Shown here: piece by piece, positions 1 to 64,000 of the stretch
Numbering within the stretch: position 1 is the stretch's first letter
How the letters are laid out: each line of letters starts with the position of its first letter
Origin: Nymphaea colorata
Taxonomy: Eukaryota > Streptophyta > Magnoliopsida > Nymphaeales > Nymphaeaceae
Direction: 5' to 3'
DNA: 64,000 nucleotides
Assembly (NCBI RefSeq): GCF_008831285.2
Contig: NC_045138.2
Location: forward strand, 22,537,934 to 22,601,933
Notes under the pieces: model-generated
What the model was told of the DNA's origin: nothing
The model's input: only the letters and a program-made list of their open reading frames with translations
Databases searched by the model: none
Made by a program: the position numbers and the translations under genes

Positions 1-635
1 AATGAACGAATGGGGTCCTATTCACAGGATATGCGTTACAGAAAGCCGAAAAACAAAGATTCATTTACAAAAAAACACAGCCAAAAGGAGCTTCTGCTCT
101 ACCACATCCATCCTATGGAGGAGGCCAGTCCCTTTCACAAAAGCCCCATTCCCAAACTCCATTTTTGCCATTGCCTACAGCCAATAATGCAGCAACTTTC
201 AATGGCATTCCTGATCAGAAAAATGTGATGCAAATGTGAGAAGTCCAAAAGCATATGCCATAAATGCATGAGGTGGTGGTGATGTCATGTGACAATTTTT
301 TTTTTAATTTTAATGACCATGCTATGAATGATTTTAATGTTATGGTAAATGGCCATTGCAGTTTTTATAACATGTTTTAATGTTTTCTTAAATGTCATGA
401 ATGTATTGGAATTCAAGTCATGAGTTATGCCATCCTTATGATGGAGGTTATAGGTCATATTGAGGTCCTGTAAATAGATGTCAAGTGAGCCAAGTGTAGT
501 GTGTACTAAGATAGAGTTTGTTGGTGTCTGTGAGTTGCTTGAGTGTTGCCTTTCTGCTCAGATACAAAAATTGTTTACAATTCCATCGTGTACAACATCT
601 GCTAAGTGTTTCTTTTATTATTTCTTTCAACATTG
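1..635 (+). other. No gene; probable 5' LTR remnant of copia-1
   Basis: No coding region is visible. The right edge (near 630-635) directly precedes a primer-binding-site-like sequence, so part of this stretch is probably the decayed 5' LTR of the copia element that follows. I found no matching 3' LTR downstream of 4,060, so the LTR start cannot be placed. Confidence 0.35.
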
Positions 636-647
636 TGATATCAGAGC
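636..647 (+). other. Primer binding site of copia-1
   Basis: The 12 bases TGATATCAGAGC differ by one base from TGGTATCAGAGC, the usual plant copia primer binding site complementary to the 3' end of initiator methionine tRNA. It lies a few hundred bases upstream of gag-like sequence on the same strand, which fits. Confidence 0.55.
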
Positions 648-969
648 TTAGGCTCGATCAAGTTGGGTGTATTCGTTAGGATGCATTTGTATGTCATGCA
701 AATTATTGATGAAGCAAATTTTTTTAAGGTTGTTCGTAAACACCTAGTTGAATTATCTCATCCAATGATAGGGATTTGGATAATACTTTCAACCTTTCAC
801 ACACTTCGGTACATATTTTTAACGAAAAAAATTGTGAATTTTAAAGCATTAAAATAAATACATTTTTCATATCACAAGATTTTTAGGATTTAGTTGAAAA
901 TGATGTGGAAATATCTTCAAATGAAGCAAAGAAAACACACAAAAAGGATGCAAACACTCTCCTTGTTTT

Positions 970-1700
970 GCAGTAAGTTGTGACTAAAAGCATCATCGCT
1001 TACGCCACAACAGCGACCAAGTCAAGTGAAGCTTAGAACACTTTGAAAAAAGCTTATCATGGGGATAACAAGGTAATGACAATAAAACTTCAAACTCTAC
1101 ATAGAGAACTTGAGACACTGAAATGAAGGAAAATCAATCTATTTAAATTTTCTTCTCTAGAAATGTCTATTATTATAAATTAAATGAAACCCTTTAGAGA
1201 AACAACAGAAGATAAAAAGGGTAGTAGAGAAAATCTTGCAAAGTTTGTAGTCAAGGTTTGATCATGTTGTAATGGATATAGAGGAATCTAAGAATATGAA
1301 TGTTTATTCTACTAATGAATTGATGAGTTCTCTTTTAACACATGAAACCAAGATAAGCATATCATCCAAAAAAAGAAAAGTTAAGCATGCATTTCAAGCT
1401 AAGGCAAAAATTTGTAACAAGAAAAAAGATTGCAAAGGTACATTAGAGAGCAAATATGCAGGTACACGAAGAGGCAAAGGTGTATATCATGGTCATGGTC
1501 ATGGCCATAGGAGATTTGGTGGAGATTAGCAAAATGCTGACAATAGAAGTAATCAAAGGTCAAATTATAAGGACAAACAATGTTATTTTTAAAAAAAAAA
1601 TGGGTTCATCGAAGCAAAGTGCTGGGAGAAGGCAAAAAAACAAGTCAATATTACTAAAAAAAAAAGTAATCATGGTAGCCTTTTCATTCTCAATTTGGGA
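970..1700 (+). pseudogene. copia-1 gag pseudogene
   Basis: Broken frames read as a copia UBN2-type gag: an IKLQTLHRELETL-like helix near 1,085, then an open stretch from 1,272 (MDIEESKNMNVYSTNELMSS) ending in a Gly/His/Arg-rich tail near 1,525. A degraded zinc-knuckle-like Cys stretch follows at about 1,580-1,640. In living elements gag forms the virus-like particle and binds the RNA. Frames shift several times here, so no full-length product is possible. Family assignment is by motif pattern only. Confidence 0.65.
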
Positions 1701-3309
1701 GCTAAGCTTGATCATGTGTGGCTTCTAGATAATGGTTGTAATAACCACATAACAAATGAAAAAAAAAAAAATCTTTTCCACCATATTGATGAGTCTGTGC
1801 AAGTATATGTACCATTTTAAAATAACAAACAAATGCAAAGTGAAGGCAAAAAAGCTATTGAAGTTAAGATTAAATTAGGTAGTAAGAAGTTAATCAATGA
1901 TGTTTATTATATACCTAGTTTAATTACAATTGATTTACTGTTGAACAATTTCTTAAAAATGGCTATTATACCTAATTTTCATTGTAGAACATGTGAAATC
2001 AAAAGAAAAATGAGATGGTAAGTCTTTCATTACCGTGAAAATGACTCCAAAAAGAATGGTTCCTCTTGATTTTTCGCATATATGTGAAGTTGCTTTAGTA
2101 ATTAATGTTGACAAAGTCTTTCAGTTTTGACATTTAAGATATGGACATTTATGTTATATGGGCTAAAATTATTAAGAAAATAAGGACATGGTTTTAGGTT
2201 TACCCCACATCACATGTAGTGATGAGATTTGTGAAAGATGCCTATATGAAAAGCAACATTATATGTCTTTTTCTATCGAAAAGGCATGAAGGGTCAAGAA
2301 ACCTCTTGAACTAATCCATGCAACTGTGGGCCCATGAAATTCCTCTTTTCTTGAACAGATAGCTTCTGTTATTTATTAATGATTTTACTCATATGAATTG
2401 CATAGATTTTCTTTTACCTAAAAGTCACAAACTCCTGAAAATTTTCAAGAGTTCAAGGTTTTGTTAGAAAAAGTCAGGAATCATGTCATATGCACATAGA
2501 TAGAATAGGAGAATTTTTTTACTAATGATTTTGATGCTTTTTACAAAAAGTGGAATTCTCGAACATTTAACAATAAAGAAGATGTCTTAGTAAAATGGTG
2601 TAGCTGAGTGAAAAAATAGAACCATTGTAGAAATGGCTAGAAGCATGTTGAGTGAAAACCATCTTTCAAATGACTTTTGAGTAGAAGCAATGACTACTGC
2701 AATTTATTTTCTTAACATCTCACTAAAAGTAGTTCGCAATCGAACATCTTATGAGACTTGATGGAAACACAAACATGATGTAAGCAATTTACAAGTTTTT
2801 TGGTGTATTTTCTATGTTTAATTGATTCAAGTGAGCATACTAAGTTGGATAAATAAGTATAAAATGTATATTTGTGGAATATTGAGATATTACAAAAGGA
2901 TATCAATTGTATAACCCTGACACCAAAACCTTAATATTTGACAAAATTTTATTTTTTATAAAAGTAGTTTTTGAAAATGAGATAATAAAGATGAACATTT
3001 GGTCATCGAGAACGACACAAATGAGATAAATGAGTCTAAAAAATGAGATGTATCTCAACCTCCACCAAGGACATCACTTTCATTGAAAATTCAATATGGG
3101 ACCAGGATGTTAGATCTACTATGGACAGCGCTAGTCCTCCACGAATGTTTAAAAGAATCGATGATATTTATAATGGTGCACTTGTTTTGATGGTCTCAGA
3201 ATTGATGCTTGTGAACAACAAAAATGTGACAAATCTATAGAAGAAAAAATCATAGTCATTGAAAGGAATGACGCTTAACAACTTGTAGGCCTACCAAATG
3301 TCCAAAATG

Positions 3310-3971
3310 TTATCAGTATTAAATGTGTTTATAAAGTAAAGTATAATGTTGATTGGTGCATGCAAAAATACAAAGTAAAACTTATTGTGAAAGGGTATGC
3401 TCAAGAATATGGGTTAGATTTTTATCCCTACTGCACGTTTGAAACTGTTAGAATTATTTTTGTTATTAGCATATGAAATGGTCAATTTTTTAATTTGATG
3501 TATAGTCAACATTCTTTAATGGATTTTAAGAAAAACAAACTTATGTTTGCCAACCACAAGAATTTGTTACTAATGGACAAGAGGAAAAGATGTACATGAC
3601 CTTGACACAAGATATTAGACACATATTTTACAATGATTTTTACAAAAGTGAAAGTGAACCCACATTATGTGTGAAGAAAACATATAATGATGTTCTAATA
3701 GTATGTGCCTATGTAGATGATGTCAATGATATATGTTCATCTAGTAGTCTCACTAAAAAGACATGCATGATGTGTGAATTCGAAATGTCAGATGTCAGAT
3801 CTGAGATTATTCCTTTATTTTCTTAGACCTCAAATTAAACAGACTAATGATGATATTTTTATTTGTAGTAAAAAAAAAAAAACAACTGTGGCTCTATTAT
3901 CTTATAAAGTAGAATATGTTGTTGCAACTGCAACTGCATGTCAAGCTATTGGATTCGAAGAATTTTTGTAG
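3310..3971 (+). pseudogene. copia-1 reverse transcriptase/RNase H pseudogene
   Basis: Near 3,330-3,420 the frame reads like the copia RT start (KCVYKVKYNVD...KGYAQEYGLDF). The YVDD active-site motif survives near 3,711-3,724 (VCAYVDDVND). The palm end (QIKQTNDDIFIC) runs at an A-run near 3,870 into an RNase H piece (TTVALLSYKVEYVVATATAC) ending at 3,971. The usual connecting region is absent, consistent with an internal deletion at the A-run. Stops make it non-functional. Confidence 0.75.
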
Positions 3972-4060
3972 ACTTGCAAAATAAAAAACTCAAGGCAACA
4001 TAAGCATTTTGTGACAAACCGATATTTGATGAAGAACTAAGCATAATAAAGGACCATGTG

Positions 4061-4552
4061 TAATGAATTAAAATATCCAAAATGCTGCTAATGAGTAAAT
4101 GGAGGTTTTCTGTCTTAGAACATAACGCAGAAATCGTTTTGGGGTGAGAGGGGGGACCGGAGCAAGTGATATTATGCCTCATAACAAGGGACCACTGTTA
4201 TGGGATGGAAAAGACAAAAAATACCCTTATTAGCTTAATAGAAGACTCTCCCTACAAGAGCAAAAATGATGCAGATCAAAAAAAATGCCCTTAAAAAACG
4301 GTCACTATATAGTGTCGGTAAAAACCATCCCAAAATATATCTGGGATGACACTTTCCTGGCCTCAGTTTTTATTGACGGAATGTACTTTTTTGCAATGGT
4401 TTTTGCATCACAAAATTTAAAAATGTCATCCGGCAACAAAGGTGGCTGGCTGTTTTCAATTTATATATGTGCGCGTTAGTGTGTGCTTTCATATTGTATT
4501 TAGACACAGTTTTTAAGAAGCATTCAGCAAATTTCAATCATTCGTAGAGAAA
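4061..4552. other. No gene; possible CACTA-like subterminal sequence
   Basis: No coding sequence. Around 4,300-4,450 there are short motifs of the type CACTATATAGTG and repeated ATGACAC/ATCATCGTC words that also occur in the tandem duplication at 4,624-4,805. This is reminiscent of CACTA-type subterminal repeats, but no terminal inverted repeats or target duplication could be established. Confidence 0.2.
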
Positions 4553-4590
4553 GAGGGAGAGAGAGAGAGAGAGAAGAAGAAGAAGAAGAA
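4553..4590. repeat. GA/GAA microsatellite
   Basis: An uninterrupted run of GA dinucleotides passes into GAA trinucleotides. Confidence 0.9.
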
Positions 4591-4623
4591 TTGAAACCAA
4601 CCGGCTGCCGGATGTTAGTAGAT

Positions 4624-4805
4624 GACACAATATTTAAAAATCATCGTCAAAAACACCAATGCAATGGAAGAACAAACAATGCCTTATGGTAAAAGAACAG
4701 TTTATACTGTTTATGACAAAATATTTAAAAATCATCGTTAAAAACGCCAATGCGATAGAAGAACAAACAATGGCTTATGGTAAAATAACAGTTTATACTG
4801 TTTTT
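4624..4805. repeat. Two-copy tandem duplication, 91-bp period
   Basis: Unit 1 (4,624-4,714) and unit 2 (4,715-4,805) both begin GACA(C/A)AATATTTAAAAATCA and both end with an AACAGTTTATACTGTTT-type palindrome. They differ at only a few positions, so the duplication is fairly recent. No coding role is evident. Confidence 0.85.
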
Positions 4806-4881
4806 AGAGACAGTTTATGTTGCATTTACTTTCAGCTAGCTTTTAAAAAATTAGCAATTTGACAACATCTGACAGCCATTT

Positions 4882-4882
<1 letters not shown>

Positions 4883-4927
<45 letters not shown>

Positions 4928-4940
4928 GTGTGTGTGTGTG
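4883..4940. repeat. Compound TA/CA/TG microsatellite forming a palindrome
   Basis: A (TA)n run is followed by (CA)n and then directly by (TG)n. The CA and TG arms can pair as a perfect hairpin. It abuts the left end of the MITE at 4,941. Confidence 0.9.
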
Positions 4941-5310
4941 TAGGTCTGCATACGAGCCTAGTCAAGGTCGATAGAATGAGCTAAAGCTTGACTCGACAAT
5001 ACAACATCAAGCTCGAACTCAGCTTGTTTAACACATTTAATTAAGCGTGTCTCATTTCTTTTAACTATTTTAACTCGTTAATTTGTCTCATTTAACTATT
5101 TTTTCATTATAATTCAACATTTATCATGTACTTCAGCTGTGTTGAGTTTAAACAAGTCGAGTTCTTAAAACTCAAACTTGACTTGTTTAACCTTTCGTGC
5201 ATACATTTGAATTCGAGCTTGATTCGTTCATAAACGACTTGAGCTTGTATCAAGTTTTGATGAGCGAGTTTGAGTCAAGTTCTAGCTGGCTCGACTCATT
5301 GTGCAGCCTA
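4941..5310. mobile_element. hAT-like MITE, copy A
   Basis: The left end reads TAGGTCTGCATACGAGCC. The right end, read on the other strand, is TAGGCTGCACAATGAGTCGA, giving imperfect terminal inverted repeats of the TAGGnCTGCA type. The interior is full of GAGCTCGA/CTTGACTCG-like words. A second element with matching ends and the same interior word composition lies at 19,697-20,094. Non-coding; presumably mobilised by a hAT transposase from elsewhere. A clean 8-bp target duplication could not be read because the left flank is a TG microsatellite. Confidence 0.55.
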
Positions 5311-5862
5311 TGTGAAAAATCAAAGGAAGTAAACCTACTATTTATCCTCTTGAAATTGCTGATTGCATGTGCAAAACAAGTAGGTAAAATGACACTAGGA
5401 AAGCAAGGATCAGAATTTTGTCATCAACCGTCAGTCCTGCTTTTATAATACTTGGATCTAAGATCAGGCTCAAACTGATTTTTTTAAAAAATTAATATCT
5501 CCTAATTTAAAAAAATTTAAGCAATAGAGGGATATGCCAATTGAAGACAGGGATTACTACTACTGGTGCGAACTCTGATGCTAAATAAAAGCCCTTGAAG
5601 GGAGCATCATTAATGATATCAGAAACTAAAGTACCAACCAACCTCTTAGCATCTTAGATAAGGGAAAACCAGCCGTGAAAACAGGTGCTAAATATATTAA
5701 GAGCATGTGTGGTAACACTAACAAATTGTTACTGTCGATCTACTATAAAGATTGAGGCAGATTCATGGACTATGGCAACATAGTATCCTATGAATGTGCT
5801 CTAATCTTTGGGGCTGACTCATAGAACAGCAACAGCTTGTCACTGATGCCAAACGGACCTTT
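5311..5862. other. No gene; MITE-related debris
   Basis: No coding region is seen. From about 5,700 the sequence carries GGTAACAC and GCAGATTCATGG words also found in the MITE-like element at 5,863-6,180, suggesting an older, partly overlapping copy. Confidence 0.3.
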
Positions 5863-6180
5863 GGTTGTTTGGCAAACGTTACACTTTGTGTGTGTTTTAT
5901 GAATCTGTCTTAAAATTTATAGGGCAGATTCATGGATATCTAATTCTTTCATTAATTTATTTCAATCTTTGGGACAGATTCATAAAACAGTCACATAGTG
6001 TTCCAATTGCAAAATGACCTCTTCAGTTAACGCATTATCAATGTTCCATGAATCTACTCTAAAAAAAAATAGGCACACTCATAAAACATTTTTTTATTGA
6101 AGTGTCCGATGAATTTAATCAACTTTTGAGTTTAGCGTGTGGGCTCAATAACATAATGTTACTGTTACTAAACAGCCCAT
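5863..6180. mobile_element. MITE-like element, TTGTTTGGCAA family, copy 1
   Basis: The left end GGTTGTTTGGCAAACGTTAC and the reverse complement of the right end, TGGGCTGTTTAGTAACAGTA, form imperfect inverted repeats. The interior repeats CAGATTCAT(G/A)(G/A)-type words. Related ends occur at 7,866-8,036 and 50,123-50,276. No coding capacity. The assignment rests on shared ends and small size only. Confidence 0.4.
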
Positions 6181-7865
6181 AAAGGTACGACGACTAGGTC
6201 CAATTAATTACGCGTGGCCAGACTTTGGCTTGGTCAACTTTTTCTTCTTTTCTTGGTCAGGATGGAATTGGCGTAAGAAGGGTTGAGTAGATGAACTGTT
6301 CACAACAAAACACGCCGCGTCTCCAACTCCCCAACAGCTAATAAGCATCACATGTGGTGTGATGCAAGCATTTAGACAAGTCAATTGAATAGGTTGGTTG
6401 AGCTAAACTCCAAGCCCCTCTAGAAAGGAGGGCAAGCGGTTTTAAAAAATGCTAAAATTGGACTCCCACTGGTTTACTTTTCAAACCGCATCCAAAATGC
6501 AAACCCAATTATCACAAAAAAACAAACTTTTTTTTTTTTTTTTGCCAACGGCAAAACTCCAAAGCTCAATAGCAAGAAGCAAAATTTTTAAAAAATAAAT
6601 AAAATTTTTATATTAATGCCATTCAACTAGGTTTTTTTGGCTTCGCCTCACCGTAAAGCAGCTTGTGATCACCCTATACTTGGCCAATTGAAAGTTATTT
6701 TTACATATAGTAAAGATAAAGAAGCAAACAAAGCCTTATATGGGCTTTTGATCGGTCGATGCAAGATGAGGATATATATACATACAGCTGTATCCTCAAG
6801 TCCTAAGGAGATAAGCACAACCAATCAATCATGTTCAAGGTCAAAAGTGGCAACAAAAAATCATTTGGTAGCCAAATGCGTACATTTAGGTAAGCTTGTC
6901 AAGAAGTAGGATTCACATCAAATGTAGCCATCATTTTTTCTGATTATTATTTGGATTTCCATGGGGCATCCGATTCATATCTGAATGTAAAAGCTACAAA
7001 ACATTATATGTTTTTTGTCGTATATAATAATGTTAAAATCGTCTTAAGGGACATAGCATAGTTGATTGGAGATTGAAGCATGAGTCATGTAGACTACGTA
7101 TCCTCTTTTCAATTTGCCGGGTGCTACTCTTTTAAATCGTCAACGGTGGGGCATGGTCCGTCAAGTTGAGGGCAGTCCGTTACTTATCCAGACATTCAGG
7201 ACCCCAGAGACAAGGGAAATGAAGAAGCCTTCAAGCCTCGTCTAGGCAGTAATAACCTCTCGCTCACCCAGAATGATGTTCAAATCATTAATAAGAAACA
7301 TTTTATACCAACAACACATATATTTTTATCCATCAAGTTTATATTTTCTTATAATATCTAATTTCCATGGACAAGCGATTTGAATGAGTATTTTGAATTC
7401 ATCATATCAGAGCCTCTTGTTCTTTTGGAAACTACCGAAACGTACACGGTCTCCATCTCCACTTCATTTGTAAAGCTGAATCAAACAGCATTAATACCTC
7501 ATTTTCAATTTCTGGTGAATAAAGCAGGTTTTAGCTCCTAATTGATTTAGGGAAACAAAGAGTTAACCTGAGAATCCCCTGATCATTTTCATTAAACTCT
7601 TTTGCGGAATCCCCAATAACGTCAAGACGATCGGTTCTAAATTAAAGTTAGAAGGATCACCCAAATAGCTAATAAGATTTTTACTTTAAGAGTTGCAATA
7701 TCTAATGGTTTGCAATCAGTAATTTTAAAATATTTAACAAATTAAACCACGCTTAAATCAAAAAGAGAAAAAAGATATTTGTTTAAATGATTTCAGAGTT
7801 GACACTTTTCTTTTGACACTGAAATGCCTTTTGGCGGTACACATACTGTGGTATAATGAAACTTT
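6181..7865. other. No gene recognised
   Basis: AT-rich sequence with no recognisable protein similarity, RNA gene or repeat structure. A short open frame at 6,637-6,909 has low complexity and no domain I recognise, so I do not call it a gene. Confidence 0.5.
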
Positions 7866-8036
7866 TAGGGGTTGTTTGGCAACAATAACACTTTGTTACT
7901 ATTTGATGAACCTGCCTCACCTCAAAAAAGTAGGACAGATGCATAAAATGCCAATACAAGTGCTATATGAATTTATTTATTTTTTTGGAATAAATTTATA
8001 AGATAGTCACAATGTGTTACTGTTGTCCCTCTTAGG
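7866..8036. mobile_element. MITE-like element, TTGTTTGGCAA family, copy 2
   Basis: Starts AGGGGTTGTTTGGCAACAAT. Inverted subterminal words CAACAATAACACTTTGT (left) and CAACAGTAACACATTGT (right end, other strand) match well. About 170 bp and non-coding. Confidence 0.4.
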
Positions 8037-10090
8037 GTTTAAGAACAAGTAGACGAAGAAAGTGGGAACAAGTTCTGACCACTAAATTTTACTAAAATAG
8101 CGCATCTTTGTGTTTCTCTATATATTTGGTTGCTTGAACTAACTATATGTCACACAAAATAAAAAAGGTTGTGATTGAAGGATGCTTTCAAGAAGATAAT
8201 TTTTTTAAGATGATCAGGCTTTTAATTCGCTTTTTAAAACTTGATTTGTGTGCACTTTTTAAAACCTGGTTTGTGTGTGTTTTTTTTAAATTACATGTAA
8301 ATTTTAAAAAAATTTACTTGTCTTATATAAAAAAAATTTGAAAAATGATATTCTGCCCATGTTAAAATTTAAAAACTTTTAATTCACGCTTTGAAAATTT
8401 TTGACTCCCCTCACGTTCATTACGGAAACACACTGCAAGTGTTGCTTCAGAGGCAGAATGTCGCTCGTCTAATGGAAGGCGCAGAGCGCGAAGAATCGTT
8501 TCCTTTGGAGAGTTTTTGTTATTTAACAAAAAGGCACATCATTTTTGTAAGATATTCAAAATAGTACCATGAAAGTTCGGAATCCAGGTAAATCAAGGTT
8601 CACCTGTTGTAACCAGTAAGGACAAAAACCAGACATCTATTTATTAGGTCTTCTTGTACATGTGCCCCCTAAACAACTTCAGCAAAGGGGAAAATGACTA
8701 ATAATTATATAACAGAAAACTTTCTTCAATCGAGTTCAAAATAAAAACTAGTGAAGTAAACCTTGAATTCTGGGTAGTCCCCTTTCCCATTTTTTGGGAA
8801 ATTTGTGTCACTTAGAACTTTATAAAAGTTTTCAGAATTAATATTTCATTTATCCAAATGACTTATCTCGACCCCTGATCCTCTAAGCTTCGATTTCTAC
8901 CTAAATGGAGCTTCAAAAATAATCTCAAAAAGTTACGGTCTACCACATTTTTTTTTTAATCATAGGAGGATTAGTCCTACTGCTTGTGCGAGAGGCGCGA
9001 AGTTCCCTACCTTCCATTTTCTCTTAGACTTTAGAGTTGAGTCGGTATCAGGTGGCGAAATCTCTATGGGCTTAAACCATTGTCACATATATCATGTACG
9101 GGTATTATACAGTGAGAAATTTTTTAGGTATAATACTACCAAGTTATATATCTCAAGAATATCTCGACAAATTTTTAAAAAATTTAAAACATTTAATAAA
9201 TCTTGAAATTATAAAAAATTAAAAAAATAGGAAAAAATGCATATAATACACATTTTTTATTTTTCAGCATTTTAAAAAAAAACATGTTTTTTTTAACTTT
9301 TATACAGCTGACTTATTTTTCACGTATTACATTCTTTTTGAAAATCTGATGCACTATTTGAAAATTGTTTTTCAGTCTTTTTTTTTTATTTTATATTTAC
9401 TTTTTCTTGGCTTCGTTGGCCTTTGCACAAAATGTAGTCAGAGCCACAAACCATTTGAGGTTGTGCTGTAGAAAAGTCATTCATGTATAGAAAAGTCATT
9501 CATGTATACGCATGTGGACAGACACATTGCTTTCAGTTGCTGATTTTTGGATCTGTCTTTTCCGTTCTAAAGTTGTATGGAGAATCAACAATCTTGTAAT
9601 TAAGTCGGACGCGGTTTTTTTCCTTTTTTTCTTTTCTTTTTTTCTTTTTCTTCAATCCCTACAAACATGAGAATTGAAAATTTCACGGACGGCTTTAGGG
9701 CTCAGACAAAATTGTTTAATAAATCTCTCTCCTAATTTTGTGATGTCATATTGTACTGATCCTTGAATGTTCCTTTTCTGAGGAGGAAAAAACAAATCCA
9801 GACAAGGAAAGGACGCATGGAACGGGCTCCGGAAAGCCATCCTGCTAGGGATATGCCTCCGACTTTTATTAGTCACGACAAAGAACGGACGGAGGAACGG
9901 GCTTCCACAATCGTTCCAGTTACAGGAAAGGTAAATCCCTTGCCTTAGATGTCCACAGTTCACAACCGTCCCTACCCTCTGTTCAACTACAGTTGCTAAA
10001 CTTGTCGGCAACTCGGCCGGGTGTGCCTAAATCCAAAAATAGAGGCGGCTTTCATTTAAGGGGTTTGAGGTTTGAATCCTATAATTATTA
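8037..10090. other. No gene recognised
   Basis: AT-rich and non-coding as far as I can read. A 20-bp direct duplication (TAGAAAAGTCATTCATGTA) occurs near 9,469-9,510. A 119-residue open frame on the minus strand at 9,652-10,011 matches no family I know and lies in somewhat GC-richer sequence that may be an old repeat. Confidence 0.5.
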
Positions 10091-10342
10091 TCATGCTTTG
10101 GTGTGTTGTTCTTCTAGACTGCAAATGGAGACAAACATGACTATCAAGTTCAGAAAAAATGACTGGAAGGGCACGCGTTCAAAAATACTCATATATGATG
10201 GGCAACTGTCATGCATTGGTGTGTTGTTCTTCTAGACTGCAACTGGCGGCAAACATGACTATCAAGTTGAAAGCAGTGGCAAAGTCAGAAAAATTGGTCG
10301 AAAGGGCACTCGTTTAAAAATACTCATATCTGGTGGGCAACT
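10091..10342. repeat. Two-copy tandem duplication, about 118-bp period
   Basis: Unit 1 starts TCATGCTTTGGTGTGTTGTT at 10,091. Unit 2 starts TCATGCATTGGTGTGTTGTT at 10,209. Both continue through CTTCTAGACTGCAA, ACATGACTATCAAGTT and a GGGCAACTG end. Unit 2 carries an extra segment of about 16 bases. Confidence 0.8.
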
Positions 10343-11964
10343 GCCCACACAAGTCACCATGTAGCCCCACCACTGGTTGAAAGATGTATTATAAGTCTAC
10401 TAAGGCTTTTTCTGCGCTTAGGGAGTATTTGATGATTTGGAATTTTGATTCAAAGATGGAAATTCTAGAATTTCAACCCCTCCTCAAACTGAAATCAAAT
10501 CAAAATTTCAGGTTTCCGTTTCTTAATTCTGGAAACAAAGTACCTCATTTGTTTTAATAATTCTAATTCTTAAAAATTGAACATTTTGAAATTTCATGAT
10601 TTTAGGTATACCAAACCCCCTGTAAACATTAAAAAAGAAAAACTTTGTCAGTTTATTTGTTATATCATAAGAGGGAAGGCATGAAAGCCACTCCTTTCAT
10701 CGTTTCTTAGCGTTATTTTAGCTAGGTATTGGTGCCCCTTAATTTATAATCTTCGAATTTATATATTGTTTTCTAATCATTTTATTAGGCATTTGAAGGG
10801 TAAATGATTTTTTATTAGTACCCGTCAGTCAAAAATTTATGGTTCCACCACTAGGTGGCGAAAACAATGTGAAATTTAAAAAAATGGATTTGGAAAATAG
10901 CTAATGAGGTGGGGAAGTTTGGAAGAAGTCTCTTATAGAAATAATGCTTTAAGAACTAAAAAGAATCAACTTCGAATCCACGTATGGTTTTGTACCTACC
11001 ATCATCTGCAAAGGCATATGAATAATGTATGCCTGATCTCTTTAACAATGTTTAAACCGTAAATCACAGTAAACGCCTCTTTTTTTTTTTTGACGAATTT
11101 TATCTAATCTTTCCATGTTATTTTTTCTCATCCTTTGTTTTGCTTTTTAATCCAAAACCTTCTGAATCATGCAACAACTGTCCAACAAATTTTCTCGTCA
11201 TTTTACGTAATGCTCTTAATCCTGCATCTTCTGCTGTCTCAGGAAAAAGAACGGTACGTTGACATGCAGCATACTAGTCCGGAATACAAAATATCTCATT
11301 TTTAACCTAAATGAAATAATGTTTCTTCGTTGTTTAAAAACTTTGAACACCACAGTCTACTAGCTTCTTTTTGTAAAAAACAAATAAATAAATAAGTTGG
11401 GGTTTGGACTTCAAGACTTTTAAGTTTCCACCGCGGTTTCATTAAGGGTTGAGGTTGTGGTTCTCCTCTAGTTTTAAGAGCGGGTGAGGCTGATGTGCTA
11501 TTGGAGAATTTGCTTCCAAATTGTTATATGGAAACTATGGATGGTCAGGAACCCCAGGTTGCACGGTGATGATCATTTGGGCGACTTGTGATGGGTAAAA
11601 CAGGACACAAATGATTGTAAGTAGATGGACGCTTGGCTTGTGCCGGGTTATAGTGTGGGCGAGTGGCCGGTAATCCAGGATAAAGACCTAAGTTTTCAGC
11701 TGGTAACATCTCCAGATTATGTAAATGTTTTATGAATCTATTCGAAACATTGAGATAGTTTCATGAACCACTTGAACAAGTGTTACACGAATCTGCCCGA
11801 ATATTTAAAGCATAATTATGGAACATTCGTACAATGTTATCTAGGAGAGAGTTCTGTACGCCACCCCATACATGTAACGAGCGTACGCAAGATGTAGACT
11901 TTACTATCAATATGTACATTTATTGTCACGTCCAAACATTGTATATGCATGTGCATAAGATAAC
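10343..11964. other. No gene; contains one candidate MITE
   Basis: No coding region is seen. Around 11,700-11,850 there are words (GGTAACATC, TTTATGAATCT, GTGTTACACGAATCTG) resembling decayed TTGTTTGGCAA-family MITE interiors. The separate candidate at 10,421-10,620 is listed on its own. Confidence 0.4.
10421..10620. mobile_element. Candidate 200-bp MITE
   Basis: The left end GGGAGTATTTGATGATTTGG and the reverse complement of the right end, GGGGGTTTGGTATACC, form loose inverted repeats around AATTCTAGAATTTCA-rich sequence. Part of a similar sequence occurs near 24,080-24,180. No target duplication could be confirmed. Confidence 0.3.
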
Positions 11965-12295
11965 AAATAGGCATAGAACAACAAATAAGTGTGAGATAAT
12001 GTTTATGAGATAACAAAAGATTTATGAGATAACAAACGGACGGATGTATAAGATAACGCCAAATATAAGTATGAGATCATGTTTATTAGATAACAAAAGA
12101 TTTATGAGACAATGAAATAATGGACGGATGTATGAGATAATGCTAACATAAATATGAAATAATGTTTATGAGATAATAAAATATTATGAGATAATGGATG
12201 GATGGATGTATGAGATAACCCAAAAAATAAATATGAGATAATATTTACGAAATAATAAATATTTATGAGATGATGAGATAATGCTAAAAGAGAGA
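11965..12295. repeat. Minisatellite, about 80-bp period, about 4 copies
   Basis: The phrase GGATGTAT(A/G)AGATAA recurs at 12,042, 12,126 and 12,204, with TATGAGATAATG and AACAAAAGATTTATGAGA between. Spacings are 84 and 78 bp, with degenerate units at both ends. Non-coding. Confidence 0.8.
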
Positions 12296-13444
12296 CAAAA
12301 AAACAAAAACACCTTTTTATTAAGGGATATGTTGATTATAAAGATATACATATATGGACTGACAAATTTTTACCTTTATCGAATCCTCAAATCTTCTTTT
12401 TACGATTTTTGTTTTATCCCTACAAAAAGTTTCTTTTTTTTTGTATTAATCACTGGCCCTTTTGTCATAGTTAAAATGGTACATGAAATTACATATACGG
12501 AGGCGAAGTATATAACCAGCTTTGGTTTTCCACGACCTTGCACAGTTTTTTTTTTTTGGCAGGTGGGAGAATAATGATTACTTTGAGTTTGGTGTACGGA
12601 GGGCTCATCAAAGGGAGGATATGTTGAAGGTTCTCTTGTTTAAATAAATTTTGCAACGGTTTGTAGATAATACTACCATGAACATCTTCCTTGTGTCTAA
12701 TAGTAAGGGGTGGCTTGGAAGACTCAAAGATATGCTTGAAGATGGAGTAGACAGTTATCCCAATCTCTTTAACTTCAAGGTATTTGACGCGGATTTTCAA
12801 TCAGCCCTAATCTCAACATTGTTGCTATAAATGCATAGCAATTTTTTGGTTATTGATTTTAATGAAAATGATGGAGGCTTAACCTCCAACAGGGTTTGAT
12901 TCGGAAGGAAATTGTCTCACCTCAGGGAACTGAAATTTTCATTAGATTAAATAATTATACATGTTGAGTTTATTTTATATATGAGAGGACTAGCTTTCAC
13001 TATTTAAATTATTTAAGAATGAGATCAATAAGCATTTATGAACTCGTGAATGAACCAAATATTTAAAATAATTTAAAAATAAAGTCAATATGATCTTTTG
13101 CTTTTCCCCTATTTATCTTTAGAAAGACCAAAAAAAGGAATGTCTGTTAGTTCAGTTAACAGTGGATAAACTTGAGGACCTATTTCATTATTTATGATGA
13201 AAAGAGTAGAACAGATTTGATAAAATAATGAAAAGGACAGAACCATTTTTGACATACGTCCATAAGACAAGGAGTATTAAAAAAAAAAAAAAACTAATCT
13301 TGATTTTTCATTTTTAGATTTTAAGATAAGAAATTCATGAACAAACTAAGATAATTTTGTTGCTTCCTCTTGCATCTAGAAATTTGACAAAAAGATAGAT
13401 AATTTCCCCTCTTAAAATTTTATCACCATGTTGATCTCTCAAAT
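12296..13444. other. No gene recognised
   Basis: AT-rich sequence. Two open frames of about 100 residues (12,281-12,574 and 12,489-12,800 on the other strand) overlap each other antiparallel and match nothing I recognise. Confidence 0.45.
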
Positions 13445-13601
13445 GATGGGTAGTGCAACCGGTCGGGTTGGGTGGTGCATTGTAGCTACATGTTCAGTTC
13501 AAATTTTAGAGGTAATATTCTTATGGTATTGAGGAGTGTTGATCTTAGGATTAGAGGTGCCATTATGAGGCTAAGTAGAATGGTTCTTGTCACCACCTTC
13601 T

Positions 13602-13651
<50 letters not shown>

Positions 13652-14145
13652 ACACGCACACACACACACATGGGTAGTACAACCAGTCAGGTTGGGTGTT
13701 GTGTGATAGGCATATCCCCTGTTTGATTCTGAGAGTGGAGTGCTATCTTGATGGTGTTGAGAGATATTGGTATAGGGTTGAAAATGTTTAATGTGGTTTA
13801 AAGGACGACCATGTTGCATTCCTCCTTCTCTCTTATGCAATCATCGGGTTGGGTGGCGTGTTGTAGCCACATCCTTAGATTCATAGATGGTGCTATCTTG
13901 ATGGTATTGAAGAGTAGTATTGATTTTGAGATGAGAGATGCCATTATGAAGCCAATTGGACTGGTTCTTGTCCACCCCACCCCTCCCTCTTTTCCCTTCT
14001 CCTCTAACCAAGAGATGGGTAGTGCAACCGGTCCGGTGGTGTGTTATAGCCATCTTTTCAGTTTGATTCCTAGAGGGTGTTATCCTGATGGTATTGAGAA
14101 ATAGTGTTGATCTTGAGATTAGGGTTGCCATGATAACCATATTTT
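13445..14145 (+). repeat. Tandem cluster of four SINE-like units
   Basis: Units begin near 13,445, 13,670, 13,834 and 14,014 (spacings about 225, 164 and 180 bp). Units 1, 2 and 4 start with GGTAGT(G/A)CAACC(G/A)GTC, which fits a Pol III A box. All have a B-box-like word about 40-50 bases later (for example CAGTTTGATTCCT in unit 4). They then share TTATGGTATTGAGGAGTG-type body sequence and a pyrimidine-rich 3' part. Unit 4 is cut off at the start of copia-2. A dispersed fifth copy lies at 19,278-19,450. Tandem arrangement of SINEs is unusual. Confidence 0.6.
13609..13670. repeat. CT then CA microsatellite at the 3' end of SINE unit 1
   Basis: About 20 CT dinucleotides are followed by CACACGCACACACACA. 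It sits exactly between SINE-like units 1 and 2 and accounts for the longer first spacing. Confidence 0.9.
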
Positions 14146-14279
14146 CAGTTCTACAAGTATAGTCTTTTAGGACAGGTTGCAGAAAAGGACATACGATTGG
14201 TGAAGGGAGAGAGGAACACAACTTGTATGTGATCCACCAAGGAAAGGAGAATGTTGCATTAATGTTTTCAAATTCCATT

Positions 14280-15250
14280 TTTGACCAACACTTGTGGCAT
14301 TGTAGATTAGGCCACCCATTTAGTATAATTTTCACTATTTTATTTCCTAATGTTTCATAGACACTCATATTTGTGAGATTTGCCAATATGCCATGATGGC
14401 TCGTCCTCCGTTTGGCTTGTCTGAAACTATTGCGAATAAACCTTTCAAACATCTGCATGTGATGTTTGGGGCCCAGTCCCGGAGTCTCTTCTAATGGTTT
14501 CAAGTAGTATTTGTTGTTTATTGATGATTATTCTAGGACTACATGACTATATTTACTAAACTCCAAAGATCAGGTTTTTGAAAAGTTTACTATTTTTTAC
14601 AACATGATCATAAATCAATTTAATACTCGGATCAAAACTTTGAGAGCTGACAATGGGAGAAAGTTCAAAAACAAGTTTTTTGAGGATTTTAAAAATAAAT
14701 GTGACATGATGCATCAATTTTCTTGTGTAAAACTCGTCGGCAAAACAGAATTGCTGAAAGGAAAAATCGCCATATACTTGAAATTGCTAGACCGTTACTT
14801 TTCCAATCTAATGTTCCCTAATATTTTTGGAGTGAAGCTATTATGACTTCAGGTTATTTGATAAATCAAACTCCAAGTTGCAGGTTAAGAGCAAAATCAC
14901 ATCTTCATAAGTTAATAGGATGTGAAGTTAGCATCAAACACTTGAAGCTTTTAGGTTGCATTGTTATGTGCTAATTGACAAAACTGAACATGACAAGATG
15001 AGCCCTAAGGCCCGAAAATGCATCTTTGTCGGCCACTCGGTGAACAAAAAAGATTATAAGTGCTACAACATCGATCAAAAGTGTACGTACATCTCAAGAG
15101 ATGTCAAATTTGATGAATTTGTTCCATTTTTTCGGAACAACCATGCCAAGGAAGATCGACAAGGGGAGCCTATGTTTTCAAATATTAGTGCTGATGATGA
15201 TATTATCGAAATCACTACTAGCCATTATGATGCACCAAGAGAAATCCTTG
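14280..15250 (+). pseudogene. copia-2 integrase pseudogene
   Basis: Starts with the GAG-pre-integrase His/Cys region (about 14,290), then the core: FIDDYSRTT near 14,520 and LRADNGRKF near 14,642 retain the first two catalytic aspartates in context. The stretch 14,956-15,255 (HCYVLIDKTEHDKMSPKARK, then FVGHSVNKKDYKCYN) is the C-terminal part typical of copia integrases, ending at its own stop. Several frame changes separate these pieces. Confidence 0.7.
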
Positions 15251-15559
15251 ACTAAACCTCCATTGAAAGCAACAACTCCATTGAACCTGAGAGTGAGACT
15301 ACTGAGAATCTTGAGCTTAGAAGATCCCAAAGAGACCGACAACCACCGAGCCACTTGAGAGACTATGTCACATATAAAGCCGTGACATATCCTAATGAAA
15401 AACAAGTTACCTTCAAGAATTTTTCCAAGACCCATGCTGCCTTCCTTACCACGTAAAGATAGAATCTGAACCTAGTACCTATGAAGAAGCCAAAAGCAAA
15501 CTTGTTTGGATCAAGGCTATGCAAAGAAGGCTTGATACTTACATAAACACAAGATTTGG

Positions 15560-16860
15560 GAATTAATTTCTCTTCCAAAAGAAAAATGAGCAGTGGGCTG
15601 TAAATGGATTTACAAAACCAAATTTAATAGTGATGAGATGGTGGAAAGATATAAGGCCAAGTTGATCGCTAAAGGGTACACGTAGACACATGGTCTAAAT
15701 TATGACAAAACATTCACCCATGTTGAAAAAACGAACACTCTTTATATCTTACTTTCTATAGCCTGCAACTATTATTGGCCTCTATCACAATTAGATGTGA
15801 ACACTGCTTTTTTTTGTAAGGAGAGTTAGAAGAAGTTTACATAAAACTCCATCTGGGTCATTCTCTTGAAGATTCTTCTCTCATGTGAAAACTTTGAAAA
15901 TCAAAATATGGATTGAAGCAATCTCCTAGAGCATTGCACTTCAAGTTGAATAAAGATCTTGAACAATACAATTTTACAAGAACTAAAGCCGACAGCTCAT
16001 TGTTTAACGACAGAAACAACCACGATATTATTCTCATGGTATTGATCTATGAAGATGATATTATTTTGATGGGGAACTATAGTCTCAAAATCAAAGAAAC
16101 CAATGAGCTTCTTGATAGGATGTTTGACATCAAGGACTTGGGTAAACTAAAATATTTTTGGGCATAGAAATTGTTCAAACCAAGAAAGTCTTATTCATGT
16201 CGCAAAGGAAATATGTCACTGATCTATTGAAGGAGACAGGAAAACTTGAGTGTTGACAAGTTGATACTCTTATGACAATTGGGGTAAAAGAAAATGCCAT
16301 TGAATGCAAGTTGTTTTGGACATCTCAATATATCAATGAATAGTAGGGTGACTCATTTATCTTATATTCATGAGGCCAGTCATAATATGTTGTAAACCTA
16401 GTCAGTCAACATATTCATAATCCGAATGAAGAACATTGAAAGATGATAGAAAGAATTCTAAAATGCTTGAAAAAAACTCCAGGTCAAGGCTTGTGGTATA
16501 AACGGGATGGACACGTAAATGTCAAGGGATACTCAAATGCAGATTGGGCTGGAAGTATTGACAATAAATCTACTACATGCTATTGCATATATGTTGGTAA
16601 TAACCTTGTATACTCGGACAGTAAGAAACAGAAAGTTATGTCTCACTCCAAAACAAAGGCATAATGTAGGCTTATGGTCACTACAACTTGTGAAATGACA
16701 TAGATTAGAACTATGTTGACAAAAATTGGAGTTGAAGTCAGCTCTCCTACTCCAAAGTATTGCAACAATCAAGCTGCCATATGCATTGCCGCAAATGTAG
16801 TTTTTCATGAAAGGACAAAACATATTGACTGTTATTTATGACAGAAAAAGTTCAGCATGG
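15560..16860 (+). pseudogene. copia-2 reverse transcriptase/RNase H pseudogene
   Basis: RT begins near 15,590 (CKWIYKTKFNSDEMVERYKAK). The active-site motif near 16,045 reads YEDD instead of YVDD (VLIYEDDIILMG). RNase H follows at about 16,500-16,830, with NADWAGSIDNKST near 16,536. Stops occur throughout. The tail near 16,930-17,030 resembles the C-terminal end of copia polyproteins. Confidence 0.75.
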
Positions 16861-17040
16861 AGAAATCTGTACTCCATATGCTCAGAGTTCAAATCAACTT
16901 TCTAACAGACTAACTAAAGCTATATCAAGGAAAGGAATTTGTAAAGTTCTTAGCAAGTGGAGCAGCTACCATGTCTACGCTTCACTTGAGGCGGAGTGAA
17001 GAGAAGCTTGCCAGATTCATGCAGCATGTCAATATTTTCC

Positions 17041-17580
17041 TTCCATTAGTAAAATTATCGAGTTACCTTTTTTTCCTTGTTAACATTGAGGACTTGCCAT
17101 TGCCATCATCTAAACCTTTTTCTCAACATGCTATATTTGCTTTGTAACAAATTGAAATAAGTAAAGAAAGAAATCCACGAACTCTGTGTGAAATTGTTCT
17201 GTGGATGTAGGATCTAAGATTTGAACCATGTAAAACATGTTTTTCCCTCTCTTGCTCGTAAAACTCTTCACTTCCATGTCCAATCAATTGATTTCCTACA
17301 GGCCACATGATGAGAGCTACTAGAAACAATGCTCTCGGGTCAAGTGGTTGAGGTTGGGTAATGACAATACTAGTTTCTTCCATCATATATGGCATCGCAA
17401 AATTATATGACTAGTACTTTTTGCACATTAGTAGTTGATGGTATTGCTTATCATGGAGACTATATTCTTCATACTGTCATATTCTATTTCTAGAAGCTAT
17501 ATGTTGCTCAGATATGTTGAGTTTGGTTTCTATTGGGCTCATGATTTCGTGATTTCATCATGACAGTTGCTAATCTCCTT
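17041..17580. other. No gene recognised
   Basis: No convincing coding sequence. A word fitting a Pol III A box (GGGTCAAGTGG) occurs near 17,337, but no B box follows at the right distance. Confidence 0.4.
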
Positions 17581-17589
17581 CTAATGTCC

Positions 17590-18030
17590 TTCCATCTAGA
17601 GGAAATATGTGCTGCTATTCAGGATCTTAGTGGTTGGAAAACACTCGGAGCTGATGGAATCTAACCACATGAGTTGAGAGCATTACATGATCGTTTTTAT
17701 ATTGATTTTCTTTTGGTCTTCGAGGAGTTTTATCTTAACACCCACCTCATGCCTTCTTGTGTGCACCATTCAGTCATTGTCTGGGCCCCCAAGAAAGCAA
17801 GAGCAACTAACACCTCTGCTTTTTGGCCCATATCCTTGTTGGTCTTATCAGGAGACTCGCTGCAAAGTTCTATCATCTAGATTAAAAAGTGTCGTGTCTA
17901 TCTTGGTCGCAGATGCCTAACATGCTTTCATTCCAAAATGGTTTCTCCTTGATGAGTATATAATTACTTCAAAGATTAGTCATTCCATGTCTACTAGTCA
18001 AAAGACCACCTTCGTGTTAAAAGTATAGTC
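17590..18030 (+). pseudogene. L1-type LINE reverse transcriptase fragment
   Basis: The broken plus-strand frame reads like the start of a plant L1 RT domain: EEICAAIQDLSGWKTLGADG (about 17,599), FEEFYLN, VIVWAPKKARATNTSAFWPI (about 17,778), then LKSVV and HAFIPKWFLLDE near 17,920-17,955. Known plant LINEs have the same order (apGPDG, IPK, FRPIS, LANRLK, QSAF). Several frameshifts. It is followed by an A/T-rich tract of about 350 bp. Confidence 0.7.
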
Positions 18031-18690
18031 ACAGAAAATGCGTTTTTTTTTTAAAAAAATACGAAAAAAATGCAATAAGTTCAATGGCCTTTTAAAACTT
18101 AAAAAAAACTTTTAAAAAAAACGTTTAAAACAAAAAAATGTGTTTTTAACGCTTTTTTTTCACTTTTTTCATTTTTTAGTTTTTTTAATGCCAAACGGTT
18201 TTTTTATTTTCTATTTTTTATTTGTTGCAAATCTACTTATCTTTTGATATTGTGTTATTACTTTCTCACTTATTTTATTTTCCCCTCATTTATAGTTTTT
18301 TAAAATTTATCGTATTTTTTTCATTTTTTTCAAGCTTGTCGTATTATAACAAAGAAAAACATCGCCATTTAAAGCTCCAAGATGTTATTTGTGATTATAG
18401 TTAAAACTATACCCCATAAAGCTTGGATACACTTTCATGCTGCATTAAAACTTTTCAGTGTCCACGACAATATTCACAGAGCAACATGCAGTATGTTTTG
18501 TTAGACATCTATATATATATATATATATATATATTGTCATGCATTACAGGCTATTTGTGTAGATAAACCCAATTTAAGGTGATCCAGTAAGTCTAGTTCT
18601 GTATAATCTCATTTAGTATGGATTTTATGTGTAAAAACCAAACAGGATTCATATCCAGATTGTGATGAGCAAAACCATCATTTAGGTCTC
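18031..18690. other. No gene; A/T-homopolymer-rich tract and TA microsatellite
   Basis: From 18,040 to 18,370 the sequence is dominated by runs of A and T, some in inverted arrangement (TTTAAAAAAACGTTTAAAAC type). A (TA)n run lies at 18,509-18,534. No coding signal. Confidence 0.6.
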
Positions 18691-18697
18691 ATAAGTC

Positions 18698-18707
18698 TAT
18701 AAATAGG
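18698..18707 (+). promoter_or_regulatory. Strong TATA-box match, possible solo-LTR promoter
   Basis: TATAAATAGG is a near-ideal plant TATA box. It is followed by a short AT-poor stretch and then (CT)n at about 18,930. No gene follows, so an LTR-type promoter left over from a retrotransposon is the likeliest source. Paired LTR ends were not identified. Confidence 0.35.
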
Positions 18708-18709
18708 GT

Positions 18710-19277
18710 TGTGGTCCTCAAGGCACCAAAGGTAAGAAAAATTTCATTTTGTGATCTCCTTTATCCCATTCTATAAGATTCTCTGTTACATCCTTGCAGC
18801 CTCTGAAGATCCACTGGTCCCTCTCTCTCATGACAATTTTCTCTTCTGTTTCTTGGCTATTAATTGATATGTTGCAATTTTGGGCATCCATCTTTTTACG
18901 CTGTTAGGTTTAATAAAGATCTTTTCAGCTCTCTCTCTCTCTCTCATTAGTTGATGCCAAAATATTCAAACGTATAATAAAGACGATGAGAAAGGTGGAG
19001 AAAGATGGAAAGATGTGGGGAAGGTCAGAAGGTCGGAGAGCCAAAAGTCACGACCACCGCAATGCGTTCCAATTTGGTAACTGCAGGTGGCAGCAGCCTT
19101 CATCTTCTCCTCTCCCTAATATGCCGACGAGGTGTCGCCTTCTTCCTTTCTCTCACGAAAGGTCTGCTCTGCTTTATGTTATTACTCGTGGCTGTCGTTG
19201 ACTCTCTCTTTCGATTTCTATTCTATCTCTATCAGTCCACAACTAATGTGGTCCTGTTCTCTCCCTCCCTCCGATCA
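18710..19277. other. No gene recognised
   Basis: Contains a short CT microsatellite (about 18,930-18,946) and two overlapping small open frames (18,986-19,201 and 19,005-19,325) without recognisable domains. Confidence 0.4.
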
Positions 19278-19450
19278 TTAGTGCAACTGGGTGAGTTGGG
19301 TGGTGAGTTGGCTTATTATAGTTAGGTCTTTGGTTCAATTTTTGAATGGTGCAATTTTGATGATATCGAAGAATATTGAGTTTGAGATCATGAGGGTAAG
19401 TAACCGGTTCTTGTCCATCTTTCTTCCCTCATCTCTTCTTTCTCTCCCTG
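19278..19450 (+). repeat. Dispersed copy of the tandem SINE-like unit
   Basis: Matches the 13.4-14.1 kb units in order: ATTAGTGCAACTGGGTGAGT (A-box region), GGTTCAATTTTTG (B-box region), GATGATATCGAAGAATATTG, then GGTTCTTGTCCATC and a pyrimidine-rich end. Being outside the cluster, it shows the unit is a mobile SINE family rather than just a local satellite. Confidence 0.55.
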
Positions 19451-19696
19451 AGGTAACAATTAGGAAGAGGGTATAAAGGGTGTTTGAGTTAAAAATATCC
19501 GGTCAGGTCCTCACTCCACGACTGAAAGCTTTTCTTCAAGTTTGCTTTCATGGGTGACGGTTTTGGTGTAAGGAACTATATCAGCGTACGACACATCGGT
19601 CGACATTCATGCATTAGTCGGTATGGCCATATTTTAAACTCAAAAAAATAAATTAAAATATTTAAGAATGAGCCTCTGTATTTTATCAATAGTGAG

Positions 19697-20094
19697 TAGG
19701 ATTGTACAATAAGTCGAGCTAACTTGAGCTCAATCCGAACTCATTCAGTTAAGTTTGACTTGTTTGTGAACGAGTTGGGCTCGAGCTTAACTGAAAACTC
19801 GAGTTTATAAACAAGTGGAATTTGAGATACATGAACTCAACTCGATTAAACTCGAGTAAGCTCAATAAATCTTTTTTTTTTGTAATTTTCAAACTTAAAA
19901 CCAAGATCAAGTCAAACGAAGAGTTTGGTAATCAAGCTGTTTGAACTAGTTGAACTTGAAGTCGGATCCCATCTATCGAGTCTAACTAGAGCTGATCTTG
20001 TACAACTCAACTTACGCTTGATTTGGGTTCGATATGAGTTGAGTCAAGTCGAGCTGACCGAGCTTAAAATTAACTCAGGTTGTGTACAGCCCTA
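19697..20094. mobile_element. hAT-like MITE, copy B
   Basis: The left end TAGGATTGTACAATAAGTCG and the right end read on the other strand, TAGGGCTGTACACAACCTGA, form terminal inverted repeats of about 12 bp. The interior is rich in GAGCTCGA/TCAAGTCGAGCT words, as in copy A at 4,941-5,310. About 398 bp, no coding capacity. Flanks look similar (ATAGTGAG versus TTATAGAG) but are not an exact 8-bp duplication. Confidence 0.6.
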
Positions 20095-21824
20095 CTTATA
20101 GAGTTTACTTGCTCAATTACGTTGTTGTACATATATACTTACTCGACTCAGCAAGACAACGTAACACGCCTCTGATTTTTTCTACGTGAAAGCGACCAGA
20201 ATAATAACGCAATGATCTGTTCAGGTGCAGTGAGAGAGCCAATTAAGGCTAAACAAACGCGTGACGAAAGGCGCTACGTTACCAATCAAGGAAGAAAAGT
20301 TTGTACAAGAGGTCTCGGTGACATATTTCACCTCAAAAATCATATGAGAAACTATTCAGAATTAATTGGCTTCTTAATTAAAAATGAGTTCCCACAGTGG
20401 CGGAGCCATAGATAACCACTAGTTTAAACTTGTTTGCCAATTTTGGTTGCTATGTCATTTCAACGCAGTACTGATACAAGTTAATCAACACATAATTTGC
20501 AACATATATCAGTTAATCATGAATCAGTATTATTTGATATAGTTAAAAATTCTAATACAAGTTAATCAACACATAATCTGTTTATACTAAGGGCATAAAG
20601 CCATTTCTTATTAAAACAACCTATTGACCGAAGGGTATTTCAATATATATATATATATATATACACACGAGCGCCACCAGACTACCACTGGTAATGAGCA
20701 TTACTATTAACTCTGGTTTAACTTTACTGTACCATTATCGTTCTTTGAGGTAAAATAAACGTTTTCATTGTAAAAAAACGATATAGATAGGAAAAGGAGA
20801 AGAGCTTTCCATGTGTTCAACGTGATGGCTACCGGATATCAGCTAATGATCCACATTTTGGCAGTTTCCAAGAAATCAACAATAAATTTCAGCGACGTGA
20901 GGCCACATTCCCAGGGATTTTAGAGGCAAACAGCTAGCGTTCCAATTATTTGTAAGTCAACATCATTACTTTATTGTTTTAATAAATATGGTTGCGGATA
21001 TTCAAATATCCCACCAAGCTTAATATTATAATGTAGCATGCAACATTAATCAATTTCAATGGCATCTGATTTAGTTTTCTGAATTCCAGTGAAACCCTGC
21101 TGGAAATTCAGCCCTCTACCGTTTTATTGCCTGAAATGTGCGATTATATGCAACATTTATACCCATGTGCGGACACGCCACTTAGGTGACATATTCAATG
21201 TAAAGAAGGGTTTTATTTGCAGTGCCTGAAGCCCTATATTTTATGGGGTTGTTTGGCATCAAAGGCTTCTAGAGTGTCTGGTCTTTTGGTCTAACATATG
21301 TCGGCCCATTTGCCATCTAAGGTGAGTGCTGTGCGTGCAAAGTAAGGCAAACCTGCTTTGTTAATGTCTATCTCATAATTTCTTCTTGTCCATCTTGTGG
21401 TAAGTAGATTTTCCTCCATTGAATGGGCTTCATATGTTTCGTCTCTCCTATCTCCTCTCACAGAAACTTAAAGCAAGATCTTTCCAACCGCATGGTGAAA
21501 ACAATGGCGAGCTTAAGGGTCGCTCTCATGTTGATGCATTGAAAGCTAACACATGCTTTATCAAACAGATTCTACATGCAAATCGTAGAACTTTTTGTTT
21601 CCATGATCAAAGCTTTTTTGGTCCACCTTGATTAGCTAGTAGAATTTGACATTGTCGTTTGGTGATGCGGTTGTACTGGAATTTAAGGATCGAATCTCGA
21701 CCATTTTATGGGGAACGCACTAACCGGCCTGCAACCGGTTAGCAGCCTTGTCAACTTCCTGTCAATTCTTTTCCTAGACTTATCATCAGCCCCGATCCTT
21801 CCTTAAATTCACATAGGATTTTCC
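20095..21824. other. No gene recognised
   Basis: Holds a (TA)n(CA)n microsatellite at 20,643-20,668 and a single GGGGTTGTTTGGCATC word at 21,243, like the left ends of the TTGTTTGGCAA MITEs but without a partner end. The left part of the minus-strand LINE fragment may extend into 21,630-21,824. Confidence 0.4.
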
Positions 21825-22090
21825 TTAGAATTTGTATTTGTCATCATGGTAGATTCTAGAATTTATATCTTTCCTAATTTTCCAAACTTTTGGCAGCCTT
21901 ATTCTGCAATTGCTCATACCCTTACTTAGACTTCTGAACAACATTTCTGTTACTACCAAGAAAAGGCATGGCAACAAGGAATCACCTGGTCTGGGTCCAC
22001 AGGTTGGGTGAACCAATCACCTTCGCTTCCATTGACAATGACTCTCAGGCTGCAGAAGACCCCTCAGGATTAGAGAGCAAATTATTGGAA
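21825..22090 (-). pseudogene. L1-type LINE reverse transcriptase fragment, minus strand
   Basis: On the minus strand CGPRPGDSLLPCLFLVVTEM (about 22,000-21,940) corresponds to the conserved GLRQGDPLSPyLF motif of plant L1 RTs. YHDDKYKF near 21,830 corresponds to the FADD active-site region. Upstream residues (SLSMEAKVIGSPNL) fit the strand before that motif. Key residues are altered and stops are present. Confidence 0.65.
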
Positions 22091-22374
22091 GAATAAAGCA
22101 AACCCAAGTTTGAAATAGTTCTTTTACCTCACCTCCTTACTCTAGACACCATTGAGTTTAGACATCTCATTGGCAAATCAGCGTTGTCGTGTGGTCAAAG
22201 TGGGCTGGAGGTTCTTTTGTGAGACAAATCAATCTCCTTGTTACTAGTGACATCAAAAGCTCTTTGTTAAATGGAAGGCAAAAAACATTCAAAAAGGGTG
22301 GATGAATGATGATGCCCACGGTTATTGTGGGGGAAACAAGATTTATCATAGCAACAGTAGTCTCTTAGGCCTAG

Positions 22375-22390
22375 TATTCTACAATCACAT
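22375..22390. repeat. Left copy of 16-bp target-site duplication
   Basis: TATTCTACAATCACAT is repeated exactly at 22,637-22,652. The two copies bracket the SINE at 22,391-22,636. Confidence 0.9.
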
Positions 22391-22636
22391 GTAGTTGTCA
22401 TCTGAGCAAGATGAGTATTTTGTCATACCGCCAACAAGAGGAACGAAACACCCACCCTTCCCCCCTATTCCCTTAAGGTTTAAGTCTGTTTTCAGTGCCT
22501 TAGGTAAGCGCCCTACCTATGTTGCATGTCAGTATCCTCTTTTTACAGTATAGGAAGTTGGTGCCTTAGGCATTCGAAACAGAGACTGGCAACCTACCAG
22601 CCCACATGCCACCTGTTGCACCAACACCCTTGGGGA
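22391..22636 (-). mobile_element. tRNA-derived SINE with perfect target-site duplication
   Basis: Read on the minus strand, the insert begins CCCCAAGGGTGTTGGTGCAA. TGGTGCAACAGG fits the Pol III A box, and about 40 bases later GTTTCGAATGCC fits the B box. The 246-bp insert is flanked by an exact 16-bp direct repeat, the signature of LINE-driven target-primed insertion. The 5' A-box region resembles the SINE-like units at 13.4 kb (GTGCAACCGG), so they may be relatives. No long A-tail is seen. The perfect flanks suggest a comparatively young insertion. Confidence 0.8.
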
Positions 22637-22652
22637 TATTCTACAATCACAT
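22637..22652. repeat. Right copy of 16-bp target-site duplication
   Basis: Exact repeat of 22,375-22,390, on the other side of the SINE. Confidence 0.9.
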
Positions 22653-23789
22653 ATATGAGAATCTAAAAAGTATAGTGATGAGTGAGGCTAATTCCCCTAG
22701 GTGGAACAAAACACAGCTATAGTTTGAAATTAGCATATGCAATCGTTGAGGAGGATGGGAGGTGTGTGAACCAATATTCGAATGCAATGATCTCATCTTG
22801 GCTTCCTCCTTACTCCACTTCTTGATCAGCCCAGCCCAAACAGGTGAAGAAAGTAATCTCATCATGCCTTTAGATGCCCAATTTAAAGCATTCCTCATTT
22901 TAGCCTCAGACCCTTTTTCTCTATTTTTCATTGTAACCCTACTCTAGCTTGAAGTGGTGTTCATGCTTCTAAAGTCTTTTTAAATGGCTTCAAAGTGATC
23001 GTAAGATCTCTTCGCTGGTGAGCAATTATTTGTTTTGTAATGTTTTTATATATTATTTTATTGAGTAAAGGTTAAGGTGCCTTCCCTTGGTAGGGTTTCA
23101 GTAAAATATAGGGTTACAATATATAAAACCTCTTTAAGTCCATAAGAACTCAAACTCTGGGCAACCTCTAAGTTGTTAGCAATAACATGCCAAATAAAAC
23201 AATAACAAACTAAAGAGTCAAAAAGTCAAAAAGGTCACTTACCAAGGAAAGATATACTTTAATAAGAGCTTCATATTTTCTCAGAGAACTTTCCACAAAA
23301 CTCCAAAACGAAAACCTTATTTTTGACTCATTCTTCTTAACCAAAAAGTTCAAAGAATGAGTATCTCTAAAATTTGGTACTAATTTATTTAACATTTGCT
23401 TCTAAATCTTCTCTTAACAGAGTTTGGGCATTCATACTGCTAGTTTCTAAATCTTTCTAAGCAAAACAACTTTGTATTCTCTTGAAAGCTGCCTATATTA
23501 AACATTTTTTCGAAGGATGGTTCCAAAGCTTCAATTATCAAAATTTTCTCTTCCTTGACTCAGGAAAAAAAATCTAAAATCATCATTTGAAAAGCGTAGC
23601 AACCACAAAAATAGAAGTTGTAACATGATCCGTCTTCTTTGCAAACTTGAGGCACCCAACCCAATTATCTATTAGACGGGATAAAACTCAATATGGTACC
23701 TTACCCTTGCATATAAGTAGCTTGTGGGAGAATCTGACGATTACTCAAGTAAGGTTAATAGAGGATCACATGAGGACATTGAAGGTAGA
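22653..23789. other. No gene recognised, possibly LINE-derived
   Basis: Short open frames on both strands (22,647-22,931 minus and 22,762-22,947 plus, antiparallel; 23,210-23,395 minus) carry no domain I can name. The position between LINE fragments suggests decayed LINE sequence, but this is inference. Confidence 0.35.
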
Positions 23790-24096
23790 GAATGTTGCAC
23801 CTAGATATACTCCATTCTCTTATTGACAAAGCAGAATTTTGAAAGCAAAATTTGAGTCTCGTGGCTTATAGATGGTGATAATAACACCGAAATTTACCAA
23901 GTCTATGTCAACCATAGTAGGGGGGAATATAATTTCCTCTATTATGGTTGATGACATTAGAGGGGACTCACCAGCCCACATCCAAGCTTTAAGTAAGTCT
24001 TTCTTTGAGGTCTTTTACAAGGAAGACTCCTTACATGTAGTTGATATAAAAGCAGCTAGATTTGGTGAGAAACTGAGGTGTAGTTTGATCCCCTAG
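23790..24096 (+). pseudogene. L1-type LINE fragment, linker upstream of RT
   Basis: KQNFESKI and SWLIDGDNNTEIYQVYVNHS (about 23,830-23,910) match the pattern KS(r)..W(l)..GD.NT..FH.....R that precedes RT in plant L1 elements. HIQALSKSFFEVFYKED near 23,970-24,030 matches the following I...F...LF segment. At least one frameshift separates them. Confidence 0.55.
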
Positions 24097-24883
24097 AATT
24101 TAATTCTAGAATGTTGATTTTGGAAATTCCTGATTCCAAAACTAATTCATGTTTGCCTAAGTGAATTCATGGTTTCCAGAACTAGCACTGAAACATTGTT
24201 TCAAAATTTTTGCAAAGATTGTGGATTAATCATGCAATGGTTTATAGAAGATTAACATTTTTTCAATTTTTTTAAAACATAGTGGGATGTAGAACTAACT
24301 TTTTAAAAGGACACAACACCATTATGAAAATTGATAAAATCAATGGGTGGATTCAAAAAAAGTTATAAAATGTGATAAAAATTCTTCGCACTTTTTTTTT
24401 CCTTTTAATCATTGTTTTCTCTCTATTCCCTCCAGCAAGTTCTTCCCCTCTTCATAATTACTAGTGACCGGCAATGCATCAGAGGTGATGACAAACTGGT
24501 CAGCGACATTGCTGAATCATCGGAAGAGAAACCCAACACCATATGAGGTGAGTTTCTCCTTTTTTATGTTTTTTCTTTTTTGCTATTTTGTTTACGCTAG
24601 AAAGAAAACTATAGTAGACTTTGTCGACTATCCTTCTCTTTCTCTTGTCTCTGCATGGCTTCCATTGTTCATAATTTTCTAGACTCGCCCTCCATTTGCC
24701 TTCTTTTGCTTTAATGTCTTTCCCCCACCTGCCCTTTTCTTTGGGTCGTGTCTGAAGGTTGTGACTATTTTGATAGTGCATTTGAGAGGAACGCAACAAT
24801 AAAGTCTTCCAAAGCACCACCTCATTGCTAGATTTTGTGGCACACCTCGTAAATGGTGATGTTTAATTTGCTATTCGGTTAGT
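24097..24883. other. No gene recognised
   Basis: A MITE-like half (GATCCCCTAGAATTTAATTC near 24,090) resembles the candidate at 10.4 kb. No coding sequence is supported. Confidence 0.35.
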
Positions 24884-25713
24884 TGTTCGTATCCTCAAAA
24901 TTTTTATTGGTTTTTGGAGTGCTCTAAAAAAATAAGTTTTTGTTTTGAAAATGAGAGAGAAAGGGACTCGCCTGTCGGAAAGAGGATCGACCGTTTCCGG
25001 TGCCTTTACCGGGAGTAATCAATCCAAGGGTTATGTTTATTATTAATGCATTTCATTTTTTGCTTAAACATCTTTTTCATTCTATATGAGGGACAGTGTT
25101 TGAGAAAAATGTTGAAAGTTTGATGTTTCCAACTTTTGAAAATGTTTTTCAAGAATTATTTTAGAATGTTAAACATTTTGGAGAAAACTAGAATTGGAAA
25201 ATCTTTATAAATATCATTTGGAAAGCTTGAGAAATCATTTGGAAGTCATTTTAGTATTGTCTTAAGACTTTAAGTAGGTTTGAGATTTTGCTATAATTTG
25301 GTTACAACCTAATTAGAGTTTCATCTCATCTTACTTAAGTTCTTTAAAGTGGTGTTTGTGGTCATAAGTGATATTAAGCGAATGTGAATGCATGAGTACA
25401 TTGATCCTATATGATTAGAAAGAAAATGCATTCATACCATCACATACATCGAAGATTTTGTAATAAATATTTTTTATAAAAGAAAAAAGTTTTTGAAAAT
25501 GGAATTGGGTTGTACATCCTCCAGCATTATTCTAATAATTGGTCATTACTTTGATTTTTGGTCTTAATAAAGTCGGCAAATGAAAATTAAATTCTTAAAT
25601 GATAAGAGAAAAATATTGAAATAATGGAAAAGATGAAAGACTTTCATAAAGAGAAACGTAGAGAAAGAGAGAGAGAAAGAGATCTTGAAATCATAAAATC
25701 AAATATTTAAAAG

Positions 25714-25757
<44 letters not shown>

Positions 25758-28700
25758 ATAGATACGTATATGAAAGCTTATTGAAATGAGGTTTAAATCA
25801 AATAGATAAGAGAAGATCATTTAGAAAGAGAGAGAGAGAGAGAAAGATTTTAAAATTAAATACATGTATATATATTCATATATATGTATATGAGAGTTTG
25901 TAAAAGTATGTTAAATCATAAAAAGAGAATGACAAAGAAAGATATTCATGTACACGTATACGTATATAACATATATGTACGCATATGTCTTCATGAGTAT
26001 TAAAATCAAGAAATGAATTAAAAATAGTCAACTTCAATTTTTGATATAGGCCGGAGGAGAACTTGGGCTCATGCATGAACTTAAGTTAAGTCTCCAAGAC
26101 CGTATTAGGGCATTTGGTTTTAAAAATCTTTTCAAAAACATGATTCTAAATATTTTTGTGTGAATAAAAACCACAACCATTACAAGAAAATTGATTTCTC
26201 CCACCATTGGGTATGGAAGAAAATAAAACAAAAACATGAAATCGAGAGCAATGTAGGAAGCACTCATTGGGGTTCCTGAATGACATGAAAATGCATATTA
26301 ACATGTACACATTCGTGAATGGCTTTCTTGGGTTGAAGAAATCCCAACCTCAAAATCAAAATAAGAATGAATAAAAATCTCAACCCAAGCACTCATTCTC
26401 ACTGTGCATTGTCTCATTGATTAAGAAAAAATTAGAATATCATGCTTAAACATCATCTCAAGCATCTATAATGAGTGAGACAATATAACAAGTATACTTT
26501 TGGAAATAAAATGAAGAAATGAAATTTATTCCGCCTTACTCATACTCTCGGTACACTCAAGATATAGCATTCAATTCCGGGTAAGAAATCATTTGAGCTT
26601 TCTTGCACGGCCATGGGGAGATGGCAAGAGAAAAATAGGAAATTAAAATGGAGGATTACATACCTCGGATATGGATGAGTCTCCTCCTTTGAATGATTCG
26701 AGGATCACCTCGAATAAAGTTTCAAAATGATGAAATAATCCCTCTAAGAGGTCTTCTTGTGCCCCCTTGAGGAGTTTGAACCTGGAAATGCTTGCTCCCA
26801 ATGTTCAAGTGAAATTCAAGTGATGAAGCATTAGAAATCCTCGAGGGGTTAGCTCATGCTCAAGAGGGAGGACTGTGGGGTATTTATATGGATTTTGGAG
26901 CCAAAATTCAAAATTTGAATTCAAGATTTGAATTAATGTGGGAAGAGTTTTGGAGCCAAAGTTCAAAATTAAAAAATAAAAGGGTTGTTTAGTATAAAAC
27001 TACTTTTTTATTTAAAATGTGTATAAAAAATTATTGTTGTTACAAAGGAGTGGGCCGACTCCGTTTTGAATGACTCTAAGTTTGTTTTAAATCCGAATTG
27101 GGTTCAATTGGTCATCAACGCATTCTAGCAAACGATTTAGGCTCAAAATGCATCTTGGCGCTAGAACGAAACATAAAACAAAGGGAAGGCCCATGCGCGC
27201 GGTGCTCATAAATTCAAATTTTGTTGTTTTGATTTCGACTTTCGAATTTGAGTTTAGAATTATTGATTTGGATCTAAATTTGGGTTTAGAAATCTATTTT
27301 GGATCGAATAGTCACAAATTTTCTTGGGGTCTAAAATTTAAATTCAAATAATAAAATAACGGTCTTTTTTGAAAAAATTGAGATGATAACAGATGCCCCT
27401 CTTTGTTACTAAATCGGCATTTGCCGTGCTTAGTGGCAAAGATAAGCACCCCAAATTTTGAGTGACGAAGATTTTGGTTAAAAAGATTAAAATGTCAGAA
27501 CTGCATTTCAGGTTTTAACCTCTTACCTAAATGGGCTGTTTTGGCTTGCATTACAGTTTAACCCCTTTACCTGTGTGAGTTTCTTTGGCTTGCATTGCAT
27601 GTTTAACCCATTTACCTACGTGAGTTGCTCTTTTATCCATATTTTAGGTTTTACCTATTTCCTGAATGGGTTGCTCGATAACAAGTGGCAATGTCAGGAA
27701 AGAACCTTCATCACCTCGAATACCTTTGTTGAAGCAAGGAATGAGACCCTATTGCACATTCATTGGTTGTGACAAGAAACTTCCTATCACCACGAGTGCA
27801 TTTTGGTGAAATTCTTGTTTTCACCAAAGGCTGGATTTTGAACTTGTTTAGTAAGATTCCCCAAACTAGCGCTTGGGTTGAGCTTACTTTGAAAAGCCCT
27901 TGACCACACGATCAAGTTGCCCTTGCTTCATAAGGTTTCCTTCCTCGCGACCAGGTTGAGATAGCTTTAAAATGCTCTGAACCTAGCAGCGGGATTGCAC
28001 TTAATCAAATCTTTAGCTTAGTAGCTGAATCGATTTGATTGGGATATGATCCCATTTTTTTTATGGACAATGATGATTGTGAAAAAAAAAAATATGTGTC
28101 ACAAAAGCAATTTAGAAATGCCTCAAAAAATATTCATAATTAAAAAATACCCTAGTATTAGCAATTGTCATGATTGATAATGGATAGGATCTGATTCAAA
28201 ACATAATGCACGAATGTACTGAGTAGAAGATAGAAGGTTGATACATTGATTGAATTGAAAATACTAGAAAATGCCCCAATGAAAAGAAGGTGTAGACAAA
28301 ATTATATAAAGGAACAATTGATATGTTTTCCGCTAACAGGAAAATGAGGGTGCAAGGTAACATGAGCTTTGGTATGAAAGAATTTTTGTTTGATCTTTAT
28401 TGACAAGAAATTGAGACAAAGCTTATAGGAAAGAAAATGAGAATATGATCAGTAGACAGTAATTCTCAATATGATCGGTAGACGGTAATTCTCATAGCGA
28501 GATATTATAGGACAATAAAGCATCTTAATTTTGAAATGATTAAATCTCAAGCAGAGTATAAATATACAAGGTTTGATTCGGGAAGAAATTGGCTCAATTG
28601 GAGTATATGAATAAATTAAAAATGAGTGCCCAAGGATTGAAAATTCAATATGTTGGAGCAAAACAAAGATCTTGGAATAAATGATGACCCAATAAAATCA

Positions 28701-28901
28701 TGGAAGTAGTAAATTGGGAAGAAATACACACAAATTATTTGGTTAAATATAAATGAGGAAAAAAAAACGAATGTCTGATCTCAGTCAAACACGTGTTAAT
28801 CACGAACTGAGATTGAGGTGAAGAAAATAATGGAAATTGCTTCAATAAAATGAATGCATAGACAAAATTATATAAAGAAAATTGATATGTGAGGATGAAA
28901 G
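24884..28901 (+). repeat. Long non-coding repeat, copy 1 (about 4.0 kb)
   Basis: Starts TGTTCGTATCCTCAAAATTT. A strongly conserved block follows: GGTTTTTGGAGTGCTC, GGGACTCGCC, GATCGACCG, GCCTTTACCGGGAGTAATCA. It then aligns with copy 2 along most of its length: a TTGATCCTATATGA block, ATGTATATA-rich tracts, a TAGGCCGGAGG block near 26,045, a TTTTGGAGCCAAA block near 26,890 and ATATGATC(A/G)GTA near 28,446. No retrotransposon protein is encoded. The TG start, length and a GATGCCCCTCTTTG word near 27,391 resemble the very long LTRs of plant Ty3/gypsy Tat-type elements, from memory of such LTRs. Confidence 0.6.
25714..25757. repeat. TA/TG microsatellite
   Basis: A (TA)n run passes into (TG)n within long-repeat copy 1. 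Confidence 0.9.
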
Positions 28902-30067
28902 TGTTTGCACCCCCCAAAATTTTTGGTTGGTTTTGGAGTGCTCCAGAAAAATAAGTTTTTGTTTTAAAATAGGAAAGAAACGGACTCGCCCGTCAGTACG
29001 AGGGTCGACTGTTCTCAGCACCTTTACCGGGGGTAATCAATCCAAGGGCTATGTTTATTATTGATGCATTTCGTTTTAACTTGAACATCTCTTTGATTCT
29101 ATATGCGATGTAGAAAAATATTGAAAGTTTGATATTTCAAACTTTTAAAAAGGTTCTTGCTTGGAAAAACTAGAATGAAATCTTTGTGAATATCATTGGA
29201 AAACTTGAAAAGTCATTTTGAAATCATTTAAATATTCTCTTAAGACATTAAGTAGGTTTAAGATTTTGTTCTAATTCAGGTACCACCTAATTAGAGTTTT
29301 ATCTCATCTTGTTTAAGTTCCTTTGGAGAGGTGCTTGTGATCATACGTGATGTTAAGTAAGTGAAAATGAATGGATGCATTGATCCTATATGACTAAAAG
29401 GAAAAATCATTCATTCATACCATAATATTCATCTAAATGCATTTCTACCATAACATACATCTAAGATTTTTGTTTTTATAGTTATCATATATAAGAAAGA
29501 AAAGTTTTTGAAAGTGGATTGGGATTGTAGTCCATCAAGCATGAATCCAATATTGGGTCATTACTTGAGTTGTGGTCTTAATGAAGTCAGTAAATAAAAA
29601 TGATTTTAGAGAAGAAAAATGTCCAAAAGAATGCAAAAGATGAGATACTTGATTGTAAGAAAAATTAGAGAAGGAGAAAGAGAAAGAAATCTTGAAAATC
29701 ACAAAATCAAAGATTTAAAAGAAAGAAAGATATGTCATACACATATACATATATATGTATATCTATATACGTATGGATACATATATACAAGTTTATGAAA
29801 ATGAGGATTGAATTTAGGTAGAAAAGGAAAATAAAGCTTTTAAAAGAAAGAGAGAAAGAGAGGGCATTAGAAAAGATGCACAGACATGTGTATATACTAT
29901 CACATATACGCATATATGAAAAATTGTAAAAACTTCATTGATTTGAATAAAGAGATAGATTTTAGAGGAAAAGAAATGGAGAATGATATAAATATATATA
30001 AGAAATTTGTAGATGAAGGCATTTGACTTAAAAAGAAACAAAGATTCTAGAGAGAAAAAGTAAGAGA

Positions 30068-30069
<2 letters not shown>

Positions 30070-30124
<55 letters not shown>
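30070..30124. repeat. AT microsatellite
   Basis: About 27 uninterrupted AT dinucleotides inside long-repeat copy 2. Confidence 0.95.
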
Positions 30125-30127
<3 letters not shown>

Positions 30128-31509
30128 TTCATATTGATACAAAAATTTGTAAAATGAAATATGTAAACAAAGAAAGAGAATGATAAAAATCATCATGTGC
30201 ACACACATGTATATAACATGTATGTCTTTATGAAATTAAAGATAAATTAAAACATCCGACTTCAAGTTTGATGTAGGCCGAAGGGGAGCTTGGACTCATG
30301 CAAGAGTCTAAGCTAAGTCTCCAAAGCCATATTAGAAGGTTTCTTTGAAAAATATTTTGGAAAATATGATTTATATAAATATAGAATATTGTTATTCCAT
30401 TGGTTGCAAGGGAATATGTTTCTTCCACCGTTGGGTATGGAATAAGCTCAAACCACACGATAAGGCGCTCATTAGGGTTCCTAATTGGATGATTAAAAAA
30501 AACTAACGCGAAATGATATGAAAATGCACTTTAACATGTACAAATTCGTGAAGGTTCTTCCCGCGTTGAACAAGCCCCAACCTCAAAATTAGATGAATAA
30601 AACAAAAGAATCTCAAACCATACTTTCATTCTCACCGTGCATTCACATATAAATGAAAAATCAAATAACTATGCATAGATAGTATCAAAAAACTATATTT
30701 AAGAAAAGAAATAGAGCATAATTCAACTATGGAATGAAATTTCATCTTCTTATGTTCTTGGTGCACTCGAGCATAGCCTCTTGACTCTAGAGAGTTGAAA
30801 GTTATCTCTTATGGTTATGGAGAAATGAAAAAGAGAGGAAAATAAAAGGAAGCAAAAGAACAACAAGAATATATTCAACAAATGAAATAATATGACTCAA
30901 GCATGGAAATGAAAGATCATCCCATCTTTTCATGCTCCCAGTGCACTTGAGCATAACCTCTTGGCTCTAAAATATAGTTGCGAGTTAACTTTTTTGGCCA
31001 TGGGAAAAGAAAGAATAGATTAAAGAAAATATGAGAGAAATGAGAGGGATGATTATTACATACCTCTAAATGAGAAAATGAATTAGGGAAAATGAACAAT
31101 CATACTTGAATAAACTTGAATTCACCTTAAATAAAGCTCTAAGATAATGAAGATGAATCCTCCAAGGGATCTTTGGTACTCTCTTGAAGAGTTGTAGCTA
31201 GCTCCAAGTTGGAGAGAAATGAAAAGAGGAAAAGGGAAAGAGAGAGAGCTCAAGAGAAACCCTAAGTTTTCAAGTGAGAATACTCTATGGTTGCTCCCAA
31301 TGGCCACTCTTACCCAAGCGAGGGGGAAGTGGAGGGTATTTATAAACATTTTGGAGCCAAAAACCCAAAATTTGAATTTCTTTTTAATTTCACCCTATTT
31401 TCATCAGAATTTCACATAATTTTGAATTATTTTGAAAAAGAAATGGTTTGAAAATGGGTATGATTGGCCATTAGGCTTATATAAATATATTTTTTTTAAA
31501 ATGAGTTGG

Positions 31510-31850
31510 GCCTTTGTCCACCCAAAAAGACTAAGATCGCCCTCTAAAATGAGATTTTTTGTAAAAAAGAGGGACAAATGGGTATTGCCCACCAAAAAGG
31601 CCAAAATCATCTTCAGAATGTTCTTTGTCAAAAAGATGGACAAATGGGTCTTGCCCACCAAAAAGTCCAAAATCTTCCTCTAAAAGAAGGTTTTTTGTCA
31701 AAAAGATGGACAAATGGGTCTTGCCCACCAAAAAGAACAAAATCGCCTTTTAAAAGGAGGTTTTTTGTCAAAAGATAGGCAAATGGATCTTACCCACCAC
31801 AAAGACCAAAATCGATCTATAAAAAGAGGTTTTTTGTCAAAAGGATAGAG
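31510..31850. repeat. Minisatellite, about 70-bp period, about 5 copies
   Basis: The phrase GCCCACCAAAAAG (or close variants) recurs at about 31,515, 31,587, 31,653, 31,723 and 31,792, spaced 72, 66, 70 and 69 bp. Each is followed by a CCAAAATC(G/T)-type word and TTTTTTGTCAAAA. Because periods are not all multiples of three and no start context is shared, I treat the repeated peptides in its frames as by-products. Confidence 0.85.
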
Positions 31851-33392
31851 TTTAGGGTTTAGGGTGGATTTGAACTTGGGTTTTGGATCTAATTTGAATA
31901 AAAAAATGGCGTTTTGTGTTTTGATAAAAGTGTGTAGTCTTTTGGAAAAATTTGGAGTGATTACAGAAAGACAGTATCATGTGTATGAGCTTAGATATAA
32001 AAGAATTTTTTGATTTGTCTTTAATAGCAAACAATTGGGATAAAGCTGTAGGAAAGAAATTTATTGTAGGAATATGATCGGTAAATAGTGATTTTCATAT
32101 TGAGATATCAAGTTAATAATATAGAAAATTTGTTACTTGTAAATAATTTTAACTTTGAAAGGATTAGGCCTCAAGTAGAGTATAATAAATACATGATGTT
32201 TGATTTATATAGATCCAATAAGTTTTAATCACATGTCCGATGATTGAAAATAGAGTATAATTGAGCAAAGCAAAGATTGGTATTCAATTTGAAATAAATG
32301 ATAACTTAGTAAAATCATGAAAGTAATAAAACAGGGAAAAATATATACTATGGGTGTTCGGCCAAAAAAAAAATTGTATGACATGAATCAAACAAGGTTT
32401 GGTAATTGAGCCAATAGATGGCTATCATGTTTAAGAATATGAGCTTGGACCAATGAATAAATGAGGGATTGACAAAGTATGATAAAATGTAGATTTTGAA
32501 GTAATTTTGAAAAACGGATTTGCTGAATGATAATATTTGAAAAATCGATGTCATTTAGATAGTAAGGTTAAAGCATGAGCTTATGGTGTAGTCTTTTTGA
32601 AGAAATGATTGGAGAGGACATCGATTTAAAAAAGAAAGATGAAATGCAAAATTATTTAATTGATCAAAGATTGTGGAAGACACATATACATTCATCATAC
32701 AATGTTGCACTTTCTAAAATCACATTCATCATGCATATATACGGAAAAGGTACATAGGACCCTAATTGAATTGAGTTTGATTAATTGTGATTGTTCCATA
32801 TAATATATGTCAATATACCTTAGTCAAGAGGCTTAGTACGAGTATAGACTCCTTTCTTAAGTAACTAAAGGCATAGTTTATCAACTTCTTCTTGGACATT
32901 CGTCGATATACCACAAGTTACCACTCATGGTACTAACGAGAGAGTTTTCCCGCCTAAGGTGTGGTCTAGTTGTAAAGCTTAGTCTCGTGCTACCGCCTAA
33001 GACCAAGCCCGACAACATGATAACCTGGACAAATAGGTATTAGAAATTTTTGAAATATAATCAAGCATGCAAAATCGGTTGTCTCTAATGCAATGCTTCT
33101 TAAGATAGTGGTTAAAATAAGTAGAAGAACAAACATTGTTCTCAATCAAGTCTTAAATTTGAAGAGGGTTGTATTTGATCTTAGATCTAGGTGAACATGA
33201 TTCATCATTCTCAATTAGTCTTATATGTAAGAGAGCAAATATAATCAAACAATGCAATGAAATGCAGATGGGGTCAAGGCCAAAGAAGGGAACATGATTT
33301 AACATCGGCAATATGTGAGATGTTCAAGTTTGTGGAAATGCATCAAGTATAATTATTGCCAAACGATGATGGGTCCCATCATGGTTGTTATT

Positions 33393-33930
33393 TGTTCGCA
33401 TCTCCAAAATTTTTATTGGTTTTTGGAGTGCTTTAGAAAAATGAGTTTTTGTTTTGAACATGAGAGAGAAAGGGACTCGCTCATCGGTGTGACGATCGAC
33501 CATTCTCGGCGTCTTTACCAGGAATAATGAATCCAAGGGCTATGTTTATTATTGATGCATTTCATTTTTTGTTTAAACATTTTTTTCATTCTATATGTGG
33601 TGTAGTGTTTAAGAAAAATGTTGAAAGATTGATGTTTCCAACTTTTGAAAATATTCTTGAAGAAATATTTGAGAATGTAAAACATTTTGAAGAAAACTAG
33701 AGTTGAAAAATCTTTATAAATATTATTTGGAAAGCTTGGGAAATCATTTTGAAGTCATTTTAGTGTCTTCTTAAGACTTTAAATATGTTTGAGATTTTGC
33801 TCTAATTTGGTTACCACCTAATTAGAGTTTCATATTATCTTGCTTAAGTTCTTTAAAGTGGTGCTTGTGGTCATAAGTGATATTAAGTGAATGTGAATGC
33901 ATGAATACATTGATCCTATATGATTAGAAA
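33393..33930 (+). repeat. Long non-coding repeat, copy 3 (truncated)
   Basis: Starts TGTTCGCATCTCCAAAATTT and carries the conserved block (GGGACTCGCTCATC, GATCGACCATTCTC, TCTTTACCAGGAATAATGAA). It follows copy 1 closely until TTGATCCTATATGATTAGAA, where similarity stops near 33,930. It is closer to copy 1 than to copy 2 by eye. Confidence 0.65.
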
Positions 33931-35680
33931 GAACCCAAATTACTGTAGTTACTTAGAAAATGATTAGTTTGCCCCTTATTGCTCTCATTTTGTCTCATTT
34001 TTCTTCATATTTGCATAACATTTAAAGAGATTCTAAAAATTATATTACCTAAGATCAATGAGAGTTATTTTCATCTCTACAAGTCATTGTGAACTCTTAA
34101 AGCTTATTTTACCATCTTATATTTAGTTAGTAATGTCCAGAAAGGACTCATTTTCCCTTATTTCTATTATTTCTCGCTATCTCAACACCTACAGACTTAA
34201 CGAGAGCCATAATAAGATCTCCTTAGCATCAACAAAGTATTCTCATTTTCATTTCTAGTTGTAGAACTTGAATTGCAGTGTTGGAGCAACTACTTCTAGG
34301 AAACAGTACCTCATTTCCCTATATTTGATTATCATTTCTGCCTTATTCGAGTAAATCAGCCCGAACCGAGCTAGAATCATATTCTTCAGTGCTAAATCTA
34401 ATTATTCTTGCCATCGGTTTGAACAATTTTATCTCATTGAGTACAATTATTGTTTTTTTACTGTGCAAAGAGAGTGCATGAGACACAAATGGACCTCACA
34501 CATAGGTTTCCCCCAGTGTGTCCATGAATCTGATTTCCGCTCGATCCAAGCCATTTGATCGAGTGCAATCGGACAGTCAAGGAGAAATGAGCCTGCCATG
34601 TTGATTTTGTGTTGGGTCATTATGAAAATTGAATAGTGACTCTGCCTATCCAAAGTCACCCGACTCACTCATGACAGTCGTTTGATCTATTGAAACAAAA
34701 AGTTGAGAGAAAAATAAGGAGAAAAAAATGATACACATTTTCATCATATAATATAAGCTCGCATCTTTGTCTCATTATTTTTCTTTCAATCGTCCATTGC
34801 GATGGATCGGATGGCCCTTGTGAATGAATTGGTAACTCTAGATCGCTAGAGACACCATGACCTAGGTTCAGATTCCCCACTTACCAGTCATGTCCTAGTT
34901 GGTTCTCCCGTAAATAAAATTTGGACTCGAGACTTGGGCTCCTACATAAATGTGCAAAAAATCGAGAACAAACAACCATAGGGTAAACCTTACTCGTAAT
35001 CATATCAGGTCATTGAGAAAGCTGCATACCGAGTTTGAACCGCTTAGCATTCAAATTTCATCTTTTTTATCTTACTAAAGGAATGTCGATAATGCCTGTT
35101 CACAGCCTTAATCTTAACTGTTATATTAATATAACGTCTAGGCTGACAGCAATGAACTGGTAAAAAACTGATAAATATGGTTCTTATAAGATATCTCAAG
35201 CGTGTTTTGAGGCATACCCCACAGATTGTGCTAAAGTTATTTGTCTGAGCCAAGTTCAAACGTAGTATTATTTGTTTACCTTGAAACTTCAACTCTTTAA
35301 ATACATATATTTCTGATGCGATTCTAATCTAAACTCAAGTAGCCAAATTTGGTGAGGAAATTTCACATTAGATTAATCAGATTCGAGTTCTATATAAGAT
35401 TTTTCTTATCAAATTAGATGGATTGTTATGAACATTCAAATGTATTTGCTTTAGAAATTTGAATATTATTTTGTATTTCCGACGAGTGAAATCGAATTTT
35501 GTCTCAGATCGTCCTGATCGATATATTCGTGAATGGGCAATTACTATATCCGATCCGATTCGCACTCGTAGTCGTCCTTATCCGTACGTTACGTATTCGT
35601 CTAACCTCGTCAAGATTTTGTCAAATACGAAAATCGGGATACCTCTTGTAATTAAGTGCAAAGAGAAGGGCGATGAGAGA
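33931..35680. other. No gene recognised; one SINE candidate
   Basis: No supported coding sequence. Short open frames on the minus strand (34,447-34,668, 34,665-34,880, 35,044-35,292) have no recognisable domains. The SINE candidate at 34,808-34,930 is listed separately. Confidence 0.4.
34808..34930 (+). repeat. Candidate tRNA-derived SINE
   Basis: TGAATGAATTGGTAACTC is similar to the A-box arm of a tRNA. GGTTCAGATTCCCC, about 45 bases later, fits a B box. No clear target duplication or tail was identified, so the limits are approximate. Confidence 0.4.
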
Positions 35681-35685
35681 ATTCG

Positions 35686-35700
35686 GCCGAAACCCTAAAC
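35686..35700 (+). promoter_or_regulatory. Telo-box (AAACCCTAAA)
   Basis: GAAACCCTAAACCCC contains the telo-box found in promoters of plant translation and ribosome-biogenesis genes. It is followed by a pyrimidine-rich, 5'-UTR-like stretch. This supports a promoter, but no gene body follows. Confidence 0.4.
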
Positions 35701-35844
35701 CCCACCGGCCTTTAAACGTTCTTCCTTCCCCATCGCAGAGCCGCCGCCTCTCTCTGTCTCTCTCCGTCTGCTTCTCTTCCTGCCTCTGTCATGCCCCACC
35801 TGCTTTTAAAACGTTCTTCCTTCTCTCGTCGCAGAGCCACCACC

Positions 35845-35848
<4 letters not shown>

Positions 35849-35879
<31 letters not shown>
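35849..35879. repeat. CT microsatellite
   Basis: Uninterrupted (CT)n within the 5'-UTR-like region. Confidence 0.9.
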
Positions 35880-35880
<1 letters not shown>

Positions 35881-36083
35881 CCTTTTGATCTATTCTTATT
35901 TTTTGGGTAGGGTTTGAAGGAAGACAGGCGGTCGACTTCTTTTCTTTTTTTTTTTGGGTTGTGTTCTTATTTTTGTTTTTGGGTCTTGAGGGAAGACGGA
36001 CGCGTGATGATAAGCAGGATTTATTCTCACGACGGTCATCTGAGGGAACTCCCCGAGATGACATCCATCCTTCAAAAAATCTG

Positions 36084-36085
<2 letters not shown>

Positions 36086-36149
<64 letters not shown>
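36086..36149. repeat. Long CT microsatellite
   Basis: About 31 CT dinucleotides without interruption. It creates artificial Arg/Glu-repeat frames on the minus strand. Confidence 0.95.
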
Positions 36150-36151
<2 letters not shown>

Positions 36152-36560
36152 GCGAGCATGAATGATGAAAGTTCCGGTCTGATGTTCTGGTGACTGAGAG
36201 TAAACGAACCTCCTACTCATTCTGATCATGCTCCATTTTTCTCTGTTTTTCTTTTTCCATTTCTGCATGCCTCGACCTTAAATGCTTTTGTTGTTTCTTA
36301 TTTTCCCTATAACGATAAGGCAGAGGCTGTATGTTGTATTCATTTTTTAAAAGAGAGATTCAACAACCATTGCCTCTTTTCTTATTTTTAGTCCTTTTCA
36401 TACTGATTGCTGATTTCATGGTCTATTGAATCTATATTTGGTTCTTTTACGCGGTTTTCTAGAATCTAGATTGTAAAAGTCTTCTCTGATCTGTTCTTTG
36501 TCTTTTAAGCTGTCAAGGCCTTGCACAAATTTGTCATTGGTCTTCTTGATTTTGCAGGAT

Positions 36561-37499
36561 TATGACAAACCGATTGACATATGGTTTACATGTTTGCCAT
36601 CTGTTCTTAATCATTCGGAAACTCAGTCCTTGTCACAAATTTGTTCCATCTAAAATCAACAAGCCTTTTCATTTATTTCATTATTTTTCTTTTGAAACTG
36701 GAGATGTATATCTTCCTGGTTGGAAGAGAGACGTTTGTTTATGAAGTCCAATATGGTAGATGATATATCTGCGTGCGTGGACTAATCAATTGTTCAAGTC
36801 ACACACTCCATAATCCACCCTGGATTATCAAAGTAACATGTATTCTTTTCAATAATCCATATTTATGTAATAATTTTTTTTCTTACCCAAATAATATATT
36901 ACGTGATCTATTACAAATAGCTATTCTCTATCCTCTTTATGAAGGACCTGAAATGCCTTGCCTATGCATCATTGAAAAGTGCATTAACACAATCTAAATC
37001 TTTGTTTTGGTTCTTCCTCTAGTCTTTATTATTATTTTTAATTTATTATATATATAATAGAATAAGCATATGAATGTATTATTATTATAATTTAGTTATC
37101 AATGTATATAACATATTTGAATAATTGTGTTATATTGGAAACATATATTATATAAGTAACTTAGCAATATGACATTTTAATTGGACTCAGGTTCTTCTGT
37201 ATAGAAGAGTTCGACTTAGGTCATCATAAGTCCAACTGGTATCTTCCAATGAAACTTTATATATGTTATCGTAGTAATTTCTTGCTGAGAATCATATCAA
37301 TTAGGAGAATGAGATAAGGGCGCCTTATCCAATTCAACGACTGTCTCCCTATTTCATAAGGGCGCCGTATCCAATTCAACGACTGTCTCCCTATTTCTTC
37401 ACAACGCTTTATAGAAGCCAAATGAAAAATAAGTCATAAAACAAGAACTGTATCTCACGATCGTGTCTTGTGTTCAGTGAGATTTCTTTGGGCATAAAG
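36561..37499. other. No gene; one short tandem duplication
   Basis: AT-rich, with no coding support. A two-copy 42-bp tandem repeat lies at 37,314-37,398: ATAAGGGCGCC(T/G)TATCCAAT, then TCAACGACTGTCTCCCTATT in both units. Confidence 0.5.
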
Positions 37500-38330
37500 C
37501 GTGGTTGAGCGTGTTGGATCTGCCTTGTCTAGATGATGCATTCAAGAGGTTGGAAATCCTACATGCAGAATTAAAAAGCTAAAAGAGTAGCTTTTGCCAA
37601 ATCCAATCTCGTTTGGAAGCTGGGGACTCGCAGGGCAGCAGGGTCTGAGAAGCTCCTCATAAAGAACTTATGCAGAGGAATCTGACTGTTTGTTCTTTGA
37701 AGGCCAACATTCTAGTCTGACATCTTTGAGTGATATTTGGAATAAGGTGACAGATAAAAGGCCTAATGGAGGGAGGGAGTTCGGGCGAAGGAGGCTCACT
37801 CAAGGGGAAAATGGTTTACCCACATGAAGTTGACTGCCAACCAAGATAGATGGAAGTAAAGGAGCACAACTTTGGCAGGTCACTGCTTTATGTGCCAAAA
37901 AGATGAAGAATCTGCGACTCGCTTCCTGCTCAAATGTCGCATAGATGTGCATATCTTGAAATTTGTAAAATGGAAATTCAAGAGAAAGAGCCGTATTCAA
38001 GAGGATGTTATGAATGCTCTAAAATCTTGGTATTCTAAGCTTAGAACCGGGTGGCTTTCACTATGCTAGAAGGCATGCTTCCGCATAGTGATTCGGTACC
38101 TATGGCAGTGAAGAAATCGGCTCTTTGGTATGATTATCAGGAGATCAGGGTAATAGCTGACCAAAATGGATGGACCAATGGCCTCAAGGTGGATTTGGAG
38201 GGGAGAGGTCCGATGAGATCAGATCTATTGGGGATAATGAAATGCTATGTTTTTCTTTCCTTTTCTTCGCTTGTTCCTGCTATAGAGGCGGACGCAGCCT
38301 TGCCTGCATCTTAGATGGTGAGAAGTCCTA
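37500..38330 (+). pseudogene. LINE 3' fragment with zf-RVT domain
   Basis: From about 37,836 the broken frame reads LTANRDRWK then GHCFMCQKDEESATRFLLKC (ending near 37,940) and VKWKFKRKSRIQEDVMNALKSW. This is the C-terminal reverse-transcriptase zinc-binding domain (zf-RVT) of plant L1-type LINEs, with its CxxCxxxxE...C pattern. Upstream pieces (AFKRLEILHAELKS near 37,530) fit LINE sequence but a large part is missing. Stops occur between segments. Confidence 0.7.
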
Positions 38331-38332
38331 AG

Positions 38333-38392
38333 GATCTTCTCATGGTTTCTTCTTGTTTGCTAGATCTTCTCATGGTTTCTTCTTGTTTGCTA
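38333..38392. repeat. Two-copy 30-bp tandem repeat at LINE 3' end
   Basis: GATCTTCTCATGGTTTCTTC followed by TTGTTTGCTA occurs twice in a row, identical by eye. Confidence 0.85.
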
Positions 38393-40308
38393 TTCTTTGC
38401 ATGCTTTGATTGCTTGTACATGTTCTGAAATAAATGAAGCTGGCAATCACCATCAGGAGCTTTTTTGGGAGAGAGGGTAATGTGATTTGAAAATCCTTTT
38501 GTGCCTGAAGCATATTTGCTCAGTCGATCAAAAAGAAGATGAACGTGGAAGTTGATGCCGTTACTACCTCCTCTCTGAGTCCCCTCCCTTCTCCACCTAC
38601 TATTTTTAAACCAACTTTTGTCAAAATTGGGTTTTCCTCAAACCCAGTGTTGATGGCATCCTCACACTCCAAAAAAACCTAGTTTTGGAGGCAAAACCTG
38701 GTTTTAGGGTGTCGTCCAAACGCCCCCTAAATTTTTAATATTGAGTTTTACAAATACTATTGCATCTAATAAACTGATGGACAAGGTTTCACATGTATAT
38801 ACTGTAACAAAAATATAAAGTAGCTAGGAGTTATGATAGAACCTTATTATAATCATATCCAAGTTACCGGGTGCAGCATTACCAAATCCTTTTTCGGGAT
38901 GAGATAGTTAATACTGCATACTTTTTTAACAATACATTATAAAGTTATAATTAAACACATCGTAAGGCCTAGACTTGAAACAAGCTGGATGTAAGTACAT
39001 TAACATATGGTCAAACATTACATGCTAAAGATTTGATTGAAACAACACAATAATTAGAAAATGGATGTGACGTTTATTCAAGAACTAAAAGACCTAAACG
39101 TAATTGGTTCCATCATCCAAGCATTAGCTTCATAAAAGAAAAATCAGTTTTCTAGTCGAAAAAATATTGATCAATATTTCTTTGAAAATAATGAGAATAA
39201 TACGAATATCCTTGTTTTTCTAATTAAAGTAAAGGTAAAGGAATTGAAGATGAAATTCCATAGCGAAACTCTTACAAGACAAAAGGCAACAATTAAGCAC
39301 CTATCTCATACTTGAATGATTATTAAATATATTTGATTGAAAAACTGTCATTTTCACTGCAAAACAGCTGAGGTGGTCCTCTTTATTGAAGGAAGAATGA
39401 AAGAATGCTAATCTACAGATATACAATCAGAAGCAATCAAAGACCAAGGACTAACGATAGTTAATCAAGAAGTAACAAGATGGAATTTACAGAAACAGAA
39501 GCATTAGAAATCCACAGATTCTTCAACAACATCCAAAAGGAGGGGCCAATTGAATTGCATGCCGCAAATCCATTAATCATTTGTTTCAACCATCTCTTGC
39601 ATCGGCCACAGAGATCTCACTTCCACTCAGAATTCCAAGCAATTATGTTGAGATAACAAATCAAATAGATCAAAATTCTGCATAAAGCAAATCTCTACAG
39701 CACAGGGAAACCTCTACTGTAACATAGTGTTTCACCCTTCCAGAGAAAGATACTAGATCTGCATCCCTCAATTCTGGAGACAACCACTTCCAAACATAGG
39801 AAACTTAGAGTAAACACCAGTCTTGAACCACAGTATATCATCCAATTTGTTTTAATTGGACAACGTAGATGAATGGAGAATTTTTCCACTTTTGTCACTT
39901 TTGTTTTTCCATTTTGCCCTTCAAGGGGTCACTGTTGTTTTCCTCCCTCACCCCTCTTTGTCACACACACATATATATATATATAGATATATATAGAGAG
40001 AGAGAGAGAGAGAAAGAGAGATGTACCTGCGAACCCTTGTCAGTAGGGAAAGTATCAAAGTAATAGGGATAAGAGGGCAAAGAATCAATGAGTGCCCTCA
40101 AATCATGCTGTAGAAAAGACAAGCCTATGTTTGAGTCATGCTAGATGGAAGGCCCTTGCTCCAGGAATGGTTCTTTCCTCACGTCGGAACTTTTTCTTCC
40201 TTTTGAGGGGCTTTATTTCACTTCCGTTCCAAAATAATGCCCAAATGTTTTTTTTGGAACATGTTACTATCCTTAAATTCATCTACAAAACTAAACCACT
40301 TATGCTAA
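38393..40308. other. No gene recognised
   Basis: No coding support. A stretch at 38,620-38,730 (AACCTAGTTTTGGAGGCAAA, ending GTCCAAACGCCCCC) looks like one end of a MITE. A compound TA/GA microsatellite (CACACATATATATA ... AGAGAGAG) lies at 39,964-40,020. Confidence 0.45.
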
Positions 40309-40640
40309 GAGGTCATTTGATTATTGTTCTTTAGGATAAAATGGATGGGACATCCTGTCCACTATACCACTGTTTGTCCAAGTAGACATGATTGTTCTTT
40401 GTCCATGGTTTAATGAATTTAGGGGATGGAACTCTGCGTCCATTCTATTCAATGTATGTTTCGCATGGATTTGCCCAAGATCTTTGGAATTCATTTATTT
40501 TAGGGCATATTTATCTGTTCTGTCTGGCATTTATTTTGTGCTTTGTTTGCTTTGTCTGTTCCATCAGACATTTGAATCTTGTAAGATTTGTTTTATCTAT
40601 TTTGCCTCTTCCGTCCATGAACAAAAACACCATATTTGTT
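40309..40640 (+). mobile_element. Relic terminal region of a PIF/Harbinger element
   Basis: Starts GAGGTCATTTGATTATTGTT, matching the Harbinger TIR at 59,107 (other strand: GAGGTTGTTTGATTGTTG). The next 300 bp share words with that terminus, including TCTGTTCTGTCTGG(C/T)ATTT, TTTGTCC and GGGACAT. No opposite end was identified, so this is either a truncated copy or a non-autonomous derivative. The two open frames over it (40,388-40,727) are not genes. Confidence 0.55.
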
Positions 40641-41720
40641 ATTTGCAAGTTGCAACATAGCTATGGCTCTCATAGCAGTTTCGGTCACTGGTGTAGCTTT
40701 CTTTGGAAGAAATACCACTATAGATAAATTACATGCATTTTTTTAGCACTAGGAAATATGACTCGCCAAAGCCTATGTCTCTTTCATTTGCATTTTACCA
40801 AAATAAAAGCAGTAAGCGATACATGAGGCCAAGCAATGAGAAACTACATTAGTAAAAAAAATCCTCCTTCCATATCCACCATGTAAGTTGAATACCAGAA
40901 GAAAAAAGCGACACGAAACATTCAGACAGATTAAATGATCCCTAGTTATGTACCATTTATTTGTTTCCATCTCCACCCATTTTCCAATAGCAATCTATTT
41001 CTTTTTTACATCTACATCCACTTTGTAGAGATCCCTTAAGAAAGTAATCCACATGAAAGCCCATGAGTCAACTCACCCCACTTGAACGAATTGGTCATGA
41101 ACTCTAAGAAGCAGAAGCTCTTTCTTTCGTATAGTTGCCATCCAAGTGGAGAACATGTGTGATTGCCTCCCTTCCCATTTGGTCTGCTCTTTACTGAACT
41201 CGGATCAGTGCTTTGAAGCTTTGCTGCAAATGAGAGAGGGCCAGGTTTATTATATTTTCAAATTTCAAAAGACAACAGTGGAAGCAGTCAATAGGTTATT
41301 TTTTTGAAGCTCAGTTTACAAAACCTGTTCCCACCAATCCCATGGTGCTAATATTTTCTCTAGTCAAATAAGATTATTTGGTCTCAAAATAATCAAGCCT
41401 TTCTACTTAAACCGTCAGTTGATACTGTAGATTTTCCCCTATTTAGAAACAAATTCTTGCATAGTTTCCAAAAATATATTATCCATTTGAATATATAAAT
41501 GTTGGAAGGAAGAGAATTAACCAACTGATTGAGGATGCTGGATGTTGCAAATTTGGAATTTTAATATTCCAGGATTCCACTGCTCACGTCTGTAGTTGCT
41601 TTTGTAGACACTAGAAGACATACTCATATTTATACGGTCCGAAATGATTTCATTGACTCTTCCAGACCCTACAACACGTATTTAGTGATTCTACTTTCTA
41701 ACAGAAGGTACGGGCATAGG

Positions 41721-41828
41721 GTTCTCCAATTCAATTTAAAGAGACCACTAAAGGGGAGTTTCCCATTCAATTTAAAGAGACCACTAAAAGGGAGTTCTCC
41801 AATCAATTTAAAGTGACCACTAAAAGAT
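41721..41828. repeat. Three-copy minisatellite, 36-37 bp period
   Basis: Units begin near 41,721, 41,758 and 41,794, each with a TTC(T/C)CCAAT or CCATT start, CAATTTAAAG(A/T)GACCACT and AAA(A/G)GG. On the minus strand it yields the repeated peptide GLFKLN, which has no other support as coding. Confidence 0.85.
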
Positions 41829-42250
41829 TCTAATGCAACAGGAACTAGGAAGGAAAACCCTACGTATCTCAATAAACATTGAAATGATGAATCAAACAAG
41901 GAAAAAAAGTATGCCATTCAAGCCTTGGTGAAATTACCCTCGTGCGAAATATAAGCCTCTGATCATCTTTTCCCATCAGTGATCTTGATGAAAGTTCTCT
42001 GTGTAATTCAATGACCAGGACTGGTAATTGAGTACTGTCTAGTCATTCAAGAATGAGAGATTTTCCATTCTCCACATGAGAAAGCAATCAATGAAAGAAA
42101 CCACAATCGTGAAGTAGAGATGCAACTGAGTAGTACTTCTAAGAAAAGATATAAATATTTTAAAAAGGAAAATGACTTTTGATTGAGATAATCTCAACCA
42201 CGCACACATTTTTTTCTAAGGAATAATGGACACAGTTGAAAGCATCTACG

Positions 42251-42253
<3 letters not shown>

Positions 42254-42297
<44 letters not shown>
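42254..42297. repeat. AT microsatellite
   Basis: About 22 AT dinucleotides without interruption. Confidence 0.95.
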
Positions 42298-42298
<1 letters not shown>

Positions 42299-42886
42299 GT
42301 TCATTCTTTTAGGTGAAAAAGTAAAACAGATTATTCACTTGAAAACACCATCTTGTTTGGTGAATGGTATATTATTACTTGATTTGTTGGCATTTGTTTG
42401 TTATACTTGTTTAGACAAAATCCAGCAACCACCATATAGGTTCCAACAGGTACTTTTCATGCTATCAATTTTTTATGTATAATGTGGCAAGATGTAGATG
42501 TTAAGGAAATATTTATACGACCATCTTCATGAAGCAAGGACCTAAGTTAGATTATGATTACCATAATAAGTTACCAGGATCTAAGCGCTACCAGTAGCTG
42601 ATAGATAGGGTGGTTAGCTGATATTTCACTACTTTACCCTGTCAATCCAACCGTATGATTCATCACCCATCATCAATAGTCTTTTAGCTTACAAAACTTA
42701 CAGCCGCTGTTTTTTACAATTTCAATATAATTATTTAAATGCTGAAATTAATACGAACTCATTCTGTGTCGCTTGATTAAGTTGAAGAAAATGAGGTTGA
42801 AACTAAACGCATTAAAGGCTTGAGGAAGTCGTCCTTCATCCATGCTAGTTGTTGATGCTCAGCTACAAGGCCACTTGCTGAGAATG

Positions 42887-42927
<41 letters not shown>

Positions 42928-42985
42928 ACAAAAGTCGACTCGGCAAACAAGCTGCAAATGGTAGGGAAATAGCAGAAGAAATCTA

Positions 42986-42990
42986 AGATC
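42986..42990. repeat. Target-site duplication AGATC, left copy
   Basis: AGATC directly abuts the 3' LTR of copia-3 and is repeated exactly at 48,729-48,733 after the 5' LTR. Confidence 0.85.
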
Positions 42991-43558
42991 TAAAGAAAAT
43001 AGAAAGCAAGAGAAGAAAAGGGAGACGACAGAAAGAAGACAAAGTTACGTGGTTTGGTTCGAGAGAACCTACATCCACTATCGAAAAATGCTCTCTTGCT
43101 GTTTTTCTTTATTAGTCTCACGTATGGCATTACAATATATACAGCAGTTTTGGAACTGCAAGAATCATCAAGCAATCGTTGGAGGATTTTGTTTAATTGC
43201 TCCTCCTACCGTTTCAGGTTGACAATCATGCACTAGATTTTGATGATCATGGATAGTGCGTGATTTGTGATTGAGCTTTCCATTGTTGTAATTGTTGGAT
43301 ACGTTGGATTTGGGCATATCATGATTGCAGCCATTTGAATGCAAGATAAACTTTCCGTCGTTGTTTGATTTGTCATTAATCTTCTTGGAGGAACTGGAAT
43401 TAAGCTTGCCATAACTGCTGTTGGCAATATGTCCATCATTAGCCAGATTTCCATCCAGCGTTCCATCGTAATTGTCATCAGCCAGATTGGAGGAATTTGA
43501 ATGTGGAATGAGCTGGTTGTAACTACCGTTGGCCAGCTTGGGATGTTCCTCTATAACA
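42991..43558 (-). repeat. 3' LTR of copia-3 (568 bp)
   Basis: On the minus strand it starts TGTTATAGAGGAACATCC and ends ...CTATTTTCTTTA. It matches the 5' LTR along its length apart from about 84 bp (near 43,440-43,525) that the 5' LTR lacks. Confidence 0.92.
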
Positions 43559-43571
43559 CGCCCCCTCAAAC
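43559..43571 (-). other. Polypurine tract of copia-3
   Basis: On the minus strand TTTGAGGGGGCG lies immediately upstream of the 3' LTR, the expected place for the plus-strand primer. Confidence 0.75.
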
Positions 43572-43599
43572 GAAACCGGCTTATGACCTTGAGTTTGTT

Positions 43600-45039
43600 A
43601 CATAAGCCAAAAAATTGAACTTTGCCCAAGGCTTTGGTGAATACGTCAGCAATTTGATTATGGGAGTTGACGAACCTAGGAATCAGCCGTTCGGAAGTGG
43701 TCATTTCTCGCACATAATGATAATCAATTTGAATATGCTTTGATCGATTGTGAAAGACACGATTTTTTGCTAGATAAATAGCGCTAATGTTATCATAGTG
43801 AAGAATAGGCGCTCTAGTGATCGTCATGTCGATGTCTCGAAGAACCTATAGAAGTCAAACTAATTCTGCAGCGGTAGATGCCATGGAGCGATATTCTACT
43901 TCGCCGCTGGATCTTGCAACCGTGGATTGTTTCTTCGCACTCCAGGAAATGCAATTTTCTCCTAGATATGTGCAGTATCCTGTCTTGGGGATATGACATC
44001 CAGTCCAGTCGGCATCAGAGAAGGCATACAAATCTAAAGTACTCTGAGAAAGAATTTGAATGCCATGGTCGATAGTCCCTTTGATGTATCGAAGGATTCA
44101 TTTGGCAATTTTAAAATGAGCTTGGGTTGGACTTTGCATGAACTAACTGATGAAGTTCACCGAAAAAGCTATCTCTGGTCTAGTGATGGTTAAATATTGT
44201 AAGACCCCAGCCATGGTGCGATAGAGAGTAGCATCTGGAAACGGTGAAGTATCTAGAAGATCCAGTTTGGCAGCCATAGGAGTACTAATAGGTTTGCAAT
44301 CCAGCATCTTAGCTCATTCTAAAATATCTTGAGCATATTTCACTTGAGTGAGAAAAAGACCATGGCAAGTATATAAAACTTCGATCCCAAGGAAGTAACT
44401 CAGCCGCCCCATATCTTTTACTGGAAATTCCTTCTCAAGAGTGGACATGAAATTCTTAATCAATTTAGAGGAGCTGCCCGTAAGAACCATATCATCAACA
44501 TAAATTAAGAGGATAAGGCAGTGGTGGTTATCATGAAATGTGAACATAGATGGATCTGAATAGCAGCTTCGAAACCCATAGGTGAGAAGAAAATCACTTA
44601 GCTGTTGAAACCATGCTCTTGATGTTTGCTTGAGTCCATATAGTGTCTTTTGAAGACGACAAACATGGTTTGGTAGAAGAGGGTGTTTGAATCCTAGAGG
44701 TTGAAACATGTAAACGGTTTCATGAAGAGATCCATGAAGGAAGGCGTTTTTAATGTCTAATTGTTTGATGTCCCACTTGAACATGGTAGCAATGGAAAGC
44801 ACGAGCCGTATAGTTGTTGGTCGAATGACAGGAAAGAAAGTTTCTTGGTAGTCGATACCTTCTACTTGAGTGAAACCCCGGGCAACCAACCTTGCCTTTA
44901 ATCGATCAAAACTACCATCAGCCTTCAACTTGGATTTAAAAACCCATTTTGATCCAACGATGTTCATGTGGGGTTTTTTTGGAACAAGCTCCCATGTGTT
45001 GTTGGATTGCAACGCACTCATCTCTTCTTCCATGGTCAT
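43600..45039 (-). pseudogene. copia-3 reverse transcriptase/RNase H
   Basis: The stretch 45,039-44,314 is open for 241 codons and is a near-complete copia RT: WELVPKKPHMNIVGSKWVFK at its start, LDIKNAFLHGSL near residue 95, LYGLKQTSRAW, and the intact YVDD active site (LIYVDDMVLTGSSS). After stops, RNase H follows: SDADWTGC and SAKKQSTVARSSGEVEYRSM (about 44,010-43,860), then HYDNISAIYLAKNRVFHNRS and KHIQIDYHYVRE (about 43,800-43,700). The last open frame runs through the end of RNase H into the 3' LTR. In an active element this part copies RNA to DNA. Confidence 0.88.
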
Positions 45040-45150
45040 TCTCTATCCTGCATGCTTTAGAGCTTGTTGTACTCTTTTGGTTTTGGGTTCTTTAGGAATA
45101 CCGGAGTAAAGAGTACGAACGTTTGCATATTTGGGATTGGGCTTATGGAT

Positions 45151-46340
45151 TCATGCCATAGCTCGAGTGATCATAGTTCGTGTTCCCATAGAGGTCAATG
45201 AAATATTGCTGAGATCCTCGTTCTCAGGATTTTCTGTACTATGATGATTTGATGGAGATGGATCATCTTGAGGAGTTTGTGGATCAAGAGATCGGCCTAA
45301 AAGCTCGACTTGTTGGGGTTCTTCATAGACATTCAGCCGTGGGTCTGGAGGTGGCCTAAGTCCAGATTCATGTCGTTCTAACGGCTGTATATTCTCATTG
45401 TTTCGAATATCAATATCAATGAAAGATGTGGAATCACTTTCCATGATCCTATCTTTATAAAGTGATGTTGGATCTTTGAAGGGAAAAAAATTTTCATCAA
45501 AAACGATGTGCCTTGAGATATATAAACATCTCGAATTAGGGTCGAAACACTTATAGCCCTTGTGAAGGGTGTTGTACTCAATAAACACACATGCAACCAA
45601 TTTTGGATCAAATTTGTTGCAGGCATATCCTCTCAAATAAGGGAAGCATCTAGTGCCAAAAATCCTCATGCTGGAATAATTTGGAGTCTTTTTAAATAAT
45701 ACGGAGAAAGGTGACTCCATGGATAACATTGAGGTTGGCATCCTGTTTATGAGGAAGACGGTAGTAGAGAAGGCATCAGTCCAGAAACGTTTCGGCGCAT
45801 GCGAATGGAAGAGCATAGTTAGGCCCAATTCCGTAATGGAACGTGTTTGCGCTCAGCTTTCCCATTTTGCTCAGGCGTCTTGGGGCAAGAATATTGCCGT
45901 TTAATTCCAAGATCGTCAAGGTATGATATGAAAAGGGAATTAGTGTATTCAGCTCCTCCATCACTTTGAAAAACTTTGAGTTTCCTATCAAATGGTCGCT
46001 CAATCATTTTATGGAAATGAACGAAGACGTCAAAGAAGTCAGATTTATGTCGTAATGGATAAAACCAAATGAATCAACTATGGTTGTCAACGAAAATGAC
46101 ATAAAATCTATACTGTTCTCGAGATTGCATCGGAGCCAGTCCTCATAGATCGCTGTGAATTTTCTCCAGTGGCTGAAAAACAATATCGTTTTTCTCAATA
46201 AATGACAATTTGCAAGATTTTCCCATTTGACAACTAGCACATACTGGAAAGGATTCGTTAGAGAGAACATCAACATATTTATTGCTTTTGAGAAAAGAAA
46301 GAACACTAGATTGAGGATGTCCCAGACGCGCATGCCAAGA
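45151..46340 (-). pseudogene. copia-3 integrase
   Basis: On the minus strand the core reads KLKVFQSDGGAEYTN (about 45,985) with a catalytic Asp, then CPKTPEQNGKAERKH (about 45,880) with the catalytic Glu. Frames shift between these and the upstream part. The C-terminal section 45,828-45,151 is open for 225 codons (MPTSMLSMESPFSVLFKK, then FGTRCFPYLRGYACNKFDPK), typical of copia integrase tails. Stops and frameshifts make it inactive. Confidence 0.82.
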
Positions 46341-46770
46341 GTCTTCGGTCACCTGCCGGAAACGAGTTGAGAAGAAAGCTTTGTGCTGGTTTGGATTTTG
46401 TACTTCATACAGACCTCCTTGTTCAGTTCCCGTGGCCATTATTCTGCCCGTCCTCCTGTCCTTTAATATGCATCGGCCAGATGTGAATTCAAAAACATAC
46501 GAAAAATCATTAGTCAACTTGCTAATCGAGATAAGATCTTTGGAGAGACGATCAACATAAAGAACATCCTTCAGACCAAGGCTAGGAGAAATATCAGCTT
46601 CTCCAGTGTGTGATTGAGACGTGCTGCCCATTTCCAACAACAACTGTATCAGAACCAAAATAAGGGGAAAGATTTTTAAGTACCTATGTCTCCTGTCATA
46701 TGAGTTGTAGCTCCAGTGTCAACCGGCCACCCTGAGTCTTGTGAATCATTGGTAGTGGGGGCTGCGAGTG
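46143..46770 (-). pseudogene. copia-3 protease end and GAG-pre-integrase
   Basis: Near 46,730-46,690 a broken frame reads WPVDTGATTHMTGD, with DTG as the aspartic-protease active site. The open stretch 46,658-46,143 continues with LKDVLYVDRLSKDLISISKL and WHARLGHPQSSVLSFLKSNK, then CASCQMGKSCKL: the His-Cys zinc region preceding integrase. The protease and this region are now in different frames. Confidence 0.78.
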
Positions 46771-46816
46771 CTTGAGTTGTTTCTTCTGATTGAAAAGAAT
46801 GATTGAATCAGTTATA

Positions 46817-47671
46817 GCACTTCATAGCAGAGTGGTTTCTTTTGTTGCATATCTGGCATATGACGCCTTTGTAGGAGTTGGTTGCACAGTTTGCTTTTTA
46901 AGAGGAATTTGGAACGTATCCTCCACCATGAGGGAAATTGAATCTTCCTCCTCTTCATCTATTATTGTAACTTCGTCCTCGCCCTCGGGAGTTATGAAAA
47001 GTACCCAAGTTTTATTTTGGCCTTCACGTTGAGCAGCATAGAAGGCAACTTGAGGCGAGGTGTCTGATTTAAGAAACTTGTTTCTTACTTCAAGACTTTG
47101 CAAGAGAGAAACCAGTTCTTTGTAGGAGGGGACTGGTGGCTTGAGCATGGCCATAACAAAAGGCTTGTAGCCTTTTCCCAATCCTTAGAGAAACCAAAAG
47201 GCTTTTTTTTTTTATCCCCGACAGATTTTCCTATGGCGGCCAAGTCGTCACATATGGCTTTGAACTTGCCGACATACATTTCAAGAGTGTTGTCACCCTT
47301 CTTATACGTGGTAAGCATATGAGTAAGATGGAAACCCCATTCTTGGGATTCCTGAGCAAAAGCGTCAATGAGAGTGGACCAAATCTCTTGAGAAGAGTTG
47401 AGTCCAACAACTAGACCAAGAACACTTTCAGATAACATACCAGTAATCCATCCTTTGACTAGCGATCGGATCGACACCAAGAATCGAACTTGGGATTGGA
47501 GATGAGCTTTTGTGGGTCAGCAGGATCAACAATGTTGTTTGGTGGAGTAGAAGCCGAGCCTCTCAAAAAACCCTCCATGTCTTGACTTTCAATGAGCGCC
47601 AGAATTTGCATCTTCCATAGTAAAAAGTTGCTATGTGTCAACTTCAAAGAGACAAAATTTGACACATTCAA
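46817..47671 (-). pseudogene. copia-3 gag with zinc knuckle
   Basis: Starts MNVSNFVSLKLTHSNFLLWK at 47,671, the usual copia gag opening. A frameshift near 47,460 leads into SLVKGWITGMLSESVLGLVV and TSQEIW-like helices (NSSQEIWSTLIDAFAQESQE). Another frameshift near 47,180 leads to PPVPSYKELVSLLQSLEVRN. It ends in a perfect CX2CX4HX4C zinc knuckle, CQICNKRNHSAMKC, at 46,858-46,817. At least two frame changes prevent a full product. Confidence 0.85.
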
Positions 47672-48231
47672 ATTTAGAGGACATGGGTAAAAAGAAATGT
47701 TGGTACGATGCTGCTGATGAAGGGGAAGCCATCGGTTAAAGAAGAACGTCCAAAACAGGGATCTGTGACACAGAAAACAGGTCGCCGGAAATCGATAGAT
47801 TCCGGCCGGCTCCCACGTCGGACGGGGTTGAGCTCCGGTCCATTGGAAGTGTAACTTCCAGACAATGCTATAGGTCCGATTTCACGGCAAGAGGATGCTG
47901 GCGGAGTTAACGCCGATTTTATGAAGTTTGAAGGCAAAAGTTGGGTTGTCCTGCAAATTCCGCCACAGGTTTCTGGTGATCCTCGCTTGAAACAAGGGCA
48001 ACCTCACTTATCTACAGATTTGCGCTCGCGGCTCCGATTTACCTATTCTATGGCTCGTTGGAACCGCGCGGATGTCAATGAGCCCACTCTTGCGACTCTC
48101 CAACACTGGAATCCGAAGATATGCCTTGCTGATCATAGACGTGTCTTCTTCAGTCGCAGAGACAGAAGGAAAGAACAGACAGCCGACATTGCAGATGACC
48201 AGACAATGATCACAGCAATATTACATAACCT

Positions 48232-48244
48232 GGCTCTGATACCA
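48232..48244 (-). other. Primer binding site of copia-3
   Basis: On the minus strand TGGTATCAGAGCC directly follows the 5' LTR and is complementary to the 3' end of initiator methionine tRNA. Confidence 0.92.
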
Positions 48245-48728
48245 TAAAGAAAATAGAAAGCAAGAGAAGAAAAGGGAGATGAGAGAAAGAAGACAAAGTT
48301 AGGTGGTTCGGTTCGAGAGAACCTACATCCACGATCGAAAAATGCTCTCTTGCTGTTTTTTCTTTATTAGTCTCACGTATGGCATTACAATATATACAAC
48401 AGTTTTGTAACTGCAAGAATCATCAAGCAATCGTTGGAGGATTTTGTTTAAATTTCTCCTCCTACCGTTTCAGGTTGACAATCATGCACTAGATTTTGAT
48501 GATCATGGATAGTGCGTGATTTGTGATTGAGCTTTCCATTGCTGTAATTGTTGGATACATTGGATTTGGGCGTATCATGATTGCAGCCATTTGAATGCAA
48601 GATAAACTTTCCATCATTGTTTGATTTGTCATTAATCTTCTTGGAGGGACTGAAATTAAGCTTGCCATAACTGCAGTTGGCAATCTGGCTAATGACCGTT
48701 GGCCAGCTTGGGACGTTCCTCTTTAACA
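48245..48728 (-). repeat. 5' LTR of copia-3 (484 bp)
   Basis: On the minus strand it starts TGTTAAAGAGGAACGTCC and ends ...CTATTTTCTTTA, immediately before the PBS. It lacks about 84 bp present in the 3' LTR between GGCAATCTGGC and TAATGACCGTT, so its U3 promoter part may be damaged. Confidence 0.92.
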
Positions 48729-48733
48729 AGATC
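48729..48733. repeat. Target-site duplication AGATC, right copy
   Basis: Exact match to 42,986-42,990, on the other side of copia-3. Confidence 0.85.
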
Positions 48734-50122
48734 AATTGCACATGAAGAAGCATGGCATCATAAAAGAAACCGATTTCTTTTCCTCACAAGCATTTCAGCA
48801 AACAGGTTATGCGACAACTCCAGAACACATACCTGAATGCTTAGCTGAAGGACGACTCCTTACAAGTGGAAGCCTAGTTGCTGGTCTGATGCTTCGTCAC
48901 CGTACGACGTTTCTGGATCACTGGCTGACTGACGACCCGAGAGAAATCAAAAGGAAAAATAGAGTGGGATGTTTGAGCACTAATCGAGCGAGCCACACCT
49001 TCACAGCACAGAAGAAGGGTAGAGGGAGAGGGGGAGACGCTGTGACAGCATGAGAAGGGGAGAGGAAGAGAGGGGGGGATTCGTAGCGGGGAGAGAAAAG
49101 ACGCTTGGAGCGGCGCACGGGGTCGCTGTTTTGACAGATATCAGACGCTGTTCCATGCTAGCTCTCTCTCTCTCTCTCCCCCCTTTCTCTTCCTATCCCC
49201 TTCATTGGCAGAGGCCCAGTCAGGGCAAGAAGAGAGAAAGGTGGAGTAGAGAGAGTGAGAAGAAAGGGCGACGTTGATAGGGACGGATCAGAGTGCAGGC
49301 GTCGACAGAGAGCTTGGTCGAGTTCGGTCCGCGCCAGATCCGACAGTAAGCACTGACCAGCGCAGGAGGAGTCAGACATTTACACCCTGTGCCCACCCGT
49401 ACCGTCCGTTCTGCCTGTTCTTTGTCTGGCGTTTGGGTCAAGTTTTGTTTGGAGGGACAGGGCGTTCCGTTCCAGCGCTTGTACTGCTAAATTGCTAAGA
49501 TGATGGAAAGGGAGGGAAAATGAAGAAAAAATGTCTTTTGTTTGTTTGATTAATTAAGAAGAATGAAAATGAAAGAAAAATAAAAAAAAAAAACTTGTTT
49601 GGTTGCAAAGAAAGGGGAAAAAAAAGAATGGAAAGAATGCTCTAATGTAAATCTAATACCTTCAAAATTGAAGAGATTTAGAAAGAAATGAAAGACTTAT
49701 CACTTTCTATCATATATGTTCTTTCTTTCTCTCTGCGCATGCATGAACAAGGTTTCATGTGATAGCAGCATCTTTTCTGCTTTTTTTACCACGTAAACCA
49801 TCATAACAAAAAAAGCTTCTTTAGGTTCATCTTTCTTCTCTTCTCAGTCTATGTTTTTACTACCATTCACAACGCCCTATTCTCCCTTTCCATGTCTGGT
49901 GTAGGATTACTATTATAAAGTAATATAAATTCTACCTTTTTCTTTTTTTATGTAGTCCAAATAAACATGATTTTAACAATTCTTTCATTTCTATCCAAAC
50001 AAACTCTAATCACATCTTTTCTTTCATTTCTTTTTTTTTCTCTTCCTTATTCTCTTTCCCTTTTTTTCCTTTCCTTTTCACCCTTCCCTTTCCTTTTCTT
50101 TCCCTCCATCTAAACAAAGCAT
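48734..50122. other. No gene recognised
   Basis: GC-richer, CT/GA-rich stretch (48,990-49,450) with several overlapping open frames on both strands, none with a known domain. It looks like 5'-UTR-type or low-complexity sequence. From 49,500 it is AT- and pyrimidine-rich. Confidence 0.4.
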
Positions 50123-50276
50123 AAGAACTCGTTTGACAAAAGATACCATTTTGTAACCGTTTCACAAATACGCTCTATAGGTTTATGTATTTTATTACAT
50201 ATGTAAAGAGTTTAATAAATCTGAAGTGTATTCAAAAAATAATTACAAACTGTTTTTATTGCCAAACAACCCATAA
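50123..50276. mobile_element. MITE-like element, TTGTTTGGCAA family, copy 3
   Basis: The left side reads AACTCGTTTGACAAAAGATA. The right side on the other strand reads TGGGTTGTTTGGCAATAAAA. Both continue to TTTTGTAA/AGTTTGTAAT, giving inverted repeats of about 25 imperfect bases. About 155 bp, non-coding. Confidence 0.4.
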
Positions 50277-50786
50277 ATGACCATCAACTTTGCTTTGGAG
50301 TTGCAGTTTTTTTTGTCGACAAAACTAGCTCGGGTTGTCCTCTTTCATTAAAAAAGTTGAAGTGGAATTTGAAGCAAGTAAAATGTAATAAATGTCTTTC
50401 TTGATTCTAAAGTTAAACCAACAATCTTTTATTTTATTTTCCAGTCAATCTTGGTCCAGAAAATTGCATTACTATGTTTGGCTTGGCTTACTCCAGTCCA
50501 AATGGATTTAATATGCGATGCTGATCTGTTGATCTTCATGGCAGCTAATTTCTTGCAAAACATCATTAGAACATGGCATTTTATCAAATGTCCTTATTTG
50601 CCAAACTTTTGAAATAATTTTTTAATGAACAAGTCCCCAATAAAAAAAAAAACTAAGATTTATAAGCAATGCAATTAAACAACGGCTTACTGAACACTAA
50701 TATTTTTTCAACTAATCAGCCTTCCACCCACCACTAATCATGGTTGTGGTTAAAAAAAAAAAAAAAAAAAGAAACCATTGACACAC

Positions 50787-50789
50787 TTA
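50787..50789. repeat. TTA target-site duplication, left
   Basis: TTA immediately before GAGGTTG; the matching TTA is at 59,108-59,110. Confidence 0.7.
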
Positions 50790-50802
50790 GAGGTTGATTG
50801 AT
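50790..50802 (+). repeat. Left terminal inverted repeat of Harbinger element
   Basis: GAGGTTGATTGAT, one mismatch to the inverted copy at 59,095-59,107. Confidence 0.8.
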
Positions 50803-50907
50803 GGCCACAGGACATGCAGAACGGAACACGCATGTCCTGTCTAGTCGATTTTTTCATCAAACACTGTCCACAGGACAGGGTGGACACAATGGACGATTAG
50901 ACAAGAG

Positions 50908-50916
50908 TATAAATAG
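50908..50916 (+). promoter_or_regulatory. TATA box inside the left end of the Harbinger element
   Basis: TATAAATAG lies about 120 bp inside the left TIR, followed by CT-rich sequence like a plant 5' UTR. It is well placed to drive transcription of the element's genes. Confidence 0.5.
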
Positions 50917-50939
50917 TCTTTTTGTTCAGAGCTAACCCT

Positions 50940-51360
50940 CAGAACAAACAGAACAGCCTCTCTCCCTCCCGCCCCCGACCCCAACCCCATTGTCTTTCTC
51001 TCCTTCTCCTTCGTCTTTGCTGCTTTTCTCCTCTGACTCCGCTCCCATCTCCACTGCCTTTCTCCTCTGTCTCTACTGTCAAGCTGCCCTAGCCCTTCCT
51101 GTTCCTCTCCTTCTCCTCCGTCCCCCAAGCTGCCCTAGCCCTTTTTGTTTCTCTCCTTCTCCTCCGCCTCTACGGGAGGGCGACCGTTGGACGCTTTTCT
51201 GGACACTTTTGTTTCCTCTGCTGAAAAATATTGTATGCTTCTTCTTCTTCTTCCTCGGCTTCATCTTCTCCTCTGTCTCTTTAGTTGGAAGAAGGAAGAA
51301 GGAGAGAGATGTGGACTTGTTTTGTTTCCGAGTGATTGAAGATTTCAGCAGTGGCATGAA
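50940..51360 (+). other. 5'-UTR-like exon of the Harbinger transcript
   Basis: Pyrimidine-rich leader with an internal duplication (AAGCTGCCCTAGCCCTT at about 51,080 and 51,127). It ends ...GGCATGAA followed by GTGAGTAAT, a strong splice donor at 51,361. The start is inferred about 30 bp after the TATA box. The long open frame over it has no domain and is probably incidental. Confidence 0.35.
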
Positions 51361-54325
51361 GTGAGTAATCCTCTCTCTTTTTCTCCCTCTTTCTCTTGAA
51401 ACTGTAGTTGGTACTTGTTACTATGCTCGAGCTTCGTCTCTGTTGTTTTGAGCCAGATTATGCATGCACCCCTTCCAGATTATGGTTCTTAATCAAGAGT
51501 TCCACTTTCTTAATGGATTTCTAGCATGCTATTTTTTTCTGAAGATATTGATTTTTTGATCTCCTTGATTTCATTCATCAACCATGAATTTGATTGATCC
51601 TTAATCTGCATGCGCTAACGATGACTTGAAATACATAAACTAAAACTCCTCAAGGTTTTGTAGTTTTGCTTCAATGTTATAACAATGAGGCAAGCACCGT
51701 GCCCACTAACATCTTGGTTTTGTACCATATTCTTTTCATAGTATTCCTTGAGTTAATGCAATTTTTCTCCATTGTGTTTTAAAGATGTGTTGCTTTGATT
51801 TGGCAGCAACGAGGAGGCTTGCCATGGGATCTTTCACGAAAATGAAAATCTTTCCTCAATTGCTGTCATGGCAAGACAACACTTGTTTCACTAAGATCCA
51901 AATTTTCTTAAGGTTGCAACTGGTTAATGTTTTTGAGAATTCTTGTTACTACCAACAAAAGGAAACAAAATAACCATAGGATGAACAATGGAAAAGGAAC
52001 AATGCATCGGCTTCTCATATTGCACAGCCTGCATTAGATCCATCATTTGGAGTTACTATTGCATTTGTTTGAAGCTTCATATTAGTTCCTTCAGGAGTTT
52101 GAGTTTTTAATGAAAATTTTCAGTTGACTTTGTCCATCATGATGCAGTAGAATGTAGGGCTTTTTGGATCTCCCTTGTTGTCAGCACTCACATTTTTGTC
52201 ATTCTTTTTATGGTTTTTTTCTCCTATGTCATCAGGTATGTGGACATACATGCAACTTTTTCCATAGATGCCTAGAAATTGCTTATATAGAAACAGATGC
52301 TAACGTTCAAAAGCCTTTTTTCCCTTCTTTCTTCCCTTGTGTGTGATCGTGTTCAATGTGGATCTTTCCTTTTTTTTTCAAATATATAAATGTAGCTTCA
52401 CATTTTCAAGAGCATATACACTCATGAATTTGTGTATGCGTATAGGTAATGCACTATGCAAACATGTAAATTTGAAGCTTAAAAGCAAAGAAATACCTGG
52501 CAGTTCTCTATCTAATTACCATGGAATTCAGTGTATGCAAGTCCAGGGTGCTGACAGCAACGCTGCACCAGCAGGCTTTTGGCATTTCAATTAGGTTAGG
52601 GTCCTAGAGATTCTTCCGACCTGCATATTACATGTCAAACTAATAAGGCCTCATAATGTTTTTATCAGCAGGATTGTGGAAGAGCAATTTACTTCCCTAT
52701 GATGAGAAACATGCAAAAGATGCTTCCACTTAAATCATGAATTTAGTCATCGTACTGAGTGTGAATGAGCATAGATGCAATCAACATTTTGTCAACATGG
52801 TCAAGTTTGGTGCATTTTACTTGGCACCTGCATAGCTCATAGAACTCTGAGGATCAAATGCACCCTCCTTTGAGTGCGGAGTGCTCTCACCGTGCAAATG
52901 GGATGTTGTTGAAAATTTGAACATAGAAAAATAATACTTTTTTCAATCGTCTCCTTAGTAGCAGAAAATCAGCCATTGGTATCAGCAGAAAACCAATTCC
53001 ACAAGCCTAATTATGTCTGAAATATTAATGAGCTATAGCCAGTGTGTCGTCAGAAAATTATGTGATACTAACTATGTTTAGCAGGTTTAACTGAACCAAG
53101 GGAATACCATAACCATTTTTATCAATCCAACAGAAAGTGATGACGGTCATCCTAGTTCGACATATACTATTTATGTTGCTTACCTATATTGGTTAAGCTA
53201 AAGCATTTTTCTGAATCCAGCATAAAACGATTGGGGACATGTAATTTGGATAGTTATTGTGTTGCTATAGAGTGAAATATTAAACTGAATGAACTAGGTG
53301 CAGCTTGGAGGCAGTGGACTTGGTCTAAGCTGATCCTGATCTCATTCATCTTGCCTTGTTTATTAGGACCCTGATTGACCTACATCCTAATCATAATAGG
53401 TGTCTATGTTGAAAATTTAGTGCTTGCAGCTGAATAGGCATCAAGAGCACCATGAACCTATGAGACAAAGTTCTTGAACATATCAAAATCACCAAAAGAC
53501 CCTTGCTCATCTTTGGCTTTTCTAAATCTTCTCTCTAAGTTTACTCTTAGTTTTTTTATCTACTCTTGTTGGTCTCTAAGCTTCAAACTTGGAAGTATTG
53601 CTCGAGCACAATTTCCATTTTTTTTCTTTTTCCTATTTATGTAATTGCATAAGAAGGAGAGGGAGAGGGAGATTGAGAGCTTAAAGAAGTTGTTCACTAA
53701 TGTCCGTGATTTTCCTGTTTCTGGGTTGTTCAGTCATTGTCAGTGTCGTTGCTCTCATTCCTAGCGAACAGCTAAACGTTCGCCATATTATTGCAGGTGT
53801 TGCTATTCTTTTTGGCATGTGAATATTTGATAGACCCCTTAATTCATGCCTAGATCAAATTCTTGCCTTAGAGGTGGGGTTGTTAAAGATCTGGCTTCAA
53901 TGGTCCAGTGGCTAGGGGCAATGTATATAAAATTTCTATTGCTCATTTGGGGCTCAAATTTATTGCCTTACTGGTTCTGCTTCCTGGCAGATAGTGGCAT
54001 CTTAATATTCGGGAAAACTGAGTGACAATAATGTCAAACTGAATTGAATATGCCCATGTGAATCTGGTGACAATGCCATTAACATTGAGGCATGGTCGGT
54101 ATCTATGTTTTGATCAGCTTGAGCACTATTTTTTCTCTTTTTTTTCACTTCTTTTTTTAGCCTCTTCAACTTCCAAAATACTGCACTCTTGGAACTGCTC
54201 TGAATAAAGGACTAACGGCTAGTTAAACCCATGTCAGGTCAGTGCCTTACCTGACTGGCTGTCTAACACAAAATTGCAGCTCAAGCAATCATCTCTATTA
54301 TCATCTGACTTCTCAATTTGAGTAC
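51361..54325. other. Unexplained interior of the Harbinger element
   Basis: About 3 kb without recognisable transposon genes. Acceptor-like TTTGGCAG occurs near 51,812, followed by a short open stretch to 51,970 without a known domain. A SINE-like sequence is at 53,893-53,990. This may be intron of the element's own transcript or captured host sequence. Confidence 0.35.
53893..53990 (+). repeat. Candidate tRNA-derived SINE inside the Harbinger element
   Basis: TGGTCCAGTGG fits the Pol III A box. GGGCTCAAATTTATTG, about 45 bases later, resembles a B box. The 3' limit and target duplication were not identified. Confidence 0.4.
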
Positions 54326-54545
54326 TTACATGGCAATGTTACCATGTTCACCATCCCCAGCACCATGCTCTAGTCTACTTTGATCTTGAGAATTAGAAGC
54401 ATTGTTAGATGCATTATCAATTGACATGTCAGGTCCAGCGCCAAGATCCTCCTTCATCATCCTTTTCTCTTTTTTCTTCTTTGATTTCATACTATTTTCA
54501 AGACCTTTTTCATATGAATCTCTTTTCCTGCTTGTGTTCACAGAG
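54326..54545 (-). pseudogene. Exon-like fragment, unknown protein, minus strand
   Basis: The minus strand reads SRKRDSYEKGLENSMKSKKK, then a Lys-rich stretch and an acidic/Asn-rich tail (SIDNASNNASNSQDQSRLEH). It is followed directly by GTAAGTACTC, a strong splice donor, and preceded by AG acceptors (CACAAG/GCAG). Composition looks like a disordered nuclear protein region. I do not recognise the gene. It could be a captured host exon or part of a Harbinger accessory gene in reverse orientation. Confidence 0.3.
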
Positions 54546-54598
54546 CATGGAGACAAAACCCAATTAAGTGACAACACATGATTTTGAACCACACTTAG

Positions 54599-54669
54599 GA
54601 GTGGCGTAGATATTGTTATAGTGTTAAAAATCCACTGCATTGGGTGATAATATGAGTGGCGTAGATATT
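54599..54669. repeat. 16-bp direct repeat flanking a 39-bp spacer
   Basis: GAGTGGCGTAGATATT occurs at 54,599-54,614 and again at 54,654-54,669. It lies exactly between the minus-strand exon-like piece and the ORF1-like remnant, so it may mark a junction. Confidence 0.7.
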
Positions 54670-54990
54670 AGGGTACTAGATGATGCATAAATAAATGTAG
54701 ATGAACAAGATGAGAATGATTTTCAGTTACCTACTTCACCAATGGATAGCAATGCTCATATTCAGGGAAAAACCTCTAACAGTATGAGGGGAAACAAAAG
54801 AGTGAAAACCTCCACATCCATGAATGATGATACTTTTGAAACCGTTGGTGAGTACACATAACAACTTGTGGAAACTCAATCTACAACTATTTTGCAGAAG
54901 AGTGGAGCAATTTTAAGAGATATGCATGCAAAAGGGGAAATAGATAATTATTTATTTTTCAGATCAGTCGACTGACTTTTTAATTTTGAT
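54670..54990 (+). pseudogene. Possible Harbinger ORF1 (Myb-like) C-terminal remnant
   Basis: The plus-strand frame reads DEQDENDFQLPTSPMDSNAH, KRVKTSTSMNDDTFETVGEY, then after a stop QLVETQSTTILQKSGAILRD. The Ser/Asp-rich linker with a KRxK signal and a helical C-terminus resembles the second protein (Myb/SANT-like) encoded by plant PIF/Harbinger elements upstream of the transposase. The DNA-binding N-terminal part was not found. Assignment rests on position and composition. Confidence 0.35.
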
Positions 54991-55314
54991 AAAGCAAACG
55001 ATTTTCCCATGATGCCACGTGAGTTGCAGGTTACTTGGTTGTGCCTGCTAATTGGCTAAACGACAGGTAATGTTTGTAACTGAGTATTGTTATGGAGGTT
55101 TGTAATTATGCATTACTTTTGTTGTGTGTAACTGTTTGTAATTTGTGATATATAATAATTGTTTGTAATAGTGTATTTTTGATGTTTTTAATTCTTTATA
55201 ATTTATGATATATAGTAAATTGATAGGAATTCATGCTTGCAATTATTTTTTATTTCACAATTCTTTGCAATTAAATAGTGTTTATTCTCATGAATTTGTG
55301 TATTTATTATCAGG

Positions 55315-55783
55315 AAGGATGACATATCCACAGTTATCTTTATTCTTATTATGTGGTTGGTGATGGAACGCTTGAAAGCACAAGGTAGACCTACTAGAAA
55401 TTTAATACATACTAATCGATTAGCAGGGGCCCAATTTGTGCATGTTTGTATGCATGGACACCCAAGAAATTGTTTAGATCTATTGAGGGTGGATCAACGA
55501 ACATATGCATTATTATGCAATTTGTTAAAAAGTAGGGAGTTATTGTGTGATGCAAGAAAAATAACAATTGAAGAACAAGTAGCAATGTTTCTCGTTACTT
55601 TGGGACATGATCAGCGAAATCGACGAACCCAATATAATTTTCAACACTCAAGATAAACAATATGTAGGTACTTCAACTTAGTTTTGAAAGCAATTCTCTG
55701 TGTTGCATATAAATATGTGGGATGTAGAGATGATACTACACCAACTCGATAGAGGAGATCCACGTTTCTTTTCATACTTTAAG
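55315..55783 (+). pseudogene. PIF/Harbinger transposase, exon 1
   Basis: Follows an acceptor-like TTATTATCAG. The frame from 55,351 gives MWLVMERLKAQGRPTRNLIH, HPRNCLDLLRVDQRTYALLC, ITIEEQVAMFLVTLGHDQRN and QYNFQHSR, the N-terminal helical region of plant Harbinger (HARBI1-like) transposases. At 55,654 a TAA replaces the expected Glu codon, then TICRYFNLVLKAIL continues. A frameshift precedes the last piece, GDPRFFSYFK, which ends exactly at an AAG|GTAAAC splice donor (55,784). The exon junction at YFK before D-C-(I/L)-GA(I/M)DG is where I expect it for the family. Non-functional. Confidence 0.8.
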
Positions 55784-57453
55784 GTAAACAACTATAATTC
55801 ACAATAGATATAGTCAACCTTTTTATTTGTGGTAAAACTTTTAGTGATGGAAAAAAAGGCCAGTAGCACAGGACCTACTAGGTGGGCCCGTCGATTATTG
55901 ATATGATGGAAATTGTTGATGTATCGTCAAAGCACTCGCAAAGCGAAGCGTGAGGGAATGAGTGAAGCGAGTTCCTCAGCTCTGGGAGAGAATTCCATAT
56001 TGTTTGGGATAGAGTCAAGGGCTCTGAGAAATCCTGAGGCTCAACACCCCCCCCCCCAAAATCAGTCAAGCCCCGTTAGCCTGGGCGGAGATGGGGATAA
56101 GGGACCTTCCAATCTTTGAGCCTATGTTCCAACCAAACCCGCGAAAGAATGCCCACCATTTCAGGAGATTGATGGAATCTTGAAAGAAACCATCAAAAAA
56201 CCTTGAAAGAAAAGTCAGGAGGCTCGCGTAGTTTGTTACGCCAGCTCCAAAAGGATAAGTTGCATTGGAATCGAGAAAGTAGGCACTAATGCCATTCAAT
56301 TCAAAGTTGCGACTCAGTCGAAAGTCCAGAGTCTCAGAACGGCCAATCAAGACTTTGAGGTTTCCCCAGCAAGCCATCCAAGCGAGTTGGCCAGACGTCT
56401 GTGATGAAAAAAAAAGGAACTTGACGGCCGGAAGATAGATACAAAAACGTCTCCATGTCGTACGCCTGGAACAACATCGTACAATTTCGGCGATCCAAAA
56501 GGAGTGCGACCCGAACGAGCGACAGCGAAGCCTTCCATTTAGTAGCTTCCCTCACCCTACTATCATAGCTTAAGCTTCCCCAGTTTGGGGGATTAATTGA
56601 TTGGATACCCCTTTGATTTACTGAAACTTGAGGAGGAATCAGTAGCATGTTCTCAAACGGCAAAGCCACAAAGCCAAAGCTTTGCGAGTGTGCTTATGAT
56701 TTGTGGTATGGTCAACACTAATGACATATAATTGCCATTGGGTATGTCAAGGGAATCCACGAAAAAGAGCAATTTCAACTTGATAGATGAGTGCTTTGTG
56801 CAAAGAAATCCCTATGGTTCAGTGCCTTCCAGAACAAAGGGAGTTCCCTTGCTCTTGCTGCGTATGATTAGCTAGCCTTGCAGCGGCAAAAGGATTCGAT
56901 GTCCCCCCATGCTACTGTTCCCTGCGTCCTCCTCATTCCCGGGAAGAGGAGCAGGGCCAGGTGAGTGGGGATGCAGCTCCGCGAATGGCCCATTTGGATG
57001 CCATTAGTACTTTTGAAGGAAAAGAAATATGGAAAGGTCAGGACTAATTGCAATTTCATGTTATTCAGACTAACCATACCAAAAAGATGGAATCTAGAAA
57101 GAAACCATTAAAAAATCTTGAAAGAAAGGTATTTGATGGTTATGGAAAGACCCGACATTGGATCAAAACATGCGTTCGAGGATCTTTCCGTGGTGTGCTC
57201 CGTTTACTATTCTTTCGTACCCTCTTCTTTTTACCACGCGATAGGATAGCAAAGCGTGAGCGGGAGTGCGGCAACTTCAACACCATAAGCCAGTGAAGGG
57301 GTCAACTAGAAAGCACTGACTTAAGAAGAAATACGAGTGACATTGGGGTCTTTCTATTACGATGTCAGATAGATGGTCACCTCTTAATCGACAGCTACAA
57401 CAACTGGAAGAAAGATACCCGGAGCTGTACTAACACATATTACATATCAATAG
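55784..57453 (+). other. Transposase intron carrying the mitochondrial insert
   Basis: Donor GTAAAC at 55,784 and acceptor ATATCAATAG ending at 57,453. The flanking exons join in phase 0 (...FSYFK, then DCLGAMDG). At about 1.67 kb it is much longer than the short intron I would expect, because most of it is mitochondrial DNA. Confidence 0.7.
55870..57430. other. Nuclear mitochondrial DNA (NUMT) with ccmFC pieces
   Basis: The base composition is more GC-balanced than the surroundings. At 56,225-56,275 the plus strand reads SLLRQLQKDKLHWNRES, matching the C-terminal end of plant mitochondrial CcmFC (cytochrome c maturation). At 57,175-57,275 it reads FRGVLRLLFFRTLFFLPRDR followed by IAKRERE, matching an N-terminal/middle part of the same protein. 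In the mitochondrial gene the second lies upstream of the first, so order is reversed here: the insert is rearranged or built from several pieces. The remaining sequence (56,300-57,100) looks mitochondrial but I could not name it. A C10-type homopolymer sits at about 56,048. Confidence 0.75.
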
Positions 57454-58313
57454 GATTGTTTGGGAGCAATGGATGGTACACACATTCCAGTATGTGTCAA
57501 AAGAGATGGCCAAAATCGTTAGCAAAATAGAAAATGTTCTTATTTCAAAATGTTTTAGCAATGGTGGGATTCAATATGTAATTTCACTACATACTAGCAG
57601 GTTGGAAAGGAAGTGCAACTGATGCAAGAGTATTATACAGTGCACTAGAAGTTAATCCTCATTCTTTAGAAATTCCACATGGTAAGAAAATAAACATCAA
57701 TGGTTTAAATTCACATTCATCAATTTAATTGTTTGACTGACAAAACACATATTGTTGATTATAAAATAAGTAAATATTATCTTACCGATGTTGAATAACC
57801 AAATATTGTCAGATTGTTAACTCCATGTATAAGATGTCGTTATCATCTATCAGAGTTTAATGTGTTCGAATCTAGGCAAAATGAGACAAAATAAGAATTA
57901 TACAACTATAGACACTCATCTTTGTACACTACTATGAAGAGAGTGTTTGGTTTGCTTAAGGCAAGGTTTTCGATTTTGAAGAATCATGTGTCATATTTGA
58001 TATCCACTCAAGTTAAAATTGTACAAACAACATGTGTTCTTCATAATTTTATAACCAACCACAATTCAAATGCTGAACAATTTTCTTCTGATGATATAAA
58101 TGATAGTGAAGTAAGTGAAATTATAAATGATGATGAAAATACAATTATACAAACAACATGTGTTCTTCATAATTTTATAACCAACCACAATTCAAATGCT
58201 GAACAATTTCTTTCTGATGATATAAATGATAGTGAAGTAAGTGAAATTATAAATGATGATGAAAATACTAAACAAACACAAATATGTGGTAGCAACAATG
58301 AACTTCGTAAATA
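57454..58313 (+). pseudogene. PIF/Harbinger transposase, exon 2 (DDE domain), inactive
   Basis: Begins DCLGAMDGTHIPVCVKRDGQ: the first catalytic Asp is at 57,472-57,474. The second Asp is in YLTDVE near 57,787, where most relatives have DAGY. Near 57,930 the segment reads TTMKRVFGLLKARFSILKNH, so Lys (57,937-57,939) stands where the third catalytic residue, Glu in ER.FG, is expected. Stops occur after RDGQNR and elsewhere. The last 130 codons (57,922-58,311) are open, ending in a duplicated acidic tail and the stop at 58,312. PIF/Harbinger transposases cut DNA with a DDE triad; this one cannot. Confidence 0.85.
58023..58274 (+). repeat. In-frame tandem duplication, 126 bp (42 codons)
   Basis: Copies at 58,023-58,148 and 58,149-58,274 differ by about one or two bases. 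Each encodes QTTCVLHNFITNHNSNAEQF followed by SDDINDSEVSEIINDDENT. The end of the conserved transposase fold (CVLHNF) and the acidic tail are therefore repeated in frame. Confidence 0.92.
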
Positions 58314-58319
58314 AATTAC

Positions 58320-59094
58320 TTCAACACTATGGAATGATACTCATTGCTACCATTCTCATTATATTATATGTCATTGTTTTAATTATAGCTGATTATTTTA
58401 ATATTTTATAGTGATAATCTAATTATTTGTTTCTTTTTAATTTCTGAAATGTAGGAACCAGACGGTGATGCCTCTTCTAAAGTATTACATGGTTTTAATG
58501 AGAAGAGTAGTGTGCAGGACAGAAGACTAGTTATCTAGCGAGTTGTCATAGTTATTTTTGTTTCATGGCTTACAACAGTTGAATATTTTAGACAATTTGT
58601 ATTTTGTAGTTTTACTTAATACATGTGACTATATAGATGTTTAAACATTTTACAATAATGATGTTTTTGTTATAATATTATGGATCGTGTTATCGAATGT
58701 ATTGATTTGCATATAACATATTGTTATGAATTTTGTACTTATTTTGATATAACATGTTCAAAAAATAAGATATCATATAGCAGACAGAACAAATATAATA
58801 GCCAAAATTGATTAGAGAAGATACAAACAACGGATAAAATAGACGGTTCGAACATAACATAAACAAATACCAGACAGAACAGACAGAAGTAACCATGGAA
58901 GACACAAACATCGGATATGACAAAAACAAACGTTAGACAGAACAAACACACACAAAACAAACACCGAACAAGAAGAACGTAGTGTTCTGTTTGTAAAATC
59001 ATCAATCAGTGGACAAGAAACATTATTGTCCATGATGACAGGACAATAGTGTAAGGGACATGACGTCCTATCTATCATGTCCCAATGAACAACA
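58320..59094. other. Right non-coding terminus of the Harbinger element
   Basis: No coding sequence. The last 300 bp are rich in ACAGA(A/C)(C/A)A-type words (TTCTGTCTG on the other strand), which recur in the relic at 40.3 kb and probably form transposase-binding subterminal repeats. The minus-strand open frames at 58,690-59,162 run over this low-complexity sequence. Confidence 0.5.
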
Positions 59095-59107
59095 ATCAAA
59101 CAACCTC
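59095..59107 (-). repeat. Right terminal inverted repeat of Harbinger element
   Basis: ATCAAACAACCTC, the inverted partner of 50,790-50,802, followed by TTA at 59,108-59,110. Confidence 0.8.
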
Positions 59108-59979
59108 TTAAGTAATTAACCTTAACCCATACAAATAGTCTTGATGAGTGGTCTAGTGTCATGTATGAGCATGTATGATCAATAGCCTACACTAGCCCGT
59201 ACAAAATGTTTTATATATACATTGGTACTCATTAATTTTTTTCACTTACTTATATACTGAGTGCCTCTTAAAACTGAAATTACAATATTAGTTTCCATAA
59301 CCGAAGTATTCTGGCTCTACTAATGGGCGTTCATAATTCATAGTTGGCAGAGGGTTTAATACCTTATTCTTCTACTTCATGTTTTACATCATTGTGACAC
59401 ACTATAAGCTTGAAAGCTCTCGGATACTTCTCAAACAACGCCTAAATGTATTTATACCATTCACTTGGTCGAGCCGATAAAAATATTCACTTCTGATATA
59501 TTGTTCGCCATACCAGATATTATAAGTTCTGAAAAATTTCATTGTGAAAATCAAGAATAGATAAGGGGAAAGAGAAGTAATGCAACACTCCATCCCTTAC
59601 ATTAACTTCCCTTTTAATCCAATGTCAACATCTCCCGATTCCATAGGATAGCAGTATTTTGGAGTCGTTTGGCTGTTAAAACAGTATATTAATGTTCGAA
59701 AGATTAAAACAGATTTAGCGAATACTAAAACTAATGTTTTATAAATTTCCCTAATTTTTTGAGTGGATTCATACAACACTCGCATACTGTTCTACCTTTC
59801 AAAGGACCTCAACCTCTAAAGGATCGTTTGAATGAACTGGAACAATGCGGAACAAATGGTCCAAATAAACGGATTCGGGTTTACTCCTAGACAAAGCACG
59901 GGACCGAAAAGTCTAACCGACTAGGTTAGAGGCACCGCGGCGGCAACCACAGAAGAGGCGGTCGAGAGGGCACCCGCAC
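59108..59979 (+). promoter_or_regulatory. Upstream (promoter) region of BRR2
   Basis: Between the Harbinger end and the putative BRR2 leader. No clear canonical TATA box; a TATATATGC word lies near 59,998. Housekeeping genes in plants are often TATA-less, so the transcription start is not assigned. Two short minus-strand open frames (59,402-59,593 and 59,597-59,785) have no domain support. Confidence 0.35.
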
Positions 59980-60152
59980 GAAGGCGTCCACCACAGATAT
60001 ATATGCAGGAAGCTGCTCCATCTCAACTCCTGGCTCGTTTCGTCTCCTCCTGTAAGACAGGGGAACGAGGAAAGGAGGGAGAGATATTGGCAGGAAGAGG
60101 GAAAGCAAGTTGGGAAGTGTTGTGCATAGTCATACCTTCTTTTCTCTCCTGG

Positions 60153-60459
60153 TACGTCTCTCTCTCTCTCTCTTTCTCTCCCTCTCTCTCACTCACTCAC
60201 ACACACACACACATACACGCACAGAGACACGGACGTTCATCATAATCTGTAAAGTCTTTACACTGGGTTATCATTCTATTCCTTGATTTGACGCCTTGTC
60301 CTTGTTTTTTACCGGCATTCTTCTTCTTCTTCATGTTCTTCTTTTAATTCCCTGTTGATTGAATGTTCAAGGGATGTAGTTGAGTTCCATTTTGCTCGTT
60401 TCTCTCATTTCTTTCTCTCTGTCTGATTTATTTTCTTTTCTTCGCTTTTCATTTGCCAG
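60153..60459 (+). other. Probable intron in the BRR2 5' UTR
   Basis: TCCTG|GTACGTCT forms a good donor and TTCATTTGCCAG|GAAG a good acceptor with a pyrimidine-rich tract before it. The intron starts with long CT and CA microsatellites (60,155-60,216). Leader introns are common in plant housekeeping genes. Not proven without transcript data. Confidence 0.6.
60155..60216. repeat. CT then CA microsatellite at the 5' splice site of the leader intron
   Basis: Interrupted (CT)n followed by (CA)n begins two bases after the donor GT. Confidence 0.9.
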
Positions 60460-60600
60460 GAAGTAGCTGGTCGATCGAGGTATACGGGTTTTCAAAGTAT
60501 TTCTGTGGACGAACTTAGGGTTTTCCTGTAGGGGCTCTTGGGGAGGCTAAATTAGGGTCTTCGTTGAATTTCGAGGTTCGTTACTCTGTTTGGGTTTCAA

Positions 60601-63567
60601 ATGGCGCATTTGGGAGGCGGTGCTGAAGCACACGCGCGGTTCAAGCAGTATGAGTACCGGGCAAACTCGAGTTTGGTCCTGACTACTGACACTCGTCCTC
60701 GGGACACCCATGAACCCACTGGGGAACCGGAGTCGCTCTGGGGGAAGATTGATCCGAAGAAATTTGGCGACAGAGTGTTCCATGGCAAGCCCCCAGAGCT
60801 AGAAGAGAAGTTGAAGAAGTCGAAGAGAAAGAAGGAGAGGGAACCTGCTTCTGTGCCACTGAAGCGGGACAGCAAGCGAAGGAAGCTTCAGGAAGAAAGC
60901 GTGCTCTCGCTGGCTGATGAGGGGGTTTATCGGCCGAAGACAAAAGAGACCAGAGCTGCATACGAGGCTCTGCTCGGAATGATACAGCAGCAGTTTGGCG
61001 GGCAGCCCCAGGACATACTCAGCGGGGCTGCGGATGAGGTCCTGAAGGTGCTGAAGAACGATAAGACCAAAAACCCCGACAAGAAGAAGGAGATCGAGAG
61101 TCTGCTGAACCCAGTCTCACAGCAGTTCTTCGATCAGTTAGTATCTATTGGCAAACTCATCACTGATTATGAGGATGGAGCTGATGCAGGTAATACTGGG
61201 GGCACTGGAGAGCCCATTGATGACGATATTGGTGTCGCTGTAGAATTTGAAGATGAAGAGGAGGACGAGGAGAGTGACCTGGATCAGGTTCAGGAGCCCT
61301 CGGAGGGGGAAGAGGACGATGATGTGCAGGATGCTAACGGTATGGGAGGTATGCAGATGAGCCATGGCATCGATGATGATGAACTGGTGGAGGCGGATGA
61401 GGGGTTGAATGTTCAGGATATTGATGCCTACTGGCTTCAAAGGAAGATATCTCAGGCTTATGAAAATATCGACCCTCAACAGAGCCAAAAGCTTGCAGAA
61501 GAAGTGCTGAAAATATTGGCTGAAGGAGGGAAAGATAAAGATGTGGGCAACAATGTGGACAGAGATGTGGAGAACAAACTGGTGATGCTTCTTAATTATG
61601 AACATTTTAAGCTTATTAAGCTGATCACGCATAATAGGTTAAAAATTGTATGGTGTACCCGCCTGGCAAGAGCTGAGGATCAAGAGCAAAAGAAGCTTAT
61701 TGAGGAGGAAATGCTGAACGGTGGGCCAGGTTTAGCTGCAATCCTTGAGCAGCTTCATGCCACAAGAGCCACTGCAAAGGAGCGGCAAAAGAATTTGGAA
61801 AAGAGTATCAGAGAGGAGGCTAGACGGCTGAAAGATGAGACCGGGGCAGGGGATAGATATCGTAGGTCCGATCGAGAAGGTGTTGGTGCAGATAACAGCT
61901 GGTTGAAAGGACAGCGCCAGCTGTTAGATTTGGAGAGCATTGCATTTCACCAAGGTGGTCTGTTAATGTCTAAAAAGAAATGTGAGCTTCCTCCTGGCAC
62001 TTTTAGAACTGCTCGGAAGGGATATGAGGAGGTTCATGTGCCAGCATTGAAAGCAAAACCTTTGACAGCAGGGGAAGAACTTGTTAAAATCTCATCCATG
62101 CCAGATTGGGCACAGCCAGCATTTGCTGAAATGAAGCAGCTCAACAGGGTTCAGAGCAAGGTTTATGAGACAGCTCTTTTTACACCAAAGAATATCCTTC
62201 TATGTGCACCTACTGGTGCTGGTAAGACGAATGTTGCTATGCTGACAATTCTCCAACAGATTGCTCTGTATAGGAATCAAGACGGATCTGTTAATACAAG
62301 CAAATTCAAAATTGTATACGTAGCTCCCATGAAAGCCTTGGTTGCTGAAGTTGTTGGAAACTTATCCAAGCGTTTGCAGTCCTATGGCATCTCTGTCCAA
62401 GAACTTACTGGGGATCAGACACTCTCCCGCAAACAGATAGAGGACACTCAGATAATAGTAACAACACCTGAGAAATGGGATATTATTACAAGGAAATCTG
62501 GTGACCGCACCTATACTCAGCTTGTGAAGCTATTGATTATTGATGAGATTCATCTTCTTCATGATAACAGAGGGCCTGTTCTTGAAAGTATCGTTGCTAG
62601 AACGGTAAGACAAGTAGAGACCACAAAAGAACTTATCAGACTGGTTGGTCTATCTGCTACACTTCCCAACTACGAGGATGTTGCATTATTTTTGCGTGTA
62701 GACCCTTCAGAAGGTCTGTTTCATTTTGACAATAGTTACAGGCCCTGCCCACTTGCTCAACAGTACATTGGAATAACTGTCAAAAAGCCCTTGCAGAGAT
62801 TTCAGCTGATGAATGAAATATGTTACGAGAAGGTTATGGGTGTTGCGGGAAAGCAGCAGGTGTTAATCTTTGTCCACTCGAGGAAAGAAACTGCAAAAAC
62901 TGCTCGTGCTATAAGGGACACTGCTCTTGCAAACGATGCCCTTGGACGGTTCATGAATGAAGATAGTGCTAGTCAAGAGATTCTTCGGAGTGAATCTGAA
63001 AAGGTCAAGAACAACGATCTTAAAGATCTTCTTCCTTATGGTTTTGCAATTCATCACGCAGGGATGGCTAGAGTAGACAGAACACTTGTTGAGGAACTTT
63101 TTGCTGATGGACATGTAAGGGTTTTGGTGTCAACAGCAACTCTTGCGTGGGGTGTTAACTTGCCGGCACATACTGTCATCATAAAAGGAACCCAAGTATA
63201 TAATCCAGAAAAAGGTGCCTGGACTGAACTAAGTCCACTGGATGTTATGCAGATGCTTGGTCGTGCAGGAAGACCTCAATATGACTCGTATGGGGAAGGG
63301 ATAATACTGACAGGCCATAGTGAGCTGCAGTATTATCTTTCCCTTATGAATGAGCAGCTTCCGATAGAGAGTCAGTTTGTTTCTAAACTAGCAGATCAGT
63401 TGAATGCGGAAATTGTTCTTGGAACTGTTCAGAATGCAAGAGAGGCATGCACATGGATTGGGTACACGTACCTGTACATTCGTATGCTTCGAAATCCTGT
63501 ACTGTATGGAATGGCTGCTGATGTATTGGAGAATGACCAAACATTGGAAGAACGGAGAGCAGACCTG
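60601..63567 (+). CDS. BRR2: BRR2 U5 snRNP helicase, first coding exon (partial gene)
   Basis: BRR2 (plant DExH12-type; SNRNP200 in humans) is the Ski2-like RNA helicase of the U5 snRNP that unwinds U4/U6 to activate the spliceosome in the nucleus. The start ATG (TTTCAAATGGCG) opens MAHLGGGAEAHARFKQYEYR, the conserved N-terminus of plant BRR2, and no better upstream start exists. The exon encodes 989 residues of an expected roughly 2,170. It contains an N-terminal region with an acidic stretch (about 190-260), then the first helicase cassette: Walker A PTGAGKT (537-543), TPEKWD (622-627), DEIH (648-651), SATLPN (685-690), STATLAWGVN (near 843) and QMLGRAGRPQ (884-893). It ends at RRADL followed by a GTAAGC donor at 63,568, phase 0. 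No frameshift or stop interrupts it. The second, regulatory cassette and both Sec63 domains lie beyond the window. Confidence 0.97.
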
Positions 63568-64000
63568 GTAAGCCAGTAATTTCATTATGATTATTTGAAC
63601 CTTCTCCTTTGCTCTTAGTATACATCTGTGTCACAGGGGTGCTCCTAAACGGCTGTTGCACCCATATCCCCGTATTGACACTGATGCTGGTGTTTTTTCC
63701 GACACAGCACCTCCAGTATGGTCAGCTGAACTGGGCCAAAACTAACCATTTTACATGCGCACCTGACTAAACTAGCTCTAATACAAAGGATTTATATTGA
63801 CTAAAATGTAAATATAGATAACTACAGCTACTAAACAGTTAATTAACTATATAACAAATGATACGCACACACATATTTATATGCTTGCTGCATTTGAACA
63901 TAAATTTTTTTGAAAATTACTGCATCCAAATATGCAACCACACCAGCACCTGCACCCCTCATCCATATGATTTAGGTATAGAGACATACATGCACACATG
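63568..64000 (+). other. BRR2 intron (continues beyond the window)
   Basis: Starts GTAAGCCAGTAA; the frame stops four codons later, so translation must continue in a downstream exon. The next BRR2 residues expected after RRADL are not encoded before position 64,000. The sequence is AT-rich with no other gene seen. Confidence 0.8.

Follow-up and report, generated by a model that had tools for sequence, protein, structure and literature searches.

A shuffled mosaic of mostly mitochondrial scraps in the intron of a decayed PIF/Harbinger-type transposase of Nymphaea colorata

The intron of a PIF/Harbinger-type transposase copy on chromosome C1 of Nymphaea colorata harbours 1,583 bp of mostly mitochondrial-like DNA, composed of short pieces that lie on both strands in shuffled order instead of forming one block of the mitochondrial genome. 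We put the probability that this insert is a complex (rearranged) NUMT, finely fragmented and installed by end joining at one break in the intron, at about three in four. In this scenario the intron of this transposase copy would have suffered a double-strand break, filled in one event instead of several with about 20 mitochondrial scraps of ~50-100 bp, which end joining had linked up beforehand or linked up as the repair proceeded; two intron bases would have been lost and no target site duplicated. Complex NUMTs are a known kind of event, and it is the fine grain of the pieces that is unusual and departs from the common picture. The window analysed here is a stretch of 64,000 nucleotides (C1:22537934-22601933) of the 44,002,061-bp C1, in an assembly of 407,766,735 bp in 783 contigs that also includes a mitochondrial contig, C782, of 617,195 bp.

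The host gene is recognisable from its 3' part. Three readings on its two sides were submitted to Pfam. The one at 57895-58314 matches DDE_Tnp_4 (PF13359, E 1.3e-9, 38.3 bits against a cut-off of 24.8, over its residues 3-51) and secondly Plant_tran (PF04827, E 3.8e-5), which marks the gene as PIF/Harbinger-type; the other two readings gave no transposase match. The intron runs in phase from a GT donor to an AG acceptor (borders TTTAAG/GTAAAC and CAATAG/GATTG), with readings that end in ...FSYFK before it and resume with DCLGAMDG after it. At least some Medicago elements have one or two transposase introns (PMC2213677), and in the relatives of the present copy the same intron measures ~89 bp (61 + 2 + 26), a short form present in all 12 copies read. 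The insert is followed directly by TACTAAC, which we take to be a branch-point-like motif, ~20 nt before the acceptor. The insertion left the donor, this motif and the acceptor intact, and judging from these motifs the transposase could in principle have been splice-competent at the time of insertion. The copy is now dead. Compared with 10 or more of the 12 relatives that were read, it lacks 2 bp in the first exon part and 1 bp in the second (positions in Table 1). No pair of terminal inverted repeats with a TTA/TAA target duplication was detected between 51000-55350 and 58320-61500 at 11/14 matches. The last part of the transposase reading contains a tandem duplication of 126 bp (58014-58265, 97% identity).

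The insertion point can be read to the base because the transposon family supplies its own empty sites. A search with the 5' flank (55294-55860) listed 47 matches, self included (40 of 88 candidates scored), and most of those that reach the site end at base 55844, a few stopping some bases short; the 3' flank (57425-58320) listed 48 matches (40 of 145 candidates scored), most strong ones beginning at base 57428. Both flanks could be paired in 28 copies, none of which holds the insert. Twenty-six of them have 2 bp at the site (22 outright and four once matches ending a few bases early are taken into account), one has 1 bp, and in the last the 5' match stops short. All 12 copies that were read and aligned run TTTTA(G/A), AA and TA(C/T)TAA in succession, with no insert. 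The insert is therefore 55845-57427 and entered this copy, with loss of the 2 bp AA and without target duplication. The 28 paired sister copies, together with a donor genome in the same assembly, make this a clean case. For plant complex inserts, PMC6215612 describes nuclear-side ends as omitted for want of close enough genomes; multicopy transposons used as built-in empty-site controls could make the ends of many plant NUMTs readable.

Table 1. Transposase copy, insert and constituent pieces (window coordinates; sources on the mitochondrial contig C782 unless another contig is named)
Feature	Coordinates	Strand	Source or remark
Transposase 5' part to exon end	55294-55783	+	2-bp deletion after 55749; TAA 55654-55656 in first-exon frame
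Transposase intron (GT...AG)	55784-57453	+	1,670 bp
Insert, mosaic NUMT	55845-57427	+	1,583 bp; matches listed include no second long copy
Piece	55905-55970	-	C782:264898-264963, 65/66
Piece	55966-56034	+	whole length just at nuclear C14:6717124-6717192, 96%, among matches listed
Piece	56036-56103	-	C782:337556-337620, 63/68; ~1 kb from nad-type reading
Piece	56103-56164	+	C782:335273-335335, 61/63; 1-bp overlap with preceding piece
Mitochondrial repeat piece	56161-56213	-	C782:51171-51133, also 51099, 67464; to 56200; rest via 57086-57130 copy
ccmFC exon 2, C-terminal part	56214-56280	+	C782:226034-226100, 64/67
Piece	56416-56505	+	C782:462180-462269, 85/90
Piece	56507-56610	+	C782:236698-236801, 100/104; at most 50 bp from group II intron domain (RF00029) on C782
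Piece	56604-56658	+	like C782:10939-10993, 46/55
Dispersed mitochondrial repeat family piece	56669-56742		best C782:608294-608361
54-bp piece (nuclear C7, C11), then 33 bp	56746-56821	+	33 bp like C782:177345-177313
Piece	56822-56916	+	nuclear C1:41979297, partly C2:24964943, 87%; absent from scored C782 matches
Mitochondrial repeat piece	56911-56997		C782:3300, 80608, 309055; 89%
Dispersed mitochondrial repeat family piece	57028-57092		match to C782 family
Piece	57132-57184	-	like C782:117904-117959; clear over last ~35 bp
ccmFC exon 1	57179-57264	+	C782:224242-224327, 81/86
Piece	57268-57337	+	C782:524215-524286, 69/72
Piece	57337-57427	+	C782:261625-261715, 85/91; no overlap with following intron sequence
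TACTAAC, presumed branch-point-like	57428-57434	+	first bases after insert
Transposase 3' part	57454-58314	+	DDE_Tnp_4 reading; 1-bp deletion after 57534; 126-bp tandem duplication

That C782 is mitochondrial is plain from its content. Seven of ten readings match Pfam families (COX1 with E 1.2e-150, cytochrome b, ATP6, a nad-type domain, S4, TatC and CcmF_C), ARAGORN places eight tRNAs in 5 of 20 ten-kb stretches, Rfam detects a group II intron in one source out of 16, and the GC content of those stretches of it that were analysed is 39-54%. The insert matches this contig and sits on C1, and is thus mitochondrial sequence on a nuclear chromosome, with a GC content of 46.1% against 25-37% in the adjoining 150-base tiles. 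In a single control search against 200 kb of C782 (less 10 kb), it returned 11 pieces covering 31.7% of its length, whereas none of 35 equal nuclear tiles of the window (bases 1 to ~55,400) gave any piece. The mitochondrial-like character of the insert is beyond doubt. Its divergence from C782 of 4.0% may speak against a misjoin in the assembly. The first-pass annotation had described an exact, in-phase transposase intron filled with mitochondrial-like DNA that includes segments of ccmFC, and was right in each of these respects; the shuffled, mosaic nature of the filling is an addition to that description.

By a hand-compiled tiling that includes repeat-type pieces, three pieces matched over their length at other nuclear loci only and a few pieces of just 26-35 bp, ~21 segments account for 1,371 of the 1,583 bases. 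The 212 bases that gave no match lie chiefly at the left end (55845-55904) and at 56313-56415. Nine pieces have one full-length place on C782; they measure 62-104 bp (mean 78) at 92.6-98.5% identity, gaps counted, and their alignments break off sharply at each end. The remaining seven of the 16 alignments are repeat-type or weaker. Fragments from separate organelle sites, the nine unique ones and the repeat-type ones, abut one another, as in a complex NUMT. At eight readable junctions, some of which involve repeat-type pieces and all of which were read from alignments by eye, neighbouring pieces overlap by 0, 1, 1, 3, 3 and 4 bp or are separated by gaps of 1 and 3 bp. Microhomology or blunt ends at these junctions, with a small deletion and no long target duplication at the insertion site, are the signatures of end joining. 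Three segments match over their length just at other nuclear loci among the matches listed. C782 carries a dispersed family of ~50-bp elements (L009-L028): with the stretch 56660-56760 of the insert alone, at least 25 places match in 200 kb, and more under laxer scoring. Within the insert a 45-bp sequence occurs twice (56171-56215 and 57086-57130, 91% identity), each copy upstream of a ccmFC scrap, and part of it is repeated on C782.

The two ccmFC scraps derive from different exons. One lies in the exon-1 reading that starts MVQLQNFFFF, the other at the C-terminus (...GGSRSLLRQLQKEKLHWNRES). The exon-2 reading of C782 matches Pfam CcmF_C (E 3.2e-8); the exon-1 reading has no Pfam match and is presumed to be ccmFC from its sequence and its place just upstream of exon 2. 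No mitochondrial match came from Pfam scans of the readings of the insert itself, or from the PDB when a piece of 23 residues was searched. Scans for ccmFC strings confirmed none in viral contigs (55 pattern matches in one scan) and found none in bacterial genome contigs. In coffee, ccmFC-378 is edited from UUC to UUU (PMC10598636). The editing site was considered as proof of transfer at the DNA level and set aside. Base 378 of the C782 reading, taken literally, is C, and the insert has T. A shift by one codon, which we assume from the Arabidopsis sequence, is needed to put ccmFC-378 on TTC, and there the insert keeps C; the evidence that this site offers for DNA-level transfer is weak.

A genome search with the insert listed 47 non-self matches (40 of 148 candidates scored), among which the strongest are on C782 and all are short. 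Judged by their coordinates, none of these 47 spans a junction with 15 bp on each flank, and the closest case reaches 7-8 bp beyond one. Fifteen other nuclear loci matched by pieces of the insert (L006, L050-L063) were compared with 227,768 bases of C782, a limited portion, so that missing matches at these loci mean little. Seven of the 15 are longer ordinary stretches (at least ~250 bp contiguous) that follow the present order of C782, with minimum lengths of 2.3 kb (L006), 546 bp (L062), 457 bp (L058), 408 bp (L053), 387 bp (L059), 360 bp (L057) and 259 bp (L061). L063 has a 242-bp match at 76% and L060 is a patch of mitochondrial repeat families, while within the 227,768 bases L050 and L055 have short matches alone and L051, L052, L054 and L056 none. 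L054 (C1:41979000-41979700) and L055 (C12:7115000-7115800) are AT-rich nuclear DNA with lone scraps of ~95 and 74 bp shared with the insert. A general claim that pieces shared with nuclear loci have fixed borders was dropped, given the seven longer ordinary NUMTs.

The nine unique pieces are clustered on C782: three pairs fall within 3.5 kb (P 0.010), five pieces within 42 kb (P 0.009) and seven within 115 kb (P 0.007), in a post hoc test whose distances were picked after seeing the data and which uses today's order of an often-rearranging type of genome. Such clustering is what the joint fragmentation of a small number of donor molecules should produce. With respect to age, the insert differs from C782 at 28 of 701 sites, and 16 of the 28 differences are G>A or C>T, the type of change by which NUMTs ordinarily decay. 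In a FastTree tree of 13 copies the terminal branch of this transposon copy is 0.079, with 39 of 1,137 sites private, and from the comparison of these values the insertion probably postdates the divergence of this copy from the closest relative sampled. The proposal that the transposon might serve as a vehicle for spreading organelle DNA in the nucleus gained no support, unlike the mitochondrial part of the first-pass annotation. With 40 of 148 candidates scored, the matches listed include no second long copy of the insert, the further Harbinger copies with the same insert that had been envisaged were found in none of the 28 pairs, and the 2-bp and 1-bp exon deletions, which may have arisen before or after the insertion, are private to this copy; the vehicle idea is therefore without support.

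Several other origins were weighed. The insert might have come in a single contiguous stretch from a mitochondrial intergenic region of earlier date, itself a patchwork by then and no longer present in this mitochondrial genome. C782 does hold short dispersed repeats, several pieces of the insert belong to such families, and the scored C782 matches leave three segments unaccounted for. Among 118 equal windows (1,583 bp) from 200 kb of C782 the median is one piece and the maximum nine, with four windows at eight or more and one with coverage equal to or above that of the insert, but none reaches 11, and the seven longer nuclear loci are ordinary stretches in present C782 order. The insert is more finely patched than present mitochondrial DNA by a margin that is not large, and this modest margin is the main reason for the weight left to a contiguous origin, which we hold to be unlikely. 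The patchy windows of C782 count against a complex NUMT joined at one break, as do the three segments matched over their length at other nuclear loci only and the 212 unmatched bases, the left end among them; the post hoc character of the clustering test weighs in the same direction.

A variant of the same explanation, tentative but the most credible of the alternatives and with odds that overlap those of the preferred reading, would replace ligated scraps by a polymerase jumping between mitochondrial templates in theta-type or replication-based repair. The short pieces, alike in size and lying on both strands, speak for such jumping, as do the small overlaps and the pairs of neighbouring source sites; three of the eight readable junctions overlap by only 0-1 bp and two have gaps, and the data do not separate the two routes. 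Stepwise growth of the mosaic, by insertions that hit this intron at different times, is very improbable, as none of the 28 paired copies (other transposon copies, not this locus) shows a partial state and Portugez et al. report no recurrent insertions in rice (PMC6215612). It had also been envisaged that the sequence is an ordinary part of the intron in this transposon family, which has practically no chance of being true: with 2 bp at the site in 26 of the 28 paired copies and the insert in none, it is refuted within this genome.

The filling of breaks with organelle DNA by end joining is established (PMC6215612, PMC2567098, PMC7037861, PMC12181080). Primate numt insertions often lose no bases or just 1-2 (PMC2567098), a pattern that the 2-bp loss observed here fits. 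Like the plant complex NUMTs and NUPTs described in PMC6215612 and PMC7037861, the insert joins organelle fragments of mixed strand by blunt or microhomology junctions, and joint entry is supposed for those as well; tobacco integrants are likewise mixtures of chloroplast segments according to PMC7037861, and three concomitant fragments are cited in PMC3989485. In contrast to the worked example of PMC6215612, with four fragments in 3,573 bp, the present insert packs ~21 pieces, the unique ones of 62-104 bp, into 1.58 kb. A comparable case is a 104-bp rearranged NUMT in the subtelomere of Arabidopsis chromosome 1, where mitochondrial scraps from different places are also joined, although it is about fifteen times shorter and its setting is subtelomeric (PMC7037861). 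Rice nuclear rpl6 resembles our case in bringing a mitochondrial sequence and a PIF/Harbinger element together close to an intron, but in rice the element supplied the 5' UTR of a transferred gene (PMC2631504), whereas here gene scraps lie inside a decayed transposase. The literature searched on NUMTs, mosaics and filler DNA yielded no survey of how large the pieces of individual complex NUMTs are. Stretches of the insert were found in none of the paper texts searched, one search matching just gene and topic words.

The even grain of 60-100 bp might, in place of random breakage, be the footprint of mitochondrial DNA that was digested to short pieces in a defined cell state and swept into one nuclear break, an idea that we regard as rather doubtful. 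Candidate states are the destruction of organelle DNA in pollen, or autophagy. Were it true, the insert would be a fossil of that digestion and the distribution of piece lengths its readable record.

The surroundings of the transposon are nuclear. Downstream, 60568-63579 is stop-free over 1,003 aa and matches Pfam BRR2_plug, Helicase_PWI, SNRNP200_wHTH and DEAD, and therefore a gene for a BRR2-type splicing helicase, likely a real host gene, lies nearby. Rfam gave no match and ARAGORN no tRNA in the window. Upstream of the transposase, a direct repeat of ~440 bp (42991-43431 and 48245-48687) shows 95.7% identity between its two copies.
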